NCBI RefSeq assembly: GCF_038397735.1
Contig: NZ_CP151635.1
Span: 2,976,001-3,040,000 of the forward strand
DNA from: Microbacterium sp. LWH13-1.2
Lineage (GTDB): Bacteria; Actinomycetota; Actinomycetes; Actinomycetales; Microbacteriaceae
Length of the DNA stretch: 64,000 nucleotides
Direction of reading: 5' to 3'
Every line of letters starts with the position of its first letter. Positions within the stretch are counted from its first letter, which is position 1. The notes under the pieces were generated by a model. That model was not told the DNA's origin and ran no database searches. It saw only the letters and a list, made by a program, of their open reading frames with translations. This document shows positions 1 to 64,000 of this stretch, piece by piece. The position numbers were made by a program, and so were the translations under genes.

Positions 1-563
1 GCGCGGCGCACGCGCGCCTCGTCGGCGACCCCGCGGGCCCTCCGGGCGAGGGCAAGCGCTCGCCAGTCCTCGACGAGCAGGCCCAGCATCCGCATGCCGG
101 CGAGCGCCCCGACGACGAACCGAGCCGGGAGCCCGACCCGCTGGGCGAGACCGTCGGCGAGGTCGGTGGGATCCACCGTGATGAACAGCACCACCGCCGG
201 CAGGCCGATCGCGAGCACGCGCACGGCGGTCGCCGCGGCAAGCGCCAACGACCCGTCGCTGATGCGTATGAACAGCCATTCGACATGGATCGTGCCGCCG
301 GTCGCGCCGTACAGGGCGATCGTGACGGCGCCGAGCGGGGCGGCGATCCACAGCACCGCCGTGCGGGTCCAGAACTCCTTCGCGCGGAGGCCCGCGAGCA
401 GCAGGAGCGGGATCTCGAGCATCAGCGCGACGGCAGCCGACACGACGTCGATCGTCAGCACGAGCGGCAGCGCGATGAGCAGAGCCGCGGCGAGCTTGGC
501 CAGGGCCGAGCGCGGCGCGATCGGTCCCGGACGTTCGATGCGGGCGGTGAGCGGATCGATCAT
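1..563 (-). CDS. ykoC: ECF transporter transmembrane component (EcfT/CbiQ-like), 3' end cut by the window
   Basis: This is the membrane-spanning coupling subunit of an energy-coupling-factor importer. About 187 codons are visible from an ATG that overlaps the stop of the preceding ATPase gene by four bases (ATGA), so the two are translationally coupled. The product has several hydrophobic stretches (residues about 22-60, 70-90 and 103-125). Near the window edge it has the Ala-Arg-Arg-Ala-Arg-Gly element typical of EcfT coupling helices, which dock into the ATPase grooves. The C-terminal end lies outside the window. With ykoE and ykoD behind a TPP riboswitch, the substrate is inferred to be a thiamine precursor such as hydroxymethylpyrimidine. 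Confidence 0.85.
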   Translation of the reverse strand, partial: MIDPLTARIERPGPIAPRSALAKLAAALLIALPLVLTIDVVSAAVALMLEIPLLLLAGLRAKEFWTRTAVLWIAAPLGAVTIALYGATGGTIHVEWLFIRISDGSLALAAATAVRVLAIGLPAVVLFITVDPTDLADGLAQRVGLPARFVVGALAGMRMLGLLVEDWRALALARRARGVADEARVRR

Positions 564-2020
564 CGGCCGACCTCGATGCGACGGGCGCGGAGGGCGTCCA
601 GCACGGCCTCGTCGTGACTGATCGCGACGATGGCCGTCCCCTCGTCCCGGAGCCGGGCGATCAGGCCGACGAGCTCGGCCCAGGTCGTCGCATCCTGTCC
701 GAACGTGGGCTCGTCGAGCACCAGCATCCGGGGGCGCGTCGCGAGGGCGGCGGCGACGGTGAGCCGTCTCTTCTCGCCGCCCGACAGCGTGTAGGGGTTC
801 GCACCGGCGAGCGACGTGAGCCGCAGCCGATCGAGCAGGTCGTCGACCCGCACGGCGATCTCGGCCTCCGGGAGCTTCAGGGCTCGCGGGCCGACCGACA
901 GCTCATCCCGAACCGTCTTCGCGAGCAACTGGTGCTCGGGCGTCTGCATCACCGTGGCGATGCGAGTGAGCAGAGCGCGTGACGACCAGCGGAAGGGATC
1001 GCTCCTCTCCCCCGCAGCGAGGGCGGGGAGCGCCGAGACCAGGCCGCTCTCGGCGGGGATGAGCCCCGCCAGCGTGAGCCCGAGAGTCGACTTGCCGGCG
1101 CCGTTCGCGCCCGTCACGCCCAGCGCCTCACCGGCGTGCACCTCGATGTCGAAGGGGCCGGCCACCGCCAGTCCGCGCCGTCGGGAGACCGAGAGCCCTC
1201 GCGCCTCGAGCAGGGTCTCCCCCGGCCGCTGCGACGGCGCCGACGGCGTGGCGGGGGGATGCCCCGGAACCCACACACCGGATGCCGCGAGCTCCGCGCC
1301 GCGTGCGCCGAGCACCTCGTCTGGGTTGCCGTCGGCGAGGACGACCGTTCCCTCCGGGGCGGCGCCCAGCACGACGACGCGGGTGACCAGCGGCAGCCAG
1401 ACGTCGATGCGGTGCTCGATCACGACGAGGGTCGCGCCGCTGACGTCGAGGGCTGCGGCTACCGCATCCCTCACATCCTGCACGCCCTGCGGGTCGAGGT
1501 TGGCCGTCGGCTCGTCGAGGAGGATCGCGCCGGGGCGCATCGCCAGCACCCCGGCCAGGGCGAGGCGCTGCTTCTGTCCGCCCGAGAGGGCCGCTGTCGA
1601 CCGATCCAGCGCGACGTCGAGATCGACGGCATCCAACGCCTGCCGCACCCGCTGCCAGATCTCGTCGCGAGGGATGCCGAGGTTCTCGCAACCGAACGCG
1701 ACGTCATCGCCGACCCTGGCGAGGATCGTCTGGGTGTCGGGATCTTGCAGGACCATGCCGACCCGTCCGCGCGCATCGGCGGGCTTCTGCCCGTCGACGA
1801 GCAGCGCACCCTGCGTCTCACCCTCATCGGCCCCGCCGAGCACACCGCCGAAGCCCTGCAGCAGGGTCGATTTCCCCGAACCCGAGGCGCCGAGCAGCAG
1901 CACCCGCTCCCCGGGCTCGATGCGCAGGTCGACGTCACGCACCGCCCACCGCAGCCGCGTCGCGTACCGCCACCCCCAGCCGCGGGCTTCGAGGGTGGCG
2001 GGTGTCGTGGGCGAGGTCAC
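560..2020 (-). CDS. ykoD: ECF transporter ATPase with two fused ABC domains
   Basis: This 486-residue cytoplasmic protein powers the YkoEDC importer. It holds two complete ABC cassettes in tandem, as in YkoD-type EcfA fusions. The first has Walker A GASGSGKST at residues 44-52, signature LSGGQ near 145-149 and a Walker B ending in LLDEPTANLD. The second has GANGAGKST near 300, LSGGEKRR near 410 and LVLDEPTFGQD. Because both sites keep the catalytic glutamate, both look active. It overlaps ykoE upstream and ykoC downstream by four bases each, so the three genes form one tight operon. The N-terminal 30 residues are short and the start is set by the overlap with ykoE. Confidence 0.93.
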   Translation of the reverse strand: MTSPTTPATLEARGWGWRYATRLRWAVRDVDLRIEPGERVLLLGASGSGKSTLLQGFGGVLGGADEGETQGALLVDGQKPADARGRVGMVLQDPDTQTILARVGDDVAFGCENLGIPRDEIWQRVRQALDAVDLDVALDRSTAALSGGQKQRLALAGVLAMRPGAILLDEPTANLDPQGVQDVRDAVAAALDVSGATLVVIEHRIDVWLPLVTRVVVLGAAPEGTVVLADGNPDEVLGARGAELAASGVWVPGHPPATPSAPSQRPGETLLEARGLSVSRRRGLAVAGPFDIEVHAGEALGVTGANGAGKSTLGLTLAGLIPAESGLVSALPALAAGERSDPFRWSSRALLTRIATVMQTPEHQLLAKTVRDELSVGPRALKLPEAEIAVRVDDLLDRLRLTSLAGANPYTLSGGEKRRLTVAAALATRPRMLVLDEPTFGQDATTWAELVGLIARLRDEGTAIVAISHDEAVLDALRARRIEVGR

Positions 2021-2676
2021 ACCCGTGCGGTGACCTCGCGGCCGGCAGCGAACCGACCGAGAGCGCCGGTCGCCGCGAGTCCTCGGGCGATCAGCCAGGC
2101 GCCGAGCCCCGCGATGATCGCACCCGAGATGGTCGTCGAGACGATGTAGACGGTGGTGAACAGCGTGTCAGCCCCGGCGTACCAGAGGATGCGGTCGTTG
2201 ATGCCGCACGCGAGGCCTGCGCCCGCTCCCGCGAGCATGACGACGGGAAGGCGCCAGACGCCGTAGAGGAACACGAGGAAGATCAGCTCGGCGCCGAGGC
2301 CCTGCACGAGGCCCGAGACGATGGTGAGCGGCCCCCAGGCGTTGCCGACGAGCGCCGAGATGACGGCGGCCACCAGCTCGGTGTAGAGCGCGGCGCCGGG
2401 CTTGCGGATGATGAGGCCGCCGAGAACTCCGGCGATCAGCCATGGACCCGCGAGCAGACCCTGCACGCCGGGAAGCAGCGGGGTGAGGATGTTGCTCGGC
2501 ACCTCGTACCCGACGTTCCAGAGCAGGAAGACCAGGGCGCACGCGACGGCGATGACGCTGGCCACGACGATGTCGACGACCCTCCAGCGCCACAGCTCCG
2601 GGCGACCGAGGCCCCTCGAGGGGGATGCGGTGGCAGATGCCGATTCCGTGCTGGATCCGGACGTGGATGTGCTCAT
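2017..2676 (-). CDS. ykoE: ECF transporter S component, thiamine-precursor binding (YkoE family)
   Basis: This 219-residue membrane protein is the substrate-binding subunit of the importer. After a Ser/Thr-rich N-terminus of about 25 residues come five to six hydrophobic helices (for example around residues 33-52, 68-90 and 95-115). The YkoE family assignment rests on length, topology, operon with ykoD and ykoC, and the TPP riboswitch directly upstream. The ATG is preceded by GGAGGAGTC at the proper distance. That Shine-Dalgarno lies just beyond the last riboswitch helix, which suggests control of translation start. Substrate (HMP versus thiamine) cannot be told from sequence alone. Confidence 0.88.
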   Translation of the reverse strand: MSTSTSGSSTESASATASPSRGLGRPELWRWRVVDIVVASVIAVACALVFLLWNVGYEVPSNILTPLLPGVQGLLAGPWLIAGVLGGLIIRKPGAALYTELVAAVISALVGNAWGPLTIVSGLVQGLGAELIFLVFLYGVWRLPVVMLAGAGAGLACGINDRILWYAGADTLFTTVYIVSTTISGAIIAGLGAWLIARGLAATGALGRFAAGREVTARV

Positions 2677-2686
2677 CAGTGACTCC

Positions 2687-2772
<86 letters not shown>

Positions 2773-2861
2773 TGTTCTCACGATCTTACCCAGTGCCGAC
2801 ACTCGCGTCTGCTCCTGTTGCAGCGCCGCGGATCTGCGTGCGAGTTCGGTACCGTGAGGAG

Positions 2862-4400
2862 GTGACCGCTCCTGAATCCGCCGAGGCCACCGCCTCCGAC
2901 GCGCCCACAGGCGACGCGCCCGGGGTGGACGCGCCCGTGGACGACGCGATGGGAAGTGGTGCGCCGGACGCCACACCCGCGACACCCGTCGAGGGCGACG
3001 CACTGGCCGTGTTCGACGACGAGCCCGAGGCGCAGTGGGCGGGGGCTGCGAGCGGAGGCACACCGCTGACCTGGGTCGACCCGGTCAGGGTCGCCGAGGA
3101 GACGACCGGCGGCTCGCTGGACGAGAGCGCGGGCACCGCGTCGGGAACCGCGCTGCTCAAGGATGCTCGGCTGCGACCGGCGATCGCGCGGCCGGGACTT
3201 CTGGTGCCGCTCGGCGTTCTCGTCGGACTGGTCGCCTCGTATGCGGGGACGACCCTGCTCTGGCCTCTGCACGAGGTGGCGCCGACCGTGCAGGCGGTCG
3301 AGATCACACCTGCCGCCGCGGACGCGGCAGCGATCTCGTGGCCCACTCAGGGAAGCGGCGCCGTCGGCATCGGCGGGCTCTCCACCGCCTCCTCATCTCT
3401 CGATGCCGCGGCGATCGCGAGCGTCACGAAGGTCGTATCGAGCCTGATGGTGCTCGAACGGATGCCGCTCGCCGTCGGCGAGCAGGGCCCGGAGTTCTCC
3501 TTCACCCGGGCGGACAACCTCGCCTACTGGGACTACCGGCGCTCGGACCAGTCGGCGCTCGACGTGCCCGTCGGCGGCACGCTCACCGAACTGCAGCTGC
3601 TGCAGGGGACCCTGCTGGGTTCCGCGAACAACTACATCGATCGCCTCGCCAGAGAGATCTGGGGATCGGAGTCGGCGTTCTCCTCCGCCGCCACCGTCTG
3701 GCTGCGCGATCGCGGTCTCGACGGCATCACGATCGCCACGCCGTCGGGCTTCGACGCCCGCAACACGGCCACGCCCGAGTCGCTCATCGCGCTCGCCGAG
3801 ATGGCGATGCAGAATCCGGTGTTCGCCGGCATCGTGGGCACTCCCTCGGTCGATCTCCCCGGCGCGGGAACGGTCACGAACACCAACGGGATGCTGGTGG
3901 ATGCAGGAGTCGTCGGCGTGAAGACGGGCACACTCGGTGACAGCTGGAACCTGCTGACCGCGAAGGACATCACCGTCGGCGACATCACGGTGCACCTCTA
4001 CGCCGCCGTGCTCGGGCAGGCCGACGACGAACAGCGGCTGGCGCAGACTCGATCGCTGTTCTCGCAGGTCGAGACCGCGCTGCAGGCGCAGGCACCGGCC
4101 GTCGCGAAGGGCACTGTGGTCGGTACCGTCACGACGCTGTGGGGAACCACCACAGATGTCGTCGCTGACGCCGACGCCGACCTCGTGATGTGGAACGGCG
4201 CGACCGCGCAGGCGACATCGACCTTCACCCTCGGGGAGAACCGCGAGGACGGCGATGAGATCGGAACGATCACGAGCGTCGGCCCGCTGAACACCGTGAC
4301 GACGTCGGTATCGCTGGCAGACGACGTGGACGCACCGAGCCCGTGGTGGCGGCTGACCCATCCGCTCGAACTGTTCGGACTGACCGAAGCCCAGCGCTGA
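2862..4400 (+). CDS. Membrane-anchored D-alanyl-D-alanine carboxypeptidase-like protein
   Basis: The predicted protein has 512 residues. Residues 1-105 are an Ala/Asp/Thr-rich, probably cytoplasmic and disordered arm. One transmembrane segment follows at about 112-134, then an extracytoplasmic penicillin-binding domain. That domain keeps all three active-site motifs: SVTK with Ser187, SAN with Ser254 and KTG with Lys354. The family trims or edits peptidoglycan stem peptides. A C-terminal domain of about 130 residues resembles the beta domain that follows S11 peptidases. I chose GTG 2862 because TACCGT sits exactly six bases upstream, the leaderless promoter layout seen throughout the window. 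Earlier in-frame starts would run into the riboswitch region, and ATG 2949 is a weaker alternative. Confidence 0.85.
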   Translation: MTAPESAEATASDAPTGDAPGVDAPVDDAMGSGAPDATPATPVEGDALAVFDDEPEAQWAGAASGGTPLTWVDPVRVAEETTGGSLDESAGTASGTALLKDARLRPAIARPGLLVPLGVLVGLVASYAGTTLLWPLHEVAPTVQAVEITPAAADAAAISWPTQGSGAVGIGGLSTASSSLDAAAIASVTKVVSSLMVLERMPLAVGEQGPEFSFTRADNLAYWDYRRSDQSALDVPVGGTLTELQLLQGTLLGSANNYIDRLAREIWGSESAFSSAATVWLRDRGLDGITIATPSGFDARNTATPESLIALAEMAMQNPVFAGIVGTPSVDLPGAGTVTNTNGMLVDAGVVGVKTGTLGDSWNLLTAKDITVGDITVHLYAAVLGQADDEQRLAQTRSLFSQVETALQAQAPAVAKGTVVGTVTTLWGTTTDVVADADADLVMWNGATAQATSTFTLGENREDGDEIGTITSVGPLNTVTTSVSLADDVDAPSPWWRLTHPLELFGLTEAQR

Positions 4401-4462
4401 GGCCGGCCCGGGCGTCCGGACGCCCGGACGCCCTCGCCCCCTCACGCCCTCACGCCCTCACG

Positions 4463-4500
4463 CAGACGCGCCGCCCCGAATGAACGGGGCGGGGCGTCTG
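4463..4500. terminator. Bidirectional hairpin terminator
   Basis: A 16-base arm starting CAGACGC and ending GCCCCG pairs with its complement across the loop AATGAA, with one mismatch. It lies between two convergent genes (carboxypeptidase on plus, ABC exporter on minus), so it can serve both. Just before it, 8-base units of CTCACGCC repeat about three times (4440-4463). Confidence 0.75.
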
Positions 4501-4521
4501 TCGGTTCACGCTGCGTGCGCG

Positions 4522-6780
4522 TCAGTCGCTCTGACCACCGGAGTCCGGTCGCTCGACGATCGCCTGAGCTGCAGCGGTCTCGGCCGCGGGCGTCTGAGCG
4601 CCGACCGACGCGCCGACCTGCGCGGCTTCCGCTTCCTCTTCCGCGTCGCCGCTCACGACGACCGGAGTCGTACCCGTGAGCGCATCCTCGGCGTCGATGT
4701 CGGTCGCCGCCTGTTCGAACTGCGACTGGTACAGACGCCAGTAGGCGCCCTGCGCGGCGATCAGCTCGTCGTGCGTGCCCTTCTCGACGATGTCGCCGTG
4801 CTCCATCACGAGGATGAGGTCGGCGTCGCGGATCGTCGACAGGCGGTGGGCGATCACGAACGACGTGCGCCCCTGCCGCAGAGCCGCCATCGCGTGCTGC
4901 AGCAGCAGCTCGGTGCGTGTGTCGACCGCCGATGTGGCCTCGTCGAGGATCAGGATCGACGGCTGGGCGACGAACGCCCGCGCGATCGTGATCAGCTGAC
5001 GCTCACCCGCCGAGACGTTCGACGCGTCCTCGTCGAGCACCGTGTCGTACCCCTCGGGCAGGGCGTGCACGAAGCGATCGACGTACGTCGCCTTAGCCGC
5101 TTCGAGAACCTCGTCGTCGGTCGCGGTCGAGCGGCCGTACCGGATGTTCTCACGGATGCTTCCGGCGAACAGCCACGGATCCTGCAGCACCATTCCGGTG
5201 CGCGAACGCAGCTGGTCGCGCGTGACCTCGGAGATGTCCCGGCCGTCGAGCAGGATTCGCCCGTCGTTCAGCTCGTAGAACCGCATGATCAGGTTGACGA
5301 GCGTCGTCTTTCCCGCGCCCGTGGGGCCGACGATCGCGACGGTCTGACCCGGCTCGACGCGGAACGAGAGATCGGTGATCAGAGGGCGCTCGGGCGTGTA
5401 GGAGAACGCGACGTTCTCGAACTCCACGACGCCCTGGCCGTCTGCGAGCGCCGGAGCATCTGCGTCATCGGCCTCCTGCTCCTCGGTGTCGAGAAGCTCG
5501 AACACCCGCTCGGCCGACGCGGTTCCCGACTGCACGACCGCGGCCATGCCGCCCAGCTCCGACAGCGGCTGCGTGAACTGCTGCGAGTACTGGATGAACG
5601 CCTGCACGTCACCGAGGCGCAGCTGGCCGTTCGCGACCATGAGCCCACCGAGCACGGCGATGCCCACGTAGGTGAGGCTGCCGACGAAGGTCATCGCGGG
5701 CATGATGATGCCTGAGAGGAACTGCGCCTTGAAGCTCGCCTGGAACAGCTCCTCGTTCTCGTCCTTGAACTTGTCGAGGGCGTCCTGCTCGCGTCCGAAG
5801 ACCTTCACGAGCGCGTGGCCCGAGAATGCCTCCTCGACGCGGGCGTTCAGCCGACCGACCTTTCGCCACTGCGTGCCGAAGGCCTTCTGCGACCTCGGTC
5901 CGATGACGCCGAAGATCACACCCATCAGCGGGAGGGCGACGAGCGCGACGAGCGCGAGCTGCCACGAGATCGAGAACATCAGCACCAGCACGCCCACGAC
6001 CGTGAGAACGGCCGTGATCGCACCGGACAGCGACTGCTGCATGGTCTGGGTGATGTTGTCGATGTCGTTGGTGACGCGCGAGATCAGGTCGCCGCGCTGC
6101 ACCTTGTCGAAGTACGACAGCGGCAGACGGTTGATCTTCGCCTCGACCTGCTCGCGCAGACGCCACATGGTGCGCACCATGATGACGTTGATGACGTAGC
6201 CCTGGATCCAGCTGAGGAAGGCGGCGGCGATGTAGATCGCGAGGACCGCGATGATGACCCACCGGAGCGCGCCGAAGTCGACGCCGTCGCCGACCTGGAA
6301 GCTGCCGAGCGCGGCGATCTGGTTCGCGAAGTCGTCCTGTCCGCCCTGGCGGAGCGTGGCGACCACGTCGTCCTGCGACGTTCCGGCCGGGAAGCCGGGG
6401 AAGTCGCCGTTCGCCTGCCCGAGCTGCACCGAGATGAAGCCCTTGTAGATGAGGTTGGTGGCCTCGCCGAGCACCTTCGGCGCGGCGACGGTGAGCACGA
6501 CGCCGACCGCGCCGGCGATGGAGACCAGGATGAACCACACGGCCGAGGGCTTCAGCAGTCCGATCATCCGGCTGAAGCTCTTGCCGAAGTTGTCGGCCTT
6601 GCCCGGTGCGACGCTGTCCCACCCGCCGCCGTTCTGGCGCGCCTTCTCGGCGAGCTCGGCCTCGTACTTCTCTTCGTCCGTCAGTTCCGGCTCGGCCGTC
6701 GCGGTGGTTGCCGTGGCCTCGGCGGCCGTCGCCTTGGCGGCACGGCCCCGACGCGTCCGGGGTTCGTTCTGCTCGCTCAT
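4522..6780 (-). CDS. ABC exporter subunit, catalytically complete half of a heterodimer
   Basis: This 752-residue protein joins a six-helix transmembrane domain to an ATPase domain. The N-terminal 60 residues are Ala/Thr/Glu-rich and the last 70 are acidic and Ala-rich; both look disordered. Between the first two helices is an unusually large extracytoplasmic segment of about 60 residues. The ATPase has Walker A GPTGAGKTT, a variant signature VSAGERQ instead of LSGGQ, and Walker B ILILDEATSAVD with its catalytic Glu. Its start overlaps the upstream partner gene by four bases. The odd signature pairs with the partner's altered Walker B, which is the pattern of heterodimeric exporters with one degenerate site. 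The substrate (drug, lipid or peptide) is unknown. Confidence 0.9.
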   Translation of the reverse strand: MSEQNEPRTRRGRAAKATAAEATATTATAEPELTDEEKYEAELAEKARQNGGGWDSVAPGKADNFGKSFSRMIGLLKPSAVWFILVSIAGAVGVVLTVAAPKVLGEATNLIYKGFISVQLGQANGDFPGFPAGTSQDDVVATLRQGGQDDFANQIAALGSFQVGDGVDFGALRWVIIAVLAIYIAAAFLSWIQGYVINVIMVRTMWRLREQVEAKINRLPLSYFDKVQRGDLISRVTNDIDNITQTMQQSLSGAITAVLTVVGVLVLMFSISWQLALVALVALPLMGVIFGVIGPRSQKAFGTQWRKVGRLNARVEEAFSGHALVKVFGREQDALDKFKDENEELFQASFKAQFLSGIIMPAMTFVGSLTYVGIAVLGGLMVANGQLRLGDVQAFIQYSQQFTQPLSELGGMAAVVQSGTASAERVFELLDTEEQEADDADAPALADGQGVVEFENVAFSYTPERPLITDLSFRVEPGQTVAIVGPTGAGKTTLVNLIMRFYELNDGRILLDGRDISEVTRDQLRSRTGMVLQDPWLFAGSIRENIRYGRSTATDDEVLEAAKATYVDRFVHALPEGYDTVLDEDASNVSAGERQLITIARAFVAQPSILILDEATSAVDTRTELLLQHAMAALRQGRTSFVIAHRLSTIRDADLILVMEHGDIVEKGTHDELIAAQGAYWRLYQSQFEQAATDIDAEDALTGTTPVVVSGDAEEEAEAAQVGASVGAQTPAAETAAAQAIVERPDSGGQSD

Positions 6781-8504
6781 GCGTCCACCCCCAGCTGCGA
6801 CTCGACGATCTCTCGATAGGTCGTGCTCGTCTCGAGGAGCTCCTCGTGCGTGCCGACGCCGACCATGGTGCCCCCTTCGAGCACGACGATGCGATCCGCA
6901 TCGGTGATGGACGAGACGCGCTGCGCGACAACGATCTTGGTCACGTGAGGCAGCTCACGCCACAGCGCCTGCCTCAGATGCGCGTCGGTGGTGAGGTCGA
7001 GCGCCGAGAACGAATCGTCGAACACGAGGATCTGCGGCTGCCGCACGATGGCGCGGGCGATCGCGAGACGCTGACGCTGCCCGCCCGAGACGTTCGTGCC
7101 GCCCTGGGTGATCCGCGATTCGAGACCCTCGGGCATCTCCTCGACGAAGTCGCGACCCTGCGCGATCTCGAGGGCATGCCACAGCTCTTCGTCCGTCGCG
7201 TCTTCTCGGCCGTAGCGCAGGTTCGACGCGACGGTTCCCGTGAACAGGAACGGGCGCTGGGGAACCAGCCCGATGGTCGCCCACAGCGACTCGACGTCGG
7301 CCTTGCGGACATCGGTTCCCCCGACGAACACCGCGCCGCCCGTGGCATCGAAGAGTCGAGGGATCAGCGAGACGAGCGTGGTCTTGCCCGCACCCGTCGA
7401 TCCCACGATCGCCACCGTCTCGCCGGGTTCGGCCGCGAAGCTGATGCCGGTGAGCACGGGCGAATCCGCACCGGGGTAGGTGAACTCGACGTCGTCGAAC
7501 GCGACAGCACCCGGGGCCGGGAAGTCGGTGACGCCGTCGGTCGGGCGCTCCATGCTCGAGGTCGTGTCGAGGACCTCGCCGATGCGCTCTGCCGAGACGG
7601 CGGCGCGCGGGATCATGATGGCCATGAAGCTCGCCATGATGACACCGCCCATGATCTGACCGATGTACTGCATGAAGGCGAAGATCGTGCCGACCTGCAC
7701 GGTGCCGCTGTTGACCTCGATGCCGCCGAACCAGACGACCGCCACGACCGTGACGTTGAGGATCAGCATGAACAGCGGGAACAGGAGCACGAACAGCGAG
7801 CCGACCTTGCGCCCGACGACCATGATGTCGGTGTTCGCTTCACGGAATCGCTCTTCTTCGATGCGCTCGCGCACGAAGGCCCGGACGACGCGCACGCCGG
7901 TCAGCTGCTCGCGCATGACGCGGTTCACGGTGTCGAGCTTGCCCTGGTAGCTGCGGAACAGCGGCACCATGCGGCTCACGACGAGGCCGGCGACGATCAG
8001 CAGCAGCGGCACGGAGACCGCGATCAGCCAGCTGAGACCGATGTTCGTCTGCACGGCGAAGATGATGCCGCCGATCGCGAGGAGCGGCGCGGTGACGAGC
8101 ATGGTGGCGCCCATCATCGCGAGCATCTGCACCTGCTGCACGTCGTTCGTGTTGCGGGTGATGAGGGAACCGGCCCCGAACTGCGAGACCTCGCGCTCGG
8201 AGAAGCCGCTCACCTTGCCGAACACGTCGGCCCGGATGTCGCGGCCCGCTCCCATCGACGCACGGGCGGCGAAATAGGTGGCGATGACGGAAGCGATGAT
8301 CTGGCCGAGCGACACGGCGAGCATGAACAGGCCGGTGCGCCAGATGTAGTCGGTGTCGGACTGAGCGACGCCTTTGTTGATGATGTCTTCGTTGAGACGG
8401 GGAAGGTACAGAGTCGCGATCGCGCTGGCGAACTGGAAGACCAGCACGGCCACGAGCAACCACTTATAGCGGGACAGATATCGAACGAGGATTTTTCCCA
8501 GCAC
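6777..8504 (-). CDS. ABC exporter subunit with degenerate Walker B, partner of the 4522-6780 gene
   Basis: This 575-residue exporter half has a six-helix membrane domain (about 1-310) and an ATPase (about 335-575). Walker A is GSTGAGKTT and the signature is canonical VSGGQRQ. Walker B reads ILVFDDSFSALD, with Asp in place of the catalytic Glu. In TM287/288- and BmrCD-type heterodimers this change marks the subunit whose ATP site is retained but barely hydrolysed. I chose GTG 8504, which starts MLGKILVRYLSRYKW, a typical exporter N-terminus. The frame stays open far upstream, but that extension runs through the neighbouring hydrolase gene and has no support. The ATGA overlap couples it to its partner. 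Confidence 0.9.
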   Translation of the reverse strand: MLGKILVRYLSRYKWLLVAVLVFQFASAIATLYLPRLNEDIINKGVAQSDTDYIWRTGLFMLAVSLGQIIASVIATYFAARASMGAGRDIRADVFGKVSGFSEREVSQFGAGSLITRNTNDVQQVQMLAMMGATMLVTAPLLAIGGIIFAVQTNIGLSWLIAVSVPLLLIVAGLVVSRMVPLFRSYQGKLDTVNRVMREQLTGVRVVRAFVRERIEEERFREANTDIMVVGRKVGSLFVLLFPLFMLILNVTVVAVVWFGGIEVNSGTVQVGTIFAFMQYIGQIMGGVIMASFMAIMIPRAAVSAERIGEVLDTTSSMERPTDGVTDFPAPGAVAFDDVEFTYPGADSPVLTGISFAAEPGETVAIVGSTGAGKTTLVSLIPRLFDATGGAVFVGGTDVRKADVESLWATIGLVPQRPFLFTGTVASNLRYGREDATDEELWHALEIAQGRDFVEEMPEGLESRITQGGTNVSGGQRQRLAIARAIVRQPQILVFDDSFSALDLTTDAHLRQALWRELPHVTKIVVAQRVSSITDADRIVVLEGGTMVGVGTHEELLETSTTYREIVESQLGVDA

Positions 8505-8704
8505 AGGCGGACTTTCTAGGAAGGATGAAGCGCCAGATCTCCCGACGGGCGTACGCGGGCCGACGATCGCGCATATGACAGAGTGCCACGAACCGCGGAC
8601 ATTCGTATCCCCCTGTGGGCGGACCTTCGCTGACAGCGAACCATTCCCTGCGTGGCCAGCCTTTTCTGCACGGCGATGAACAACCGCGGATATATCGATA
8701 TGCC

Positions 8705-9766
8705 TCAGAAGAGAGGGCGATCCGGCACGAACTCGCGTGCCTCGGCACCCGCATCCGCAGCAAGATCGGCGATGCTCGCGGGATCCCACTTCGGGTTGCG
8801 GTCCTTGTCGATGAGCTGCGCGCGGATCCCCTCGACGAGATCGGGATGACGGGTCGCGAACCACATCACCCGTCGGTACTCTCCCTCGAGCGCGGCCCGG
8901 AGGTTCGGAAGCGCCCGCGCCTCCCTGACCGCATCGAGGGTCACGGCGAGGCCGGTCGGGGCGAGACTCTCGAGCAGATCGGCGGCGGCCGCGGTCTCCG
9001 CCGTCCCCTGCTCGTGCAGGCGGGCGACGATCTCGACGACGGTGTCGGCGGAGAACGCCTCGTCGATCCAGGCGCGCGCGGCGGGCAGCTCGGACGGATC
9101 GGGCGTCTCGTCGAAGAGCAGAACGATCTCTGCCGGCCCCGTGGGATCGGCACGGTAGGCGAGCGCCTCGCGCAGCGCGTCGAGGCGCTCGGACGGGACG
9201 AAGTGATCGGCGAAGCCCATCAGCACGGCATCCGCTCCGTTCATGGTGCCGCCCGTGAGGCCGAAGTACTCGCCCAGCCGACCGGGAGCACGACCGAGAA
9301 GCCACGTTCCCCCCACGTCGGGCGTGAAGCCGATACGGGTCTCGGGCATCGCGAGCTTCGAGCGCTCCGTGACGATGCGGATGGCCGCGTGACCCGAGAG
9401 GCCGACGCCCCCGCCCATCGTGATGCCGTCGGCCAGCGACACGACGGGCTTCGAGTACTCGGCGATCATCGCGTTCAGTGCGTACTCGGCACGGAAGAAC
9501 TCCGCGGTCTCGTCGGCTCGACCGGCCACGATCTGCGCATGCAGGCCGCGTACGTCGCCGCCGGCGCACATCCCGCGCTCGCCCTCGCCGTCGATCAGGA
9601 CGATCTGCACATCCGTGTCCTCTCGCCATGCCTCGAGCGCCTCGGTGAGCAGCTGGATCATGCCCAGATCGAGGGCATTGATCGCCTCCGGCCGGTTGAG
9701 CGTCAGCCTGCCGAGCGCGCCTTCTGTGCGGACGAGGACCCGGGGAGCGGCGGTGGAATCGGTCAC
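8705..9766 (-). CDS. 3-hydroxyisobutyryl-CoA hydrolase / enoyl-CoA hydratase family
   Basis: The 353-residue product belongs to the crotonase superfamily. The CAGGDVRGLH element and the MPETRIGFTPDVGGT element are typical of 3-hydroxyisobutyryl-CoA hydrolases, as is the length, which is about 90 residues more than a plain enoyl-CoA hydratase. These enzymes release 3-hydroxyisobutyrate from its CoA ester in valine breakdown. The Glu in the PET motif and the Asp in GGDV fit the hydrolase active site. GTG 9766 was chosen because it starts a typical N-terminus and follows TAACGT by seven bases. No other valine pathway gene is near, so the exact substrate is inferred from the family. Confidence 0.82.
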   Translation of the reverse strand: MTDSTAAPRVLVRTEGALGRLTLNRPEAINALDLGMIQLLTEALEAWREDTDVQIVLIDGEGERGMCAGGDVRGLHAQIVAGRADETAEFFRAEYALNAMIAEYSKPVVSLADGITMGGGVGLSGHAAIRIVTERSKLAMPETRIGFTPDVGGTWLLGRAPGRLGEYFGLTGGTMNGADAVLMGFADHFVPSERLDALREALAYRADPTGPAEIVLLFDETPDPSELPAARAWIDEAFSADTVVEIVARLHEQGTAETAAAADLLESLAPTGLAVTLDAVREARALPNLRAALEGEYRRVMWFATRHPDLVEGIRAQLIDKDRNPKWDPASIADLAADAGAEAREFVPDRPLF

Positions 9767-9887
9767 GGGTGCCACGTTACCCCTCGGCCGCAGCCTTGCA
9801 TTCGGGTGGGTTTGTACGGTAAATGCGCGATCCGGCGGCTTTTCCGGCAGGATAGAGAGAACTGCCCACTGCAACGAGAGGTCGCAG

Positions 9888-11831
9888 ATGCCCGACGGAC
9901 AGGTGCTCGAGTTCACGCGCGTCACCAAGCGCTTCAATGACGTGACGGCGGTGTCAGACTTCTCCGCACGAGTCGAGCCCGGCGTCGTGACCGCTTTCCT
10001 CGGCCCGAACGGAGCCGGGAAGACCACGACGCTGCGCATCCTGCTCGGCCAGGTGCGCGCAAACTCCGGCACGGCCACGATCGGCGGGGTCGCTTTTCCC
10101 GAGCTCCGCCATCCCCTGCGCACCATCGGATCAGTGCTCGAGGAGACGGTCTACCGCCCACGCCGTTCAGCTGCGCGCCAGCTGACCATCGCGGCCAAGG
10201 CCAACGGCATCCCGCTCTCGCGCGTCGACGAGGTCCTCTCACTGGTCGGTCTCGAGCACGAGAGCGAAGGGCGCATCGGCAGCTTCTCGCTGGGCATGCG
10301 TCAGCGGCTGAGCGTCGCACACGCCCTGCTGGGCGACCCCGGCGCCCTCGTGTTCGACGAGCCGGCCAACGGACTCGATCCCGAAGGCATCCGCTGGATG
10401 CGCCTGCTCATGCGCCGCCTCGCCGATGAGGGCCGCACGGTCCTCGTCTCCTCGCACGTGCTGAGCGAGATCGAGCAGGTCGCCGACCACGTGCTCGTGC
10501 TCTCGAAGGGACAGCTCATGCTGTCCAGCGGCATCGAGAAGCTCGCAGACCCGTCTGCCGGATCGGTCGTCGTGGATGCCGCAGACCGCGCCGCGCTGAA
10601 GGCGGCGCTCTCGGCCGCAGGCCTCGAGGTCGAGGTGCTCCGCTCCGGACTCACCGTCCGCGGCAGCAACGCCGGAAAGGTCGGCGCCATCGCTGCGTCG
10701 GCCGGCATCGCCCTCACCACGCTGGTGCAGCGCGGCCCCACGCTCGAAGACGTGTTCATCGAACTCGTGCGCGGCGGCACGCTCGCGCCGCACGCGATCG
10801 CGGCAGCCTCTCAGTTCATCGCTCCCGAAGCCGAGACTGGGACGTCGGATGCTGCGCTCGACGCCGCTCCTGCGACCACGGTCCTGCCTGCGGTGATCGG
10901 CGAGGCCGCTGCGGATGCCTCCGTCGATACGGTGGACGCCTCCGTCGAGACGGTGGATGCCGCGGACGGCTCTGACGGCTCTGACGACGCTGAGGATGCG
11001 CCTGCCGACGACGCGGCGAACGTCGACGAGGGTGCGGAGATCGCCGAGACTGACGCATCCGAGACCGAGTCTTCTGCGGATGGGGCCACCGGCACCGCGG
11101 CTTCGGATGCTGCGGCTCCGGAAGCTGCGGCTTCGGATGCGGGACAGACTGACGCTGCGGCTCAGACTGACGCCGCGGCGGCGGATGCCGCTGAGGCCAA
11201 GGCCGACGACGCTGCCTACGCGGCCGCGGCGGCTCGCGACGTCGAGCACGCGGCAGCAGAGCTCGGCTACGCGGCCGATGCCTCAGACGCGAACGACGCC
11301 GAAGATGCGGCAGATGTCGTGTCGGAGGCCGCCGAGGCCGAAGAACACTCCGGACACGACGCGGATGCCGACGGTGCATCCGATGATGGCGACGCCGTCT
11401 CCGCGGAGGGCGCCCGTCCCTCTTTCGATGACATCCTCTTCGGGACCGCGTCGGCGAACGATGCGGAACCGTCGGTCGACGCCGGCACCGAGTCCGCGCC
11501 TGCAGTCGAGGGGATCGACGAGCACTCCGGCGTCGAGTTCTTCACCGAGGTGCCGGCATCCGATGAGCCTGTGTCCGATGAGCCTGTGTCCGATGAGCCT
11601 GTGTCCGACGACGACTCGGCCGCCGCCGAGGGAGATGCGTCGGATGACGACCCGCGCTCCGCGGCTGTCAGCTCGATGCTCGCCGCAGCCGCACGCGCCT
11701 ACTACGAGGACGAGCCGAAGGACTACCCGCTCGGCGAGTCGGAGGCACCCGAGCCCTCGTCCGACGCGCAGACCGATAACCACGACGACGAGCATCACGA
11801 GCAGCACGACGGCGAGCATCACCGCTCCTGA
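9888..11831 (+). CDS. Orphan ABC ATPase with a long acidic disordered tail
   Basis: Residues 1-225 form an ABC-2 (drug/bacitracin-type) ATPase: Walker A GPNGAGKTT at 39-47, signature SLGMRQ near 134 and Walker B ALVFDEPANGLDPEG. A family-typical C-terminal regulatory region runs to about 300. The last 340 residues or so are almost entirely Ala, Asp, Glu, Ser and Thr. They include three exact copies of Asp-Glu-Pro-Val-Ser and end in a His/Asp/Glu-rich stretch. Such ATPases normally have a permease gene next door; none is present here, since both flanking genes are on the other strand and unrelated. GAGAGG about ten bases upstream supports the ATG. The tail keeps the same frame and GC level, so it is not a frameshift artefact. 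Its role is unknown. Confidence 0.85.
   Translation: MPDGQVLEFTRVTKRFNDVTAVSDFSARVEPGVVTAFLGPNGAGKTTTLRILLGQVRANSGTATIGGVAFPELRHPLRTIGSVLEETVYRPRRSAARQLTIAAKANGIPLSRVDEVLSLVGLEHESEGRIGSFSLGMRQRLSVAHALLGDPGALVFDEPANGLDPEGIRWMRLLMRRLADEGRTVLVSSHVLSEIEQVADHVLVLSKGQLMLSSGIEKLADPSAGSVVVDAADRAALKAALSAAGLEVEVLRSGLTVRGSNAGKVGAIAASAGIALTTLVQRGPTLEDVFIELVRGGTLAPHAIAAASQFIAPEAETGTSDAALDAAPATTVLPAVIGEAAADASVDTVDASVETVDAADGSDGSDDAEDAPADDAANVDEGAEIAETDASETESSADGATGTAASDAAAPEAAASDAGQTDAAAQTDAAAADAAEAKADDAAYAAAAARDVEHAAAELGYAADASDANDAEDAADVVSEAAEAEEHSGHDADADGASDDGDAVSAEGARPSFDDILFGTASANDAEPSVDAGTESAPAVEGIDEHSGVEFFTEVPASDEPVSDEPVSDEPVSDDDSAAAEGDASDDDPRSAAVSSMLAAAARAYYEDEPKDYPLGESEAPEPSSDAQTDNHDDEHHEQHDGEHHRS
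11562..11606 (+). repeat. Three exact 15-bp in-frame tandem repeats in the ATPase tail
   Basis: The unit GATGAGCCTGTGTCC occurs three times in a row and encodes Asp-Glu-Pro-Val-Ser. Because 15 is a multiple of three, copy-number change would alter tail length without shifting the frame. Confidence 0.95.
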
Positions 11832-11854
11832 GGCCGCGACGCAGCGCTTCACGC

Positions 11855-11891
11855 GAACGCCCTCCGCGCCGAAAGGCTGCGGAGGGCGTTC
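11855..11891. terminator. Hairpin terminator
   Basis: GAACGCCCTCCGC pairs perfectly with GCGGAGGGCGTTC across an 11-base loop. It lies between the convergent ATPase gene and the small minus-strand gene and can serve both. Confidence 0.8.
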
Positions 11892-11911
11892 GTCTCGTTC
11901 TGGACCCCGGG

Positions 11912-12361
11912 TCAGGCGGGTCGGGGTCGGATCACCGGGCGACGGCTGCCCTTCGACACCGGAGTCGGCGACGTGGCGACGATCTCCTCGACGTCTGCAG
12001 GTTCATCGGAGACATCGAGCCTGAGCGCCTGGGTCAGCGCGAGGCCGTGTCGGGTCGTGAGGATCAGTCGACGGTACTGCTCGTCGCCCGAGAGATCGAT
12101 GACGACGCTGGGGCGACGCCGACGGATCAGCACGAAGTCCACGCTTCCGGCGGCCTTCCACGTGCCCGCGGCGAGAACGCCGGGGATGTGCGTCCCGGGG
12201 TTCGGCACTCCGCGCAACCAGGTCCATGCGTCGTCGATCAGCTGCACCTTGGTGATGGTGTCGCGGACGAGTCGCACGTTGTCACGGTGGAAGCTCGCCG
12301 CACGCTCGATCGGCGAGAGCACGATCTCGAGTTGCGTCTGGTCGAGCAGCAACGTCACCAT
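11912..12361 (-). CDS. Unknown 149-residue protein
   Basis: I do not recognise the family. The product is soluble with mixed alpha/beta character. It has a central Trp-rich stretch (DDAWTWLRGVPNPGTH) and a run of hydrophobic strands (VDFVLIRRRRPSVVIDL), then a basic Pro/Arg-rich C-terminus. The strand-rich middle could fit a small beta-barrel or PH-like fold, but this is a guess. CAGACT lies exactly six bases before the ATG, the leaderless variant shared by several genes here. It is divergent from the DUF222/HNH gene and convergent with the ATPase gene. Confidence 0.7.
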   Translation of the reverse strand: MVTLLLDQTQLEIVLSPIERAASFHRDNVRLVRDTITKVQLIDDAWTWLRGVPNPGTHIPGVLAAGTWKAAGSVDFVLIRRRRPSVVIDLSGDEQYRRLILTTRHGLALTQALRLDVSDEPADVEEIVATSPTPVSKGSRRPVIRPRPA

Positions 12362-12506
12362 GCGTCCAGTCTGCCAGCGGCACCCTCCCAGATGTCTGTG
12401 TCTTGCTCACAGGAAGGCAACGATCCGTTGTCGGTTCCCACGATTCCACCCCTCTCCCATTCCGATGTTCCGCACGACTTTCGAACAAATCTACTAGACT
12501 CAGGTT

Positions 12507-13919
12507 ATGACATCCGCCACCGACAACGGTCTCGAGCAGCGCCGGGAGCTGCTCGACTCCTGGGTCGAGAAGCGGCGGCAGATCGCCTGTCTCGAGGCGG
12601 AGGCATCTGACCTCCTCGCCGAGCGGATGCGGCTCGCCCGTACGGATTCCGATGACAGCCCGTTCCACCGCGATGCGATCCATCGATCTATGGTCGCGGA
12701 ATACGCGGCAGCAGCCCGCATGACCCAGGGCAGCGTCGAGTACGCCTTCACCGACGCGGGCTTCCTCGACGCCAGCCATCCGCGCGTGCGCGAGGCGTTC
12801 CGGCGCGGCAGCATCAGCGGTGCGCACGTCCGCGAGATCGTACGCGCTGCCGGAGTCGTGCGCGAGGCGGTGAACAACGGCCGAGCGGACGCCGATGCAC
12901 TGCCGCTGTACGACACCGTCGCCGTCATCGTCGCCGAGCGTGAGACTGCTGCGCGCACACGTGTGCATCTGCGCGAGCTGGCGGCGGTGCTGGCGGGCTC
13001 GACGACCACCGAGCGCCACGCACGTGCGGCGTCGGAGCGCACGGTGACCGTGCGGCCTGCAGGAGACGGGCTCTCCGTCCTGACTGTCGTGCTTCCCGAG
13101 CATCTCGCCGCCGCGATCCTCGATCGCCTCACCCAGCTCGCTCACGCCGTCATCGACGGACGGGACGACCGCGAGCCGGCGCTCGAGCCGATCGATGACG
13201 GCGAAGATCCGATCTATCCGGAGGACATCGCTCACGACGATCCGTCACGCGATGACTACGCGATCTTCGGAGAGGGGACGTTCACGACCGACCCCACCTG
13301 CCCCGCGGGGCCCGCGGTCGAGCACATCCCGGCAGACACACGCACGATCGATCAGGTGCGCGCCGATCTGCTGATCGACCTCTTGCTCGCGTCCGACCCG
13401 AGCGCCGCTGCCGGCTCGGGGCTCGACAACATTCGGGGACGGATCCACGTCACGGTGGCCGCGACCACTCTCGCAGGGTACGACGATCGTTCCGCCCAGC
13501 TCGACGGGCATGGTCCTCTTCACCCCGACGTCGCTCGCGACCTCGCCGGCCGAAACGGCGGCTGGTCACGCCTGTTCCTCGATCCGACCGGCTTGGTCGT
13601 CGAGACCGACACCTACCGCCCCACCGAGCCGATGCGACGATTCCTACGTGCCCGAGACCAGCACTGTCGATTCCCCGGATGCAGGATGCCGGTGCATCGG
13701 TGCCAGATCGATCACACCTTCGATCATGCGAAGGGCGGCAGGACGGACATCCACAATCTGGGTCACCTCTGTGCGACCCATCATGTGATAAAGCATCCCG
13801 ATGTCGCAGACGAGCACAGGTGGACGGCGCGCCAGCTGCCCGACGGCACGATCGACTGGCTCAGCCCGCTCGGGCGCACCTACAGGGATTCACCGCGACG
13901 GCGAGTCATTTTCGTCTGA
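12507..13919 (+). CDS. DUF222 / HNH endonuclease-domain protein (13E12 repeat family)
   Basis: The 470-residue protein has an alpha-helical DUF222 region (about 1-330) and a C-terminal HNH nuclease module. That module reads CRFPGCRMPVHRCQIDHT followed by GHLCATHHVIKH, which supplies the zinc cysteines and the HNH histidines. Actinobacterial genomes carry many such genes, and their role is not settled. They are sometimes described as 13E12 repeat elements and may be mobile-element related. TAGACT sits exactly six bases before ATG 12507, which supports this start. The stop codon lies inside the first of three tandem 19-bp repeats. Confidence 0.9.
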   Translation: MTSATDNGLEQRRELLDSWVEKRRQIACLEAEASDLLAERMRLARTDSDDSPFHRDAIHRSMVAEYAAAARMTQGSVEYAFTDAGFLDASHPRVREAFRRGSISGAHVREIVRAAGVVREAVNNGRADADALPLYDTVAVIVAERETAARTRVHLRELAAVLAGSTTTERHARAASERTVTVRPAGDGLSVLTVVLPEHLAAAILDRLTQLAHAVIDGRDDREPALEPIDDGEDPIYPEDIAHDDPSRDDYAIFGEGTFTTDPTCPAGPAVEHIPADTRTIDQVRADLLIDLLLASDPSAAAGSGLDNIRGRIHVTVAATTLAGYDDRSAQLDGHGPLHPDVARDLAGRNGGWSRLFLDPTGLVVETDTYRPTEPMRRFLRARDQHCRFPGCRMPVHRCQIDHTFDHAKGGRTDIHNLGHLCATHHVIKHPDVADEHRWTARQLPDGTIDWLSPLGRTYRDSPRRRVIFV

Positions 13920-13970
13920 GCGAAACGCGTTCGTCTGAACGAAACGCGTTGGTCTGAGCGAAACGCGTTC
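13914..13970. repeat. Three tandem 19-bp repeats carrying an AACGCGTT palindrome
   Basis: Three copies of GTCTGAGCGAAACGCGTTC follow each other without spacer; the middle one differs at two positions. Each holds the palindrome AACGCGTT. Adjacent copies can also pair as CGTTC-GTCT-GAACG hairpins. The first copy overlaps the HNH stop codon. They lie between convergent genes and may act as a terminator or a protein-binding or recombination site. Confidence 0.9.
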
Positions 13971-14046
13971 GACTGGCGACATCCATCCGGCGAGCGATGT
14001 GCGACAGAATCCCCGTCCGCCGACGTGCCGACGGTTCGTTCGCGAC

Positions 14047-15369
14047 TCAGGCGGTCGCCTGCGCCGCCGCACGGGCGGCGATCGGCAGCGCCGACTCGAT
14101 GCGCTGCAGCTCCTCCTCGCCGTGAGCGGCGGTCAGGAACCACGCTTCGAACACGCTGGGCGGCAACGCGACCCCCCGCTCGCGCATGGCGTGGAAGAAC
14201 GGCGCGTATCGGAACGACTCCTGCGCCTGTGCCTCGGCATACGTACGAGGCGCCGAAGCTCGGAAGGACGCGCTGAACAGGTTCCCCGCATGGGCGACGG
14301 CGTGCGTGACACCGGCATCGGTCAGCGCGGCATCCAGCGCACCGGCGACGCGAGCGGCCGCCGCATCGACCGTCGCATAGACCTCCGGCGTCGCGAGGCG
14401 CAGCGTCGCGAGGCCCGCTGCGACCGAGAGCGGGTTACCCGAGAGTGTGCCCGCCTGGTAGACGGGACCCACGGGCGCCAGCATGTCCATGACCTCGGCA
14501 CGTCCGCCGAGAGCTGCCAGGGGCATTCCTCCGCCGACGACCTTGCCGAACGTGATGATGTCGGGCAGATAGTCCTCGCCTGCCGCAGCCTGAAGCCCCC
14601 AGAAACCCGCCGGGTGCACGCGGAAGCCCGTCAGCACCTCGTCGAGGATGAGCAGTGCTCCGTGCGCGTGGGCAGTGTCGGCCAGCAGCCGATTGAATCC
14701 GGGCGCAGGCGGCACCACGCCCATGTTGGCGGCTGCCGCCTCGACGATCACCGCGGCGATGCGATCACCGTGCTCGGCGAAGACCGCAGCCAGCGCATCA
14801 GGGTCGTTGTAGTCGATGACCAGAGTCTGGGCCGCGATCGGCGCGGGAACACCCGCAGACCCCGGCAGTGCGAGCGTCGCGACGCCCGATCCCGCCGCCG
14901 CGAGGAGGCCGTCGGAGTGCCCGTGATAGTGGCCGGCGAACTTCACCAGCAGGTCGCGGCCTGTCGCACCCCGCGCGAGGCGGATCGCCGTCATGGTGGC
15001 CTCGGTGCCGGTCGACACCAGGCGCACCCGCTCGATGGGTCGGACCTCGCCGAATCGCACGCGGTCTGCGATCAGCTGGGCGAGTTCGACCTCGCCCTCG
15101 GTCGGAGCGCCGAACGAGAGCCCTCGGGTGGCAGCCTCCTGCACCGCGGCGACGACCTCGGGCTGCGCATGTCCGAGCAGTGCAGGGCCCCACGAGGCGA
15201 CCAGGTCGACGTACTCGTTGCCCGCGGCATCCGTGACCGTCGCGCCCTTCGCAGACGCGAGGAAACGCGGCGTACCGCCGACGGAACCGTACGCGCGCAC
15301 CGGCGAATTCACGCCGCCGGGGATCACCGTGCGGGCAGCGGAGAACAGGTCGTCATTGCGGTCGGTCAC
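14047..15369 (-). CDS. hemL: Glutamate-1-semialdehyde 2,1-aminomutase
   Basis: This cytoplasmic PLP enzyme turns glutamate-1-semialdehyde into 5-aminolevulinate, the second committed step of the C5 heme route. The 440-residue length is normal. The PLP lysine is Lys276 in [18 protein letters not shown], and the phosphate-binding element [13 protein letters not shown] and the GHYHGHSD segment are present. GAGGAGT lies just upstream of the GTG start. It follows hemB by 107 bases on the same strand, the last of the heme genes in this direction, and may have its own promoter. The convergent HNH gene ends 128 bases away. Confidence 0.97.
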
Positions 15370-15476
15370 AGCACACTCCTCAGCGATGGGCGGACCTCTC
15401 CCGCCATCCCTTCCAGGCTAGCCCGCACACCTGTGCGCGAGTCCCAGCGGACGATCGGCACGGGGGCAGAACTCGC

Positions 15477-16454
15477 TCAGCCGCGCAGCCAGCGGGCGGC
15501 TTCGGTGGCCCAGTACGTGAGGACGACGTCGGCACCTGCCCGACGGATCGACAGGAGGGACTCGAGGATCGACGCGCGACGATCGATCCAGCCGTTCGCC
15601 GCAGCCGCCTCGATCATGGCGTACTCACCAGACACCTGGTATGCCCACACCGGAATATGCACGGTGTCTCGAACCTCGCGCAGCACGTCGAGGAAGGCCA
15701 TTGCCGGCTTCACCATGACGATGTCCGCGCCCTCCTCCTCATCGACGACGGCCTCGCGCACACCCTCGCGGCGGTTGCCGGGGTCGAGCTGGTAAGTGCG
15801 GCGATCGCCTGTGAGCTGAGAGTCGACGGCCTCGCGGAACGGGCCGTAGAACGCGCTCGCGTACTTCGCCGCGTAGGCGAGCAGAAGCACGTCGGTGTAG
15901 CCGTCCGAGTCGAGCGCCTCGCGGATGACGGCGACCTGGCCGTCCATCATCCCCGACAGGCCGAGCAGCTGGGAGCCGGCGCGGGCCTGCGCGAGTGCCA
16001 TCGATGCGTAGCGCTCGAGCGTGGCGTCGTTGTCGACCGAGCCGTCTTCCGCGAGAACGCCGCAGTGCCCGTGGTCGGTGAACTCGTCGAGGCACAGGTC
16101 GGTCTGCACCACGAGCGCGTCGCCGACCTCGGCAGCGAGCGCCTCGGTCGCGACATTCAGGATGCCCTTCGGGTCATCCGCACCCGAGCCCTGCGCATCG
16201 CGCACGGCGGGCACGCCGAACAGCATCACACCCCCGACGCCTGCCTCGGCGGCCTCCGTCGCGGCCTTCCGCAGCGAGTCGAGCGAGTGCTGCGCGACCC
16301 CGGGCATCGAGCCGATCGGCGCGGCCTCGGTGATGCCTTCGCGCACGAACAGCGGCAGCACCAGTTGACGCGGCTCGAGAGAGGTCTCGCGCACCAGACC
16401 ACGGACGGCCGGGGACTGACGCAGTCGGCGCAGTCGGACGTCGGGGAAGCTCAC
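15477..16454 (-). CDS. hemB: Porphobilinogen synthase (delta-aminolevulinate dehydratase)
   Basis: The enzyme condenses two 5-aminolevulinates to porphobilinogen. The 325-residue protein has both Schiff-base lysines, in [14 protein letters not shown] and [12 protein letters not shown]. The metal site reads [12 protein letters not shown]: the second cysteine of the classical zinc triad is Asp, while the first and third Cys remain. This intermediate ligand set is, to my knowledge, common in actinobacteria. The start overlaps the hemD stop by four bases, so it is translationally coupled in the chdC-hemC-hemD-hemB run. Confidence 0.97.
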
Positions 16455-17242
16455 GGTGCCAGCTCGTCTGCCGCGTGCGGGAGGGTGAAGGTCGACACCG
16501 CATCGATCAGCGCATCCACGGTCTGCTTGTCGGCGACGACCGTGATCGGCAGGCCGGCCTTTCCGGCGTCCTTCGCCGTCCGAGGACCGATCGCCGCCAG
16601 AAGCGTCTCATCGGGGATCTCGGGGAACTGCTCGCGCACCTGCGCCGCGACAGAACCGCTCGTGATCAGGATGGCGTTGATGCGGCCGTTTTCGACATCA
16701 CGCTTGATGCGATCCGTGACAGGCACGCCGACCGTGCGATATGCCACCACGCTGTCGACGTCGTGGCCCGCCTCCTGCAGCAGCACACTGAGCACGGGCT
16801 TCGCGATCTCGCTGCGCAGGGCCAGGATGCGGCGTGGCTGCGTCTCGAGAGCGATCAGCTGCTCGGCCATGCCTTCGGCCGAGTTGTCCTGCTCGGGAAC
16901 CAGCGCGACCTCGTACCCGACGGCCTGCAGAGCGGCAGCCGTGGTCTCGCCGACGGCGGCGATCTTCGTGCCGCGCGGCACGACGGCCCTGTGGGCGAAC
17001 ATCACGTCGACGGTGGTCGCGCTCGTCACCGTCAGCCAGTCGTACGACCCGCCGGCGAGCTGTGCGAGCGCCACGTCGAGCGCCGCCTGGTCGGTGGTCG
17101 GTGCGAAGTTGATCAGCGGCGCGACGACGGGCACCGCGCCCTGCGCGCGCAGGCTCGCTGCCACACCGTCGCCCCACGGGCCTCCGCGGGGTACGAGGAT
17201 GCGCCAGCCGTCCAGCGGTCGGTCCTGCTTCGAATTGGTCAT
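16451..17242 (-). CDS. hemD: Uroporphyrinogen-III synthase
   Basis: The 263-residue product cyclises hydroxymethylbilane and inverts ring D to give uroporphyrinogen III. HemD proteins diverge strongly in sequence. The assignment rests on the two-domain alternating pattern, the elements [11 protein letters not shown] and [12 protein letters not shown], the [20 protein letters not shown] segment and above all the position between hemC and hemB. Four-base overlaps on both sides (ATGA) couple it to its neighbours. Confidence 0.92.
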
Positions 17243-18255
17243 GATGAGGAATGCTCTCGGGAGACGAGGTCGGCCGCCCCTTGCTCGAGCAGCCGATGGG
17301 CGACAGACAACCCGATCTCGCGTGCTGCGTGCATCGGGTCTGCACCACCGGCAGCATCCGCTCCGTTGCCGCTGCCGTTCCGACGAATATACTCCCCGTT
17401 CAGGGCTTCGGTGACGTCGAGGCCGATACGCCGGGTCCCGTCGGCCGCGTAGACCACCGTCCTGACGCGGATCTCATCGCCGTCGACGACCGCGTGTGCG
17501 GCCATCGGAGCCTGGCATCCCGCGTCGAGTCCTTCGAGCACAGCGCGCTCCACGGTGACGGCGAGGCGGGTGGCCTCGTCATCGAGTTCGGCGAGCGCCG
17601 AGAGCAGCTCCTCCGGAGCATCCGTCGTCGTCTCGACCGCGAGCGATCCCTGCCCCGGCGCGGTCGGCCACTCGGCGAGACCGAGCTCCTCGCGCCGAAG
17701 CGGCGAGTCGGAGCCGAGACGCGACAATCCGGCGGCAGCCAGGATGACGGCATCCAGCTCCCCCGATGCGACCCGCTGCAGTCGGGAGTCCACGTTGCCG
17801 CGGATGTCGACGACCTCGGCGTGCGGAGCCCTGCGTCGCACCTGCGCGATGCGCCGGGGCGACCCGGTGCCGACCTTGCTGCCGGAACGCAGCTCATGCA
17901 GCGGCGTGCCCCCACGAGTGATCGCGACATCGCGAGCGTCCTCGCGCACGGGGGTGGCAGCGATCACGAGGCCCTCCGGGATCACGGTGGGCAGGTCCTT
18001 CAGGGAGTGCACGAGGAAGTCGCACTCTCCCGCGAGCAGCGCCTCACGCAGACGCGTGGCGAAGATGCCCTGACCGCCGATCTCCGACAGCGAGGCACGG
18101 TTCGTGTCGCCCTCGCTCGTGATCGGAACCAGCTCGACGGTGCGACCCGAGATCCGCTCGAGGGCGGCGGCGACGTGACCGGACTGCGCCTGCGCGAGCG
18201 CGCTGCGGCGGGTGCCCAGTCGGATCGGTGTGGTCCGAGTGCTCTGAATGCTCAT
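17239..18255 (-). CDS. hemC: Hydroxymethylbilane synthase (porphobilinogen deaminase)
   Basis: It polymerises four porphobilinogens into hydroxymethylbilane. The 338-residue protein carries the N-terminal RLGTRRSALAQAQ element, the catalytic HSLKDLPT aspartate segment and the RRIAQVRRRAPHAEVVDIRGN block. The dipyrromethane cofactor cysteine is Cys247 in GLDAGCQAPMAAHA. It starts eight bases after the chdC stop and overlaps hemD by four bases. An approximately 20-residue Gly/Asn/Ala-rich insert near residue 300 looks like a linker and is not part of the catalytic core. Confidence 0.97.
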   Translation of the reverse strand: MSIQSTRTTPIRLGTRRSALAQAQSGHVAAALERISGRTVELVPITSEGDTNRASLSEIGGQGIFATRLREALLAGECDFLVHSLKDLPTVIPEGLVIAATPVREDARDVAITRGGTPLHELRSGSKVGTGSPRRIAQVRRRAPHAEVVDIRGNVDSRLQRVASGELDAVILAAAGLSRLGSDSPLRREELGLAEWPTAPGQGSLAVETTTDAPEELLSALAELDDEATRLAVTVERAVLEGLDAGCQAPMAAHAVVDGDEIRVRTVVYAADGTRRIGLDVTEALNGEYIRRNGSGNGADAAGGADPMHAAREIGLSVAHRLLEQGAADLVSREHSSS

Positions 18256-18262
18256 CGTCGGC

Positions 18263-18940
18263 CTACTGCAGCACGTCCGCGATCTCGTCGAACCGGAGGC
18301 GACGCCCCGTGTAGAAGGGGACCTCCTCCTTCACGTACAGACGCGCATCGGTGTAGCGCAGGTCGCGCATGAGGTCGACGAGCTCGGTGACGTCATCGGC
18401 CTCGAGCGGCAGGATCCACTCGTAGTCGCCGAGAGCGAATGCGGCCACGGTGTTCGCGATGACGCCCGTGAATGCGGCGCCCTTGCGACCGTGATCGGCG
18501 AGCATCTTCCGACGCTCCTCCTCGGGCGCGAGATACCACTCGGGCGTGCGCACGAACGGGTACAGGCACAGCCAGTCCTTGGGCTCGACACCCCGCAGGA
18601 ACCCGGGCACGTGAGCGCGGTTGAACTCCGCGTCGCGGTGCACGCCCATGACGTTCCACACCGGCAGCAGCGTGCGCAGCAGCTCGGTGCGACGCAGGCG
18701 CCGGAGGGCCTTCTGGAGGTCTTCTGCGGTGTCGCCGTGCAGCCAGACGAGCAGGTCGGCGTCGGCCTTCAGGCCCGAGACATCGTAGAAGCCGCGAACC
18801 GTGACGCCGGAGTCCTCGACGTACGAGACGATCGTCTCGAGTTCGGTCGAATCGGATTCGGTGACCGGAACGTCGGGGTTTCGTCGCCAGACGGCCCACA
18901 GGGTGAAGCCGGACGGGTTCTCTTCGCGCTCATCGGACAT
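18263..18940 (-). CDS. chdC: Coproheme decarboxylase
   Basis: ChdC (formerly HemQ) removes two propionates from coproheme to make heme b and marks the coproporphyrin-dependent pathway of Gram-positive bacteria. The 225-residue protein has the dimeric alpha+beta barrel pattern, the conserved YPFVRTPEWYLAPEEERR segment and ALGDYEWILPLEADD, with candidate active-site Tyr. It is the first gene of the chdC-hemC-hemD-hemB run. CAGACT lies exactly six bases before its ATG, which suggests leaderless transcription from here. Confidence 0.95.
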   Translation of the reverse strand: MSDEREENPSGFTLWAVWRRNPDVPVTESDSTELETIVSYVEDSGVTVRGFYDVSGLKADADLLVWLHGDTAEDLQKALRRLRRTELLRTLLPVWNVMGVHRDAEFNRAHVPGFLRGVEPKDWLCLYPFVRTPEWYLAPEEERRKMLADHGRKGAAFTGVIANTVAAFALGDYEWILPLEADDVTELVDLMRDLRYTDARLYVKEEVPFYTGRRLRFDEIADVLQ

Positions 18941-19033
18941 ACGACCAGTCTGCCCCCTTTGCAGAGCGCTCGCGAACGCGAGCCAGGATGCCGGAGTTCC
19001 GCCGAGCGATCAGCGCGAGAGCACCGGAAGCGA

Positions 19034-19315
19034 TCAGCGAGAGAGCGCCCGAGCGATGACCCAGACGGCCCCACCGACGACCGCGGCGACGCCGACGGCC
19101 GCAGCGATCGCGGCCGCGGGGTTGCGGTCGGCGAACACACGCGCCTTCGCCGCGGCACGCTTGGATGCCTTGTCGATCCGCCGCGGGAAGTTGCCCTTGA
19201 CCTCGATCGCCGCGAGAGCGGCCTTCAACTCGGCGCGAGCCGACTGCACAGGATCGACGATCCCCGCGGGGACGGCGGTCTTCGGCAGCGACCTCGTGAT
19301 GTCAGAGTTCGTCAT
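19034..19315 (-). CDS. DUF3618-type small membrane-anchored protein
   Basis: The 93-residue product has an amphipathic N-terminal half (SARAELKAALAAIEVKGNFPRR), which matches the DUF3618 pattern. A basic middle follows, and a single C-terminal transmembrane helix spans about residues 68-88. Its start overlaps the preceding holin-family gene by 14 bases. It is the last of three envelope genes. DUF3618 proteins commonly travel with holin-like Act_holin and YtxH-like genes in actinobacteria; a role in envelope stress is inferred only. Confidence 0.8.
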   Translation of the reverse strand: MTNSDITRSLPKTAVPAGIVDPVQSARAELKAALAAIEVKGNFPRRIDKASKRAAAKARVFADRNPAAAIAAAVGVAAVVGGAVWVIARALSR

Positions 19316-19709
19316 CGCCGGCCTCCTTCACGAGTCGGATGTCCTCGCCCACCGCCTGCGCGGGGTTCTTCCGGGCGAGCACCTTGCGGAACTTCAGGAT
19401 GCCGAGCAGCGCGAACAGCAGCACGGCGAGGATCAGGATGCCGAGGACGGCGAGCGCCGACAGCCACACCGGCCACCAGGACGAGAGTCCCGCGATCGCG
19501 AACACCAGGATCACCGGCACGGCCCAGAACAGGAAGAACAGGGCGACCAGGAACCAGACGGACCCGATGCCCGCATCCTTCGCGGTCTTCGAGACCCACG
19601 CCTTGGCCGCATTGATCTCGGCCTTGACCAGGCTGCTGATGAGTTCGGGGAGGTCGCCGATCAGGGACAGCAGGCTGTCCTCGGCACGGTCGCGGTATCC
19701 GCGGGGCAT
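19302..19709 (-). CDS. Phage-holin-superfamily membrane protein (Act_holin_3/DUF1469-like)
   Basis: The protein has 135 residues, with an N-terminal amphipathic helix (SLLSLIGDLPELISSLVKAE) and then two long hydrophobic helices at about 48-75 and 80-105. This matches the actinobacterial holin-superfamily III proteins. Despite the name these are chromosomal envelope proteins, and nothing phage-like is nearby. The start is ATG 19709, one base after the YtxH-like stop; a frame extending further upstream would run through that gene. Confidence 0.83.
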   Translation of the reverse strand: MPRGYRDRAEDSLLSLIGDLPELISSLVKAEINAAKAWVSKTAKDAGIGSVWFLVALFFLFWAVPVILVFAIAGLSSWWPVWLSALAVLGILILAVLLFALLGILKFRKVLARKNPAQAVGEDIRLVKEAGDDEL

Positions 19710-19710
19710 G

Positions 19711-20133
19711 TCAGCTACCGGACTTCGCAGCGGTCGAGCTCGACGATGCCGGCTTCTTGACAGGGGGCTTCTTCGCAGCCGGCTTCTTCGCGGCGTCCTT
19801 GGCCTCGTCGACGGCGTCCTCGGTCGCATCGACGATGTCCTCCGCGGCCTTCTTGCCTGCGGCGACAGCCGAGTCGATACGCTGACCGGCGGTCTTGTCG
19901 CCGCCGCCTGCCGACTTGACGACCTTCTGCACGCCGGTCCAGATCGCACCGGGCACCGCCGCGGCCTTGTCGCCGACGTAGCCCTTGACCCGATCGACCT
20001 GCTCCTGCACAGGGTCGAGGTTCCAGACCTTGAGCCACTGCGTCTTGATCTGCTCGTAGCGCTCGCGGCCTGCGCGCGTTCCGAGCACGTATCCCACGCC
20101 GAGTCCTACGACGAGTCCGATCTTCCCCTTCAT
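19711..20133 (-). CDS. YtxH-like membrane protein with Lys/Ala-rich tail
   Basis: The 140-residue protein starts with a Gly-rich membrane helix (GKIGLVVGLGVGYVLGTRAG), the YtxH hallmark. It continues as an amphipathic region and ends in a disordered Ala/Lys/Pro/Ser tail. It leads a three-gene run with the holin-like and DUF3618 genes. GAGGAG lies upstream of the ATG at normal spacing. YtxH-type proteins are linked to general stress in Bacillus; the role here is inferred. Confidence 0.78.
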   Translation of the reverse strand: MKGKIGLVVGLGVGYVLGTRAGRERYEQIKTQWLKVWNLDPVQEQVDRVKGYVGDKAAAVPGAIWTGVQKVVKSAGGGDKTAGQRIDSAVAAGKKAAEDIVDATEDAVDEAKDAAKKPAAKKPPVKKPASSSSTAAKSGS

Positions 20134-20331
20134 GGGGTCTCCTCACGTTGTTCCGGTGTGAACGCCTGGGGCGAACCGGCGGTTCGGCGCCGCCTGCCAG
20201 GTGTCCAGCGTAGCCCCGTATGCCGATTTGGGCATCTATCGGGCAGAGGGTTGACAGCCGAGCGTCTTTCGGGTTGGCCCGGCAGGGCGGGCAGGCGCGA
20301 CCCGGCGATCACGACACGTCCGGTTCCCGGA

Positions 20332-21858
20332 TCAGTCCCAGAGCAGTGCTCGACGAAGGCGATCCGCTTCCTCTCGCGCATCCGGGATGACCTGCGCGAG
20401 ACCGGTGCCGGCGAGCCACGCCCCCACCGCTGCGACCCCGGAGACCGCCTGGATGGCGCTTCGCGCCGCCTCGCGTCGCGCGGCCGAGCCGATGATCGAT
20501 GCGGGCTGCGACTGCACGTAGCGCGCACGATGCGCGTCGACGAGGACGCTTTCGGGCAGCGGGACGCCGAGCAGAGCGGATGCTTCACGCAAGGCGAGTC
20601 GCGCAGCAGCGGCGTCGTCGAGGCCCGCTGTCGCAGCAGGCTCGCCCTGCGCCCCGAAGGAGACGCGCAGGAGGTGCCGGCCGCCGGCTGCGTCGCGCAC
20701 CCAGCCCCACTTCGCACTCGAGTGGGTCAGCGCCTTGGCCGTGTGACTTCCGGGGACAGTGAGCACACCGGTGCCACGAGGGGCGCCGTCCAACGCCGAC
20801 GCAGCCAGCAACAGGGTCACGATCTCGATCTCGGGGGCGTCGGCCGCCGTGGTCTCGGCGAGTGCGGGCACCGCCTTGTCGAGCAGCCGGCGCGCGACAT
20901 CCTCAGAGGTGGCGATCACGACCCCGTCGGCGGTGAGATCGAGATCTTCCGCCTCGCCGGCATCGGACTCATCGCTCGCGTCGACAGTCGTCTTCGCCTC
21001 GGCCCGCACCGACCAGGCATCCCCCGCCTGGGTGATGTCCGTCACGCGAGCGGCCGTGCGGACCACCCCGCCGAGTTTCTCGATGTCTGCGACGAGCGCC
21101 TCGACCAGCACCATCATGCCGCCGTCGATCCCCTCGACCGCGGCGCCGGGAGCCTGGGCGGCGCGCGCTGCGCTCTGCTCGCGCAGTGCCTGGACGGCTC
21201 CCGACAGCGAGCCGACGCTCGTCAGCGCGGCGTTGAGACCCGGAGCAGCGATGTCGACGTCGACGTCGTCGGGCGAGGCGGAGTACACACCGGTCGTCAC
21301 GGGTGCCACGAGACGATCGCGGACCTTGGCGCCCATGCGCGACGACACCAGCTTGCCGAGGCTGTGGTTGTGGCCGATCGTCAGCGGCGGGCGCACCCGA
21401 TCGAGGTACGCACGCCACGCTCCCGACCATCCGATGACGCGGCGGACGTCCTCCTGGAACGGGTTGCCGGGGATGCCGAGGATGCCGCCGACCGGCAACG
21501 GTGCGGCCCCGACACCGGGGATGCCGGCGAGCCAGGCGCCTCCTGCCGCGGGCGCGACGATGCGATCGGTGAGCCCGAGCTCCTCGAGGAGCGCGCGCAC
21601 CCGGCCGCCCCTGGTCGCGTAGCTCTCGGCGCCTGCGTCGACCACGATCCCGTCGAGCTCGGCACGACGGATCGCTCCGCCCACGGCATCCGAGCCCTCC
21701 AGCAGCGTCACGCGCATGCCGACCTTCACGCACTCGCGGGCTGCGATCAGCCCGCCGGCGCCTCCGCCGACCACGACGATGTGTCGCTTCGCCGCGCGGG
21801 CGACCAGATCTGCGGGCTCGGCACGGGTCGACTCACGGTTCGCGGGCTTCGGGGTCAT
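20332..21858 (-). CDS. hemY: Coproporphyrinogen III oxidase / protoporphyrinogen oxidase, FAD-dependent
   Basis: This 508-residue flavoenzyme (HemY/CgoX) oxidises coproporphyrinogen III to coproporphyrin III in the Gram-positive route, which the presence of chdC favours. The FAD motif VVVGGGAGGLIAA lies at residues 28-40, followed by the ribose-binding Glu in LLEGSDAVGGAIRR. The C-terminal part has the second FAD contact (VAAVGAWLAGTGLAQVI). AAAGGAT precedes the ATG. The gene follows an ArsR-type regulator gene by 82 bases and hemE further upstream, all on the same strand. Confidence 0.94.
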   Translation of the reverse strand: MTPKPANRESTRAEPADLVARAAKRHIVVVGGGAGGLIAARECVKVGMRVTLLEGSDAVGGAIRRAELDGIVVDAGAESYATRGGRVRALLEELGLTDRIVAPAAGGAWLAGIPGVGAAPLPVGGILGIPGNPFQEDVRRVIGWSGAWRAYLDRVRPPLTIGHNHSLGKLVSSRMGAKVRDRLVAPVTTGVYSASPDDVDVDIAAPGLNAALTSVGSLSGAVQALREQSAARAAQAPGAAVEGIDGGMMVLVEALVADIEKLGGVVRTAARVTDITQAGDAWSVRAEAKTTVDASDESDAGEAEDLDLTADGVVIATSEDVARRLLDKAVPALAETTAADAPEIEIVTLLLAASALDGAPRGTGVLTVPGSHTAKALTHSSAKWGWVRDAAGGRHLLRVSFGAQGEPAATAGLDDAAAARLALREASALLGVPLPESVLVDAHRARYVQSQPASIIGSAARREAARSAIQAVSGVAAVGAWLAGTGLAQVIPDAREEADRLRRALLWD

Positions 21859-21940
21859 GGGTCAATCCTTTCACCCGCAGCCTGGACGGCATCCGGTCAC
21901 AGACCGGAGAAACAGGCACGCGCGCTGGCGGGTCGCGCGC

Positions 21941-22279
21941 TCAGGCTTCAGCGGGAGTCTGTGCTCCACGGCCGGAGCCGCGTTTGCGCACCTCGCGGAG
22001 CACCATCTGCTCGGGGCACACGGTCGAGAGGAAGTCGCCGACCGAGAGCGCCAGGCGCTCGCCCACGAGCGAGTACAGGATGCGGTTGGCATCGCGGCGC
22101 TCGCTGACGAGACCGGCCTGACGGAGCACGCTGAGGTGCCTCGAGATGGTCGGCCCGCTCGACGAGAATCGTGAGGCGATCTCGCCCGCCGCGAGCTCTC
22201 CCTCTTTGAGGTCCTGGAGGATCTGACGCCGGGTCGGGTGGGCCAACGCGGCGAAGATGTCTGACGCGCTATCTGCCAT
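21941..22279 (-). CDS. ArsR/SmtB-family winged-helix regulator (SdpR-like)
   Basis: The 112-residue protein has the ArsR fold: ALAHPTRRQILQDLKEGEL, then the recognition helix SSSGPTISRHLSVLRQAGLV and the wing SERRDANRILYSL. None of the classical metal-binding cysteine pairs of the alpha3 or alpha5 site is present; one Cys lies near the end (FLSTVCPEQM). It therefore looks like a non-metal SdpR-type member. TATATT sits exactly six bases before the ATG, suggesting its own leaderless promoter. It lies between hemE and hemY, so control of heme genes is possible but unproven. Confidence 0.88.
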   Translation of the reverse strand: MADSASDIFAALAHPTRRQILQDLKEGELAAGEIASRFSSSGPTISRHLSVLRQAGLVSERRDANRILYSLVGERLALSVGDFLSTVCPEQMVLREVRKRGSGRGAQTPAEA

Positions 22280-22291
22280 GTTTGCAATATA
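22280..22291 (-). promoter_or_regulatory. Leaderless -10 element of the arsR-type gene
   Basis: TATATT on the minus strand (22286-22291) followed by GCAAAC and then the start codon places the transcription start at or next to the A of ATG. No clear -35 is seen. The region is AT-rich compared with its surroundings. Confidence 0.6.
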
Positions 22292-22329
22292 GCACCCGAG
22301 CTAGATAGGCCCGCAGTATCCCGGACCGA

Positions 22330-23352
22330 TCAGATCGAGTGCACCAGTTCGACGATGCGCGTGAGCTGGTCGGGGTCGGTCTCGGGCGGCACGCCGTGTC
22401 CGAGGTTGACGATGTGGCCACGGGCAGCGCGACCGCGCTCGACCACATCGCGCACATGGGCCTCGAGAACGGGCCAGGGAGCCGACAGGAGCGCCGGGTC
22501 GATGTTGCCCTGCACCGAGACGTCGGGTCCGAGGATCGCCGCGGCCTCGTCCAGCGGCAGCCGCCAGTCGACGCCCACTCCGTCTGCGATGCCGCCGAGT
22601 CGCATGTCGGCGAGGAACGGCCCGGTGCCCACACCGAAGTGGATGCTCGGCACGCCGATGCCCTCGAGAGCCACGTGGGAGTGCGGGGCGACGAAGGCGC
22701 GGTAGTCGGCGGTGCTCAGCGAGCCCGCCCACGAGTCGAACAGCTGCACGACGGATGCTCCGGCGTCGCGCTGGATCTCGAGGAAGCGCCGCGAGACCTG
22801 GGCCAGCCAGCCGGCGAGACGGTTCCACGACTCGGGATCCGAGTGCATCATGGCCCGAGCACGCAGGTGCTCCTTCGACGGGCCGCCCTCGACCAGGTAG
22901 GCGGCGAGAGTGAACGGCGCACCCGCGAAGCCGATCAGCGGGGTGTCGCCGAGCTCTGCCGTGACGATTCTCACGGCCTCGGCGATCGCGGTGCCGTCGA
23001 GCGAGAGCGGATCGATGGCCGTGATGCGATCGACGTCCGCCGCCGAGCGCACGGGGTTCGCGAAGACGGGCCCGCGGCCGGCCTCGATCTCGACGTCCAC
23101 ACCGGCGAGCCGCAGGGGGATGACGATGTCGCTGAAGAACACCGCGGCGTCGACACCGTGGCGACGCACCGGCTGCAGGGTGATCTCGGCGGCGAGGTCG
23201 GGCGTGAGGCAGGCGTCGAGCATGCGCGTTCCGACCCTCAGCTCGCGGTACTCGGGCAGCGACCTGCCCGCCTGCCGCATGAACCAGACGGGGGCATGCT
23301 CGGGACGGGGGCCGGTGAGGGCGCGCAGCAGCGGAGCGTCGGAGAGGGCCAT
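22330..23352 (-). CDS. hemE: Uroporphyrinogen decarboxylase
   Basis: It removes the four acetate carboxyls of uroporphyrinogen III to give coproporphyrinogen III. The 340-residue protein has the signature [18 protein letters not shown] near the N-terminus, the catalytic Asp in [10 protein letters not shown] and the conserved [19 protein letters not shown] 23352 was chosen because GGGAGGAT precedes it and it matches the normal family start; an upstream ATG would extend into the hemA promoter. It is divergent from hemA with only 61 bases between the starts, so both promoters overlap. Confidence 0.96.
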
Positions 23353-23401
23353 GGATCCATCCTCCCATCCGGTCCTGGGCCGACCTGCATGAAGCCTCAG
23401 G

Positions 23402-23413
23402 TAGAATCGATGC
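23402..23413 (+). promoter_or_regulatory. Leaderless -10 element of hemA
   Basis: TAGAAT is followed by six bases (CGATGC) and then the GTG start of hemA, so the mRNA is predicted to begin at the start codon. The same 61 bases must hold the divergent hemE promoter. Confidence 0.65.
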
Positions 23414-24718
23414 GTGCTGCTGGTTGTCACGGCGAGTCACAAGACCGCCTCCTTCGAATTGCTCGAACGCCTGAGCCGCACCCCCGACGACGTCGCCTCC
23501 ACTGTTGTGGACATGGCGTCCTGCGTGCAGGGTGCGGTCGTTCTTGCTACCTGCAACCGCTTCGAGGCCTACGTCGAGATGGACGAGCCGGTCACCGCCG
23601 CGGGTGCGATCGGCGTCGAGGCGGTGCTCGAAGCCGTCGAAGCCTCGACCGGCATCAGCACGGCAGAACTCGACGGCGCCTACGAGGTGCACTCCGGTCG
23701 CCGGGTCGCGGAGCATCTCTTCTCCGTCGCTTCAGGGCTCGAGTCCGTCGTCTCCGGCGAGGGCGAGATCGCAGGGCAGGTACGCCGCGCGCTGAAGTCC
23801 GCCCGCAAGGAGGGCACCACCTCCCCCGAACTCGAGCGACTGTTCCAGCGCGCGAGCCAGGCGCAGCGCAAGGTCAAGAACGTCACGGCTCTCGGTCGTG
23901 CGGGCCGGTCGCTCGTGCGACTCGCGCTCGAACTCGCCGACAGCCGAATCGCCGACTGGTCGACCGAGCGCGTGCTGCTCGTCGGCACCGGCGCCTACGC
24001 CGCGGTCACGCTCGCGACGCTCCGCGAACGCGGGGCCGTCAACATCTCGGTCTACTCGCCCTCCGGCCGCGCCGAGAAGTTCGCCGCGAAGCACGGCATC
24101 CGCCCGGTCGCGGCCGAGGACTACGCTCGCGTCGCTTCGCGATCGAGCCTGCTGATCACCTGCACGGCCGCCGCCGAACCCGTGCTGACGCCCCAGCATC
24201 TGCAGGCACCGACCGGCATCGCCCCCGAGGGATGCCCCGTCGCGTCGCACAGCCAGATGGTCGTCGACCTGGGCATGCCCCGCAATGTCGATCCTGCCGT
24301 CGCGACCCTCGAAGGCGTCGCGCTGCTCGACCTCGAGACCATCAGCCTGCACGCCCCGCTCGAAGAGCTGCAGGCGACCGATGCCGCTCGCACCGTCGTG
24401 CGCGAAGCCGCCGACACCTTCCACGTCGTCGGCAGCCGACAGAGCGTGACTCCGTCGGTCGTCGCCCTGCGGTCGCACATGTTCGCGCTGTTGGAAGCCG
24501 AGATCGGCCGCGCCCGTGCGCGCGGCGATGAAGACGGCAAGGTCGAGCAGGCGCTTCGCCACCTCACCGGCGTTCTGCTGCACACGCCGACCACTCGTGC
24601 GCACGAGCTCGCGGCCACCGGCCAGGCGGATGAATTCGCCGCCGCACTCTCGACGCTGTACGGCATCCAGCCGGTCGAGCCCGCGCAGGCGTCCGACGAC
24701 GCCGCCGCGACCGCCTGA
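23414..24718 (+). CDS. hemA: Glutamyl-tRNA reductase
   Basis: This NADPH enzyme reduces glutamyl-tRNA to glutamate-1-semialdehyde and is the entry point of the C5 pathway. In the 434-residue protein the catalytic cysteine is Cys47 in [29 protein letters not shown] and the NADP-binding [16 protein letters not shown] follow. The last part is the helical dimerisation domain with an Ala-rich end. The GTG start is fixed by TAGAAT six bases upstream. A strong hairpin follows the stop. Confidence 0.96.
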
Positions 24719-24735
24719 GTCGCCACCCTCACTGC

Positions 24736-24760
24736 ACAGGATCCTTCGTCAGGATCCTGT
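24736..24760 (+). terminator. Hairpin terminator after hemA
   Basis: ACAGGATCC and GGATCCTGT pair perfectly over the 7-base loop TTCGTCA, followed by TCCCC. There is no long T run, which is usual in high-GC actinobacteria. Confidence 0.75.
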
Positions 24761-24862
24761 TCCCCGTGCTCGGGATTCGCACGACGACCGGGCCACGCGC
24801 ATCGCTCCTGCTTCATATCGTCGAACCATGACAAAGCCCATCCCCGGACGCAGACTGGGAGG

Positions 24863-25339
24863 ATGCTCGTGGATCCCGATGTGATCAGCATCATCGTCGC
24901 CCTCTTCGCCTTCAGCGCGACCGTGCTCGGCGGGGTCTCTCGCATGATCGCCCGTCAGTCCCGAGGGCTGGAGGTGCGTTTCGACAGGATCGACGAGCGG
25001 TTCACGTCGGTCGAAACCGACATCGCCGACCTGAAGACGGAACTCAAGGCGGACATCGCCGAGGTCAGAGTCGAGATGGCCGATCTCAGAACCGAACTCA
25101 AGGGCGACGTCGCCGAACTCAGAACCGAACTCAAGGGCGACATCGCCGATCTCAGAACCGAACTCAAGGGCGACATCGCCGAACTCAGAACCGAACTCAA
25201 GGGCGACATCGCCGAGCTGCGGGCCGAGCTGAAGCAGGAGATCCATGAGGTCAAGACCGAGCTCAAAGCCGATATCGCCGACCTCCGGGTCTCGATCGCG
25301 CGCTTGGAGGGCCCTCTCCCGAAGCTGCAGCGCATCTGA
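24863..25339 (+). CDS. Membrane-anchored coiled-coil protein with 11-residue repeats
   Basis: The family is not recognised. The 158-residue product begins with one membrane helix (about residues 7-27). The rest is an uninterrupted charged coiled coil, built largely from an 11-residue unit of the type Leu-Arg-Thr-Glu-Leu-Lys-Gly-Asp-Ile-Ala-Glu. Eleven-residue periodicity points to a nearly straight or right-handed hendecad coiled coil. It ends ARLEGPLPKLQRI. A shorter relative of the same design lies at 49503-49733, and both share CAGA(C/A)T-GGGAG(G/C) directly before the ATG. The start is fixed by CAGACT six bases upstream. Function unknown. Confidence 0.75.
   Translation: MLVDPDVISIIVALFAFSATVLGGVSRMIARQSRGLEVRFDRIDERFTSVETDIADLKTELKADIAEVRVEMADLRTELKGDVAELRTELKGDIADLRTELKGDIAELRTELKGDIAELRAELKQEIHEVKTELKADIADLRVSIARLEGPLPKLQRI
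25085..25216 (+). repeat. Four 33-bp tandem repeats coding for the coiled coil
   Basis: Near-identical 33-base units begin at 25085, 25118, 25151 and 25184 (CTCAGAACCGAACTCAAGGG followed by 13 more bases), with a diverged fifth unit at 25217. The high DNA identity between copies implies recent expansion within an older 11-residue protein repeat. Confidence 0.95.
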
Positions 25340-25375
25340 CTCCGGTCCGTGAGCGCGGGATGCCAGACTGGAGAC

Positions 25376-25948
25376 ATGGCCCTTCACATCACCGGAGACA
25401 CCGCCGCCGATGCCCTGCTCACCGACAACCCGCTCGCCCTTCTGGTCGGGATGCTGTTGGATCAGCAGGTTCCGATGGAGACCGCGTTCGCGGGTCCGCT
25501 CAAGATCGAGCAGCGCACCGGAGCCACGGATGCGTCCACCATCGCCGGTATGGACCCCGACGAGTTCCTCGAGGCATTCAAGGCCACCCCCGCGGTCCAC
25601 CGTTTCCCCGGCTCGATGGCCGCTCGGGTGCAGACCCTGTGCCAGGATCTCGTCGACCAGTGGGGCGGAGACGCGTCGGCGATCTGGACGGATGGCGATC
25701 CCTCTGGTGCAGAGGTACTGAAGCGTCTGAAGGCTCTGCCGGGGTTCGGTGAGCAGAAGGCCAAGATCTTCCTCGCGCTGCTCGGCAAGCAGTACGGCTT
25801 CACGGGTGCCGGCTGGCGCGAGGCCGCCGGCGACTACGGCGTCGAGGGCTCGTATCGCAGCGTCGCGGACATCGTGTCGCCCGAGTCACTGACCAAAGTG
25901 CGCGAGCACAAGAAGGCCATGAAGGCCGCGGCGAAGGCGAAAGCGTGA
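25376..25948 (+). CDS. HhH-GPD-type base-excision DNA repair protein
   Basis: The 190-residue protein resembles the compact actinobacterial HhH-GPD glycosylase family. It has an N-terminal helical part with LLVGMLLDQQVPMETAF and a helix-hairpin-helix-like LKALPGFGEQKAKIFLALLG near residue 125. It ends in a Lys/Ala-rich tail. I see no [4Fe-4S] cysteine cluster. Enzymes of this fold remove damaged bases, and the substrate is unknown. CAGACT lies six bases before the chosen ATG. The next gene overlaps by four bases, so the two are one transcript. Confidence 0.82.
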   Translation: MALHITGDTAADALLTDNPLALLVGMLLDQQVPMETAFAGPLKIEQRTGATDASTIAGMDPDEFLEAFKATPAVHRFPGSMAARVQTLCQDLVDQWGGDASAIWTDGDPSGAEVLKRLKALPGFGEQKAKIFLALLGKQYGFTGAGWREAAGDYGVEGSYRSVADIVSPESLTKVREHKKAMKAAAKAKA

Positions 25949-26370
25949 AGCCCACCGGCGACGACGTCGCAGGCCTCATCGCCCGTTCCAGCCCCGCGAT
26001 CCGTCGTCGGGATGCCGAGACACTGACGGCGCTGATGCAGGACATCACCGGTCGCGCGCCGCAGACCTGGGGCACGATCATCGGCTTCGGCAGCTGCCAT
26101 TACAGGTACCCGACGGGGACCGAGGGCGACAGCGGGCTGCTCGGCTTCGCGCCCCGCAAGGCAGCGACCACGATCTATCTGTTCGACGGCGTCGACGCCC
26201 ACGCAGACGCCCTCGCGAACCTCGGCCCGCACACCACCGGCGTCGGCTGCCTCTACATCAAAGACCTCGAGCAGATCGATCTCGGCGTGCTCCGTGGCAT
26301 CCTCGAGCGCTCGCTCGCGTGGGTCGAGGCCGGCGGCACAGATCAGGTGCAGCTCACCGTCACCGGCTGA
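25945..26370 (+). CDS. DUF1801-domain protein
   Basis: The 141-residue protein matches the DUF1801 pattern: MQDITGRAPQTWGTIIGFG, then YRYPTGTEGDSGLLGFAPRKA, and CLYIKDLEQIDLGVLRGIL near the end. The fold is a small alpha/beta domain of unknown function. The GTG start overlaps the glycosylase stop (GTGA), so translation is coupled. Confidence 0.85.
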   Translation: MKPTGDDVAGLIARSSPAIRRRDAETLTALMQDITGRAPQTWGTIIGFGSCHYRYPTGTEGDSGLLGFAPRKAATTIYLFDGVDAHADALANLGPHTTGVGCLYIKDLEQIDLGVLRGILERSLAWVEAGGTDQVQLTVTG

Positions 26371-26401
26371 TCAGGTCCCGCTGATCCGTCCGCGGGGCCC
26401 G

Positions 26402-26884
26402 TCAGCGGAGCACCTCGACCAGCGCCACCCACGAGACCACGATCGCGGACACGATCGCGAGCAGGCAACCGGCAGCCGCGAGGTAGAGCCCTGCCGGATG
26501 GCCGAGGCCGACGAAGACACCCGCGACGAAATACGCCGTGATCGGTAGGAATCCCACCAGATACTTCAGCGGTCTGGCGCGATCCGCCGGATCCGGGTCG
26601 CGCGCGATGAGCACGGTCGCGTGGATCTGGGATGCCGACGCGAGCAGAGCTGCGATGAACGTCAGACTGCCGAGCCAGACCCCGTCGATGCCGGGCACGA
26701 GACCCAGCGCCGATACCGCGAGCGCGAGCAGAAGCGCCGCAATGCCCGCGAGCAGCCGCGCGGTGAGGGTGCGCGACTTCACGATCTCCCCGATGTTGAC
26801 GCTCGCGGCGACGATGACGAGACCGGCGAGAGCAGCCGTCGCGCCCGCCATCGCCACGTTGAACTCGCTCCAGTCGTCGATCAT
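26402..26884 (-). CDS. Four-helix membrane protein of unknown function
   Basis: The product has 160 residues with about four transmembrane segments, beginning DDWSEFNVAMAGATAALAGL and VIVAASVNIGEIV. I do not recognise a named family, though similar small membrane proteins seem widespread in actinobacteria. I chose ATG 26884 over the in-frame ATG at 26908 because TATGCT lies exactly six bases before it, the leaderless layout used across the window, and the upstream ATG has no ribosome site. It converges with the DUF1801 gene. Confidence 0.75.
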   Translation of the reverse strand: MIDDWSEFNVAMAGATAALAGLVIVAASVNIGEIVKSRTLTARLLAGIAALLLALAVSALGLVPGIDGVWLGSLTFIAALLASASQIHATVLIARDPDPADRARPLKYLVGFLPITAYFVAGVFVGLGHPAGLYLAAAGCLLAIVSAIVVSWVALVEVLR

Positions 26885-26913
26885 GGGGTCAGCATAGAAG
26901 AACTCCATCCGTG

Positions 26914-26945
26914 GAAGACCCCCTCGTGCGAGCGAGGGGGTCTTC
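26914..26945 (-). terminator. Terminator of the epoxide hydrolase gene
   Basis: GAAGACCCCCTCG pairs perfectly with CGAGGGGGTCTTC across a 6-base loop, 24 bases after the hydrolase stop on the minus strand. Confidence 0.85.
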
Positions 26946-26968
26946 GGTCAGTTACGGAGGCGGACGGC

Positions 26969-28129
26969 TCAGCGCGCCCCGGCGAAGAACTCGCGGATGT
27001 CGCCGGCCAGCACCGCCGGGCGCTCGAGGGCAGCGAAGTGGCCGCCCTCGTCGAAGCGGTTCCAGTGGACGATGTTCGAGTTGTCGCGCTCCGCGAAGAC
27101 TCGGATCGTCTGGAAGTCGTCCTTGAAGACCGCGACACCGGTGCGTGCGGCGTTGATGTGCGGCTCCGCCCCCTCCCCCGCGTCGGCTCGCGCGTTCTCG
27201 AGGTAGCTGCGGCTCATGCCTGAGGCCGCGTTCGCGAACCAGGCGACGCTCACCTCGAGCAGGATCTGATCCAACCGCACGAGCGACGTACCGTTGCCGA
27301 ACGAGTTGAAGAGCTCGCTGTAGGCGAGCAATCCGATCGGAGAGTCGCTGATCCCCACCGAGACGGTCTGCGGGCGGGACGAGTTCATCGCGTTGTACCC
27401 GCCGACCGACTGGAACCACTGCATGTGCTCGAGCCCGGCATAGTCCTGCGGCTCGAGCTTCTCGAATTCGGCAGGGTCTCCGGAAGGGAACGAGAAGAGC
27501 TGCAGCACATGCAGTCCGAGGAAGCCGTCGGGGTTCAGCAGGCCGAGCTCACGCGCGACCATCGCGCCATTGTCGGAGCCATGGATCCCATAGCTGTCGT
27601 AGCCGAGCCCGCGCATCAGACGGTCGTACGCCGCAGCGACCCGCGCCGTCGTCCAGCCCGCCGAGGACAGCGGCTGCGAGAACCCGTAGCCGGGAGCATC
27701 CGGGATCACGACGTCGAAGGCGTCCTCCGCCCGACCTCCGTGCGCGACGGGATCGACCAGCTCGTCGATCAGGTCGAGGTAGTCGACCGCCGAGCCCGGG
27801 TAGGTGTGAGCGAGCAGCAGCGGCGTCGCTCCCTCATGCGCGGAGCGGACGTGGATGAAGTGCAGGTTCTGTCCGTCGATCTCGGTCGTGAAGTGCGGGA
27901 CGGCGTTGATGCGGGCCTCGGCGGCGGTCCAGTCGAACTCGCGCCAGGCGTCGAGCGCCTCGCTGAGGTAGGTGTTGGGTGCTCCCGCATCCCAGTCGTC
28001 CGTCGGCGAAGGCTGCGGAAGACGGGTCCGGGCGAGGCGATCATGCAGATCGGCGACCTCGGCGGCGGACACCGAGACGGTGAAAGGCATGGCGGAGAAG
28101 GGGCTGGGGGTGGTGTTCGTGTTGTCCAT
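26969..28129 (-). CDS. Epoxide hydrolase (EHN-domain alpha/beta hydrolase)
   Basis: The 386-residue protein has the N-terminal EHN region (about 12-115, FTVSVSAAEVADLHDRLART) followed by an alpha/beta-hydrolase core. The oxyanion element is HTYPGS, the nucleophile Asp186 sits in HGSDNGAMVAREL, and the catalytic His is in EGGHFAALERP near the C-terminus. Family members open epoxides to diols in the cytoplasm; the substrate is unknown. TACTCT is exactly six bases before ATG 28129, supporting this start. It is divergent from a WYL-domain regulator gene, its likely controller. Confidence 0.88.
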   Translation of the reverse strand: MDNTNTTPSPFSAMPFTVSVSAAEVADLHDRLARTRLPQPSPTDDWDAGAPNTYLSEALDAWREFDWTAAEARINAVPHFTTEIDGQNLHFIHVRSAHEGATPLLLAHTYPGSAVDYLDLIDELVDPVAHGGRAEDAFDVVIPDAPGYGFSQPLSSAGWTTARVAAAYDRLMRGLGYDSYGIHGSDNGAMVARELGLLNPDGFLGLHVLQLFSFPSGDPAEFEKLEPQDYAGLEHMQWFQSVGGYNAMNSSRPQTVSVGISDSPIGLLAYSELFNSFGNGTSLVRLDQILLEVSVAWFANAASGMSRSYLENARADAGEGAEPHINAARTGVAVFKDDFQTIRVFAERDNSNIVHWNRFDEGGHFAALERPAVLAGDIREFFAGAR

Positions 28130-28196
28130 ATCTCGAGAGTAGAAACCAACTAGGTTGAATATGTTCCTAATGAAAGAATCGCTTCCAGGAGTTCTC
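28130..28196. promoter_or_regulatory. Divergent promoter/operator between epoxide hydrolase and WYL regulator
   Basis: The 67-base gap holds the leaderless -10 TACTCT of the hydrolase (minus strand, 28136-28141), an inverted repeat CAAC-TAG-GTTG at 28147-28157 and a second near-palindrome GAATATGTTC just beyond. CCAGGAG marks the ribosome site of the regulator. The AT-rich inverted repeats are candidate binding sites for the regulator. Confidence 0.55.
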
Positions 28197-29180
28197 ATGG
28201 CCGATCCGACAGCTCGATTACTCGCCCTTCTGGCGCTGCTGCAGACGGGCCCCGAGCGCTCCGGCACCGAGCTCGCCTCGCGTCTGGGGGTGTCTACCCG
28301 CACGGTCCGCCACGACGTCGAGCGCCTCCGGGACCTCGGCTACCCGGTCGATGCGACGAGGGGATCGATCGGCGGATACCGGCTCGGCTCGGGCGGCAAG
28401 CTTCCACCCCTGCTTCTCGATGACGAGGAGGCCGTCGCGGTCACAGTCGGGCTGCGGGCGGCGGCGGGGATCGCAGGCATCGCGGAATCGGGCGCCAGGG
28501 CTCTCGCGAAGCTCGAGCAGGTGCTGCCCTCGCATCTTCGACCGACGGTCGACGCGCTGCGCTCGAGCGTCGACCGCGCGCCCGAGAACAACGACACCGA
28601 CGCCCCGGACCCTGAGGTCGACGCCGCATCACTGCAGGCGATCGCCACCGCGATCCGCGGCGAGGAATGGCTGAGGTTCGACTACGAGAGCGTGGCGACG
28701 CTCGTCGAGCCGTATCGCCTGCTCACCTGGCATCGACGCTGGTATCTCGTGGGCCGTGACCCGCAGAGCGGCGAGTGGTCGACCTACCGCGTCGACTGGA
28801 TGGAACTGCGGATGCCGACGCGTCGTCGTTTCGAGCCGCAGCCGCTGCCCGGCGGCGACTACACCGCCTTCGCGATGCGCACGATCGCGGTGAGCGGATG
28901 GGTCGTGCACGCCAGACTCCGGATCGATGCTCCCGCCGAGGCGGTGCTCGCCCGCATCCATGCCGCAGTGGGCGTGGTCGAACCCGTCGACGAGACGCAC
29001 TGCATCCTCGTCACGGGTGCTGACAGCCTCGACACCGTCGCCGCATACATCGGGATGCTGATGATGGACTTCACGGTCGAGTCGCCACCGGAACTGATCC
29101 CGCGGCTGCAGGTGCTCTCGGAGCGCTACGCCCGCGCCGTGACGGGCTCAGCTGCCGGATCACGGGGATCCGGCAGCTGA
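28197..29180 (+). CDS. HTH-11/WYL-domain transcriptional regulator (YafY/DeoR-like)
   Basis: The 327-residue protein has an N-terminal helix-turn-helix (ELASRLGVSTRTVRHDVERL, residues about 22-41), a helical linker and a WYL domain (about 155-235, with WHRRWYLVGRDPQSGEWSTYRVDW). WYL domains sense nucleic acids or small ligands. ATG 28197 follows CCAGGAG; earlier ATGs lie in the operator region. The divergent neighbour, an epoxide hydrolase, is its likely target. The last codons form one arm of the shared terminator. Confidence 0.92.
   Translation: MADPTARLLALLALLQTGPERSGTELASRLGVSTRTVRHDVERLRDLGYPVDATRGSIGGYRLGSGGKLPPLLLDDEEAVAVTVGLRAAAGIAGIAESGARALAKLEQVLPSHLRPTVDALRSSVDRAPENNDTDAPDPEVDAASLQAIATAIRGEEWLRFDYESVATLVEPYRLLTWHRRWYLVGRDPQSGEWSTYRVDWMELRMPTRRRFEPQPLPGGDYTAFAMRTIAVSGWVVHARLRIDAPAEAVLARIHAAVGVVEPVDETHCILVTGADSLDTVAAYIGMLMMDFTVESPPELIPRLQVLSERYARAVTGSAAGSRGSGS
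29150..29178. terminator. Bidirectional terminator embedded in the end of the regulator gene
   Basis: AGCTGCCGGATC pairs perfectly (12 bp) with GATCCGGCAGCT across a 5-base loop. The hairpin lies in the last ten codons and stop of the WYL gene and just after the convergent glyS stop. Those codons encode a Gly/Ser-rich tail, so the coding sequence seems to tolerate the hairpin. Confidence 0.8.
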
Positions 29181-29184
29181 CACA

Positions 29185-30570
29185 TCACGCGCCCTTGAGC
29201 CGATCGGCGAGGTACTGGTGCAGCTCGTCGATCGAGACGCGCTCCTGCGCCATGGTGTCGCGGTCGCGCACGGTGACGGCACGATCGTCCAGCGAGTCGA
29301 AGTCGATCGTGACGCAGAACGGCGTGCCGATCTCGTCCTGTCGACGGTAGCGGCGACCGATCGCACCCGCGTCGTCGAAGTCGACGGCCCACGAGCTGCG
29401 CAGCGTGTCGGCGACCTCGCGTGCCAGCGGCGACAGTCGCTCGTTGCGGCTCAGCGGCAGCACGGCGGCCTTGACCGGCGCGAGACGCGGGTCGAGCTTG
29501 AGAACGGTGCGGACGTCGGTGCCGCCCTTGGCGTTCGGCACCTCCTCCTCGCGGTATGCGTCGACGAGGAACGCCATCATGGCGCGGGTGAGGCCGAACG
29601 ACGGCTCGATCACATACGGCGTGTAGCGCTCGCCGGTCGCCTGGTCGAAGTAGGTGAGGCTCTGGCCCGACGCCTCGCTGTGGCTCGACAGGTCGTAGTC
29701 CGTGCGGTTGGCGACGCCCATGAGCTCGCCCCACTCCTTGCCCGTGAAGCCGAAGCGATACTCGACGTCGATCGTGCCGGCGGAGTAGTGCGCGCGGTCG
29801 TCTTCGGGAACGTCGAACTGACGCATGTTCTCGGGGTCGATCCCGAGGTCGATGAACCAGTTCCAGCAGGCCTCGACCCAGTGCTCGAACCACTGCTGCG
29901 CGTCGGCGGGCGGCGTGAAGTACTCGATCTCCATCTGCTCGAACTCGCGCGTGCGGAAGATGAAGTTGCCGGGGGTGATCTCGTTGCGGAACGCCTTGCC
30001 GACCTGGCCGATGCCGAACGGCGGCTTCTTGCGGCTGGCCGTGAGCACATTCGAGAAGTTCACGAAGATGCCCTGAGCCGTCTCGGGGCGGAGGAAGTAC
30101 AGGCCGGACTCGTCGTCGACGACGCCGAGGTAGGTCTTCACGAGACCCGAGAACGACTTCGGCTCGGTGTACTGGCCCTTGGTGCCGCAGTTGGGGCACG
30201 GTACATCGGCGAGGCCGTTCTCTGCCTTGCGGCCCTTGCGGGCCTCGAAGTCCTCGATCAGAGTGTCGGCACGGAATCGCTTGTGGCAGCTCAGGCACTC
30301 GACCAGCGGGTCGGTGAAGGTGGCGACGTGACCCGACGCCTCCCATACCCGCTTGGGCAGGATGATGCTGGAGTCGAGACCCACCATGTCGCCGCGTCCG
30401 CGCACGAACGTCTGCCACCACTGGCGGCGGATGTTCTCCTTGAGCTCGGTGCCGAGGGGCCCGTAGTCCCACGCGGACCGCGAACCGCCGTAGATCTCAC
30501 CCGCTTGGAAGACGAACCCGCGGTGGCGGGCAAGGGCGATGACCTTGTCAAGACGGGACTGTTCGGCCAC
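29185..30570 (-). CDS. glyS: Glycyl-tRNA synthetase (dimeric, class II)
   Basis: The 461-residue enzyme charges tRNA-Gly. Residues 15-35 carry the family start ([20 protein letters not shown]). A zinc element is formed by CLSCHKRF and CPNCGTKG, which is typical for the actinobacterial type. Class II motifs are visible as [20 protein letters not shown] and the C-terminal [10 protein letters not shown]. The C-terminal anticodon-binding domain includes [20 protein letters not shown]. The start is GTG, with TTGGAG upstream. A 44-base leader begins at a perfect palindrome. Confidence 0.96.
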
Positions 30571-30598
30571 GGTGGCTCCAATGGTCGGCGGTGGGAAA

Positions 30599-30626
30599 GC
30601 CCGTGATCACGGGCACATCAATCCTA
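30599..30626 (-). promoter_or_regulatory. glyS promoter with a 16-bp palindrome at the transcription start
   Basis: On the minus strand TAGGAT (30621-30626) is followed by six bases and then the perfect palindrome GCCCGTGATCACGGGC (30599-30614). By the spacing used elsewhere in the window, the palindrome would start at +1. It can be an operator or a 5' hairpin with a GATC loop. Confidence 0.5.
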
Positions 30627-30676
30627 TCCGCGACCGCTTCCCCGCAGCACCGGGCCTCGGCCCCTCACGCCGCGAC

Positions 30677-31366
30677 TCACGCCGTGAAGAGGTAGCCCTT
30701 GTCGACGTCGAAGCCCGCGAGGGTCAGGCCGCTGCCCAGCAGGCCCTCCATCTGCGCGCGCAGGCGGGTGCGCCACTCGTGCGCGGCATCCGGCTCTTCG
30801 ACCCTCATCGTCTCGATGTCGGAGGGGATCTCGAGCGTCTCGACGACCGCATCGGATTCCGGGGACTTCGCGATGTCTGCGAGCGCCCATTCGACGTCGA
30901 GCCGGTCGCTCTCGTCTCCTGCATCCCCTCCCCCGAAGATGCCGTACCGGTTGACGGAGTATCCGGTCACCCGGGCGCCGAGCACGGTGAGGAAGAAGTG
31001 CGCGTTGCGCGCGACGAGCGGGTCGAACGTCCAGGTGATGCGCCCCACATCACGCGAGAACGCCCACTGACGCTGGTGCTCTTTGAGTTCCCGGCCCCAG
31101 CCGCGTCCGCGGTACTCGGGCAGCAGCGCGGTGATGTGCGAGTGCATCGCCCGGCGTCCGGGGGCGCCGAAGAAGGCGATCGAGGCACCGACCATGCGTT
31201 CCTCCCCGCCCTCGGCGTCGAAGAGTCCGACGACGTAATTGCCGGACTGCTGCAGGGCACGCAGAGTACCGGCGTCGATCACGCGCTCGGGACCCCGGAT
31301 GGAGTCGAGCAGCCCCTGCGCGTCGATGATGAGTTCAACGGTGTCCAGATCACGGATGGTTCGCAC
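30677..31366 (-). CDS. GNAT-family acetyltransferase-like protein
   Basis: The product has 229 residues. It has the GNAT core with the acyl-CoA loop in LPEYRGRGWGRELKEHQ near residue 90 and the IAFFGAP and HITALLPEY strands before it. The following WTFDPLVARNAHFFL segment matches the predicted GNAT group COG3375. The remaining 100 residues are a less conserved C-terminal part. The GTG start is preceded by CAGACT at six bases. Substrate unknown. It lies upstream of glyS on the same strand, with about 106 bases between. Confidence 0.8.
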   Translation of the reverse strand: MRTIRDLDTVELIIDAQGLLDSIRGPERVIDAGTLRALQQSGNYVVGLFDAEGGEERMVGASIAFFGAPGRRAMHSHITALLPEYRGRGWGRELKEHQRQWAFSRDVGRITWTFDPLVARNAHFFLTVLGARVTGYSVNRYGIFGGGDAGDESDRLDVEWALADIAKSPESDAVVETLEIPSDIETMRVEEPDAAHEWRTRLRAQMEGLLGSGLTLAGFDVDKGYLFTA

Positions 31367-31457
31367 GCCCCCAGTCTGCCCCTCCCGCCTCTGATTTCGG
31401 AATCGCGCGGCCGGAATGGGCTGGGATGCGCGCGCTGACGGGGCGTACCGTGGGGGG

Positions 31458-32921
31458 ATGGCATCCAGCGACACCACAGCCGAGAAGTCCGACACCCGGT
31501 TCTTCGGGCAGCCCTGGGCACTCGTCCACATCTTCGGCGTCGAGATGTGGGAGCGCTTCAGCTTCTACGGCATGCAGGGCATCCTGCTCATCTACCTCTA
31601 CTTCTCGGTCAGCGAAGGAGGCCTGGGCCTGTCGCAGGCCGTCGCCGGTGGCATCGTCGGCGCCTACGGCGGGTCGGTCTACCTCTCCACCATCCTCGGC
31701 GCCTGGATCGCCGACCGGATGCTGGGCTCGGAGCGTGTGCTGTTCCTCAGCGCCATCGTGATCGTCGCCGGACACGTCGCTCTGGCACTCCTTCCCGGCT
31801 TCATCGGCGTGGGCGTAGGCCTCGTGCTGGTCGCCCTCGGTTCCGGCGGCCTCAAGGCGAACGCGACCTCGGTGGTCGGCACGCTCTACAGCGCAGACGA
31901 CACCCGTCGGGATGCCGGATTCTCGCTGTTCTACCTCGGCATCAACCTCGGCGCCTTCATGGGTCCGATCCTCACCGGGATCCTGCAGTCGACCCTCGGA
32001 TTCCACTACGGCTTCGGGCTCGCCGCCATCGGCATGACGCTCGGACTCGTGCAGTACTCGTTCGGTCGCAAGGCCCTGCCCGACGAGGCCCGGCGTGTGC
32101 CCAACCCGCTCCCCTCCTCGCGGTACCCGCTGGTCGCGATCATCGCACTGGCGGCGATCGCCCTCATCGTCGTGCTGGTGCTCGTCGGCGTCATCAAGGC
32201 CGACAACCTGTCGACCATCGTGATCATCGGCACGATCGTCGCCGCCGTCGCCTACTTCGCCGTGATCCTCAGCAGCCGCCGCATCGACGGCACCGAGCGC
32301 TCGCGGGTATGGGGCTTCCTGCCACTGTTCATCACAAGCGTCGCGTTCTGGTCGCTGTACCAGCAGCAGTTCACCGTGCTCACGGTCTATTCGGACGAGC
32401 GCCTCGACCGCAACATCTTCGGATTCGAGATGCCGGTCTCATGGGTGCAGTCGATCAACCCGGTGTTCATCATCATCCTGTCGGGCGTCTTCGCGGCGAT
32501 CTGGACGCGCCTCGGCACCCGCCAGCCGTCGACCCCGGTGAAGTTCGCCCTCGGCGCGATCATCATGGGCGCAGCCTTCCTGCTCTTCCTGCCGTTCGCC
32601 GGCGGTGGCGCGAACTCCACTCCGCTGCTCGCGATCGTCGGCATCCTGTTCGTGTTCACGGTCGCCGAGCTGCTGATCTCCCCGGTCGGGCTGTCGGTGA
32701 CGACGAAGCTCGCGCCGAAGGTCTTCCACACCCAGATGGTCGCTCTGTTCTTCCTGTCGATCGCCCTCGGCACCGCGATCTCGGGTTGGCTCGTGCGGTT
32801 CTACGATCCGAAGAACGAGGTTCCGTACTTCTCTATCCTCGGCGGCATCGCGATCGTCGTCGGCCTGGGGCTGCTCTTCTCCGTGAAGCCGGTGCTGCGG
32901 CTCATGAAGGGCGTGCACTGA
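31458..32921 (+). CDS. POT/PTR2-family proton-dependent oligopeptide transporter
   Basis: This 487-residue membrane protein has about 12-14 helices. The first carries the POT proton-coupling motif VEMWERFSFYGMQ (ExxERF), and GSGGLKANATSVVG with the FSLFYLGINLGAF segment matches the PTR2 signatures. Members import di- and tripeptides with protons. TACCGT is exactly six bases before the ATG, and the intervening six G residues could also act as a ribosome site. It is divergent from the GNAT gene. Confidence 0.93.
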   Translation: MASSDTTAEKSDTRFFGQPWALVHIFGVEMWERFSFYGMQGILLIYLYFSVSEGGLGLSQAVAGGIVGAYGGSVYLSTILGAWIADRMLGSERVLFLSAIVIVAGHVALALLPGFIGVGVGLVLVALGSGGLKANATSVVGTLYSADDTRRDAGFSLFYLGINLGAFMGPILTGILQSTLGFHYGFGLAAIGMTLGLVQYSFGRKALPDEARRVPNPLPSSRYPLVAIIALAAIALIVVLVLVGVIKADNLSTIVIIGTIVAAVAYFAVILSSRRIDGTERSRVWGFLPLFITSVAFWSLYQQQFTVLTVYSDERLDRNIFGFEMPVSWVQSINPVFIIILSGVFAAIWTRLGTRQPSTPVKFALGAIIMGAAFLLFLPFAGGGANSTPLLAIVGILFVFTVAELLISPVGLSVTTKLAPKVFHTQMVALFFLSIALGTAISGWLVRFYDPKNEVPYFSILGGIAIVVGLGLLFSVKPVLRLMKGVH

Positions 32922-33027
32922 CGGTGCTGCGCGCCTGAAGGGCGTTCCGGTTCTGGCGACGCTGTTCGGGTCACGCGATGCGGGCGACGCGCGCCTCGCG
33001 TGTCCGGGACGCCGATAGCCTGAAGGG

Positions 33028-34470
33028 ATGGGAGAGACCGATGATCGCGCGCGCAGAAGACTCTCCCGAACATCACCGAAGTGGGCGATCGTCGCGGTCC
33101 TGGCATTCGCCGGTCTCTGCTCGTCGTTCATGTTCACGCTGGTCGTGCCGCTGCAGGCCGAACTGCCGAGGCTTCTGAACGCATCTCGCGAGGACACCAC
33201 CTGGGTCGTCACGATCACGCTGCTCGTCGCTGCCGTCGCCACCCCGATCTCGGGCCGCCTCGGCGACATGTACGGCAAGCGCCGGGTGGTGATCGTCCTG
33301 CTCGGACTGCTCATCGCCGGCTCCCTGATCGCCGCGCTCTCCGGCTCGATCGTGGGTGTGATCATCGGCCGGGCGCTGCAGGGAGCGGTCACCGGTGTGG
33401 TGCCGCTGGGCATCGCCATCATGCGAGACGTCCTGCCACCGGAGCGGCTGGGCACCGCCGTCGCGCTGATGAGCGCGACGATGGGCGTCGGCGGTGCGAT
33501 CGGGATGCCGGTGGCCGCCCTCCTCGCCGAGAACGCCGACTGGCACTGGCTGTTCTGGCTCGCTGCCGGGCTCGGTGTCGTCGGCCTGGCGCTCGTTCTC
33601 CTCGTGGTCCCGGAGGACGTGCTGCGCTTCCCCGGCCGCCTCGACGTGCTCGGCGCGATCGGTCTCGCGATCGGCCTCACCGGCATCCTGCTGTTCGTCT
33701 CGCGGGGAGCCGAGTGGGGCTGGACTGCTCCGCTGACGCTCAGCTGCATCATCGGCGGAGTCGGCGTGCTGCTGATCTGGGGCTGGTACCAGCTGCGCAC
33801 GAAGGATCCTCTGCTCGACCTGCGCGTCGCTGCCCGCCCCGCCGTGCTGTTCACGAACATCGCCGCGATCGGCATGGGGTTCGCGCTCTTCGCCTCGAAC
33901 GTGACGTTCCCGCAGCTGCTCGAGGGTCCCACCGCCTCGGGCGCCGGCTTCGGACTCGACATGGTGTCGGCCTCGCTCATCATCATGCCCGCGGGGCTCG
34001 TGATGATGGTCATCTCGCCGCTGTCGGGTTGGCTCGAGCGCGCCGTCGGACCCCGCCCCCTGTTCACGGTCGGCGCCGGTGCGATCGTGCTCGCCTACGT
34101 GTTCGTGCTGCTGTGGTCGAGCGAGATCTGGCACATCCTGGTCGGCAACCTGCTGATCGGCGTCGGCATCGGGTTCACCTTCGCCGCCATGCCGATGATC
34201 ATCATGCGGTCGGTGCCGACCAACGAGACGGGTGCCTCGAACGGACTGAACGCGCTCTTCCGCTCGGTCGGCACCTCCAGCGCCTCGGCCGTGATGGGCG
34301 GGGTGCTCGCGGCCATGAGCGTCGACGTCGGCGGGGTCTCCGTGCCCACCCGCGCGGCGTTCGATCTGTGCTTCTGGCTGGCGATCGCCGCCGGCATCGT
34401 CGCCCTGGTGCTGTCGCTCTTCATCCCGCGTCAGCGCGCTGCCGAGCAGCATCCGTCGCTCCCGGGGTAG
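33028..34470 (+). CDS. MFS drug-efflux-type transporter (DHA2, 14 helices)
   Basis: The 480-residue protein has about 14 transmembrane segments. It has the MFS loop motif GRLGDMYGKRRV after helix 2 and the antiporter-type GVGGAIGMPVAALLAE in helix 5, which together suggest proton-driven efflux. TAGCCT is exactly six bases before the ATG. It follows the POT gene by 106 bases, probably as a separate transcript. The substrate is unknown. Confidence 0.9.
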   Translation: MGETDDRARRRLSRTSPKWAIVAVLAFAGLCSSFMFTLVVPLQAELPRLLNASREDTTWVVTITLLVAAVATPISGRLGDMYGKRRVVIVLLGLLIAGSLIAALSGSIVGVIIGRALQGAVTGVVPLGIAIMRDVLPPERLGTAVALMSATMGVGGAIGMPVAALLAENADWHWLFWLAAGLGVVGLALVLLVVPEDVLRFPGRLDVLGAIGLAIGLTGILLFVSRGAEWGWTAPLTLSCIIGGVGVLLIWGWYQLRTKDPLLDLRVAARPAVLFTNIAAIGMGFALFASNVTFPQLLEGPTASGAGFGLDMVSASLIIMPAGLVMMVISPLSGWLERAVGPRPLFTVGAGAIVLAYVFVLLWSSEIWHILVGNLLIGVGIGFTFAAMPMIIMRSVPTNETGASNGLNALFRSVGTSSASAVMGGVLAAMSVDVGGVSVPTRAAFDLCFWLAIAAGIVALVLSLFIPRQRAAEQHPSLPG

Positions 34471-34488
34471 GCACCGGCCCGACCGTGA

Positions 34489-34884
34489 TCAGATCACGCG
34501 CGGATCGGGGTCCGTCTCCGTCGGCGGTCGCAACCGCGCAGGAATCGGCCACTCGAGCACGAACTGCTGCACGGGCGAACGGGTGACGTCGCCGAAGTCG
34601 TCGATCTTCACCACGATGCGCCCGGGAACCCCGGCTTCATCGGGGGTGACCTCGAGGATGCGCACGCGAAGGGGGCGCTCCGCCTCGCCCTCGAGCATCC
34701 AGGGATCCGCGAGCCATGCGATACCCCGCTCCTCGAGTGCCGCCTCGGCGTCGAGCCACTCGGTGGCACCGGAGGCGACGCGGCCGAGCACATCGACAGC
34801 GACCCAGGCGTCGCCCTCCGGGTGGATCCACCCGAGCAGCTCACGGTCATCGCGGCGATGCGGGATCCAGTCGGTGCGGGGCAT
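34489..34884 (-). CDS. Unknown 131-residue protein
   Basis: I do not recognise a characterised family. The protein is soluble, acidic and strand-rich, begins TDWIPHRRDDRELLGWIHPE and has a small beta-sandwich feel (RVRILEVTPDEAGV, GRIVVKIDDFGDV). Its C-terminus is Pro-rich. The start is supported by TAGCCT exactly six bases upstream. It is convergent with the DHA2 transporter gene, 18 bases apart. Confidence 0.75.
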   Translation of the reverse strand: MPRTDWIPHRRDDRELLGWIHPEGDAWVAVDVLGRVASGATEWLDAEAALEERGIAWLADPWMLEGEAERPLRVRILEVTPDEAGVPGRIVVKIDDFGDVTRSPVQQFVLEWPIPARLRPPTETDPDPRVI

Positions 34885-34944
34885 GCCCCCAGGCTAGTGA
34901 GCCTGGAGAGTCGCCGCCGGCGCGGCGTATCGAGGCTCCGGAAC

Positions 34945-35868
34945 TCAGTGCGTGTACTCCATGAGCTCGACGCCGAGCACACGGAAGGCGTCGTGCGCGC
35001 GCAGCCTATGCGTGATCGACAGGTCGTCGAAGCACACGATCAGCGAGTATGCGACGCCGGCGCGGGGTCCGGCGAGCACGCCCGCCTCGGCGCGCACGCC
35101 GCGGTCGCGCCCTGTCTTGTTGATGAACAGCAGGCCGTGGGCATCGTGGTCGTGCGCGAACGGGTCGAGCCCCGTCGATGCGGCCACCAGGCTGAGATCC
35201 TGGTTCAGGCTGAGCCACTCCGACACCTGTGCGCTCACCGAAGCGCCGACCACCTGCGAGTTCACGAGGGCCGAGAAGAGTCCGGCGAGCTCTCGCGCGG
35301 AGCCGACAGCCACCTGAGGCGCGTCGTCGGGGCCGCGCTCATCGCGGAAACGGTCGAGCAGTGCCGTGCGGCGAAGCCCCAGGGTCTCGATGCGCTCACG
35401 CACCCTGTCGTGGCCGACCCGCTGCAGCAGCGCGTTGACAGCGATCGGATCTCCGGCCGTCGCCGCGAGCACGGCGAGGTCTTCGAGCGGAAGCGCAGGT
35501 GCGTGCAGGTGCCGCCACAGCCCCGAGCTCGAGACCGACTCGATGGCGCTGCGTTCGACGATCTCGAGCGGGTCGAGGGTTCCTGCCTCGAACGCCGACG
35601 CCACCTCGATCAGCAGGGGGACGACCCCGAGACCCGCGATCGGCATCGTGACGTGATCGTCACCCGAGAGAACATGCACGTGGCTGTCGAGGTCGACGAC
35701 ATGCACAGAGACCTGGGCCCCGGAATCGGCCAGCTGCTCGAGCGCCTGCAAAGTCGAGGTGAACGAGCGTCGCCCTGCGGCGGCACGACGCGGCAAGCGT
35801 CGGCTGGTCCGCTGAGAGCGGCGCAGCGAGGCCAGTGACGGCCCTTCGACAGGCTCGGGAGCACCCAC
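34945..35868 (-). CDS. Class A beta-lactamase-fold protein lacking catalytic residues
   Basis: The 307-residue sequence aligns with class A beta-lactamases: MPIAGLGVVPLLIEVA sits where MPAAS-x-x-K-LPLL is expected, and AGDPIAVNALLQRVG sits where SDN-TAAN-LLLERLG is expected. KTG remains at Lys251. Thus the nucleophile Ser (here Gly79), its Lys (Val82) and the Ser/Asn of SDN (Gly139, Pro141) are all replaced. There is no visible signal peptide. It is probably a non-catalytic binding or scaffold protein. The GTG start has AAGGA upstream. Its first codons lie on a CCTTCGACAGGCTC element of the kind repeated in actinobacterial genomes, so the true N-terminus is uncertain. Confidence 0.75.
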   Translation of the reverse strand: MGAPEPVEGPSLASLRRSQRTSRRLPRRAAAGRRSFTSTLQALEQLADSGAQVSVHVVDLDSHVHVLSGDDHVTMPIAGLGVVPLLIEVASAFEAGTLDPLEIVERSAIESVSSSGLWRHLHAPALPLEDLAVLAATAGDPIAVNALLQRVGHDRVRERIETLGLRRTALLDRFRDERGPDDAPQVAVGSARELAGLFSALVNSQVVGASVSAQVSEWLSLNQDLSLVAASTGLDPFAHDHDAHGLLFINKTGRDRGVRAEAGVLAGPRAGVAYSLIVCFDDLSITHRLRAHDAFRVLGVELMEYTH

Positions 35869-35900
35869 GCGTGATCCTTAAAGGGGGGTTGGATTGGCGG

Positions 35901-35930
35901 GATGCTGCAGGGTTCATCCCCCGCAGCATC
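35901..35930. terminator. Strong hairpin in the gap upstream of the beta-lactamase-like gene
   Basis: GATGCTGC pairs perfectly with GCAGCATC, and an inner GGG/CCC pair strengthens it. It lies between the M13 peptidase stop and the next gene on the minus strand, so it may terminate the peptidase transcript. Confidence 0.55.
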
Positions 35931-36046
35931 GATATCGTAACCCCCTCGGGTGAGGATGCCCTACAGACTCCGATGTTTGGTCATCAGATCGTCATGCAGG
36001 AGAAAACAGGGCACCCCCGGAACCGGATCCGGCTACGACGGACGGC

Positions 36047-38011
36047 TCACCAGATCGTCACACGGGAGTCCTGCGGCAGCCAGAGGGCGTCGGACTCCGC
36101 GACATCGAAGGCCTCGTAGAAGGCGTCGATGTTGCGGACGATCTGGTTGCAGCGGAACTCGTTGGGCGAATGCGGGTCGATCGTCAGCAGTCGCAGCGTC
36201 TCGGCGTCGCGGCTCTTCTGCTGCCACACCTGAGCCCACGACAGCAGCAGTCGCTGCACGCCCGTGTATCCGTCGATGACCGGAGCCTCAGCCCCGCCGA
36301 GCGAGAGCTCGTACGCCTTCAGCGCGATGCCGAGACCACCGAGGTCGCCGATGTTCTCGCCGATCGTGAGGGCACCGTTGACGTGGTGCGCGGCATCGAG
36401 CCCTTCGGGTACCAGCTCGTCGTACTGCGCGATGAGCGCCTTCGTGCGCTCCTCGAACGCCGAGCGGTCGGCATCCGTCCACCAGTCCTCGAGCTTGCCG
36501 GCGCCGTCGTAGCGGCTGCCCTGGTCGTCGAAGCCGTGGCCGATCTCGTGCCCGATGACCGCGCCGATGCCACCGTAGTTCGCTGCGGCATCACGGGAGA
36601 CGTCGAAGAACGGGTACTGCAGGATCGCCGCGGGGAAGACGATCTCGTTCATCGACGGGTTGTAGTACGCGTTGACCATCTGCGGAGGCATGTGCCACTC
36701 GTCACGGTCGATCGGCTTGCCGACCTTCGCGACATTGCGGTCGTGCTCGAAGATCGCCGCACGCCGTACGTTGCCGAACAGGTCGTCGCGGTCGATGACG
36801 AGGCTCGAGTAGTCGCGCCAGACAGTGGGGTGGCCGATCTTGGGAGTGAACGAGTCGAGCTTCGCAAGGGCGCGCTCGCGGGTCTCGGCGGTCATCCACT
36901 CGAGGTCGGTGATGCTCCGGCGGTACGCCTCGATGAGGTTCGCGACGAGCTCGTCCATCGCGGCCTTCGCCGTCGGCGGGTAGTGGCGCTCGACATAGAC
37001 CTTGCCGATCGCCTCGCTCAGCGCGCTCTCGGTGACCGAGACTCCACGCTTCCAGCGCTCGCGGATCGTGGGGACGCCGGTGAGCTCGGTGCCGTAGAAC
37101 GAGAAGTTCTCCTGCACGAAGTCGTCGGTGAGGTAGGGAGCTGCGGCGTGCACGACCTGTGCGCGCAGCCACGCCTTCCAGTCGTCGAGACGCTCGGCGG
37201 CGAGCAGCGTGCCGAGTCCCTCGAGGAAGCTCGGCTGGGAGACGACGATCTCGGAGAACGCCTCGGGGTGCTCGGGGGCGACGGCGTCGCGCCAGGGCTC
37301 GAGGTCGACGCCCGCGAGCTCCTGGAGCTCGGCCCAGGACTTGAGGTTGTAGGTCGCGACGGCGTCGCGGCTCTTCACGTTGTCCCAGTGGTGACCCGCG
37401 AGCTCGGTCTCGAGCGCGATCGCGCGGTCGGCAGTGCCTGCCGCGTCTGGGATGCCGGCGAGGGACAGCAGGCGCTCGAGGTGGGCACGGTACGCCGCAC
37501 GCGTCTCGGCGAACGTGTCGAGGCGGAAGTAGCTCTCGTCGGGGAGCGAGAGTCCCGACTGCACCACGACGGGAAGGTAGCGCTCGGGGTTTCCGGGGTC
37601 GCCGTCGACGTAGAAGCCGATCAGGTGCGCTCGGCCGTCACGGTCGTACGCGCCGACCGTGCGGAGGAAGGCCGGGACGCTGTCGATGGAGTCGATCTCG
37701 GCGAGTGTCTCGGCGAGTGGCGTGACACCGGCTGCAGCGATGCGCTCGGTGTCCATGAAGCTCGCGAACAGATCCCCGATCTTGCGCGCGAGAGTGCCGT
37801 CCTCGGCATCCTGCGACTCCTCGATGATCGCCCTGACGTCCTTCTCTGCCTGCTCGGCGAGCAGATGGAACGACCCCCAGCGCGCTTTGTCGCCCGGGAT
37901 CTCGGTGCGTGCGAGCCACGCGCCGTTGACGTGACGATAGAGGTCGTCCTGCGGGCGGATGTCGGAGCTGAACTCGGAGGTCTCAAGGCCGGAGGGAAGC
38001 ACGTCTGTCAT
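36047..38011 (-). CDS. M13-family zinc metallopeptidase (neprilysin/PepO-like)
   Basis: The 654-residue protein is full length for the family. The zinc site is VIGHEIGHGFDDQGSRYDGAG near residue 489, with the third ligand Glu in LTIGENIGDLGGLGIAL. The substrate-binding NAYYNPSMNEIVFPAAILQ and the C-terminal EFRCNQIVRNIDAFYEAF are typical. No signal peptide or membrane helix is visible, so it is probably cytoplasmic, as for PepO. TAGGCT lies exactly six bases before the ATG. It cleaves oligopeptides; a peptide transporter lies 3 kb away, but a link is only suggestive. Confidence 0.95.
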   Translation of the reverse strand: MTDVLPSGLETSEFSSDIRPQDDLYRHVNGAWLARTEIPGDKARWGSFHLLAEQAEKDVRAIIEESQDAEDGTLARKIGDLFASFMDTERIAAAGVTPLAETLAEIDSIDSVPAFLRTVGAYDRDGRAHLIGFYVDGDPGNPERYLPVVVQSGLSLPDESYFRLDTFAETRAAYRAHLERLLSLAGIPDAAGTADRAIALETELAGHHWDNVKSRDAVATYNLKSWAELQELAGVDLEPWRDAVAPEHPEAFSEIVVSQPSFLEGLGTLLAAERLDDWKAWLRAQVVHAAAPYLTDDFVQENFSFYGTELTGVPTIRERWKRGVSVTESALSEAIGKVYVERHYPPTAKAAMDELVANLIEAYRRSITDLEWMTAETRERALAKLDSFTPKIGHPTVWRDYSSLVIDRDDLFGNVRRAAIFEHDRNVAKVGKPIDRDEWHMPPQMVNAYYNPSMNEIVFPAAILQYPFFDVSRDAAANYGGIGAVIGHEIGHGFDDQGSRYDGAGKLEDWWTDADRSAFEERTKALIAQYDELVPEGLDAAHHVNGALTIGENIGDLGGLGIALKAYELSLGGAEAPVIDGYTGVQRLLLSWAQVWQQKSRDAETLRLLTIDPHSPNEFRCNQIVRNIDAFYEAFDVAESDALWLPQDSRVTIW

Positions 38012-38083
38012 GCGAACAGCCTATGCGTCGCTCCGACATCCGGGCGGGAGGGAGCGACGCCCCCGGTACGACGCCCTGCGTCC

Positions 38084-38641
38084 TCAGGCCCTGCGACGGA
38101 TGCCGAACCGCCGACGTCGCGGCTGCTCCGGCGCCTCCGCGGCGGGGGCGCCGGATCTCGCCGCCCGCCTGTCGGCCCAGGCCGCGACCTCGACGTCGAT
38201 GTCACGCGGTTCCGTGACCACAGGAGGCCCGCCCTGCAGTTGACGGCGGGCCTCGATGACACGCCTGTTGAAGTCCGCGAGCACATCGCGCACGTCGGCC
38301 TCGCGGCCCAGCAGGTCGAGCTGGTCGTCGAGCTCTCGGTCTTCGGTGCGCAGCAGGATGGCCGGCGGGCCGAGTCCCGTGAGGTTCTCCTTCTCGATCT
38401 TGCGACGGATCCACCAGTCGGGGTCGTGGTGAGTGCCGAGTCCCTCGAGGGGCTTGCCCGCACCGGGCAGATCGTCGAAGTCGCCCCGGCGGATCGCGAC
38501 CTGGATCGCCGTCTCGATGAACGCGGCCCGATCGGTCGCGGCGGCGATCCCCGGAGCGGTGCCGGACTCGGCATCCTCCTCCGAGCCGTCGCTCTGCTGC
38601 CGCGCGCGATATCGCGCCGCGGCCTCGCGTGGATCCGTCAT
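38084..38641 (-). CDS. DUF1992 / DnaJ-homologue subfamily C member 28 domain protein
   Basis: The 185-residue protein contains the DUF1992 core (about residues 36-110) with GDFDDLPGAGKPL followed by HHDPDWWIRRKI, the family hallmark. A helical part and an Ala/Pro/Arg-rich basic tail follow. Function is unknown in bacteria. GGAGGTGCATC precedes ATG 38641; upstream in-frame codons lack support and run into the divergent MATE promoter. Confidence 0.88.
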   Translation of the reverse strand: MTDPREAAARYRARQQSDGSEEDAESGTAPGIAAATDRAAFIETAIQVAIRRGDFDDLPGAGKPLEGLGTHHDPDWWIRRKIEKENLTGLGPPAILLRTEDRELDDQLDLLGREADVRDVLADFNRRVIEARRQLQGGPPVVTEPRDIDVEVAAWADRRAARSGAPAAEAPEQPRRRRFGIRRRA

Positions 38642-38748
38642 GATGCACCTCCGTCGCATCCGATTGCTCCAGGGTACGACGGCGTGCGCGGAGCAGGTGT
38701 TCCTGAGCCGACGATCGTACTGTCGGCACCAGCCCATAGGCTCGGAGG

Positions 38749-40068
38749 ATGACGGAGCGCACCCTCAATCGTGAGATCCTGCGCCTCGCCGTCCCCGCCC
38801 TCGGTGCGCTGATCGCCGAACCGGCGTTCCTCATCGTCGATGCCGCCCTCGTCGGGCACCTCGGAACCACCCCGCTCGCGGGCCTCGGCATCGCCGGAGC
38901 AGTGCTGCAGACGATCGTCGGACTCATGGTCTTCCTCGCTTACTCCACGACCCCTGCGGTGGCTCGACTCTTCGGCGCCGGACGGCCGGGCGAAGCCGTC
39001 TCGGTCGGCATCAACGGCATGTGGCTGGCGCTCGCGATCGGAGCGGTGCTCGCCGCGGCGGGCGCTGCGTCGTCCCCGTGGCTCGTGTCGCTGTTCGGCG
39101 CGACCGATGCTGTGGCCGCCCAGGCGAACGACTACCTCATCGTCTCGATGTGGGGTCTGCCGGCCATGCTGATCGTGTTCGCTGCCACGGGGCTGCTGCG
39201 CGGCATGCAGGACACCATGACGCCCCTGTGGATCGCGGGCCTGGGGTTCGGCGCGAACGCGCTGCTCAACGTCGTGTTCATCTACGGGTTCGGTTGGGGC
39301 ATCGCCGGCTCGGCAGCCGGAACCGTCGTCGCACAGTGGGGCATGGTCGGCGCCTACGTGCTGGTGATCCGCCGTCTCGCCGTGAAGCACGATGCCTCGC
39401 TGAAAGCGCGCAGGGACGGCATGGGCAGCACCGCACGGTCAGGAGGCTGGCTGTTCCTGCGCACGGTGAGCCTGCGGGCGGCTCTCCTCGTGACCGTCGC
39501 CGTGGCCACGGGCATCGGCACCGACGAGCTCGCCGGCTGGCAGATCGTGTTCACGATCTTCTCGGCGGCGGCCTTCGCGCTCGATGCCCTGGCGATCGCC
39601 GCGCAGGCTCTGATCGGCAAGGAGCTCGGCGCGGGTGATGAACGTCAGGTGCACCGGGTTCTCCGGCGCACCGTCGCCTGGGGCGCATGGTTCGGCGTCG
39701 TGGTCGGTGCGCTCATCGCGGCGCTCTCGGGCGTGCTCGGCATCGTGTTCACGGGTGACCCGACGGTCGCTGCTCTCGTGCAGCCGGCGCTCCTGATCCT
39801 GGCGGTCGCCCAGCCGATCGCGGGAGTCGTGTTCGTGCTCGACGGCGTACTCATGGGCGCGAACGATGCCCGCTACCTCGCGCTCGCGGGCGTGCTCAAC
39901 CTCCTGCCGTTCCTGCCTGCGCTGTGGATCATCGCTGCGACGGGAGTCGACGGCGCCGCCGGTCTCATCTGGCTCGCCGTCGCGTTCTTCGGCGTCTACC
40001 TGCTGGCGCGGCTCGGCACCCTCGGCTGGCGCGTGCGCTCAGGCCGGTGGATCTCGGCCGGCGTCTGA
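38749..40068 (+). CDS. MATE-family efflux transporter
   Basis: This 439-residue membrane protein has about 12 helices and the DinF-type MATE start REILRLAVPALGALIAEP with LVDAALVGHLGTTPLAGLG-like spacing. It also has the mid-protein LLRGMQDTMTPLWIAGLG. Members export cationic drugs or other compounds in exchange for protons or sodium. TAGGCT is exactly six bases before the ATG. It is divergent from the DUF1992 gene. Confidence 0.93.
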   Translation: MTERTLNREILRLAVPALGALIAEPAFLIVDAALVGHLGTTPLAGLGIAGAVLQTIVGLMVFLAYSTTPAVARLFGAGRPGEAVSVGINGMWLALAIGAVLAAAGAASSPWLVSLFGATDAVAAQANDYLIVSMWGLPAMLIVFAATGLLRGMQDTMTPLWIAGLGFGANALLNVVFIYGFGWGIAGSAAGTVVAQWGMVGAYVLVIRRLAVKHDASLKARRDGMGSTARSGGWLFLRTVSLRAALLVTVAVATGIGTDELAGWQIVFTIFSAAAFALDALAIAAQALIGKELGAGDERQVHRVLRRTVAWGAWFGVVVGALIAALSGVLGIVFTGDPTVAALVQPALLILAVAQPIAGVVFVLDGVLMGANDARYLALAGVLNLLPFLPALWIIAATGVDGAAGLIWLAVAFFGVYLLARLGTLGWRVRSGRWISAGV

Positions 40069-40082
40069 GACTGCACGATCGA

Positions 40083-40550
40083 TCAGGCGTTCTCGAGGTC
40101 GGCGATCACGATCTTCTTCATGTGCATGAGCGCCTGGATCTGCTCCGGCCGCTGCTGAAGCAGATCCAGGCCTGCGGGCACGACCTGCCAGCTCACGCCG
40201 AACCTGTCCTTGCACCAGCCGCAGGCCTCGGATTCGGGCACGGCCGAGAGCGCCGCCCAGTATCTGTCGATCTCGACCTGGTCCTCGCACCCGATCACGA
40301 ACGAGATGGACTCGTTGAAGGCGAACTCGGGTCCGCCGTCGAGGCAGCCGAACGGTGTGCCGTTCAGGGTGAACTCTCCGTTGAGCACCTTGCCGCTCAT
40401 GCCCTCGAAATGTCGATCGAGCGATTCATCGGGGTAGAGCACCACCTGGTCGATCGACGAGTTCGGGAACACCGAGACGTAGTACTCCATCGCCTCCTGC
40501 GCCTGACCGTCGAACCAGAGGAACGGGCGGATGGGACTGATCTCTGCCAT
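40083..40550 (-). CDS. VOC-superfamily protein (PhnB/3-dmu-9_3-mt type)
   Basis: The 155-residue protein starts PIRPFLWFDGQAQEAMEYY and has the ESISFVIGCEDQVEIDRYW and GWCKDRFGVSWQVVP elements of the PhnB-like VOC family. Such proteins are small dimers of unknown substrate. GAGGAGG precedes the ATG. It converges with the MATE gene. Confidence 0.88.
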   Translation of the reverse strand: MAEISPIRPFLWFDGQAQEAMEYYVSVFPNSSIDQVVLYPDESLDRHFEGMSGKVLNGEFTLNGTPFGCLDGGPEFAFNESISFVIGCEDQVEIDRYWAALSAVPESEACGWCKDRFGVSWQVVPAGLDLLQQRPEQIQALMHMKKIVIADLENA

Positions 40551-40618
40551 GGCGGCCTCCTCGGATCGGCACTCACGCTACGCCCGCGTCGGCACCGTGT
40601 CGAGGGGATGCTGCGGAG

Positions 40619-41278
40619 TCAGCCCGCGTATCTCCGGCACCACTCGTACATGATCACGGCGGCCGCCGCGCTTGCGTTGATCGACCGCGTCGAGCCGTAC
40701 TGGGTGATCTCGATATGGGCGGATGCCGCGGCGAGCGCCGCATCCGAGAGCCCCGGCCCCTCCTGCCCGAACATCAGCACGCAGGTCTGCGGCAGCTCGG
40801 CGCGATCCACGGGCACGGCGCCGTCGACGTTGTCGACGGCGATGATCGGGATGCCTTCGGCAGCCGCCCATTCGGCGAACGTCTCGACATCCTCGTGGTG
40901 CACGACGTGCTGGTACCGGTCGGTGACCATGGCACCGCGCTTGTTCCAGCGGCGGCGGCCGATGATGTGCACGGTATCGGCGAGGAACGCGTTGGCGCTG
41001 CGCACGATCGACCCGATGTTCATGTCGTGCTGCCAGTTCTCGATCGCGACGTGGAACGGATGCCGCTGCGTGTCGAGGTCGGCGACGATCGCCTCCATCC
41101 GCCAGTAGCGGTAGCGATCGATCACGTTGCGCGTGTCACCCGCCGCAAGCAGCTCGGGATCGTACTGCTCGCCCTCCGGCCACTCCGATTCACCCCCGGG
41201 CCACGGCCCCACCCCGTATCCGGGCTGCGCCGACGATCCACCTGTCTCCGCTGCCGCCGCGGGTGCCTGCTCATCCAT
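40619..41278 (-). CDS. TrmH/SpoU-family RNA 2'-O-methyltransferase
   Basis: The 219-residue protein has a disordered N-terminus of about 35 residues and then a SPOUT fold. The three motifs are NWQHDMNIGSIVRSANAF, LMFGQEGPGLSDAAL and YGSTRSINASAAAAVIMYEW. The catalytic-type Arg in motif 1 is present. Target RNA (tRNA or rRNA) is unknown. TAGCCT lies six bases before the ATG. Confidence 0.9.
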   Translation of the reverse strand: MDEQAPAAAAETGGSSAQPGYGVGPWPGGESEWPEGEQYDPELLAAGDTRNVIDRYRYWRMEAIVADLDTQRHPFHVAIENWQHDMNIGSIVRSANAFLADTVHIIGRRRWNKRGAMVTDRYQHVVHHEDVETFAEWAAAEGIPIIAVDNVDGAVPVDRAELPQTCVLMFGQEGPGLSDAALAAASAHIEITQYGSTRSINASAAAAVIMYEWCRRYAG

Positions 41279-41313
41279 TCCGCCAGGCTATCCGCCACAT
41301 GACGGACACCATA

Positions 41314-41357
41314 TTTAGGTCAGCCGAAAAATCCGCTACGATTTCGGCATGCCTAAA
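41314..41357 (+). promoter_or_regulatory. mntH promoter with twin DtxR/MntR-like operators
   Basis: Box 1 TTTAGGTCAGCCGAAA (41314-41329) covers the -35 region. Box 2 TTTCGGCATGCCTAAA (41342-41357) covers the start codon. They match each other in inverted orientation at 13 of 16 positions and resemble DtxR/IdeR/MntR sites. The -10 TACGAT (41337-41342) sits between them, six bases before the ATG. Metal-loaded repressor could block the promoter from both sides. Confidence 0.75.
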
Positions 41358-42638
41358 AATGTCGCGCTCGACGAGGTCGCCCCCTCAGCCCGCGCCACCG
41401 CACCCGGCAGCCTGTGGCTGCTCGGCCCCGCGCTGGTCGCCGGCGTCGCCTATCTCGACCCCGGCAACGTCGCCAGCAACATGACGGCAGGCGCCCAGTA
41501 CGGCTACCTGCTCGTCTGGGTCGTCGTCGCCGGAAACGTCATGGCATGGCTGATCCAGTACCTCTCGGCGAAGCTCGGAGTGGTCACCGGGCAGAGCCTC
41601 CCCGAGGTGCTCGGCACGCGGCTCACACGGCCGTGGGCTCGACGGGCGTACTGGCTGCAGGCCGAGCTCGTCGCGATGGCGACCGACCTGGCCGAGGTCA
41701 TCGGCGGCGCGGTCGCGCTCCACCTGCTCTTCGACATCCCCCTGCTGCTCGGCGGGGTCATCACCGGGGCCGTGTCGATGATCCTGCTCGCGGTGCAGAG
41801 CCGACGCGGCGCTCGACCGTTCGAGTTCGTGATCATCGGGCTCATGGTGATCATCACGGTCGGCTTCGTCGCGGGCCTCTTCGTCGCCCCGCCGGACGCG
41901 GCCAGTGTCGTCGGCGGACTCGTTCCCCGCTTCGAGGACACGGGATCGGTGCTGCTGGCGGCCTCGATCCTCGGCGCGACCATCATGCCGCACGCGATCT
42001 ACGCCCACTCGTCGCTGACCCGCGACCGCTTCGGCTCGGCGGCAGCGCACGCCCCGACCGAGGCCGCGCGCACCGACACCTCGCGCATCCGTCGCCTGCT
42101 CACCGCGACCCGCTGGGACGTCTCGATCGCGATGGTGATCGCGGGCACCGTGAACCTCGGCATCCTGCTGCTCGCCGCCGCGAACCTCGCCGGCGTCGAG
42201 GGCACCGATTCGCTCGAAGGGGCGCATGCAGCGCTCGCGGCAGGACTCGGCCCCGTCGTCGCGACGTTCTTCGCGGTGGGTCTGCTCGCATCGGGCCTCG
42301 CCTCGACCTCGGTCGGCGCCTACGCGGGAGCGGAGATCATGCACGGCCTCCTGCACGTGCGCATCCCGCTGCTCGCTCGACGCCTGGTGACGCTGGTCCC
42401 GGCGCTGGTGATCCTCGGCGTCGGAGTGGACCCGACCCTGGCCCTCGTGCTCAGCCAGGTCGTGCTGTCGTTCGGCATCCCGTTCGCCCTGATCCCGCTC
42501 GTCGCCCTCACCGCTCAGCGCCGCACGCTCGGCCCGTGGGTGAACCGGGTGTGGACGACGGCCGCGGGCATCGTGGCGTCGGTACTGCTCATCGCCCTCA
42601 ACGGCGCCCTGCTCTGGTTGGTGCTGACCGGCGCCTGA
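41349..42638 (+). CDS. mntH: Nramp-family Mn2+/divalent metal transporter
   Basis: The 429-residue protein has 11 helices. Metal-binding motif DPGN is in helix 1 (VAYLDPGNVASNMTAG) and MPHAIYAHS in helix 6. It imports manganese or iron using proton symport. The ATG is inside the second operator box and six bases after TACGAT, so the mRNA is probably leaderless. The nearby MntR-type regulator gene at 45829 is its likely controller. A strong terminator follows. Confidence 0.95.
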   Translation: MPKNVALDEVAPSARATAPGSLWLLGPALVAGVAYLDPGNVASNMTAGAQYGYLLVWVVVAGNVMAWLIQYLSAKLGVVTGQSLPEVLGTRLTRPWARRAYWLQAELVAMATDLAEVIGGAVALHLLFDIPLLLGGVITGAVSMILLAVQSRRGARPFEFVIIGLMVIITVGFVAGLFVAPPDAASVVGGLVPRFEDTGSVLLAASILGATIMPHAIYAHSSLTRDRFGSAAAHAPTEAARTDTSRIRRLLTATRWDVSIAMVIAGTVNLGILLLAAANLAGVEGTDSLEGAHAALAAGLGPVVATFFAVGLLASGLASTSVGAYAGAEIMHGLLHVRIPLLARRLVTLVPALVILGVGVDPTLALVLSQVVLSFGIPFALIPLVALTAQRRTLGPWVNRVWTTAAGIVASVLLIALNGALLWLVLTGA

Positions 42639-42682
42639 GGCGGCGCAGAGGCGCACACGCAGGAGCAGCACTCGAGGGACAA

Positions 42683-42737
42683 GACAGAACCGCCCCGAGC
42701 CGGCACGGGAAGATTCGGCTCGGGGCGGCGGTCTGTC
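42683..42737. terminator. Bidirectional terminator between mntH and the lyase gene
   Basis: The arm GACAGAACCGCCCCGAGCCG pairs with its complement starting CGGCTCGGGGCGG and ending GGTCTGTC across a 13-base loop, with one 2-base bulge. It serves both convergent genes. Confidence 0.8.
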
Positions 42738-42745
42738 ACCGCGGG

Positions 42746-45307
42746 TCAGCGCTTTCGGAGGGTCTCCGTCCACTGCGAGACCGCGCCGTCGGAGATGCGG
42801 TAGCCGGGCTCCGGCACCGCGACGACGGTGACCTCACCCGTGACGCGCACCTTGCCGTTGCGGGCTTCGACCTTCTCGCCGTTCACGTAGTAGCTGACGC
42901 CCTTCACGTTCGTCGGCACCTTGACCTCGTCGCGAGAGGTGCCCGGCTTGTCGGTGAACTTCGGCGCCTTCGGCTCCGTCGGGGCCGTCAGCACCGGGAC
43001 GTTCGCCCAGTCGAGGTCGCTCGCGAGGTAGAACGAGGTGTACGCCGGCTGGTTGTACGTCGTCTGCTGACGAGCGGTCTCGACCCGGTACTGCACGTCG
43101 TGCATGAGGGTCGTGAGCTTGTGCGCGGTGGGCTCGGCGGTCGTGAAGAACCGCAGTGCGCTCGAGTCCGCGGTGCGCACGAGCAGCTCCTCGCGCCAGT
43201 CACCCAGCACGTCGGCGACCAGAGACGGGTTGCCCTTGGTGCCGTTGTTCGTGAGGGTGCCGGTGGCCGTCAGCACGGTGCCGCGCGTCCAGTCGTCGAT
43301 GGTGGGCGTCTGGGTGCCGCTGCCGTTCACGAGCTGGGTGGTCATGTCTCCTGCCCAGCGGATCGACATGTTCGTGCCAGGCGTCTCGGCCTGCAGCACC
43401 TCACCGGTCGCGCTGAGAAGGCCGCTGCCCTCGGTGCCGCCGGGCATGCTCGACCACACCTCGATGCCGGGCACATCCGGTCGCACGTCGCCGATCATCG
43501 CTCGACCCGTGTCACGGCCGGAGTATGCGCCGAAGAGCGACTCCCCGGTCGCGGCGTCGCGCATCACGGATCCGTAGGGCGCGCTGGTGGCGCCCTCGTG
43601 GGCTGTCCAGATCTCAAGACCGGGCCGGCTCGGATCGATGTCGGTCACGTGCATCGCGTCGCCGTGACCGAGTCGCACGGTCGCGCCGGGGTCGGCACTG
43701 CCCGCAGGCAGCACGTCGAACGAGCTGTACAGCAGGCTGCCGTCGTCGTCGACGGTCGCCGATCCGTAGACGAGCTCCTGCCTTCCGTCGGCGTCCACGT
43801 CGGCGAAGCTCAGCGAGTGATCACCCTGGGTCGTGATCGTGCCGAACTCGGGGTCGGTGCCGTCACGACCATGCGGCGAGTCGTTGAACGGGTTCGTCAT
43901 GGGCACGTGGCCGCTGTCGACATCCCAGCGCTGCGTCAGACGCTTGCCGTCCCAGTCGAAGGCGGCGACGGTCGTGCGCGTGTAGTACCCCCGCGCGAAG
44001 ACGGCGGACGGATGCTGGCCGTCGAGGTATCCGACACCCGCCAGGAATCGATCGACCCGGTTGGCCGGCTCGATTCGCGACATCGCATAGTCGCCCCACA
44101 GCAGTCCGTCGTCCCCTCGCTCTGTCGGATACGGAATGGTCTGCAGCTCCGTGCCGGTCGCGCTGTCGAAGACCGTGAGGTATTCGGGACCGTCGACGAT
44201 GAAGCCCTCGAACTCGCGAAGCAGGTTTCGTGCGCTGCGGCTCGGCGCATACACGTCGATGAAGGTGGTCGCCAGTTCCTGCGCGCTCTCCTGCGAGAGG
44301 GGGTACTCGTGGGTCACGGGCATGCCCCATGCCTCTTCGAGAGTCGCCGGCCACTGGCCGGACACGACTTCGTCGCGCTCGCTCCAGCCGAGGAACATCT
44401 CGACCAGGTGCGCCTCGTAGTCGGCGGCGCTGAGACGGTAGTCGTCGTCGTTCGAGTAGCCGGCCTTGCGGTCCGCCTTGGGCAGCGTGATGTAGGACTC
44501 GCTCGCGACCGAGCCGTCTGCGGCGAACTGCACCGACTTGGTGCCTGGGGCCGTCTTCAGCATCGTCTCGGATCGCCCGTCGCCGTCGAAGTCGTAGACG
44601 AGGAACTGCGTGTAGTGCGCGCCGGCGCGGATGTTCACACCGAGGTCGAGACGGTTCAGCAGCGTGCCGTCGAGCTCGTAGGTGTCGAGATAGACCGGGC
44701 CCGTGTAGCCGCGCTGCGAGACGTCCTTCGAGTTCGACGGGTCCCACTTCACGACGTACTCGTACTGCCCGTCTCCGTCGACATCGCCGACCGAGACGTC
44801 GTTCGCCGAATACGTGTACGCCTCCCCCTTCGGGGTGACTCCGTCGGCGGGCTTCTGCAACGGCAGGTCGTAGTGCCCGTCGGCCCAGGCGGTGACGGAT
44901 GCCGAGGCGGATGCCGTCAGCTCGACGCCGCTCACGATCGGGACCACGGAGTACTCCGAGGTCGCGGTCCCGTCGGCATCCGGGTAGTTGGTGCTGTCGG
45001 TGACGGTCGCGATCTTCGCGCCGTCGCGGTAGACGGCGAAGCCGGGACCTGCGAGACCTGTGTCGGTCGCGCCGGTCGCCTCGGTGGCCAGCAGCCTCCA
45101 GCTGAGGAAGACGCCGTCGGCGGTCGAGACGGCGACGAGACCGCGGTCGAGAGTCTCGAGCTGCGGCCCGGTGGATCCAGGGTCATGACGGCCGGTGACG
45201 GGCGCGTCCGAGGCGACGGCTCCCGCACTCTGCGCACCCCCTGCGAGGAGGCAGCCGGCGGTGGCCACCGCCACGACGGCGCGGAACGAATGGTGTCGGA
45301 TATTCAT
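42746..45307 (-). CDS. Secreted rhamnogalacturonan lyase (PL11-like)
   Basis: The 853-residue protein begins with a Sec signal peptide (about residues 1-31, ending AQSAGAVA). It contains the PL11 eight-bladed propeller with repeated calcium-binding DxDGDG elements such as VGDVDGDGQYEYVVKWD and VYDFDGDGRSETMLKTAPG. A C-terminal region (about 780-853) looks like a small beta domain seen on actinobacterial glycan enzymes. The family cleaves the rhamnogalacturonan I backbone of pectin outside the cell. No other pectin gene is near. AGAAGGA precedes the ATG, and a LacI-type operator lies about 35 bases upstream. Confidence 0.92.
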   Translation of the reverse strand: MNIRHHSFRAVVAVATAGCLLAGGAQSAGAVASDAPVTGRHDPGSTGPQLETLDRGLVAVSTADGVFLSWRLLATEATGATDTGLAGPGFAVYRDGAKIATVTDSTNYPDADGTATSEYSVVPIVSGVELTASASASVTAWADGHYDLPLQKPADGVTPKGEAYTYSANDVSVGDVDGDGQYEYVVKWDPSNSKDVSQRGYTGPVYLDTYELDGTLLNRLDLGVNIRAGAHYTQFLVYDFDGDGRSETMLKTAPGTKSVQFAADGSVASESYITLPKADRKAGYSNDDDYRLSAADYEAHLVEMFLGWSERDEVVSGQWPATLEEAWGMPVTHEYPLSQESAQELATTFIDVYAPSRSARNLLREFEGFIVDGPEYLTVFDSATGTELQTIPYPTERGDDGLLWGDYAMSRIEPANRVDRFLAGVGYLDGQHPSAVFARGYYTRTTVAAFDWDGKRLTQRWDVDSGHVPMTNPFNDSPHGRDGTDPEFGTITTQGDHSLSFADVDADGRQELVYGSATVDDDGSLLYSSFDVLPAGSADPGATVRLGHGDAMHVTDIDPSRPGLEIWTAHEGATSAPYGSVMRDAATGESLFGAYSGRDTGRAMIGDVRPDVPGIEVWSSMPGGTEGSGLLSATGEVLQAETPGTNMSIRWAGDMTTQLVNGSGTQTPTIDDWTRGTVLTATGTLTNNGTKGNPSLVADVLGDWREELLVRTADSSALRFFTTAEPTAHKLTTLMHDVQYRVETARQQTTYNQPAYTSFYLASDLDWANVPVLTAPTEPKAPKFTDKPGTSRDEVKVPTNVKGVSYYVNGEKVEARNGKVRVTGEVTVVAVPEPGYRISDGAVSQWTETLRKR

Positions 45308-45341
45308 CGTCGAAATCCTTCTCTGAGCGTCGAGCTCGTTC

Positions 45342-45355
45342 GGATAGCGTTTTCC
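45342..45355 (-). promoter_or_regulatory. Possible LacI-type operator of the lyase gene
   Basis: GGATAGCGTTTTCC has imperfect dyad symmetry around CG (5 of 7 positions), like LacI/GalR-family sites. It lies upstream of the rhamnogalacturonan lyase. No LacI gene is nearby. Confidence 0.4.
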
Positions 45356-45465
45356 CGTGCCCGCTCGAAGCTACCCGCCTCGCCAGGGCCCGTCAAGGAA
45401 CTCCGCCGAATTGAGACGATTCACGGCTCGCGCGGCGGAGTGCTCCGACGATTAGGCTCGAGGTC

Positions 45466-45768
45466 ATGTCCACCGAAACCGCGCGCCGCTCCGTCCGCAT
45501 CCTCACCTGGATCGGAATCGCGACCGGGGTGATCGGCGGGCTCCTCGTCGCCTTCCCGACAGTGCTGCCCGTCGGGGGCCCGTGGGTGCAGCTCGCGCTG
45601 GGGATAGCGACGCTCGTCCTGGCCTTCCGCGCGCGCAAGATCGGGATCGCCGAGATCGAGGGATTCGACGGACGGATCTCTCTCTTCGCCGCACTGCTCG
45701 GATTCCTCATCGTCTTCTTCGCCGGCCAGGTCGCGTTCGGCATCCTCGTCGACGTCGCCAACCCGTGA
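45466..45768 (+). CDS. Small three-helix membrane protein
   Basis: The 100-residue protein has hydrophobic segments at about 11-30, 36-55 and 72-95. I do not recognise the family. TAGGCT lies seven bases before the ATG. It is divergent from the lyase gene and precedes the mntR-type gene by 60 bases, but that gene has its own promoter element. Confidence 0.72.
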   Translation: MSTETARRSVRILTWIGIATGVIGGLLVAFPTVLPVGGPWVQLALGIATLVLAFRARKIGIAEIEGFDGRISLFAALLGFLIVFFAGQVAFGILVDVANP

Positions 45769-45828
45769 GCACGACGCATCCGACCCGCGGCCTCTGAGCG
45801 CAGCGGACCGCTGATCTAGGCTGGACCC

Positions 45829-46461
45829 GTGGCATCCCCGGCAGCAGACGACTACCTCAAGACCGTCTACGCGCATACCGAGTGGCAGGACGCGCCGATC
45901 ACCCCCTCGGTGCTCGCCGCGAAGCTCGGCATCGCTCCCTCGTCGGTGACCGAGATGGTGAAGAAGCTCGCCGCCGCCGGTCTCGTCTCGCACGTGCCGT
46001 ACGGTGCGGTGCGACTCACGGATGCCGGCACGCAACGAGCCCTGGCGATGGTGCGCCGCCATCGGCTGATCGAGACCTGGCTCGTGCAGGAGTTCGGCTA
46101 CGGGTGGCACGAGGTGCACGACGAGGCCGAGGTGCTCGAGCACACGATCAGCGACCGACTGCTCGAGGGCATCGACGCACGCCTCGGACGGCCGCGTTTC
46201 GACCCGCACGGGGACGCGATCCCCGATGCGAACGGCGCGACCGCCCGAGAGCCGTTCGTGTTGCTCGCCGATGCACCGACGGGCCACACCGGGCGAGTGC
46301 TGCGCGTCGACGACCGCGACCCCGAGCTGTTGCGCGCGCTGGAGGCGGCGGGTGTCTCCGTCGCCGCGACCGTCACGATCACGGACTCCGGCATCGAGCT
46401 CGACGGCGCGCAGACAGCCCTCCCCGAGGGTGCGTCCGAGGTCGTCTGGCTCAGCGCCTGA
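45829..46461 (+). CDS. mntR: DtxR/MntR-family metal-dependent regulator
   Basis: The 210-residue protein has a winged helix (APITPSVLAAKLGIAPSSVT, VTEMVKKLAAAGLV) and a dimerisation domain with the metal ligands H-R-L-I-E and EAEVLEHTISD. The Glu at the position of DtxR Cys102 favours manganese selectivity, as in MntR. A C-terminal SH3-like domain (about 140-210) makes it DtxR-length. It probably represses mntH 3.2 kb away, whose promoter has two DtxR/MntR-like boxes. The GTG start lies six bases after TAGGCT, so it is likely leaderless. Confidence 0.88.
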   Translation: MASPAADDYLKTVYAHTEWQDAPITPSVLAAKLGIAPSSVTEMVKKLAAAGLVSHVPYGAVRLTDAGTQRALAMVRRHRLIETWLVQEFGYGWHEVHDEAEVLEHTISDRLLEGIDARLGRPRFDPHGDAIPDANGATAREPFVLLADAPTGHTGRVLRVDDRDPELLRALEAAGVSVAATVTITDSGIELDGAQTALPEGASEVVWLSA

Positions 46462-46558
46462 GTGCGGCCCGGGTCGTCCGACTCAGCGCCTGAACGGTTC
46501 CGGCTCGTTCGCTCGAACCTGACACCTGCCCGTGACCGCGGGCCAATAGGCTGTGCAC

Positions 46559-47368
46559 ATGGCACACCGCGATGACATCGAATGCTGGCTCACCGACATG
46601 GACGGCGTGCTCGTCCATGAGAACGACGCCATTCCCGGAGCCGCCGAGCTGCTCGCCGGATGGGAGCAGAACGAGATCCCGTACCTGGTCCTGACGAACA
46701 ACTCGATCTTCACCGCGCGCGACCTCTCCGCCCGCCTGCGGGCCAGCGGCCTGACCGTGCCCGAGGAGCGCATCTGGACCTCGGCCCTCGCGACCGCGGA
46801 CTTCCTCGCACAGCAGCTGCCAGGGGGCTCGGCCTTCGTGATCGGCGAGGCCGGCATCCTGACCGCCCTGCACGAGGCCGGGTTCATCATGACCGAGACG
46901 AACCCCGACTTCGTGGTCGTCGGCGAGACCCGCAACTACTCGTTCGAGGCCATCACCAAGGCGATCCGGCTCATCATCAGGGGCGCGCGCTTCATCGTCA
47001 CGAACCCGGATGCCACGGGCCCGTCGGCCGACGGAGTGATGCCGGCGACCGGTGCGATCGCCGCCCTCATCACCAAGGCCACCGGCAAGGAGCCGTACGT
47101 CGTCGGCAAGCCGAACCCGATGATGTTCCGCTCGGCCCTGAACAAGATCGGCGCGCACTCGAAGAAGACGGGCATGATCGGCGACCGCATGGACACCGAC
47201 ATCATCGCCGGCATCGAGGCTGGCCTGCACACCGTGCTGGTCATGACCGGCATCAGCGACCAGGCCGAGGTCGAGAAGTACCCGTTCCGCCCCGACGAGA
47301 TCGTCGACTCCGTCGCCGACCTGCTGCCGACCGTCACCGAGTCGATCCCGACGCTCGACGAGGACTGA
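46559..47368 (+). CDS. HAD-IIA hydrolase (NagD-like phosphatase)
   Basis: The 269-residue protein has the HAD motifs TDMDGVLVHE near the N-terminus, VLTNNS (motif II), a Lys in KPNPMMF (motif III) and GDRMDTDIIAG (motif IV), with the IIA cap between. Family members dephosphorylate sugar or nucleoside phosphates. ATG 46559 is favoured over a GTG six bases earlier because TAGGCT then lies exactly six bases upstream. The next gene starts one base after its stop, so the two are probably one transcript. Confidence 0.92.
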   Translation: MAHRDDIECWLTDMDGVLVHENDAIPGAAELLAGWEQNEIPYLVLTNNSIFTARDLSARLRASGLTVPEERIWTSALATADFLAQQLPGGSAFVIGEAGILTALHEAGFIMTETNPDFVVVGETRNYSFEAITKAIRLIIRGARFIVTNPDATGPSADGVMPATGAIAALITKATGKEPYVVGKPNPMMFRSALNKIGAHSKKTGMIGDRMDTDIIAGIEAGLHTVLVMTGISDQAEVEKYPFRPDEIVDSVADLLPTVTESIPTLDED

Positions 47369-47369
47369 C

Positions 47370-47939
47370 ATGGGGGCGCTCGACGAGGGAGAGCGTGTCG
47401 TCGCAGCGGATGCTGCCGTCTGGCGCGCCTGGCTCGAGGAGCATCACGAGCGCACCGCCGGAGTCTGGCTGCTGAGCGTGCGCGGCAGCCGCGCGGACGG
47501 CGTCGGATACGAGGATGCCGTGCGCCAGGCACTGTGCTTCGGATGGATCGACGGCCCGGTGCGCACCTTCGACGATCAGACCGTCGGGCAATGGTTCTCG
47601 CCCCGACGCCGCGGCAGCGGGTGGGCGGCGACGAACAAGGCGCGTCTGGTCGCCCTCGAAGCTGCGGGGCTCCTCGCCCCGGCCGGCATCCGCGTGCTCG
47701 AGGCCGCGAAGGCCGACGGGTCCTGGACCGTGCTCGACGGCCCCGAGGCGGGCATCGAGCCCGACGAGCTGACCGAGGCACTGGATGCCGTGCCCGCCGC
47801 GCGCGCGAACTGGGATGCGTTCCCGAAGTCGGTCAAGAAGTTCGGCCTCACACACATCGCGATGGCGAAGCGCGCAGAGACGCGTGCCGCGCGGATCGCG
47901 AAGATCGTGGCGGATGCCGCGGAGGGGAAACGCCCATGA
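47370..47939 (+). CDS. YdeI/OmpD-associated family protein
   Basis: The 189-residue protein has the family hallmarks: GVWLLSVRG, DAVRQALCFGWIDG and FSPRRRGSGWAATNKARL, followed by the helical C-terminal half. YdeI proteins have been linked to bacteriocin or peptide protection in Gram-negatives; the role here is unknown. It follows the HAD gene closely and overlaps the next small gene by four bases. Confidence 0.88.
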   Translation: MGALDEGERVVAADAAVWRAWLEEHHERTAGVWLLSVRGSRADGVGYEDAVRQALCFGWIDGPVRTFDDQTVGQWFSPRRRGSGWAATNKARLVALEAAGLLAPAGIRVLEAAKADGSWTVLDGPEAGIEPDELTEALDAVPAARANWDAFPKSVKKFGLTHIAMAKRAETRAARIAKIVADAAEGKRP

Positions 47940-48106
47940 ACCAGTCGGACCTGCTCTTCCTGGTGGTCTTCCTGATCCTTCTCAGCACGCTGACGGTGTT
48001 CGTCGTCCAGTTCTGGCGCTCCCGTCGCCGCGGCGGAGACGGCGAGGGCGACGGACGCGCCGGCTGGTGGGAAGGCCCCTGGGACGACGACGACCGCAAG
48101 CGCTGA
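47936..48106 (+). CDS. 56-residue single-pass membrane protein
   Basis: A short gene overlaps the YdeI stop (ATGA). One hydrophobic helix (LLFLVVFLILLSTLTVFVVQF) is followed by a basic and then Trp/Asp-rich tail ending GPWDDDDRKR. The translational coupling supports it as a real gene. Function unknown. Confidence 0.7.
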   Translation: MNQSDLLFLVVFLILLSTLTVFVVQFWRSRRRGGDGEGDGRAGWWEGPWDDDDRKR

Positions 48107-48131
48107 GCGCGGCCTTCCCTTCCATCCCCCC

Positions 48132-49301
48132 TCAGCCCAGGGTGAGGCTGCGCACTCGCTCGACCGGCTCCGGCATCCTCAGCGGTCCTGCGCCCGGGGT
48201 GATCGTGCCGAGGATGCGCGGCTCCCGGGCTCCGGTGCCTCCGGGCGTCACCGCGGCCACGCCGTGCATGGTGCACCAGCCGATGAGGGCGAACAGGATC
48301 GCCTCCTTGCCGTCGACGGACGCACCGAGCTCGTCGGCCAGCACGACCTCGACCTCGGGGAGCGCGTCCCGCAGCCCCTGCATGATCAGCGGGTTGTGGC
48401 ATCCGCCGCCCGAGACGGCGAGGAAGCCGATGCCAGCGGCCCGGACGTCCTGCGCGACAGTTCGCACCGTCAGCTCCGTGAGGGTGCGCACGAGGTCGGG
48501 GACGGAGAGCGCGCGACCCGAGGAGCCCGTGAGGCGGTCGACGTGCGCGCGGACATAGTCGAGGTGGAAGTGCTCCTTGCCGGTGCTCTTGGGGGCAGCG
48601 AGCGAGTAGTACGGGTCGGCGAGAAGAGCTGCGAGGAGATCTTCGTCGACGGCGCCGGTACGCGCGATGGCAGCGTCCGCGTCGTAGCCTCGCTCGTGCA
48701 GTCCTTCGGCCACGACGACCGCATCGACCAGCGCGTTCGCCGGGCCGACGTCGTACGCCGAAAGCGCGTCGGTGCCCACCACGGTCATGTTGGCGATGCC
48801 GCCGAGGTTCACCGCAGCCGAGACTCCCGCTCGGCCACGCAGCAGCAGCTCGTCGAGGAACGACACCAGCGGAGCACCGTGTCCACCGGCGGTGATGTCG
48901 CGGATGCGCACGTCCGACACGACCGGCGCGCCCACCCGCTCGGCGATCCATGCCGGCTGGCCGATCTGCAGGGTGCCGAGCGCATGACCGTCGGCGACCC
49001 AGTGGAAGACCGTCTGGCCGTGCGTGCACACGGCGTCCACTCCCCCGATCGCGTCGGATGCCGTGGCGGCGACCTCGGCGAAGGCCTGCCCGATCAGAGT
49101 GTCGAGTTCGCAGACCTCGGCGAGGGTCGTGGACGTCGGAGGCAGCGCGGCGATGAGACGGGCCCGGAGCTCCGGCGCGTACGGGATGCTGTCGTCGTGC
49201 AGCACCGTGCCGCGCAATGCGCCGTCGCTCTCCTCGAAATCCACGACCGTGACGTCGATGCCGTCATGTGAGGTGCCCGAGAGCAGTCCGAGTACGCGCA
49301 T
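48132..49301 (-). CDS. anmK: Anhydro-N-acetylmuramic acid kinase
   Basis: The 389-residue enzyme phosphorylates and opens 1,6-anhydro-MurNAc in peptidoglycan recycling. It starts VLGLLSGTSHDGIDV, where the family usually has SGTSLDGID. It has AVNLGGIANMTVV, VSGGGCHNPLIM and GKEAILFALIG. AAAGGAACAGG lies before ATG 49301; the frame is open further upstream but unsupported. No murQ or nagK is nearby. It faces the YdeI run convergently. Confidence 0.9.
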   Translation of the reverse strand: MRVLGLLSGTSHDGIDVTVVDFEESDGALRGTVLHDDSIPYAPELRARLIAALPPTSTTLAEVCELDTLIGQAFAEVAATASDAIGGVDAVCTHGQTVFHWVADGHALGTLQIGQPAWIAERVGAPVVSDVRIRDITAGGHGAPLVSFLDELLLRGRAGVSAAVNLGGIANMTVVGTDALSAYDVGPANALVDAVVVAEGLHERGYDADAAIARTGAVDEDLLAALLADPYYSLAAPKSTGKEHFHLDYVRAHVDRLTGSSGRALSVPDLVRTLTELTVRTVAQDVRAAGIGFLAVSGGGCHNPLIMQGLRDALPEVEVVLADELGASVDGKEAILFALIGWCTMHGVAAVTPGGTGAREPRILGTITPGAGPLRMPEPVERVRSLTLG

Positions 49302-49502
49302 GCCTGTTCCTTTCGTCGCCTGGTACGAGCGTAGGGCCGATTTGTTAGGGAGGCGAACGGAAAGGTGAATCTCTTCTGCACAGATGACCACCGAGCCGAA
49401 TCGTCCACCGTCGTCGGCACGACGTCCTCCGCCGCGCCGACCCACACACGTGCCGCACGTAGCATTCTGCGAGACCCCACCCTCCACCCGCAGAATGGGA
49501 GC

Positions 49503-49733
49503 ATGTTCGTGTCCGCAGAGACCATCACGACCGTCATCAGCGCGCTCGGCATCGTGCTCACGCTGGGGAGCAGTATGCTCGCGGGCTTCGCCTGGTGCAT
49601 CCGCAGATGCGACCGTGTCGAGCAGACCCTCGGTGCACGCATCGATGCGGTCGCGGCCGACACGACCGAGCTCAAGATCGCGATGGCCCGACTCGAAGGT
49701 CCGCAGCGCCACCTGATCGTCGCGGCCCGCTGA
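49503..49733 (+). CDS. Small membrane-anchored coiled-coil protein, relative of the 24863 gene
   Basis: The 76-residue protein has one membrane helix (about 9-30) and a short charged helix ending TTELKIAMARLEGPQRHL. The 24863-25339 product shares this layout and the final ARLEGP but has a long repeat expansion between. Both are preceded by CAGA(A/C)T-GGGAG(C/G) six bases before the ATG. Function unknown. It lies 201 bases from the divergent anmK start. Confidence 0.68.
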   Translation: MFVSAETITTVISALGIVLTLGSSMLAGFAWCIRRCDRVEQTLGARIDAVAADTTELKIAMARLEGPQRHLIVAAR

Positions 49734-49758
49734 CGCGACGACAGCCAGCGACGGCGAT

Positions 49759-50661
49759 TCAGCGCAGGACGAGCGCCGCGGCGCCGATGAGCGGTCCCTC
49801 GTCGCCGAGCCCCGAGCGCACGACTCGGGTGCGACGCGAATACTCGTGAGCCGCGCTCGCGGTCAGGGCCTGCTGCACGAGGTCGATGTAGTCGGCGGAC
49901 ACCCGCGAGAATCCGCCGCCGATCGCGACGGTATCGAGGTCGACGAGGGTCGCTGCATCCGCGAGGGCCTCACCGACGGCCTTCGCCGAACGTTCGATGG
50001 CCGCACGCGCGGTCGCGTCGCCCGCGGCGGCATCCCGCGCCAGGTCCTCGCCGGTGGCTCCCGCCCAGCCCTGCTGCTGCGCCCAGGCGGCACTCGACGG
50101 GCCGGAGGCGATCTCCTCGAGCGTGAGTCCGCCTTCGCGGCGCACCTGTCCGAGGTGTCCGGCGTTGCCGGTAGCGCCGGGGATGTACGCGCCGTTGACG
50201 ACGAATCCCCCGCCGACGCCGGTGGAGACGACGATCGACAGCGATGCTCCGGCATCCTGAGTGGCGCCCAGCCACGACTCGGCGAGCGCGAGCGCACCGC
50301 CGTCGTGACCGAAGACCGTGGGCAGCGCACGGCCGAGGATCCCGGAGGCGGTCGTGCGCACCGCATCCGCGAGACCGTATCCGCGGGCTGCAGGCATGTT
50401 CACCGGAAGGATCTGACCGGCAGTCCGGTCGATCGGCCCCGCACTGCCGATGCCGGCGCCGATGAGCTCGCCGTCTTCGGGGAGGCGGGAGAGCGCATGG
50501 GCGATCACCGTCGCGATCGCATCGTCGAGCGACGCGGGAGTGGCATCCCGACCGGTCGCCCTACGACTGCGGCTTCCACGCACCAGCGTGCCGTGCTCGT
50601 CCACGAGCGCGGCCTCCATCTTCGTGCCGCCCACGTCGACGGCCAGGGCGTAGCGGGTCAC
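49759..50661 (-). CDS. ROK-family sugar kinase without the usual zinc motif
   Basis: The 300-residue protein has ATP motif DVGGTKMEAALV near the N-terminus, GIGSAGPIDRTAG, VFGHDGGALALAE and the VSTGVGGGFVVNG glycine loop. In ROK kinases a CxCGxxGC zinc motif follows the GHxG element. Here GNAGHLGQVRREGG runs straight into LTLEEIASG with no cysteines. The fold is still ROK, and sugar kinase activity is inferred. GTG 50661 overlaps the pyrE stop by four bases. Confidence 0.85.
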   Translation of the reverse strand: MTRYALAVDVGGTKMEAALVDEHGTLVRGSRSRRATGRDATPASLDDAIATVIAHALSRLPEDGELIGAGIGSAGPIDRTAGQILPVNMPAARGYGLADAVRTTASGILGRALPTVFGHDGGALALAESWLGATQDAGASLSIVVSTGVGGGFVVNGAYIPGATGNAGHLGQVRREGGLTLEEIASGPSSAAWAQQQGWAGATGEDLARDAAAGDATARAAIERSAKAVGEALADAATLVDLDTVAIGGGFSRVSADYIDLVQQALTASAAHEYSRRTRVVRSGLGDEGPLIGAAALVLR

Positions 50662-51218
50662 TGGGGGTCGAGTCCGAGGTCGTCGAGGTCGAAGGCCGCA
50701 CGCCATTCGAGGCCCTCGGCTTCGATCGCTGCCTGAGCGCCGGTCTTGCGGTCGACGATCACGGCGACGGCGACGATCTCGGCGCCCTCCTTGCGCAGCG
50801 CCTCGACGGCCTTGAGCGCCGACTGCCCGGTCGTCGAGGTGTCTTCGAGCACGACGACGCGCTTGCCCTTGACGTCTGCCCCCTCGATCTGGCGACCGCG
50901 TCCGTGGTCCTTCGGCTCCTTGCGCACCACGAACGCGTCGAGCGGGCGGTCGGTGGCGACCGAGGCGTGCAGCACCGAGTTCGCGATGGGATCGGCCCCG
51001 AGGGTCAGGCCTCCGACCGCGACCACGTCGAGGTCGCCGATCAGGTCGAGCATGATGCGGCCGATCGCGGGAGCCGCCCGGTGGTCGAGTGTGAGCTTGC
51101 GCATGTCGACGTAGTACGTCGCCTTCTTGCCGCTCGAGAGCGTGAAGTCTCCGTGGAACACGGCCTCGTCCTTGATCAGGTCGAGGAGGGTCTGGCGGTC
51201 TGCGTCGAGTGCGGTCAC
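50658..51218 (-). CDS. pyrE: Orotate phosphoribosyltransferase
   Basis: The 186-residue enzyme joins orotate to PRPP in pyrimidine synthesis. The PRPP loop is VVVLEDTSTTGQSALKAVEA and the lysine-bearing loop is VVRKEPKDHGRGRQIEG. FTLSSGKKATYYVDMRKLTL near the start is typical. TACACT lies seven bases before the GTG. It is divergent from xthA and coupled to a ROK kinase gene. Confidence 0.95.
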   Translation of the reverse strand: MTALDADRQTLLDLIKDEAVFHGDFTLSSGKKATYYVDMRKLTLDHRAAPAIGRIMLDLIGDLDVVAVGGLTLGADPIANSVLHASVATDRPLDAFVVRKEPKDHGRGRQIEGADVKGKRVVVLEDTSTTGQSALKAVEALRKEGAEIVAVAVIVDRKTGAQAAIEAEGLEWRAAFDLDDLGLDPQ

Positions 51219-51255
51219 GGCATCCAGTGTAGGAGGTGGGCCCTAGGCTTGACGC

Positions 51256-52101
51256 ATGCGCTTGGCCACCTGGAACGTCAACTCCATCCGCACCCGTGTC
51301 ACCCGCACCGTCGAGTTCGCCGTCCGAGAGGACATCGACGTGCTGGCGATGCAGGAGATCAAGTGCAAGCCCGAGCAGTTCCCGTACGGGCCGTTCGAAG
51401 AAGCCGGATATCACGTCGAGGTGCACGGCCTCAATCAGTGGAACGGCGTCGCGATCGCGAGCCGCCTGCCGATCACCGACGTCCGCACCTCGTTCGACGG
51501 CATGCCGGGCTTCGCCAAGGGGCATGAGGGCCCGGATGCTCCGCTCGAGGCGCGCGCGCTGGGCGTGCTCGTCGACGGCGTGCGCGTGTGGAGCCTGTAT
51601 GTGCCGAACGGCCGCTCGCTCGAGGACCCGCACTACACGTACAAGCTGCACTGGCTCGAGGAGCTGAAGAAGGCGACTGCCGCCGAGCTGTCGGAGAACC
51701 CCGATCTGCCTCTCGCACTGGTCGGCGACTTCAACATCATCCCGTTCGACAAGGACAACGGTGACCCCGACATCGTCGAGGGCGTCTCGACGCACGTCTC
51801 GCCGCAGGAGCGCGAGGCCTTCTTCGCGTTCGGCGACGCGGGCCTCACCGACGTGGTGCGACCGCTGATCCCCGAGGGATTCACCTACTGGGACTACCAG
51901 CGCCTGAAGTTCCCTCGCAACGAGGGCGTGCGCATCGACTTCGTCCTCGGCTCGAAGACGCTTGCAGATGCGGTCACCGGCGCTTCGATCCACCGCGACG
52001 AGCGCAAGGGCGAGCAGCCGAGCGACCACGTCCCCGTGGTCGTCGAGTTCGACCTCGGCGGCGCTGAAGAAGACGACGACCTGCCGATGATCTTCTCCTG
52101 A
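51256..52101 (+). CDS. xthA: Exodeoxyribonuclease III / AP endonuclease
   Basis: The 281-residue protein has the endonuclease-exonuclease-phosphatase motifs: TWNVNSIRTR, MQEIKCKPEQFPYG, GDFNIIPFDKDN and the catalytic His in SDHVPVVVEFDL. It processes abasic sites in base-excision repair. TAGGCT lies exactly six bases before the ATG. A HAD gene follows six bases after the stop. Confidence 0.95.
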   Translation: MRLATWNVNSIRTRVTRTVEFAVREDIDVLAMQEIKCKPEQFPYGPFEEAGYHVEVHGLNQWNGVAIASRLPITDVRTSFDGMPGFAKGHEGPDAPLEARALGVLVDGVRVWSLYVPNGRSLEDPHYTYKLHWLEELKKATAAELSENPDLPLALVGDFNIIPFDKDNGDPDIVEGVSTHVSPQEREAFFAFGDAGLTDVVRPLIPEGFTYWDYQRLKFPRNEGVRIDFVLGSKTLADAVTGASIHRDERKGEQPSDHVPVVVEFDLGGAEEDDDLPMIFS

Positions 52102-52106
52102 GTGCT

Positions 52107-52916
52107 GTGTCGCTTCGCCTGATCGCCACCGATCTCGACGGGACGCTGCTCGATTCGTCGTCCACGGTCACGCGGCGCACACGGGCGGCACTCGACCGGG
52201 CGCGGACTCGCGGCATCCATGTCGTGCCCGTGACCGCCCGGCAGCCGATCGGACTCCGGGCGGTCGCCGACGGCGCGGGCTTCGACGGGTGGGCGCTGTG
52301 CAGCAACGGCGCCTATGCGACGCACCTCACGGACGGACGGATGCTGTTCGCCGAGGAGCTTCCGCCCGAGACGATCCGCGCCTTGGCCGAGGCGCTCCGC
52401 GCCAGCATCCCCGGACTGTTGTTCGCGAGCGTGCGCGAGGGCGGCGAGACGTTCGTCGCCCAGCACGGCTATGCCGAGATCGCCGATCTGTCGGATCACA
52501 AGCGCGACCCGCGCACGATGGGCGGTGTGGGGCTCGACCAGGTGCTCGCCGCTCCCAGTCTGAAGCTCGTGATCCGGCATCCGGAGCTCGCACCGTCTGC
52601 ACTGTTCGAAGCGCTGTGCGACCTCGGGCTCACCGGCTTCGAGGCCACGCTGTCGGGGGCGCCGTTCGTCGAGGTCATGGCGCAGGGCGTCACCAAGGCC
52701 ACCGGCCTCGCCCGCCTCTGCGAGCACCTCGAGATCGACCGCCGCGACGTGATCGCCTTCGGCGATGCGCTCAACGACGTCGAGATGCTCCGCTGGGCAG
52801 GCCTCGGGGTCGCGATGGCCGATGCCGATGACGTCGTGCAGGATGCCGCCGACGAGACGACGACGTCGAACGACGACGACGGCGTCGCGAGGGTGATCGA
52901 GCGCCTGCTCGGCTGA
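52107..52916 (+). CDS. HAD-IIB (Cof-type) phosphatase
   Basis: The 269-residue protein has DLDGTLLDSSS near the N-terminus, VTARQP (motif II), a conserved Lys near GVTKATGLARL (motif III) and IAFGDALNDVEML (motif IV), with the Cof-type cap. Sugar phosphates or flavin-type compounds are common substrates. The GTG start is within six bases of the xthA stop, so it is co-transcribed. Confidence 0.9.
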   Translation: MSLRLIATDLDGTLLDSSSTVTRRTRAALDRARTRGIHVVPVTARQPIGLRAVADGAGFDGWALCSNGAYATHLTDGRMLFAEELPPETIRALAEALRASIPGLLFASVREGGETFVAQHGYAEIADLSDHKRDPRTMGGVGLDQVLAAPSLKLVIRHPELAPSALFEALCDLGLTGFEATLSGAPFVEVMAQGVTKATGLARLCEHLEIDRRDVIAFGDALNDVEMLRWAGLGVAMADADDVVQDAADETTTSNDDDGVARVIERLLG

Positions 52917-52918
52917 CG

Positions 52919-52945
52919 CGTCGAGTCGGGTCGAGTCGAGTCGAA
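52919..52945 (+). repeat. Short GTCGAGTCG tandem run
   Basis: Between two convergent genes a GTCGA-type pentamer is repeated five times. It may simply be low-complexity sequence. Confidence 0.6.
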
Positions 52946-52948
52946 GGG

Positions 52949-53575
52949 TCAGTCCTCGAAGGTCCCGACCTCGGGCACCCGATCCGTCCGGCCGTAGCGC
53001 AGCAGCATCACGCCGCCGTCATCTGCGATCGGGGGCGCGAGCAGCCGCAGCACCGACGGCAGCGCGCCGTCGTCGAACACCTTCTTGCCTGTGCCGAGCA
53101 GGATCGGGTACACCCACAGATTCAGCTCATCGAACAGGCCCTCGGCGAGCAATGAGTGCACGAGGTCGATGCTGCCGATCACGTGCACCTCGTGGTGCTG
53201 CGCCCGCAGCTCGACGATCTCTGCGGCGAGGTCCTCGCCCACCCGGTGACTGTTCTGCCAATCGAGCATGATGCCGGCATCCCGTGTCGCCACGTACTTC
53301 GGAACCCGGTCGAAGAGCCTGCCGATCTCTCCCGACGGGCCCTCGGTGTGCTGCGGCCAGTACGCGGCGAAGATGTCGTAGGTGCGGCGGCCGAGCAGCA
53401 GGGCGTCGAGCCGCTGCATCCCCTGTGAGACGGTCTCCCCCATGCCCGACGACGGGTATCCGGCCTGCCAGCCGCTGAAGCGGAATCCGCCGGACGGGTC
53501 CTCGTCGGTGCCGCCGGGCCCCTGGGCGACGCCGTCGAGGGTCATGAAGAGGTCGATCAGGATGCGTCCGGCCAT
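52949..53575 (-). CDS. Dihydrofolate-reductase-like RibD C-terminal domain protein
   Basis: The 208-residue protein has LIDLFMTLDGVAQGPGG at the start, then LDALLLGRRTYDIFAAYWP and the HEVHVIGSIDLVHSLLAEG segment, the RibD-C signature with an NADPH-binding feel. The substrate is unknown. ATG 53575 was chosen because AAAGGAGC lies before it; an earlier in-frame start is possible. It converges with the HAD gene and is near an HxlR/VOC operon on the same strand. Confidence 0.88.
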   Translation of the reverse strand: MAGRILIDLFMTLDGVAQGPGGTDEDPSGGFRFSGWQAGYPSSGMGETVSQGMQRLDALLLGRRTYDIFAAYWPQHTEGPSGEIGRLFDRVPKYVATRDAGIMLDWQNSHRVGEDLAAEIVELRAQHHEVHVIGSIDLVHSLLAEGLFDELNLWVYPILLGTGKKVFDDGALPSVLRLLAPPIADDGGVMLLRYGRTDRVPEVGTFED

Positions 53576-53631
53576 CAGAGTGCTCCTTTGCACGAGAGAT
53601 CCTGCACGATGACACGGCTCACCCTATGCGC

Positions 53632-53949
53632 TCACTCGGAGGCGCGGGAGGGTGTCTGGTCGACGGGATCCGACCGTTGCTCGCCCCACCGGCCGAGCGC
53701 CTCGATCGCGACGCGCAAAGCGAGACCTCGATCGGTGAGCCCGTAGGCGCGCGTGTTGTGCCGGAGGGCAAGCCTGCTGAGCACTCCCGCCGCCTCGAGT
53801 TCTCGCAGACGTGTCGCGAGCATGTTCGTCGGCACCCCGAGATCGCGCTGCAGATCGCCGTACCTCTGCGGCCCGTCGAGAAGCTTCTCGACGATGAGCA
53901 GCGCCCACCGGGCACCGACGACGTCGAGGGCTGCAGCGAGGTCGCTCAC
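53632..53949 (-). CDS. HxlR-family winged-helix regulator
   Basis: The 105-residue protein has the HxlR pattern ALDVVGARWALLIVEKLLDG, RYGDLQRDLGVPTNMLATRL and RELEAAGVLSRL, with a C-terminal extension. No conserved redox Cys is seen. Its GTG start overlaps the VOC gene stop by four bases. It probably acts on its own operon through the palindrome at 54359-54375. Confidence 0.9.
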   Translation of the reverse strand: MSDLAAALDVVGARWALLIVEKLLDGPQRYGDLQRDLGVPTNMLATRLRELEAAGVLSRLALRHNTRAYGLTDRGLALRVAIEALGRWGEQRSDPVDQTPSRASE

Positions 53950-54350
53950 GCGTCCTGGTCGGAGTCCGGTTTCATCCAGAACGGCGAGTAGTGATAGCCG
54001 TCGGGGTCATCGAACTGGCGCTGATACATGAACGGGTAGTCGTCCGTGTCGCCGACGCGCCCACCGGCGGCAGCGGCGCGCTCGACGAGAGCGTCGACAG
54101 CCTCCCGGCTGTCGAGGTCGAACGAGACCGTGACCTTCGACGGGGTGTCCGGTCCGCCGATCACGTCCTCGGTGCCGCCGACGCTCGCGTACATCTCGCG
54201 GCTGCCGAGCATGACGTATTGGTCGGGCGCGATCGCGAAGCACGACACGTTGTGATCGGACATCTCGGCGTTGAGGGTCCAGCCGAGCGCGGTGTAGAAC
54301 GCTGTGGCCCGGTCGACGCTCGCGACCGGGCAGGTGATGAAGAGGCTCAT
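53946..54350 (-). CDS. VOC/glyoxalase-fold protein
   Basis: The 134-residue protein starts FITCPVASVDRATAFYTALG, with a further GRVGDTDDYPFMYQRQFDDPDG segment. This is the PhnB/YaeR-like VOC layout, often seen in resistance or lyase proteins; no function can be assigned. It is the first gene of an operon with the HxlR regulator (ATGs overlap the next gene by four bases). Confidence 0.88.
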   Translation of the reverse strand: MSLFITCPVASVDRATAFYTALGWTLNAEMSDHNVSCFAIAPDQYVMLGSREMYASVGGTEDVIGGPDTPSKVTVSFDLDSREAVDALVERAAAAGGRVGDTDDYPFMYQRQFDDPDGYHYSPFWMKPDSDQDA

Positions 54351-54358
54351 GTGCTGAT

Positions 54359-54375
54359 ACTTGCAAAATGCAAGT
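54359..54375. promoter_or_regulatory. Perfect 17-bp palindrome, candidate HxlR operator
   Basis: ACTTGCAAAATGCAAGT has two perfect 7-base arms around AAA. It begins nine bases before the VOC start codon and overlaps the likely -10. The second gene of that operon encodes an HxlR regulator. The palindrome is AT-rich amid high-GC sequence. Confidence 0.7.
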
Positions 54376-54381
54376 GCGCCG

Positions 54382-55560
54382 TCAAGGGGTCCATCGACGA
54401 CGCCGAAGACCCAGCAGCGCGAGCACGCCCGCGCCGGCCGTGAGGGCTGCGACGACCCCGAGACCCAAGCCCGGGACGGATGCCGTCGCCACGGCGCCCG
54501 CGACGAGCGGACCGCCCGCGTCCCCGAGCTCCCGCCCCAACTCGGCGCTGCCCATGGTGCGCCCCATGCGCTCAGGCGGTGTGGTCGCTGCGAGGTGCGA
54601 GAACGCGATCGGCGTCGCGATGCCGACCCCGACGCCGACCAGCAGCGCGGTGGCGACGAGCGCGACCGGCACCTGCGTCACCGCGGCGAGCGCGATCCCC
54701 GCGGCGATCACGAGCAGCCCGCCGACTGTGCCGAGCCGCACCGAGATGCGACCCCGATCGTGTGCGCCACCGACGAAAGGCTGAGCGACGCTCGATGCGA
54801 TGGCGAGCACGGTCACTATCGCCATGCTCCCCACGGTGTCGAGCCCGGCCTGGCGGCCGAGCAGCGGCAGGAAGCCGACCGCGACCGCGAGCGCCCCGGT
54901 CGTCGCGGCCAGCACCAGAGTGGGGACGAGGAAGCCGGGGGCAGCGAGCTCTCGCGCCAGATCGACGAGGGTCACACGCGTGCGCGGCAGCACCGTCACC
55001 GCGGGAATCGCCAGGGCGACCCACGCTGCGGCGGCGAGTCCGAGCACCGCGAGCGCCCAGAACAGCGCCGGCATGCCACCCCAGACCACGAGCACCGCCC
55101 CGATCAGCGGGCCGAGCGCGTAGCCGAGGCTCTTCCACGAGCCGTAGCGACCGAAGTACTTCCCCCGCGTGGCATCGTCGGTGAGCCGGGCGACCGCGGC
55201 AGATGACGAGGGCGAGAAGGCGGATGCCGCGGCACCCTGACCGAGCCGGCCGATCACGAGCCCGAGCATCCCCGGCACGACGGCCCCGACCGCCGAGAAC
55301 GCCGAGAACGCGAGAAGCCCTCCGATGATCACGGGGCGCACGCCGATGCGGTCGCTCAGCGCACCGAACAGCGGCTTGAGCAGCACCTCGGCGAGGTCGT
55401 ACAGCGCGAGGGTCAGGCCGAACGCGAGCAGTGTCCAGCCGATGTCCTCGGTCTCGGCACCGAGGGCGGCGGCGATGCCGTGCGCGCCGAACGCGGTGGT
55501 GAAGCCGGCGAGATAGAGCGGGGCGAGCCGGGGCGTCGCGAGCGGCGGGGTCGAGGTCAC
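54382..55560 (-). CDS. MFS efflux transporter (12 helices, DHA1-type)
   Basis: The 392-residue protein has about 12 helices with the loop motif GALSDRIGVRPVII after helix 2 and a second loop DRGRISVRL. It probably exports a drug or metabolite. GGGAG lies eight bases before the GTG start. It is divergent from a histidine-kinase gene, and the palindrome at 55623-55644 lies between them and may affect both. Confidence 0.9.
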   Translation of the reverse strand: MTSTPPLATPRLAPLYLAGFTTAFGAHGIAAALGAETEDIGWTLLAFGLTLALYDLAEVLLKPLFGALSDRIGVRPVIIGGLLAFSAFSAVGAVVPGMLGLVIGRLGQGAAASAFSPSSSAAVARLTDDATRGKYFGRYGSWKSLGYALGPLIGAVLVVWGGMPALFWALAVLGLAAAAWVALAIPAVTVLPRTRVTLVDLARELAAPGFLVPTLVLAATTGALAVAVGFLPLLGRQAGLDTVGSMAIVTVLAIASSVAQPFVGGAHDRGRISVRLGTVGGLLVIAAGIALAAVTQVPVALVATALLVGVGVGIATPIAFSHLAATTPPERMGRTMGSAELGRELGDAGGPLVAGAVATASVPGLGLGVVAALTAGAGVLALLGLRRRRWTP

Positions 55561-55610
55561 GGTCGATTCTCCCAGGCGCGCACTCGACGGGGCGGCCGCG
55601 ATGACGACGT

Positions 55611-55663
55611 GATCCCCCGTGCGGGGGATGCCGCGGCATCCCCCTTCGATCTACGGTGGGGGA
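55611..55663 (+). promoter_or_regulatory. Kinase promoter with 22-bp palindrome, candidate two-component operator
   Basis: A perfect palindrome (55623-55644) has half-sites GGGGGATGCCG and CGGCATCCCCC. A third half-site ATCCCCC lies just upstream (55612-55618) and pairs with GGGGGAT as an inverted repeat across GTGC. The palindrome is centred 30.5 bases before the start codon. The -10 TACGGT (55652-55657) lies six bases before the ATG. The same half-site at the same distance occurs before the NatA-like gene. Confidence 0.75.
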
Positions 55664-57004
55664 ATGCCCGCAGCGCCGTTCACCCGCACGCCCAGTGCCC
55701 GCGAGCAGCGCAGCGACCTCATCCTCGCCGCCGTGATGTTCGTGGGCGCGGTGCTGAGCGCCGCCCTCTCGACGATCGCTGAGATCTACGGAGACACCAG
55801 GGCTGAGCCCTGGACCGCACTCCTCTACGCGGTCGCCGTGACCGTGCCGCTCGCCGTGAGACGCCGCTGGCCCGCCCAGGTCGCGATCGCGATCTGCGTC
55901 GCCTACTTCCTCGCGATCTCCTTCCAGGTGCCCGAGATCTACGTCGGCAACATCGCCATGTTCGTGTCGCTGTACACGGTGGGCGCGTGGATGAACAACC
56001 GCAGAGCCGCGATGATCGTGCGCGTCTCGATCATCGTCGGCATGTTCGTCTGGCTCATCATCACGATGTACCGCCAGGCGATCGAGGAGGCCGACAAGGC
56101 CGAGGTCGCAGCCGGCCTGCTCTCGCCCTATCTGGCCTTCATGCTCATCCAGCTGCTGCTGAATGTCCTCTACTTCGGCGGCGCGTACTACTTCGGCGAG
56201 CGCTCGTGGCATGCCGCGCAGGAGCGTCAGGTGCTCGAACAGCGCACGGCCGAGCTCGAGCGGGAGCGCGAGGTGACAGCCGCTCAAGCCGTCGCCCTCG
56301 ACCGCGTGCGCATCGCCCGTGAGCTGCACGACGTGGTCGCCCATCACGTGTCGGTCATGGGCGTGCAGGCGGGCGCCGCTCGTCTCGTGATCGACCAGGA
56401 TCCGGAGAAGTCCAAGAGCATCCTGACCGGCATCGAAGGGTCGGCGCGCGACGCCATCCACGAGCTCCGGCAGCTGCTCGAGACCCTGCGCTCCCCCGGC
56501 AGCGAGGCACCGGATGCCGCGTCGACCGTGACCCTCGACGACATCCGCTCGCTGGTCGAGGCGTCGGTCGAGGCGGGGCTCCCCACCGACTACGCGGTGA
56601 TCGGCGAACCGGTCGCCGTGCCGTCGGTCGTCGCCGTGAACCTCTATCGGATCACGCAGGAGTCGCTCACGAACGCTCGCCGTCACGCCGGAGTCGGTGC
56701 CACCGCCGACGTCCGTGTGCGCTACGACGGCGATGGGGTCGAGGTCGAGGTCGTCAACACCGGCCGAGCGATCGCCGTGCTGCGGCCGGGTCTGGGTCAG
56801 CTCGGCATGCGCGAGCGGGCCGCGGCGTCGGGCGGCACCCTCGAGGTGGCACCTCGCCCCTCGGGCGGGCTGCGCGTGCGCGCCCGCGTGCCCCTGACAG
56901 GCACAGCCCCGCAGACCGGCACAGCCCCGCAGACCGGCACAGCCCCACGGACCGGCACAGCCCCGCAGACCGACCAGCAGACCGAGACGAGCCCCGCCTC
57001 ATGA
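55664..57004 (+). CDS. Two-component sensor histidine kinase (HisKA_3)
   Basis: The 446-residue protein has about five to six transmembrane helices (about 20-180) with little extracellular sequence. A coiled linker follows, then HisKA_3 with RIARELHDVVAHHVSVMG (His about 222) and an ATPase domain (NLYRITQESLTNARRHA and LGQLGMRERAAASGG). The last residues form four 6-residue repeats of Gly-Thr-Ala-Pro-(Gln/Arg)-Thr. Kinases with such membrane-only sensors often respond to envelope stress. The start is fixed by TACGGT six bases upstream; the response regulator gene overlaps by four bases. Confidence 0.93.
   Translation: MPAAPFTRTPSAREQRSDLILAAVMFVGAVLSAALSTIAEIYGDTRAEPWTALLYAVAVTVPLAVRRRWPAQVAIAICVAYFLAISFQVPEIYVGNIAMFVSLYTVGAWMNNRRAAMIVRVSIIVGMFVWLIITMYRQAIEEADKAEVAAGLLSPYLAFMLIQLLLNVLYFGGAYYFGERSWHAAQERQVLEQRTAELEREREVTAAQAVALDRVRIARELHDVVAHHVSVMGVQAGAARLVIDQDPEKSKSILTGIEGSARDAIHELRQLLETLRSPGSEAPDAASTVTLDDIRSLVEASVEAGLPTDYAVIGEPVAVPSVVAVNLYRITQESLTNARRHAGVGATADVRVRYDGDGVEVEVVNTGRAIAVLRPGLGQLGMRERAAASGGTLEVAPRPSGGLRVRARVPLTGTAPQTGTAPQTGTAPRTGTAPQTDQQTETSPAS
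56900..56971 (+). repeat. Four 18-bp tandem repeats in the kinase C-terminus
   Basis: GGCACAGCCCCGCAGACC repeats at 56900, 56918, 56936 (two changes) and 56954, encoding Gly-Thr-Ala-Pro-(Gln/Arg)-Thr. It lies after the ATPase domain, so copy-number change would be silent for catalysis. Confidence 0.95.
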
Positions 57005-57735
57005 CCACGCCCACGCCCGCGCCCGCATCCACGCCTCCGATCCGCGTGCTTCTCGTCGACGACCATGCGATGCTGCGTGCCGGATTCCGGACGATCCTCG
57101 ACACCCAGCCCGACATCACGGTGGTCGGCGAGGCGGCGACCGGCGCCTCGGCCCTGGCGCAGGCATCCGCGCTGCTCCCCGACGTGATCACCATGGACGT
57201 GCAGATGCCCGACATGGACGGCATCGAAGCGACCAGGCGGATCGTCGCCGACCCCGCGATCGCCGCGGCCATCGCGATCGTCACGACGTTCGACCGGGAC
57301 GACTACCTCTATCAGGCGCTGGATGCCGGAGCGAGCGGCTTCCTGCTCAAGAACGCCGGCGCCGAGGACCTCATCGCCGCAGTCCGCGCACTCGCGGCGG
57401 GCGACGGGATGCTGGCGCCCGAAGTCACGCGCAGGGTGCTCGCGCGGTTCGCCCACACTCCCGCGCCCGCGGCCACACCCGCATCCGCATCCGCACCGGC
57501 ATCCGGCCCTGTGGTCGACTCCTCCGCGCCGGTGACGCTCGTCGACCCGCTCACCGACCGCGAGGCCGAGGTGCTCGTGCTGCTCGCGGACGCCCGCAGC
57601 AACGCCGAGATCGCGAGCGCGCTGTTCATCGGCGAAGCCACCGTGAAGACCCACGTCTCACGTGTGCTGCAGAAGCTCGGTGCCAGAGACCGCGTGCAGG
57701 CGGTCGTGCTGGCGCACCGCATGGGACTGGCATAA
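57001..57735 (+). CDS. NarL/LuxR-family response regulator
   Basis: The 244-residue protein has a receiver domain with phosphoacceptor Asp66 (DVITMDVQMPDMDG) and conserved VLLVDDHAML. A Pro/Ala/Ser-rich linker of about 25 residues follows (150-175), longer than usual. The HTH is LTDREAEVLVLLADARSN and EIASALFIGEATVKTHVSR. Its ATG overlaps the kinase stop (ATGA). It probably binds the palindrome before the kinase gene and the matching site before the ABC exporter. Confidence 0.93.
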   Translation: MTTPTPAPASTPPIRVLLVDDHAMLRAGFRTILDTQPDITVVGEAATGASALAQASALLPDVITMDVQMPDMDGIEATRRIVADPAIAAAIAIVTTFDRDDYLYQALDAGASGFLLKNAGAEDLIAAVRALAAGDGMLAPEVTRRVLARFAHTPAPAATPASASAPASGPVVDSSAPVTLVDPLTDREAEVLVLLADARSNAEIASALFIGEATVKTHVSRVLQKLGARDRVQAVVLAHRMGLA

Positions 57736-57788
57736 CCGCGACTGCACCGGCCACCGCAACTCCGACCCAGCCCCGATACCCTCAGAGG

Positions 57789-58961
57789 ATGCCGACCGCC
57801 GCGCCCCTCTCCCGACCGATCCTGGCCGGGATCGTCACCGCGCTGGTCGGATTCACGAGCTCGTTCGCCGTCGTGCTCACGGGCCTCAGCGCGGTCGGCG
57901 CGACACCGGAGCAGGCCGCCAGCGGACTGCTCGCGGTCAGCCTCACGATGGGGCTCGCCTGCGTCGTGCTCGCCTGGCGGTATCGGATGCCGATCACCGT
58001 CGCCTGGTCGACTCCCGGCGCCGCGCTGCTCGCCGCGACCGGCGTCGTCGAGGGAGGCTGGTCGGCGGCCGTCGGCGCGTTCCTCGTCGCAGCGGCGCTG
58101 ATCCTGCTCACGGCGCTGTGGCCCGCGCTGGGCGCGCTGATCGCGCGCATCCCTCCGTCCATCGCGCAGGCGATGCTCGCCGGCGTTCTGCTGCCGCTGT
58201 GCCTCGCTCCGATCACCGGACTCGTCACCAATCCGTGGGGCGTGATCCCGATCGTGCTGACCTGGCTGGTCTTCGCCCGTCTCGCACCGCGATGGGCGGT
58301 TCCGCTCGCATTCCTCGCAGCGACCGTCGTGGTCACCGTCTCGCTCGTCCAGGAGGGCGCTCCGGTCGACGCCGGCCTGCTGGTCCCCCGCTTCGAACTC
58401 ACCGCACCGACCTTCACGCTCGGCGCCATGATCGGTGTCGCTCTGCCGCTGTTCATCGTCACGATGGCGTCGCAGAACGTGCCGGGCATCGCGATCATGC
58501 GCAGCTTCGGCTACGAGGTTCCGTGGCGCCCCGCCATGCTCGTCACCGGTCTCGGCACCGCGCTCGGCGCCACGGCCGGGGGCCACGCGATCAACCTCGC
58601 GGCGATCAGCGCCGCGCTCGCGGCCTCCCCCGACGCCGACCCCGACCCGAAGCGGCGCTGGGTGGCCGGCGTCTCGACCGGGGCCTCGTATCTCGTGCTC
58701 GGCGGGTTCTCCGCCGCATTCGCCGCGCTCGTGCTCCTCGCACCCGACGCCGTGATCCCCGCGGTCGCCGGGCTCGCGCTGTTCGGAGCGTTCGGTGCAT
58801 CGGTGCAGCAGGCGATCGACGACCCCGGCGAGCGCATCCCCGCCGTCGTCACTTTCCTGGTGGCGGCATCGGGCATCTCGCTGCTGGGCGTGAGCGCCGC
58901 GTTCTGGGCGCTCGTCGCCGGTCTCCTCGTGCGCACAGTGCTGCACGCCGGGCGGCGCTGA
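57789..58961 (+). CDS. BenE-family benzoate/H+ symporter-like transporter
   Basis: The 390-residue membrane protein has about 11-12 helices with GIVTALVGFTSSFAVVLTGL at the start and ASQNVPGIAIMRSFGYEVPWRP, typical of BenE. Family members import benzoate, but purine-like substrates are known for related groups. No benzoate catabolic gene is near. TACCCT lies exactly six bases before the ATG. Confidence 0.9.
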   Translation: MPTAAPLSRPILAGIVTALVGFTSSFAVVLTGLSAVGATPEQAASGLLAVSLTMGLACVVLAWRYRMPITVAWSTPGAALLAATGVVEGGWSAAVGAFLVAAALILLTALWPALGALIARIPPSIAQAMLAGVLLPLCLAPITGLVTNPWGVIPIVLTWLVFARLAPRWAVPLAFLAATVVVTVSLVQEGAPVDAGLLVPRFELTAPTFTLGAMIGVALPLFIVTMASQNVPGIAIMRSFGYEVPWRPAMLVTGLGTALGATAGGHAINLAAISAALAASPDADPDPKRRWVAGVSTGASYLVLGGFSAAFAALVLLAPDAVIPAVAGLALFGAFGASVQQAIDDPGERIPAVVTFLVAASGISLLGVSAAFWALVAGLLVRTVLHAGRR

Positions 58962-58995
58962 GCCCTCTGCCGATCGGCTCGGCTAGCGTGGGGGC

Positions 58996-60201
58996 GTGAC
59001 CGTTCCCGCACCAGCGCCCGTCCCTTCAGCCGGCACTCCCGCCGGTCACTTCGACGCCCGCGCGCTGCTCGAGCCGGTGAACCCCGCCGAGGTCGACGCG
59101 TTCGCCCGTGCCCAGCGCGCCGCCAATCGCTCCTCCGCCGGGCAGATCGTCGCGTGGGTGGCTGTGGGGTTCGCCGCGCTGTGCGTGGTGCCCGTCATCG
59201 GGATCATGATCCTGGGCCTCGGGTACACGATCGGGCGCGGCACCGGGGTCGCGGTCGCCGGGCTCCTCGCCCTGCTGCTGTTCGCGGGGCTCACCCTGGG
59301 AATCGTGATGCTCGTGCGTCGAGGCATCCGCACGCGCAATCTGACACGATTCCGCCTCGCGCGCTTCGCCGGAGCGAACGCGATGAGCTACTTCGAACGG
59401 ATCGACGACCCGCCTCTGCCGGGGATGATCTTCTCGAGCGGATCGAGCCGGATGTCGACCGACGTGCTCCGAGGGGTCGCACCCCGGTTCGTCGAGTTCG
59501 GCAACTATCAGTACACGACGAGCAACGGCAAGCAGTCGCAGACGCACCGCTGGGGCTACGTCGCCGTCAAGCTCGACGTCCCCCTGCCGAACATCGTGCT
59601 CGACGCACTCGGCAACAACACCCTCGGCAGCACCGTCGCCGGCGCGTTCAGCGGCGATCAGCGACTCTCGCTCGAGGGTGACTTCGACCGGTACTTCTCG
59701 CTGTTCTGCCCTGCGGGCTACGAGGTCGACGCCCTCTACCTCTTCACGCCCGACGTCATGGCGCGCTTCATCGATCATGCCGCGCAGCTCGATGTCGAGA
59801 TCGTCGACGACTGGCTCTTCCTCTACGCACGCCGCGAGGTGTCGACGCTCGACCCGGCGACCTGGGCGTGGCTGTTCGGAGCGGTCGGTGCGCTGCTGAC
59901 GAAGCTCGACCAGTGGGCGCGCTGGCGCGACGACCGGCTGCGGCTGTCCGCGCCCGTCGCGCAGCATCCGCCCCTCCCCGCCGACGGGGCCGCGGCCCCG
60001 GTGCCCGCGGGATCCCCCGCGCTGCCGTTCGCGGCTCCGCAGGGTCTGCTCACCCCTCCTCCTCCCGGCGTCGCCCCTCCCGGTCAGCGCCTCAAGCGAC
60101 GAAGCCCGTGGCTGATCGTCGGCATCATCGTCGGGGTCATGCTCGTGGTGACCATGGCCCCGTTCGCGATCGGCATCTTCTCGTTCCTGTTCCTGGGCTG
60201 A
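58996..60201 (+). CDS. Membrane protein of unknown function with C-terminal Pro-rich linker
   Basis: The 401-residue protein has two adjacent helices (about 46-70 and 74-102). A soluble domain of about 200 residues follows (for example SYFERIDDPPLPGMIFSSG and FDRYFSLFCPAGYEVDALY), then a Pro/Ala-rich linker (310-365) and a final helix (372-398). I do not recognise a characterised family. TAGCGT is exactly six bases before the GTG. It precedes the natAB-like pair by 116 bases, but that pair has its own operator. Confidence 0.72.
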   Translation: MTVPAPAPVPSAGTPAGHFDARALLEPVNPAEVDAFARAQRAANRSSAGQIVAWVAVGFAALCVVPVIGIMILGLGYTIGRGTGVAVAGLLALLLFAGLTLGIVMLVRRGIRTRNLTRFRLARFAGANAMSYFERIDDPPLPGMIFSSGSSRMSTDVLRGVAPRFVEFGNYQYTTSNGKQSQTHRWGYVAVKLDVPLPNIVLDALGNNTLGSTVAGAFSGDQRLSLEGDFDRYFSLFCPAGYEVDALYLFTPDVMARFIDHAAQLDVEIVDDWLFLYARREVSTLDPATWAWLFGAVGALLTKLDQWARWRDDRLRLSAPVAQHPPLPADGAAAPVPAGSPALPFAAPQGLLTPPPPGVAPPGQRLKRRSPWLIVGIIVGVMLVVTMAPFAIGIFSFLFLG

Positions 60202-60251
60202 GTCGGGAAGCTCCCCCGCACGGCGGACGAGCACGACCTCGGGTGCGTGCA

Positions 60252-60317
60252 GATCCCCCGCACAGATCCGCCACAGGGGGGATGCCGCGGTGACGCGCCC
60301 GGCCATAGCGTGAGCGT
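60252..60317 (+). promoter_or_regulatory. natAB-like promoter carrying the kinase-promoter motif
   Basis: GGGGGATGCCGCGG (60277-60290) matches the left half and centre of the kinase-promoter palindrome, with its equivalent centre again 30.5 bases before the start codon. GATCCCCCG (60252-60260) is also shared. The -10 TAGCGT (60306-60311) is six bases before the ATG. Confidence 0.7.
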
Positions 60318-61214
60318 ATGACCACAGGAAAGCTCGTACTGAGCGGCATCACCAAGAGCTACGGCTCGCGGCGCGTGCTCGACGACGTCTCGTTCGAGGT
60401 GGCCCCCGGGCGTCTCACCGGGTTCGTCGGCGGCAACGGCGCAGGCAAGACCACGACCATGCGGATCGTCCTCGGGCTGCTCGGCTCCGATGGCGGCCGT
60501 GTCGAACTCGACGGCACGGCGCTCACCAGCGCCGACCGCCGCCACTTCGGCTACATGCCCGAGGAGCGTGGCCTGTACCCCAAGATGAAGGTGCTCGAGC
60601 AGATCGTGTACCTCGCCCGACTGCACGGGATGAGCAAGGCGGATGCCACGGCACGGGCGACCGCGCTGCTCACCGAGCTGGGACTCGAGGAGCGCCTCGG
60701 CGACACGATCGAGTCGCTGTCGCTCGGCAACCAGCAGCGCGCGCAGATCGCGGCAGCCCTCGTGCACGACCCCGAGGTGCTGATCCTCGACGAGCCGTTC
60801 TCGGGCCTCGACCCGCTCGCGGTCGACGTCGTGGCGTCGGTGCTGCAGTCATCTGCCGCGAAGGGTGCCTCGATCCTGTTCTCCTCGCATCAGCTCGACG
60901 TCGTCGAACGGTTGTGCGACGACCTGGTGATCCTCGCCGCGGGGACCATCCGCGCGTCCGGTTCCCGCGACGCGCTCCGCGCGCAGCACGCCGGCAGCCG
61001 GTACGAGCTGGTCTCCGCCGGGGACGCCGGGTGGCTGAGGGCCGAGCCGGGCATCACCGTCCTCGACTTCGAGGGCGGCTACGCCCTGTTCGACGCAGAC
61101 GACGCCGAGGTCGCCCAGCGTGTGCTGCGCACCGCCGTCGAACGCGGCGACGTGGCGAGCTTCGCCCCCAAGCATCCCTCTCTCGCCCAGATCTTCAAGG
61201 AGGTCATCCAGTGA
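60318..61214 (+). CDS. ABC-2 exporter ATPase (NatA-like)
   Basis: The 298-residue ATPase has Walker A GGNGAGKTTTMRIVLG near residues 38-53, the signature LSLGNQQRAQIAAAL and Walker B VLILDEPFSGLDP. A C-terminal DUF4162-like region follows. It pairs with the next gene, the permease. Family members export sodium, drugs or peptides. TAGCGT is six bases before the ATG, and the promoter shares the two-component operator. The permease start overlaps by four bases. Confidence 0.92.
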   Translation: MTTGKLVLSGITKSYGSRRVLDDVSFEVAPGRLTGFVGGNGAGKTTTMRIVLGLLGSDGGRVELDGTALTSADRRHFGYMPEERGLYPKMKVLEQIVYLARLHGMSKADATARATALLTELGLEERLGDTIESLSLGNQQRAQIAAALVHDPEVLILDEPFSGLDPLAVDVVASVLQSSAAKGASILFSSHQLDVVERLCDDLVILAAGTIRASGSRDALRAQHAGSRYELVSAGDAGWLRAEPGITVLDFEGGYALFDADDAEVAQRVLRTAVERGDVASFAPKHPSLAQIFKEVIQ

Positions 61215-62317
61215 GCACCTCGAACAGCACCGGAACTGCCGGCACGAGCTCGCAGGCCTCGATGATCTGGCTCGTCGCCGAGCGGGAGATCGGCTCGAAG
61301 CTGCGCAGCAAGGCGTTCCTGATCTCGACGGGCGTCCTGCTGCTCATCGCGCTGGCCGGCATCGTGCTCGGCGGCTTCGCGAGCAAGAACACCGATGCGA
61401 TGCCAGTGGCCGTGACCTCCGAGACGGCATCCCTCGTGTCTGCCCTGCCCGACACCGAGATCACCGAGGTGTCGGATCAGGCGGCAGCCGAGCAGCTGCT
61501 GCGCGACGAGAAGGTCGATGCTGCGGTCCTGCCGGGCGACGGTCCGACCGGCGTCACGGTCGTCGCGCTCAAGGACGCCCCGACGAGTCTCGTGTCGGCG
61601 CTGTCGCAATCCCCGACGGTCGAGATCCTCGAACCCGCGACGACCAACCCGCTGCTGCGCTACTTCATCGCGATCGCGTTCGGCATCGTGTTCATGGGAG
61701 CTGCCGCGACGTTCGGCGGCACGATCGCCCAGAGCATCGTCGAGGAGAAGCAGACGCGCGTCGTCGAGATCCTGCTGTCGACCATCTCGGCGCGCACGCT
61801 GCTCGCCGGCAAGGTGATCGGCAACACGATCCTCGCGATGGGGCAGATCCTCGCCCTGGCCGCGGTCGCGACGATAGGACTCATAGCGACGGGTCAGCGC
61901 GAGGTGCTGTCGACGCTCGGCGCCCCGATCATCTGGTTCGCGGTGTTCTTCCTGTTCGGGTTCATCCTGCTCGCGGCGCTCTTCGCCGCAGCGGCGTCCA
62001 TGGTCTCCCGCCAGGAGGACATCGGCTCGACGACGACCCCGATCACGATGCTGATCATGGCGCCGTACGTGCTCGTGATCATCTTCAACGACAATCCGCT
62101 GGTGCTGACGATCATGTCGTACGTGCCGTTCTCGGCTCCGGTCGGTATGCCGATGCGACTGTTCGTGGGCGAGGCGCAGTGGTGGGAGCCGTTGCTGAGC
62201 CTGGTGATCCTGCTCGTGAGCTGCGTCGCCGCGATCGTGGTCGGCGCGAAGATCTACGAGAACTCGCTGCTGCGCATGGGCTCGCGGGTGAAGCTCGGCG
62301 AGGCGCTGCGCGGCTGA
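61211..62317 (+). CDS. ABC-2 exporter permease (NatB-like)
   Basis: The 368-residue permease starts MSTSNSTGTAGTSSQASMIW and has a helix at about 38-58. An extracytoplasmic domain of about 120 residues follows, and then five to six helices beginning PLLRYFIAIAFGIVFMGAAA. The cytoplasmic element SIVEEKQTRVVEILLSTIS is the conserved ABC-2 coupling segment. GTGA overlaps the ATPase stop. With the ATPase it forms a two-gene exporter under the shared operator. Confidence 0.92.
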   Translation: MSTSNSTGTAGTSSQASMIWLVAEREIGSKLRSKAFLISTGVLLLIALAGIVLGGFASKNTDAMPVAVTSETASLVSALPDTEITEVSDQAAAEQLLRDEKVDAAVLPGDGPTGVTVVALKDAPTSLVSALSQSPTVEILEPATTNPLLRYFIAIAFGIVFMGAAATFGGTIAQSIVEEKQTRVVEILLSTISARTLLAGKVIGNTILAMGQILALAAVATIGLIATGQREVLSTLGAPIIWFAVFFLFGFILLAALFAAAASMVSRQEDIGSTTTPITMLIMAPYVLVIIFNDNPLVLTIMSYVPFSAPVGMPMRLFVGEAQWWEPLLSLVILLVSCVAAIVVGAKIYENSLLRMGSRVKLGEALRG

Positions 62318-62354
62318 TCACCGCCCCGCCCCGGACGCCCGCTCCGACGACGAA

Positions 62355-62386
62355 GCCCCACCCTGCAGATGTCTGCGGGGTGGGGC
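62355..62386. terminator. Bidirectional hairpin terminator
   Basis: GCCCCACCCTGCAGA pairs with TCTGCGGGGTGGGGC with one G-T wobble and a 2-base loop. It lies between the convergent exporter and putA genes. Confidence 0.8.
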
Positions 62387-62414
62387 CTCGTCGTTCAGAT
62401 GGTCGCGGACCGGT

Positions 62415-64000
62415 TCAGATCAGGCCGTCCGACAGGGTGGTGGGGTTGCCGAACCGGTGGTTGGTGATCGACACGGCCTGCTCGTGCAGGAACGGCAGCA
62501 TCTCGACGCGACCGGCACCCGTGACGGCGTGCGACCAGACGGCGACGTCGGGGGTGCCGCCCAGGGCTTCGAACAGAGCAGACGCGTCGCCTCCGACGAG
62601 GCGCACCCGCTGCCAGCTGTGCTCGGCCTTCGCGGCGGCCTTGGCGAAGCGCTTGACCCACGCCGCATCCTTCTCGTGGGTCACGGTGATGCCCTGGGCG
62701 CGCAGCGCCTTCTCGACCCGCGACGGCAGCGCAGGAGCAGACACCGTGAAAGGGCTGCCACTGCGCAGAGCGGCGGCGACCACGCGGATGCCGTCGGCCA
62801 GAGCCGCGGTCTCCCCGATGCGCACGTCGGCGGCGACGGGACGATAGCGGAACACGTTGCGCTCGACGCCGAGGCCGGATCTGTCGCTGACGGTGCCGAA
62901 CTCGGTGGTCCACGCACGCTCGTCGGCGGCGGCCGCGCGGTGCAGCCACTCGATCTCGACGGCGCCGAGGTCGGAGCCCGCGGCAGCGAGCAGGGCCTCG
63001 ACGGCGGGGATCACGGCAGCGCCGGGGGCCGAGGCGGGGAGCTCTGCAGGGGCCCAGTCGCCGAGGCCGAACAGGTAGTTCGGTCCGCCGGCCTTCGCAC
63101 CTGCGCCCACGGCCGACCGCTTCCAGCCGCCGAACGGCTGGCGCTGCACGATCGCGCCGGTGATGCCGCGGTTGACGTAGAGATTGCCGGCCTCGACGCG
63201 GTCGAGCCAGGTGGCGACCTCGTCGGAGTCGAGCGAGTGGATGCCCGCGGTGAGGCCGTAGTCCACGGCGTTCTGCAGACGGATCGCCTCGTCGAGGTCC
63301 TTCGCGCGCATGATGCCGAGCACCGGTCCGAAGAACTCGGTCAGATGAGTGGTCGATCCGGGTGCGACGCCGATCTTGACGCCGGGCGTCCACTGCTTTC
63401 CTTCGTCGTCGAGCCTCTTCGGCTCGACGAGCCAGCGCTCGCCCTTCTCGAGGGTCGTCAGTGCCGTCAGCAGCTTGCCGTTCGCCGGCTCGATGATCGG
63501 ACCCATCTGGGTGGCCGGGTCGTCGGGCAGGCCGACGCGCATCGAGGTGACGGCGTCGACCAGCTGACGCTCGAACCGCTTCGAGTCGGCGACCGATCCG
63601 ACGAGGATCGCCAGCGACGCCGCCGAGCACTTCTGCCCCGCGTGACCGAAGGCGCTGCGCGCCACGTCGGCGGCCGCGAGGTCGAGGTCGGCCGACGGCG
63701 TGACGATGATCGCGTTCTTGCCGCTGGTCTCGGCGAGCAGCGGCAGGTCGGAGCGGAACGAGCGGAACAGCTGCGCCGTCTCGTACGCACCGGTGAGGAT
63801 GACACGGTCGACCTCGGGGCTTGCGACCAGGCGGGTGCCGAGGTCACGGTTGGCGAGGTCGACGAGGGCGAGCAGGTCGCGGGGAACGCCCGCCGCCCAC
63901 AGCGCCTCGACCATCACGGCGCCGCAGCGCTGCGTGAGCTTCGCGGGCTTGATGACGACGCCCGATCCCGAGGCGAGGCCTGCGAGCACGCCACCCGCGG
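62415..64000 (-). CDS. putA: Proline/P5C dehydrogenase, aldehyde dehydrogenase portion; N-terminal part outside the window
   Basis: About 527 codons are visible, with the N-terminal part beyond the right edge. The segment holds the aldehyde dehydrogenase catalytic Glu (LPLLAETSGKNA) and Cys (HAGQKCSAAS), the NAD-binding region and VNRGITGAIVQRQPFGGWK. A C-terminal region of about 190 residues follows, as in bifunctional PutA of actinobacteria. PutA turns proline to glutamate in two steps. Whether the first-step domain is fused cannot be seen here. The frame is open to the window edge. Confidence 0.85.
   Translation of the reverse strand, partial: AGGVLAGLASGSGVVIKPAKLTQRCGAVMVEALWAAGVPRDLLALVDLANRDLGTRLVASPEVDRVILTGAYETAQLFRSFRSDLPLLAETSGKNAIIVTPSADLDLAAADVARSAFGHAGQKCSAASLAILVGSVADSKRFERQLVDAVTSMRVGLPDDPATQMGPIIEPANGKLLTALTTLEKGERWLVEPKRLDDEGKQWTPGVKIGVAPGSTTHLTEFFGPVLGIMRAKDLDEAIRLQNAVDYGLTAGIHSLDSDEVATWLDRVEAGNLYVNRGITGAIVQRQPFGGWKRSAVGAGAKAGGPNYLFGLGDWAPAELPASAPGAAVIPAVEALLAAAGSDLGAVEIEWLHRAAAADERAWTTEFGTVSDRSGLGVERNVFRYRPVAADVRIGETAALADGIRVVAAALRSGSPFTVSAPALPSRVEKALRAQGITVTHEKDAAWVKRFAKAAAKAEHSWQRVRLVGGDASALFEALGGTPDVAVWSHAVTGAGRVEMLPFLHEQAVSITNHRFGNPTTLSDGLI

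Follow-up and report, generated by a model that had tools for sequence, protein, structure and literature searches.

Our results suggest that a NarL-class response regulator of Microbacterium sp. LWH13-1.2 very probably activates its own operon together with a regulon of membrane-protein genes, a reading that draws on sequence comparison. The putative regulatory signal, an 18-bp dyad, stands at one and the same distance from two gene starts within the 64,000-nucleotide stretch of DNA that was analysed (the window): that of a sensor kinase, which opens a two-component operon, and that of the ATPase of a NatAB-like exporter. Such a common, equidistant site was the core of the original prediction, which had named conservation in related genomes as its check, and the motif is indeed kept before the orthologues of both the kinase and the exporter. 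The operator and its -10 hexamer precede the kinase in 102 of the 112 Microbacterium genomes examined, against 0 of 171 controls.

Results

Table 1. Genes and putative regulatory features of the locus (positions in the window)
Feature	Position	Strand	Remarks
Operator of the kinase/regulator operon, ATCCCCCG-TG-CGGGGGAT, 18-bp dyad	55612..55629	+	Kept before kinase orthologues
Perfect 22-bp palindrome of the original prediction	55623..55644	+	Right arm not conserved
Putative poor -35-like hexamer ATGCCG, kinase promoter	55628..55633	+	2-bp overlap with the operator
-10 hexamer TACGGT, kinase promoter	55652..55657	+	Six bases before the ATG
Sensor histidine kinase	55664..57004	+	Start conserved (ATG at 55664)
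NarL/LuxR-type response regulator	57001..57735	+	
BenE-family transporter	57789..58961	+	Between the kinase/regulator operon and the exporter
Protein without known family, three hydrophobic helices	58996..60201	+	Present at 13 of 50 related loci
Second exporter operator, CTCCCCCGCACGGCGGAC, upstream	60211..60228	+	Centre 55 bp from that of the main operator
Main exporter operator, ATCCGCCA-CA-GGGGGGAT	60266..60283	+	Centre 43.5 bp before the ATG
Putative poor -35-like hexamer ATGCCG, exporter promoter	60282..60287	+	
-10 hexamer TAGCGT, exporter promoter	60306..60311	+	Six bases before the ATG
NatA-like ABC ATPase	60318..61214	+	ABC_tran and DrrA1-3_C
NatB-like permease	61211..62317	+	ABC2_membrane_3

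The kinase combines a DUF7134 domain with HisKA_3 (2.1e-20) and HATPase_c (4.3e-9), and a simple hydropathy scan gives it five hydrophobic helices. The regulator that follows has Response_reg (2.3e-26) and GerE (1.1e-18) domains, and this succession of a HisKA_3 and HATPase_c kinase and a receiver-GerE regulator places the pair among the NarL/LuxR-family two-component systems. Among solved structures, chains named VraR are closest to the regulator, near which also lies 5hev, a LiaR structure, and DesK is closest to the kinase core. The exporter is called NatAB-like by its architecture only, an ABC ATPase with a DrrA-type C-terminus and one ABC2_membrane_3 permease; comparison of the permease with solved structures gave no lead. 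The genome-wide scan for exact sites found no operator before the BenE-family transporter gene, and the corresponding upstream regions of related loci, which are included among the 171 controls, gave 0 operator matches.

The sequence does carry the perfect 22-bp palindrome that had been proposed as the operator, but its right arm, CGGCATCCCCC, is found with at most 2 mismatches in 11 at only 15 of 50 related kinase loci. What is conserved is a dyad shifted to the left, ATCCNYC-N4-GGGGGAT, which over its 13 constrained positions shows 0 mismatches at 38 of 50 kinase loci, 1 at 7 and 2 at 5. The left arm of the palindrome contains the right half of this operator, whose centre lies 13 bp to the left of that of the palindrome and 43.5 bp before the kinase ATG. 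The true centre is at -43.5 in both promoters, and not at -30.5 covering the -35 region as first thought; it abuts a poor -35, which is the position of a class-II activator. The 14-mer GGGGGATGCCGCGG recurs at 60277-60290 as had been reported, and has three exact occurrences genome-wide, the third of which, at genome position 2300003, looks coding by eye. The word GATCCCCCG literally precedes both starts, with a different role in each promoter: before the kinase it contains the left half-site, and before the exporter it is a separate copy, which precedes the true left half-site, ATCCGCC (60266-60272), by 13 bp. The -10 elements had been placed correctly, as six bases separate a TANNNT hexamer from each ATG, and both starts are apparently leaderless. 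An RNA hairpin in a leader was rejected by reasoning, because the dyad lies upstream of the presumed transcript start. The original prediction contained neither the second exporter operator nor the wider candidate regulon.

This arrangement suggests how the system may work. The kinase and the response regulator would form an autoregulated NarL-class two-component system, near VraR/LiaR and DesKR, in which the kinase may detect a disturbance in or at the membrane. The phosphorylated regulator, which we infer to be the binder, would attach to the dyad TCC[G/C/A][C/T]C-N4-G[G/A][G/C]GGA, most likely as a dimer, and from there, adjoining the poor -35, would recruit RNA polymerase in class-II activation. 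It would activate its own operon through one site and the NatAB-like exporter through the main site and the second upstream one, which might make the response steeper. Its targets in other Microbacterium species may extend to small membrane proteins of the glycine-zipper type, a one-helix protein and a GPP34-like protein.

Position alone is no proof of activation. The same regulator on the same dyad might repress both promoters until a signal releases the brake, which we consider unlikely: the dyad touches the -35 region, and the second exporter site could serve a loop or a block, yet most of the dyad lies upstream of the -35, and the poor hexamer ATGCCG in both promoters suits activation. The relatives of the regulator in its class, LiaR, VraR and DesR, are activators. 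Moreover, PMC7472640 reports that the exporter promoter controlled by LnrJK is no longer induced once the pair is lost.

Activation by the neighbouring regulator also fits the distribution of the sites. The genus sample has 104 strict sites in 74 of 119 genomes, against 0 for the reversed-pattern control; 53 lie before the kinase, 28 before the exporter and 23 before other genes, the window's own two included. Of the 59 kinase promoters that lack a strict site, 49 score at least 8 bits and have a properly placed -10 (shuffles 0/2950), and the other 10 score less, figures that depend partly on the scoring matrix, since some of these genomes recur among its 50 training loci. Separately retrieved kinase promoters alone reach 8 bits in 36 of 45 cases. 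In other genera, 64 genomes of which have a kinase match, a looser form of the dyad stands before 26 of the 28 kinases that match best (shuffles 3/840); these comparisons involve shuffles that preserve base composition only, and related species that are not independent. The pair and the operator can also be missing together: two genomes (G003 and G100) without the kinase and a close orthologue of the regulator have kept NatAB, and the operator is missing there. Strict sites number 0 in any of the four kinase-negative genomes, two of which are 44% and 79% complete, and are also lacking in 41 of 115 kinase-positive genomes, a set that leaves out three with partial kinase matches (G051, G091 and G097).

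These distributions bear on the idea that the dyad is bound by a transcription factor other than the neighbouring regulator, which would then control the whole set of genes. The genomes have several NarL-type paralogues, at 44-60% identity, one of which could recognise the same dyad, and the operator is also found at unlinked genes. We regard such a factor as quite improbable, because the site is most constant at the promoter of the kinase and regulator, both in the genus (102/112) and among those examined outside it (26/28), and because the exporter operator is missing in the two genomes without the pair.

The operator was found at 43 of 43 exporter promoters, in two of them by eye. With a script that allowed 20-24 bp between dyad and -10, the gap was 21 or 22 bp at 49 of the 51 promoters of the kinase and at 41 of the 43 of the exporter; the remaining four have a dyad visible by eye and an off-pattern -10. 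Upstream of the exporter genes of G051 and G097, the dyad with the highest score is at an unusual distance from the -10. A second upstream dyad is present at 34 of 43 exporter promoters versus 1 of 51 kinase promoters. The spacings of the paired operators cluster near 25-27, 35, 42, 46 and 54-56 bp, with single values of 22, 23, 32, 41, 52 and 89 bp; the counts pool related species, and we considered helical phasing and make no claim on it. The two half-sites use the same words, and the G-rich half lies on the other side in 21 of 92 sites, as expected of a dimer site. If the conserved block were the promoter of an alternative sigma factor and no operator, GGGGATGCC and TASSGT, at about -35/-10 spacing in the sites compared, would be its elements. 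This is very improbable, given that the left half-site is kept as a dyad partner, that the halves share their words and the G-rich one may stand on either side, and that most exporter promoters have another dyad upstream.

The original prediction had warned that GGATGCC is frequent through codon bias, rightly so, as the window has 51 copies on one strand and 44 on the other where about 9 per strand are expected, an over-representation of about five times, and less exact versions of the 22-mer are found elsewhere in the genome. Still, the exact shifted operator is found in the 3.77-Mb genome at these two promoters only, and 13 places match with one mismatch, none of them with a -10 at the right distance by eye. 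These genome-wide counts, together with those of the reversed patterns (0 in 119 genomes) and of the 171 controls, refute chance, codon bias or a dispersed palindromic repeat as the source of the site, the likelihood of which we take as negligible. Dropping the -10 requirement lets 38 of the 1958 control stretches score 10 bits or more, and exporter promoters within these stretches are taken to account for most of them.

The operator in relatives also precedes genes for small membrane proteins and GPP34 proteins. Because most other operator-bearing genes in relatives resemble one or the other, the envelope-stress circuit that had been proposed stands in outline as one of membrane or envelope type. 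The divergent MFS pump, which had been counted as a member, was rejected as a fixed part: an orthologue lies within the retrieved DNA of 22 of 50 loci, some of which have short flanks. When a match is defined as at least 6 bits with a -10 at 21-22 bp, the site is missing at 5 of 30 glycine-zipper loci (30 taken from a longer list), 8 of 21 one-helix loci and 18 of 28 GPP34 loci. Most of these last (13 of the 18) resemble other GPP34 types by their start sequence, another 3 do not reach the cut-off of the family, and the sites of the other 2 are weaker. In the genome studied here, the GPP34 gene has one half-site in place and an altered left half. A Pfam scan of the small proteins gave only GPP34 above its cut-off.

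Discussion

A literature search for a description of such a system in Microbacteriaceae found none. On balance, we lean towards seeing here a membrane-stress regulon that is undescribed in the searchable literature and ancestral in much of the Microbacteriaceae, made of a five-helix kinase, one leaderless-promoter architecture, an exporter, undescribed small membrane proteins (glycine-zipper and one-helix) and GPP34. It would be an actinobacterial parallel to the LiaIH-type response, assembled from unrelated effectors, in which the exporter alone has two sites. A coincidence between two promoters thereby becomes a regulon that can be tested in a large family of bacteria. The operator sequence can be used for searches in other Microbacteriaceae genomes, the uncharacterised small membrane proteins are named as likely effectors, and the genomes without the pair provide a case of regulator and operator missing together.

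Several known systems resemble parts of this one. MadRS of Enterococcus faecalis is described as a membrane-stress pair against antimicrobial peptides. The scores of our regulator against the MadR model (147 bits, curated cut-off 300) and of our kinase against the MadS model (73 bits, curated cut-off 500) are below the cut-offs, and the pair is therefore no member of MadRS. EsrISR of Corynebacterium glutamicum is a two-component system that responds to envelope stress and has a link to an ABC exporter, and the system described here is likewise actinobacterial with an ABC exporter linked to it. The membrane thermosensor DesK-DesR of Bacillus subtilis, the target of which is a desaturase, has the solved structure nearest to our kinase core and also a sensor of membrane helices, whereas here the exact operators precede the kinase operon and an exporter, and the sensor domain is DUF7134.

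LiaFSR and VraSR combine autoregulation with small membrane-protein targets, and the nearness of our regulator to VraR-named chains is a further likeness. Their kinases have two helices, unlike the five hydrophobic helices found here. No LiaF-like family was found among the seven proteins scanned at the locus, and the kinase scores 36 bits against the streptococcal LiaS model (cut-off 450), the only LiaS model that appeared.

Finally, LnrJK-LnrLMN mediates the linearmycin and polyene response of B. subtilis and is induced by polyenes; PMC7472640 describes a two-component pair beside an ABC transporter that it controls, and reports the transporter operon as the sole target of LnrK. The locus studied here likewise has a pair beside an ABC transporter, with one permease gene in contrast to LnrLMN. 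The putative operator common to the pair and to the neighbouring exporter is kept across relatives; unlike in LnrJK-LnrLMN, it stands before the kinase operon as well and, in relatives, before genes for small membrane proteins.

Operator anatomy and register

The original prediction placed the operator on a perfect 22-bp palindrome centred 30.5 bases before the kinase start, with a partial copy before the exporter. Both the palindrome (55623-55644) and, at 60277-60290, the repeat of its first 14 bases are present as described, but this register was wrong, as the right arm is kept with at most two mismatches in 11 positions at only 15 of 50 kinase loci. What is kept upstream of the kinase in these 50 orthologous loci is TCC.[CT]C, four free bases, G[GA].GGAT and then a -10, with G following GGAT in 50/50 and C in 44/50. 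Over its 13 constrained positions, this shifted dyad has no mismatch in 38 loci, one in 7 and two in 5. In relatives, the motif is indeed kept before orthologous kinases and exporters. In the window, both dyad centres precede the ATG by 43.5 bp, not 30.5. According to PMC3898074, initiation-codon starts with TANNNT are common in actinobacteria, and 22% of the genes expressed by M. tuberculosis in exponential growth are leaderless. We infer leaderless starts at both promoters.

Positions of the operators and associated features (window coordinates unless stated)
Feature	Position	Remarks
Kinase operator ATCCCCCG-TG-CGGGGGAT	55612-55629	conserved dyad
Exporter main operator ATCCGCCA-CA-GGGGGGAT	60266-60283	matching dyad
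Second exporter operator CTCCCCCGCACGGCGGAC	60211-60228	55 bp from main site; 9 bp past preceding stop codon
Dyad	-52 to -35 (ATG at +1)	both promoters
ATGCCG	-36 to -31 (ATG at +1)	both promoters
-10, TACGGT (or TAGCGT)	-12 to -7 (ATG at +1)	
Kinase C-terminal repeat	~56900-56975	tandem, 18-base unit (TGTAPQ-type), by eye
401-aa protein	58996-60201	BenE-exporter interval
GPP34 gene	3129938-3130546 (genome)	minus strand

A sigma-factor -35 element is an unlikely alternative for the conserved block. In the 92 operators identified among 96 scanned kinase promoters, left halves are TCCCCC (31), TCCGCC (27), TCCGTC (25), TCCACC (7) and others (2); right halves, taken from the opposite strand, are TCCCCC (60), TCCGTC (15), TCCGCC (10) and others (7). 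The left half is TCCCCC while the right is not in 21/92, a flip that would not be expected of a -35 element. Judged by its half-sites, the kinase operator looks like a dimer-type site.

Conservation and specificity

A script allowing dyad-to-(-10) gaps of 20-24 found a gap of 21 or 22 bp in 49/51 kinase and 41/43 exporter promoters, window included; eight loci where the exporter lay beyond the available flank were not counted for it. The four promoters missed (kinase L006 and L037, exporter L024 and L044) have, by eye, the dyad with an off-pattern -10. In the genus sample of 119 genomes, dyad plus -10 (the strict site) was found 104 times, in 74 genomes, and the reversed pattern had no match in any of the 119. 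The 102 sites outside the window's genome precede kinase orthologues (52), exporter ATPases (27) and other genes (23).

The kinase is present in 115/119 genomes. Where its promoter lacks a strict site, 49/59 (36/45 in one set of loci and 13/14 from the kinase search) still score 8 bits or more and have a correctly placed -10; together with the 53 strict ones these make 102 of the 112 promoters examined, three partial kinase matches being excluded. Controls gave 0/171 for upstream regions of five neighbouring genes and 0/2950 for shuffled sequences. Without the -10 rule, 38/1958 control stretches reach 10 bits, which we assume to be mostly explained by stretches crossing exporter promoters. The window kinase is 93% identical to one annotated as Microbacterium phyllosphaerae, so the genus is almost certainly Microbacterium. 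Named relatives among the 120 listed are only 'sensor histidine kinase', 'signal transduction histidine kinase' or 'histidine kinase'. Kinase matches often stop short of the C-terminal repeat. They are split or divergent at G083:C1:3140765-3142067, G051:C1 and G097:C4 (L397, L398), genomes that all retain the exporter; G051 and G097 have kept the regulator as well.

In the window's own genome (3771418 bases; window at 2976001-3040000), ATCCNYC-N4-GGGGGAT occurs without mismatch in two places, the kinase and exporter promoters, and none of the 13 other one-mismatch places has, by eye, a -10 at the right distance. The heptamer GGATGCC (e.g. 55219-55232, 40718-40731) is about fivefold over-represented on both window strands (51 and 44 vs ~9 expected each), and GGATGCCGC shows a strand skew (14 vs 6).

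In the wider family, the strict pattern was found in 28/299 Microbacteriaceae genomes, five of them of the same genus. It precedes a kinase orthologue in four other genera (L213, L220, L223, L237); the remaining 19 sites from other genera lie before other genes or before starts that are unclear. Kinase matches at E 1e-80 or better occur in 66/150 family genomes, 64 outside the genus. Of the best-scoring 28 of these 64 (20 genera; kinase identity 46-54%), 26 carry a looser dyad at 21 or 22 bp from a downstream TANNNT; 25 of these match all 12 constrained positions and one has two mismatches (shuffles 3/840). Five genomes from a single other genus (L215-L219) carry the pattern before a proline-rich-start protein with a leaderless start.

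A second exporter operator

A second dyad (at most one mismatch) lies no more than 110 bp upstream of the main one in 34/43 exporter promoters (shuffles 15/860) and 1/51 kinase promoters (8/1020). A further locus set, overlapping the first in species, gave 13/27 exporters (9/540), 1/52 kinases (9/1040) and 1/23 others (7/460). At ten loci (L005, L022, L023, L024, L027, L028, L050, L078, L079, L238), a short stretch similar to ATGCGATGCACTGAGCGAACGGAG separates an apparent leaderless ATG from the start of the exporter gene, supplying a Shine-Dalgarno-like sequence and in some promoters a mini reading frame; part of it is present three times in tandem at L005. This resembles an inserted leader, through which a leaderless gene would have acquired a leadered start. 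The 401-aa protein, with three hydrophobic helices, is present in 13/50 loci and has no match in Pfam or NCBIfam.

Candidate regulon

The 23 other sites precede nine glycine-zipper membrane proteins (58-98 aa), five one-helix proteins (41-55 aa, MDIASMIMG...), four GPP34-like proteins and five singletons, including CPBP-like and DUF2207-like ones (both named by eye). The start codon follows the -10 by 6-7 bp in 22/23, and by 22 in L144. Back-searches of the 119 genomes with upstream scans found the site in 25/30 glycine-zipper loci scanned (part of a longer list), 13/21 one-helix loci and 10/28 GPP34 loci. GPP34 itself is a family known to Pfam; none of the small proteins scores above a Pfam family's cut-off. 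Family searches found neither glycine-zipper nor one-helix genes in the window's genome. In its GPP34 promoter, GGGGGAT stands 22 bp upstream of TAGCGT, the start follows six bases on, and the ATCC half is shifted by 3 bp. L146 and L214, from two genera, encode membrane proteins with similar starts, CPBP-like by eye, behind the same operator and leaderless start, and are a possible further member.

The neighbouring regulator as candidate binder

None of the four kinase-negative genomes (G003, G039, G100, G108) has a strict site, a count in which two genomes are only 44% and 79% complete and which stands beside the absence of the site in 41/115 kinase-positive genomes. The joint absence of regulator and operator in G003 and G100 seems more telling. 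The regulator has no close orthologue in either (top matches 52% and 59%, paralogue level). Both retain NatAB (ATPase 73-75% identical), and no operator precedes it (top scores -3.3 and -16). By eye, a TCCGTC half and TAGCGT remain in the G003 exporter promoter. The G108 glycine-zipper gene keeps TAGCGT and start, with the dyad lost. In G051, G091 and G097, which have the regulator and match the kinase only in part, dyads precede the exporter (scores 9.6 to 12.3), the best-scoring ones in G051 and G097 being off the usual distance from the -10. We infer that the neighbouring regulator binds the operator, where it probably acts by activation rather than repression.

Comparison with known systems

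Among solved structures, the regulator is nearest to chains named VraR and the kinase core to DesK. Because the kinase shows five helices in a hydropathy scan, without a large outer domain, and most candidate targets resemble membrane proteins, the signal may be perceived at the membrane. On the features tested, the system belongs to neither LiaFSR nor MadRS. No description of it was found in the literature searched, and this family, operator and target set appear to be undescribed. As a kind, an autoregulated NarL-class pair with an exporter is already known. In having a two-component pair adjoining a transporter, the system resembles LnrJK-LnrLMN, where, according to PMC7472640, the pair controls its neighbouring transporter and the transporter operon is reported as the sole LnrK target.
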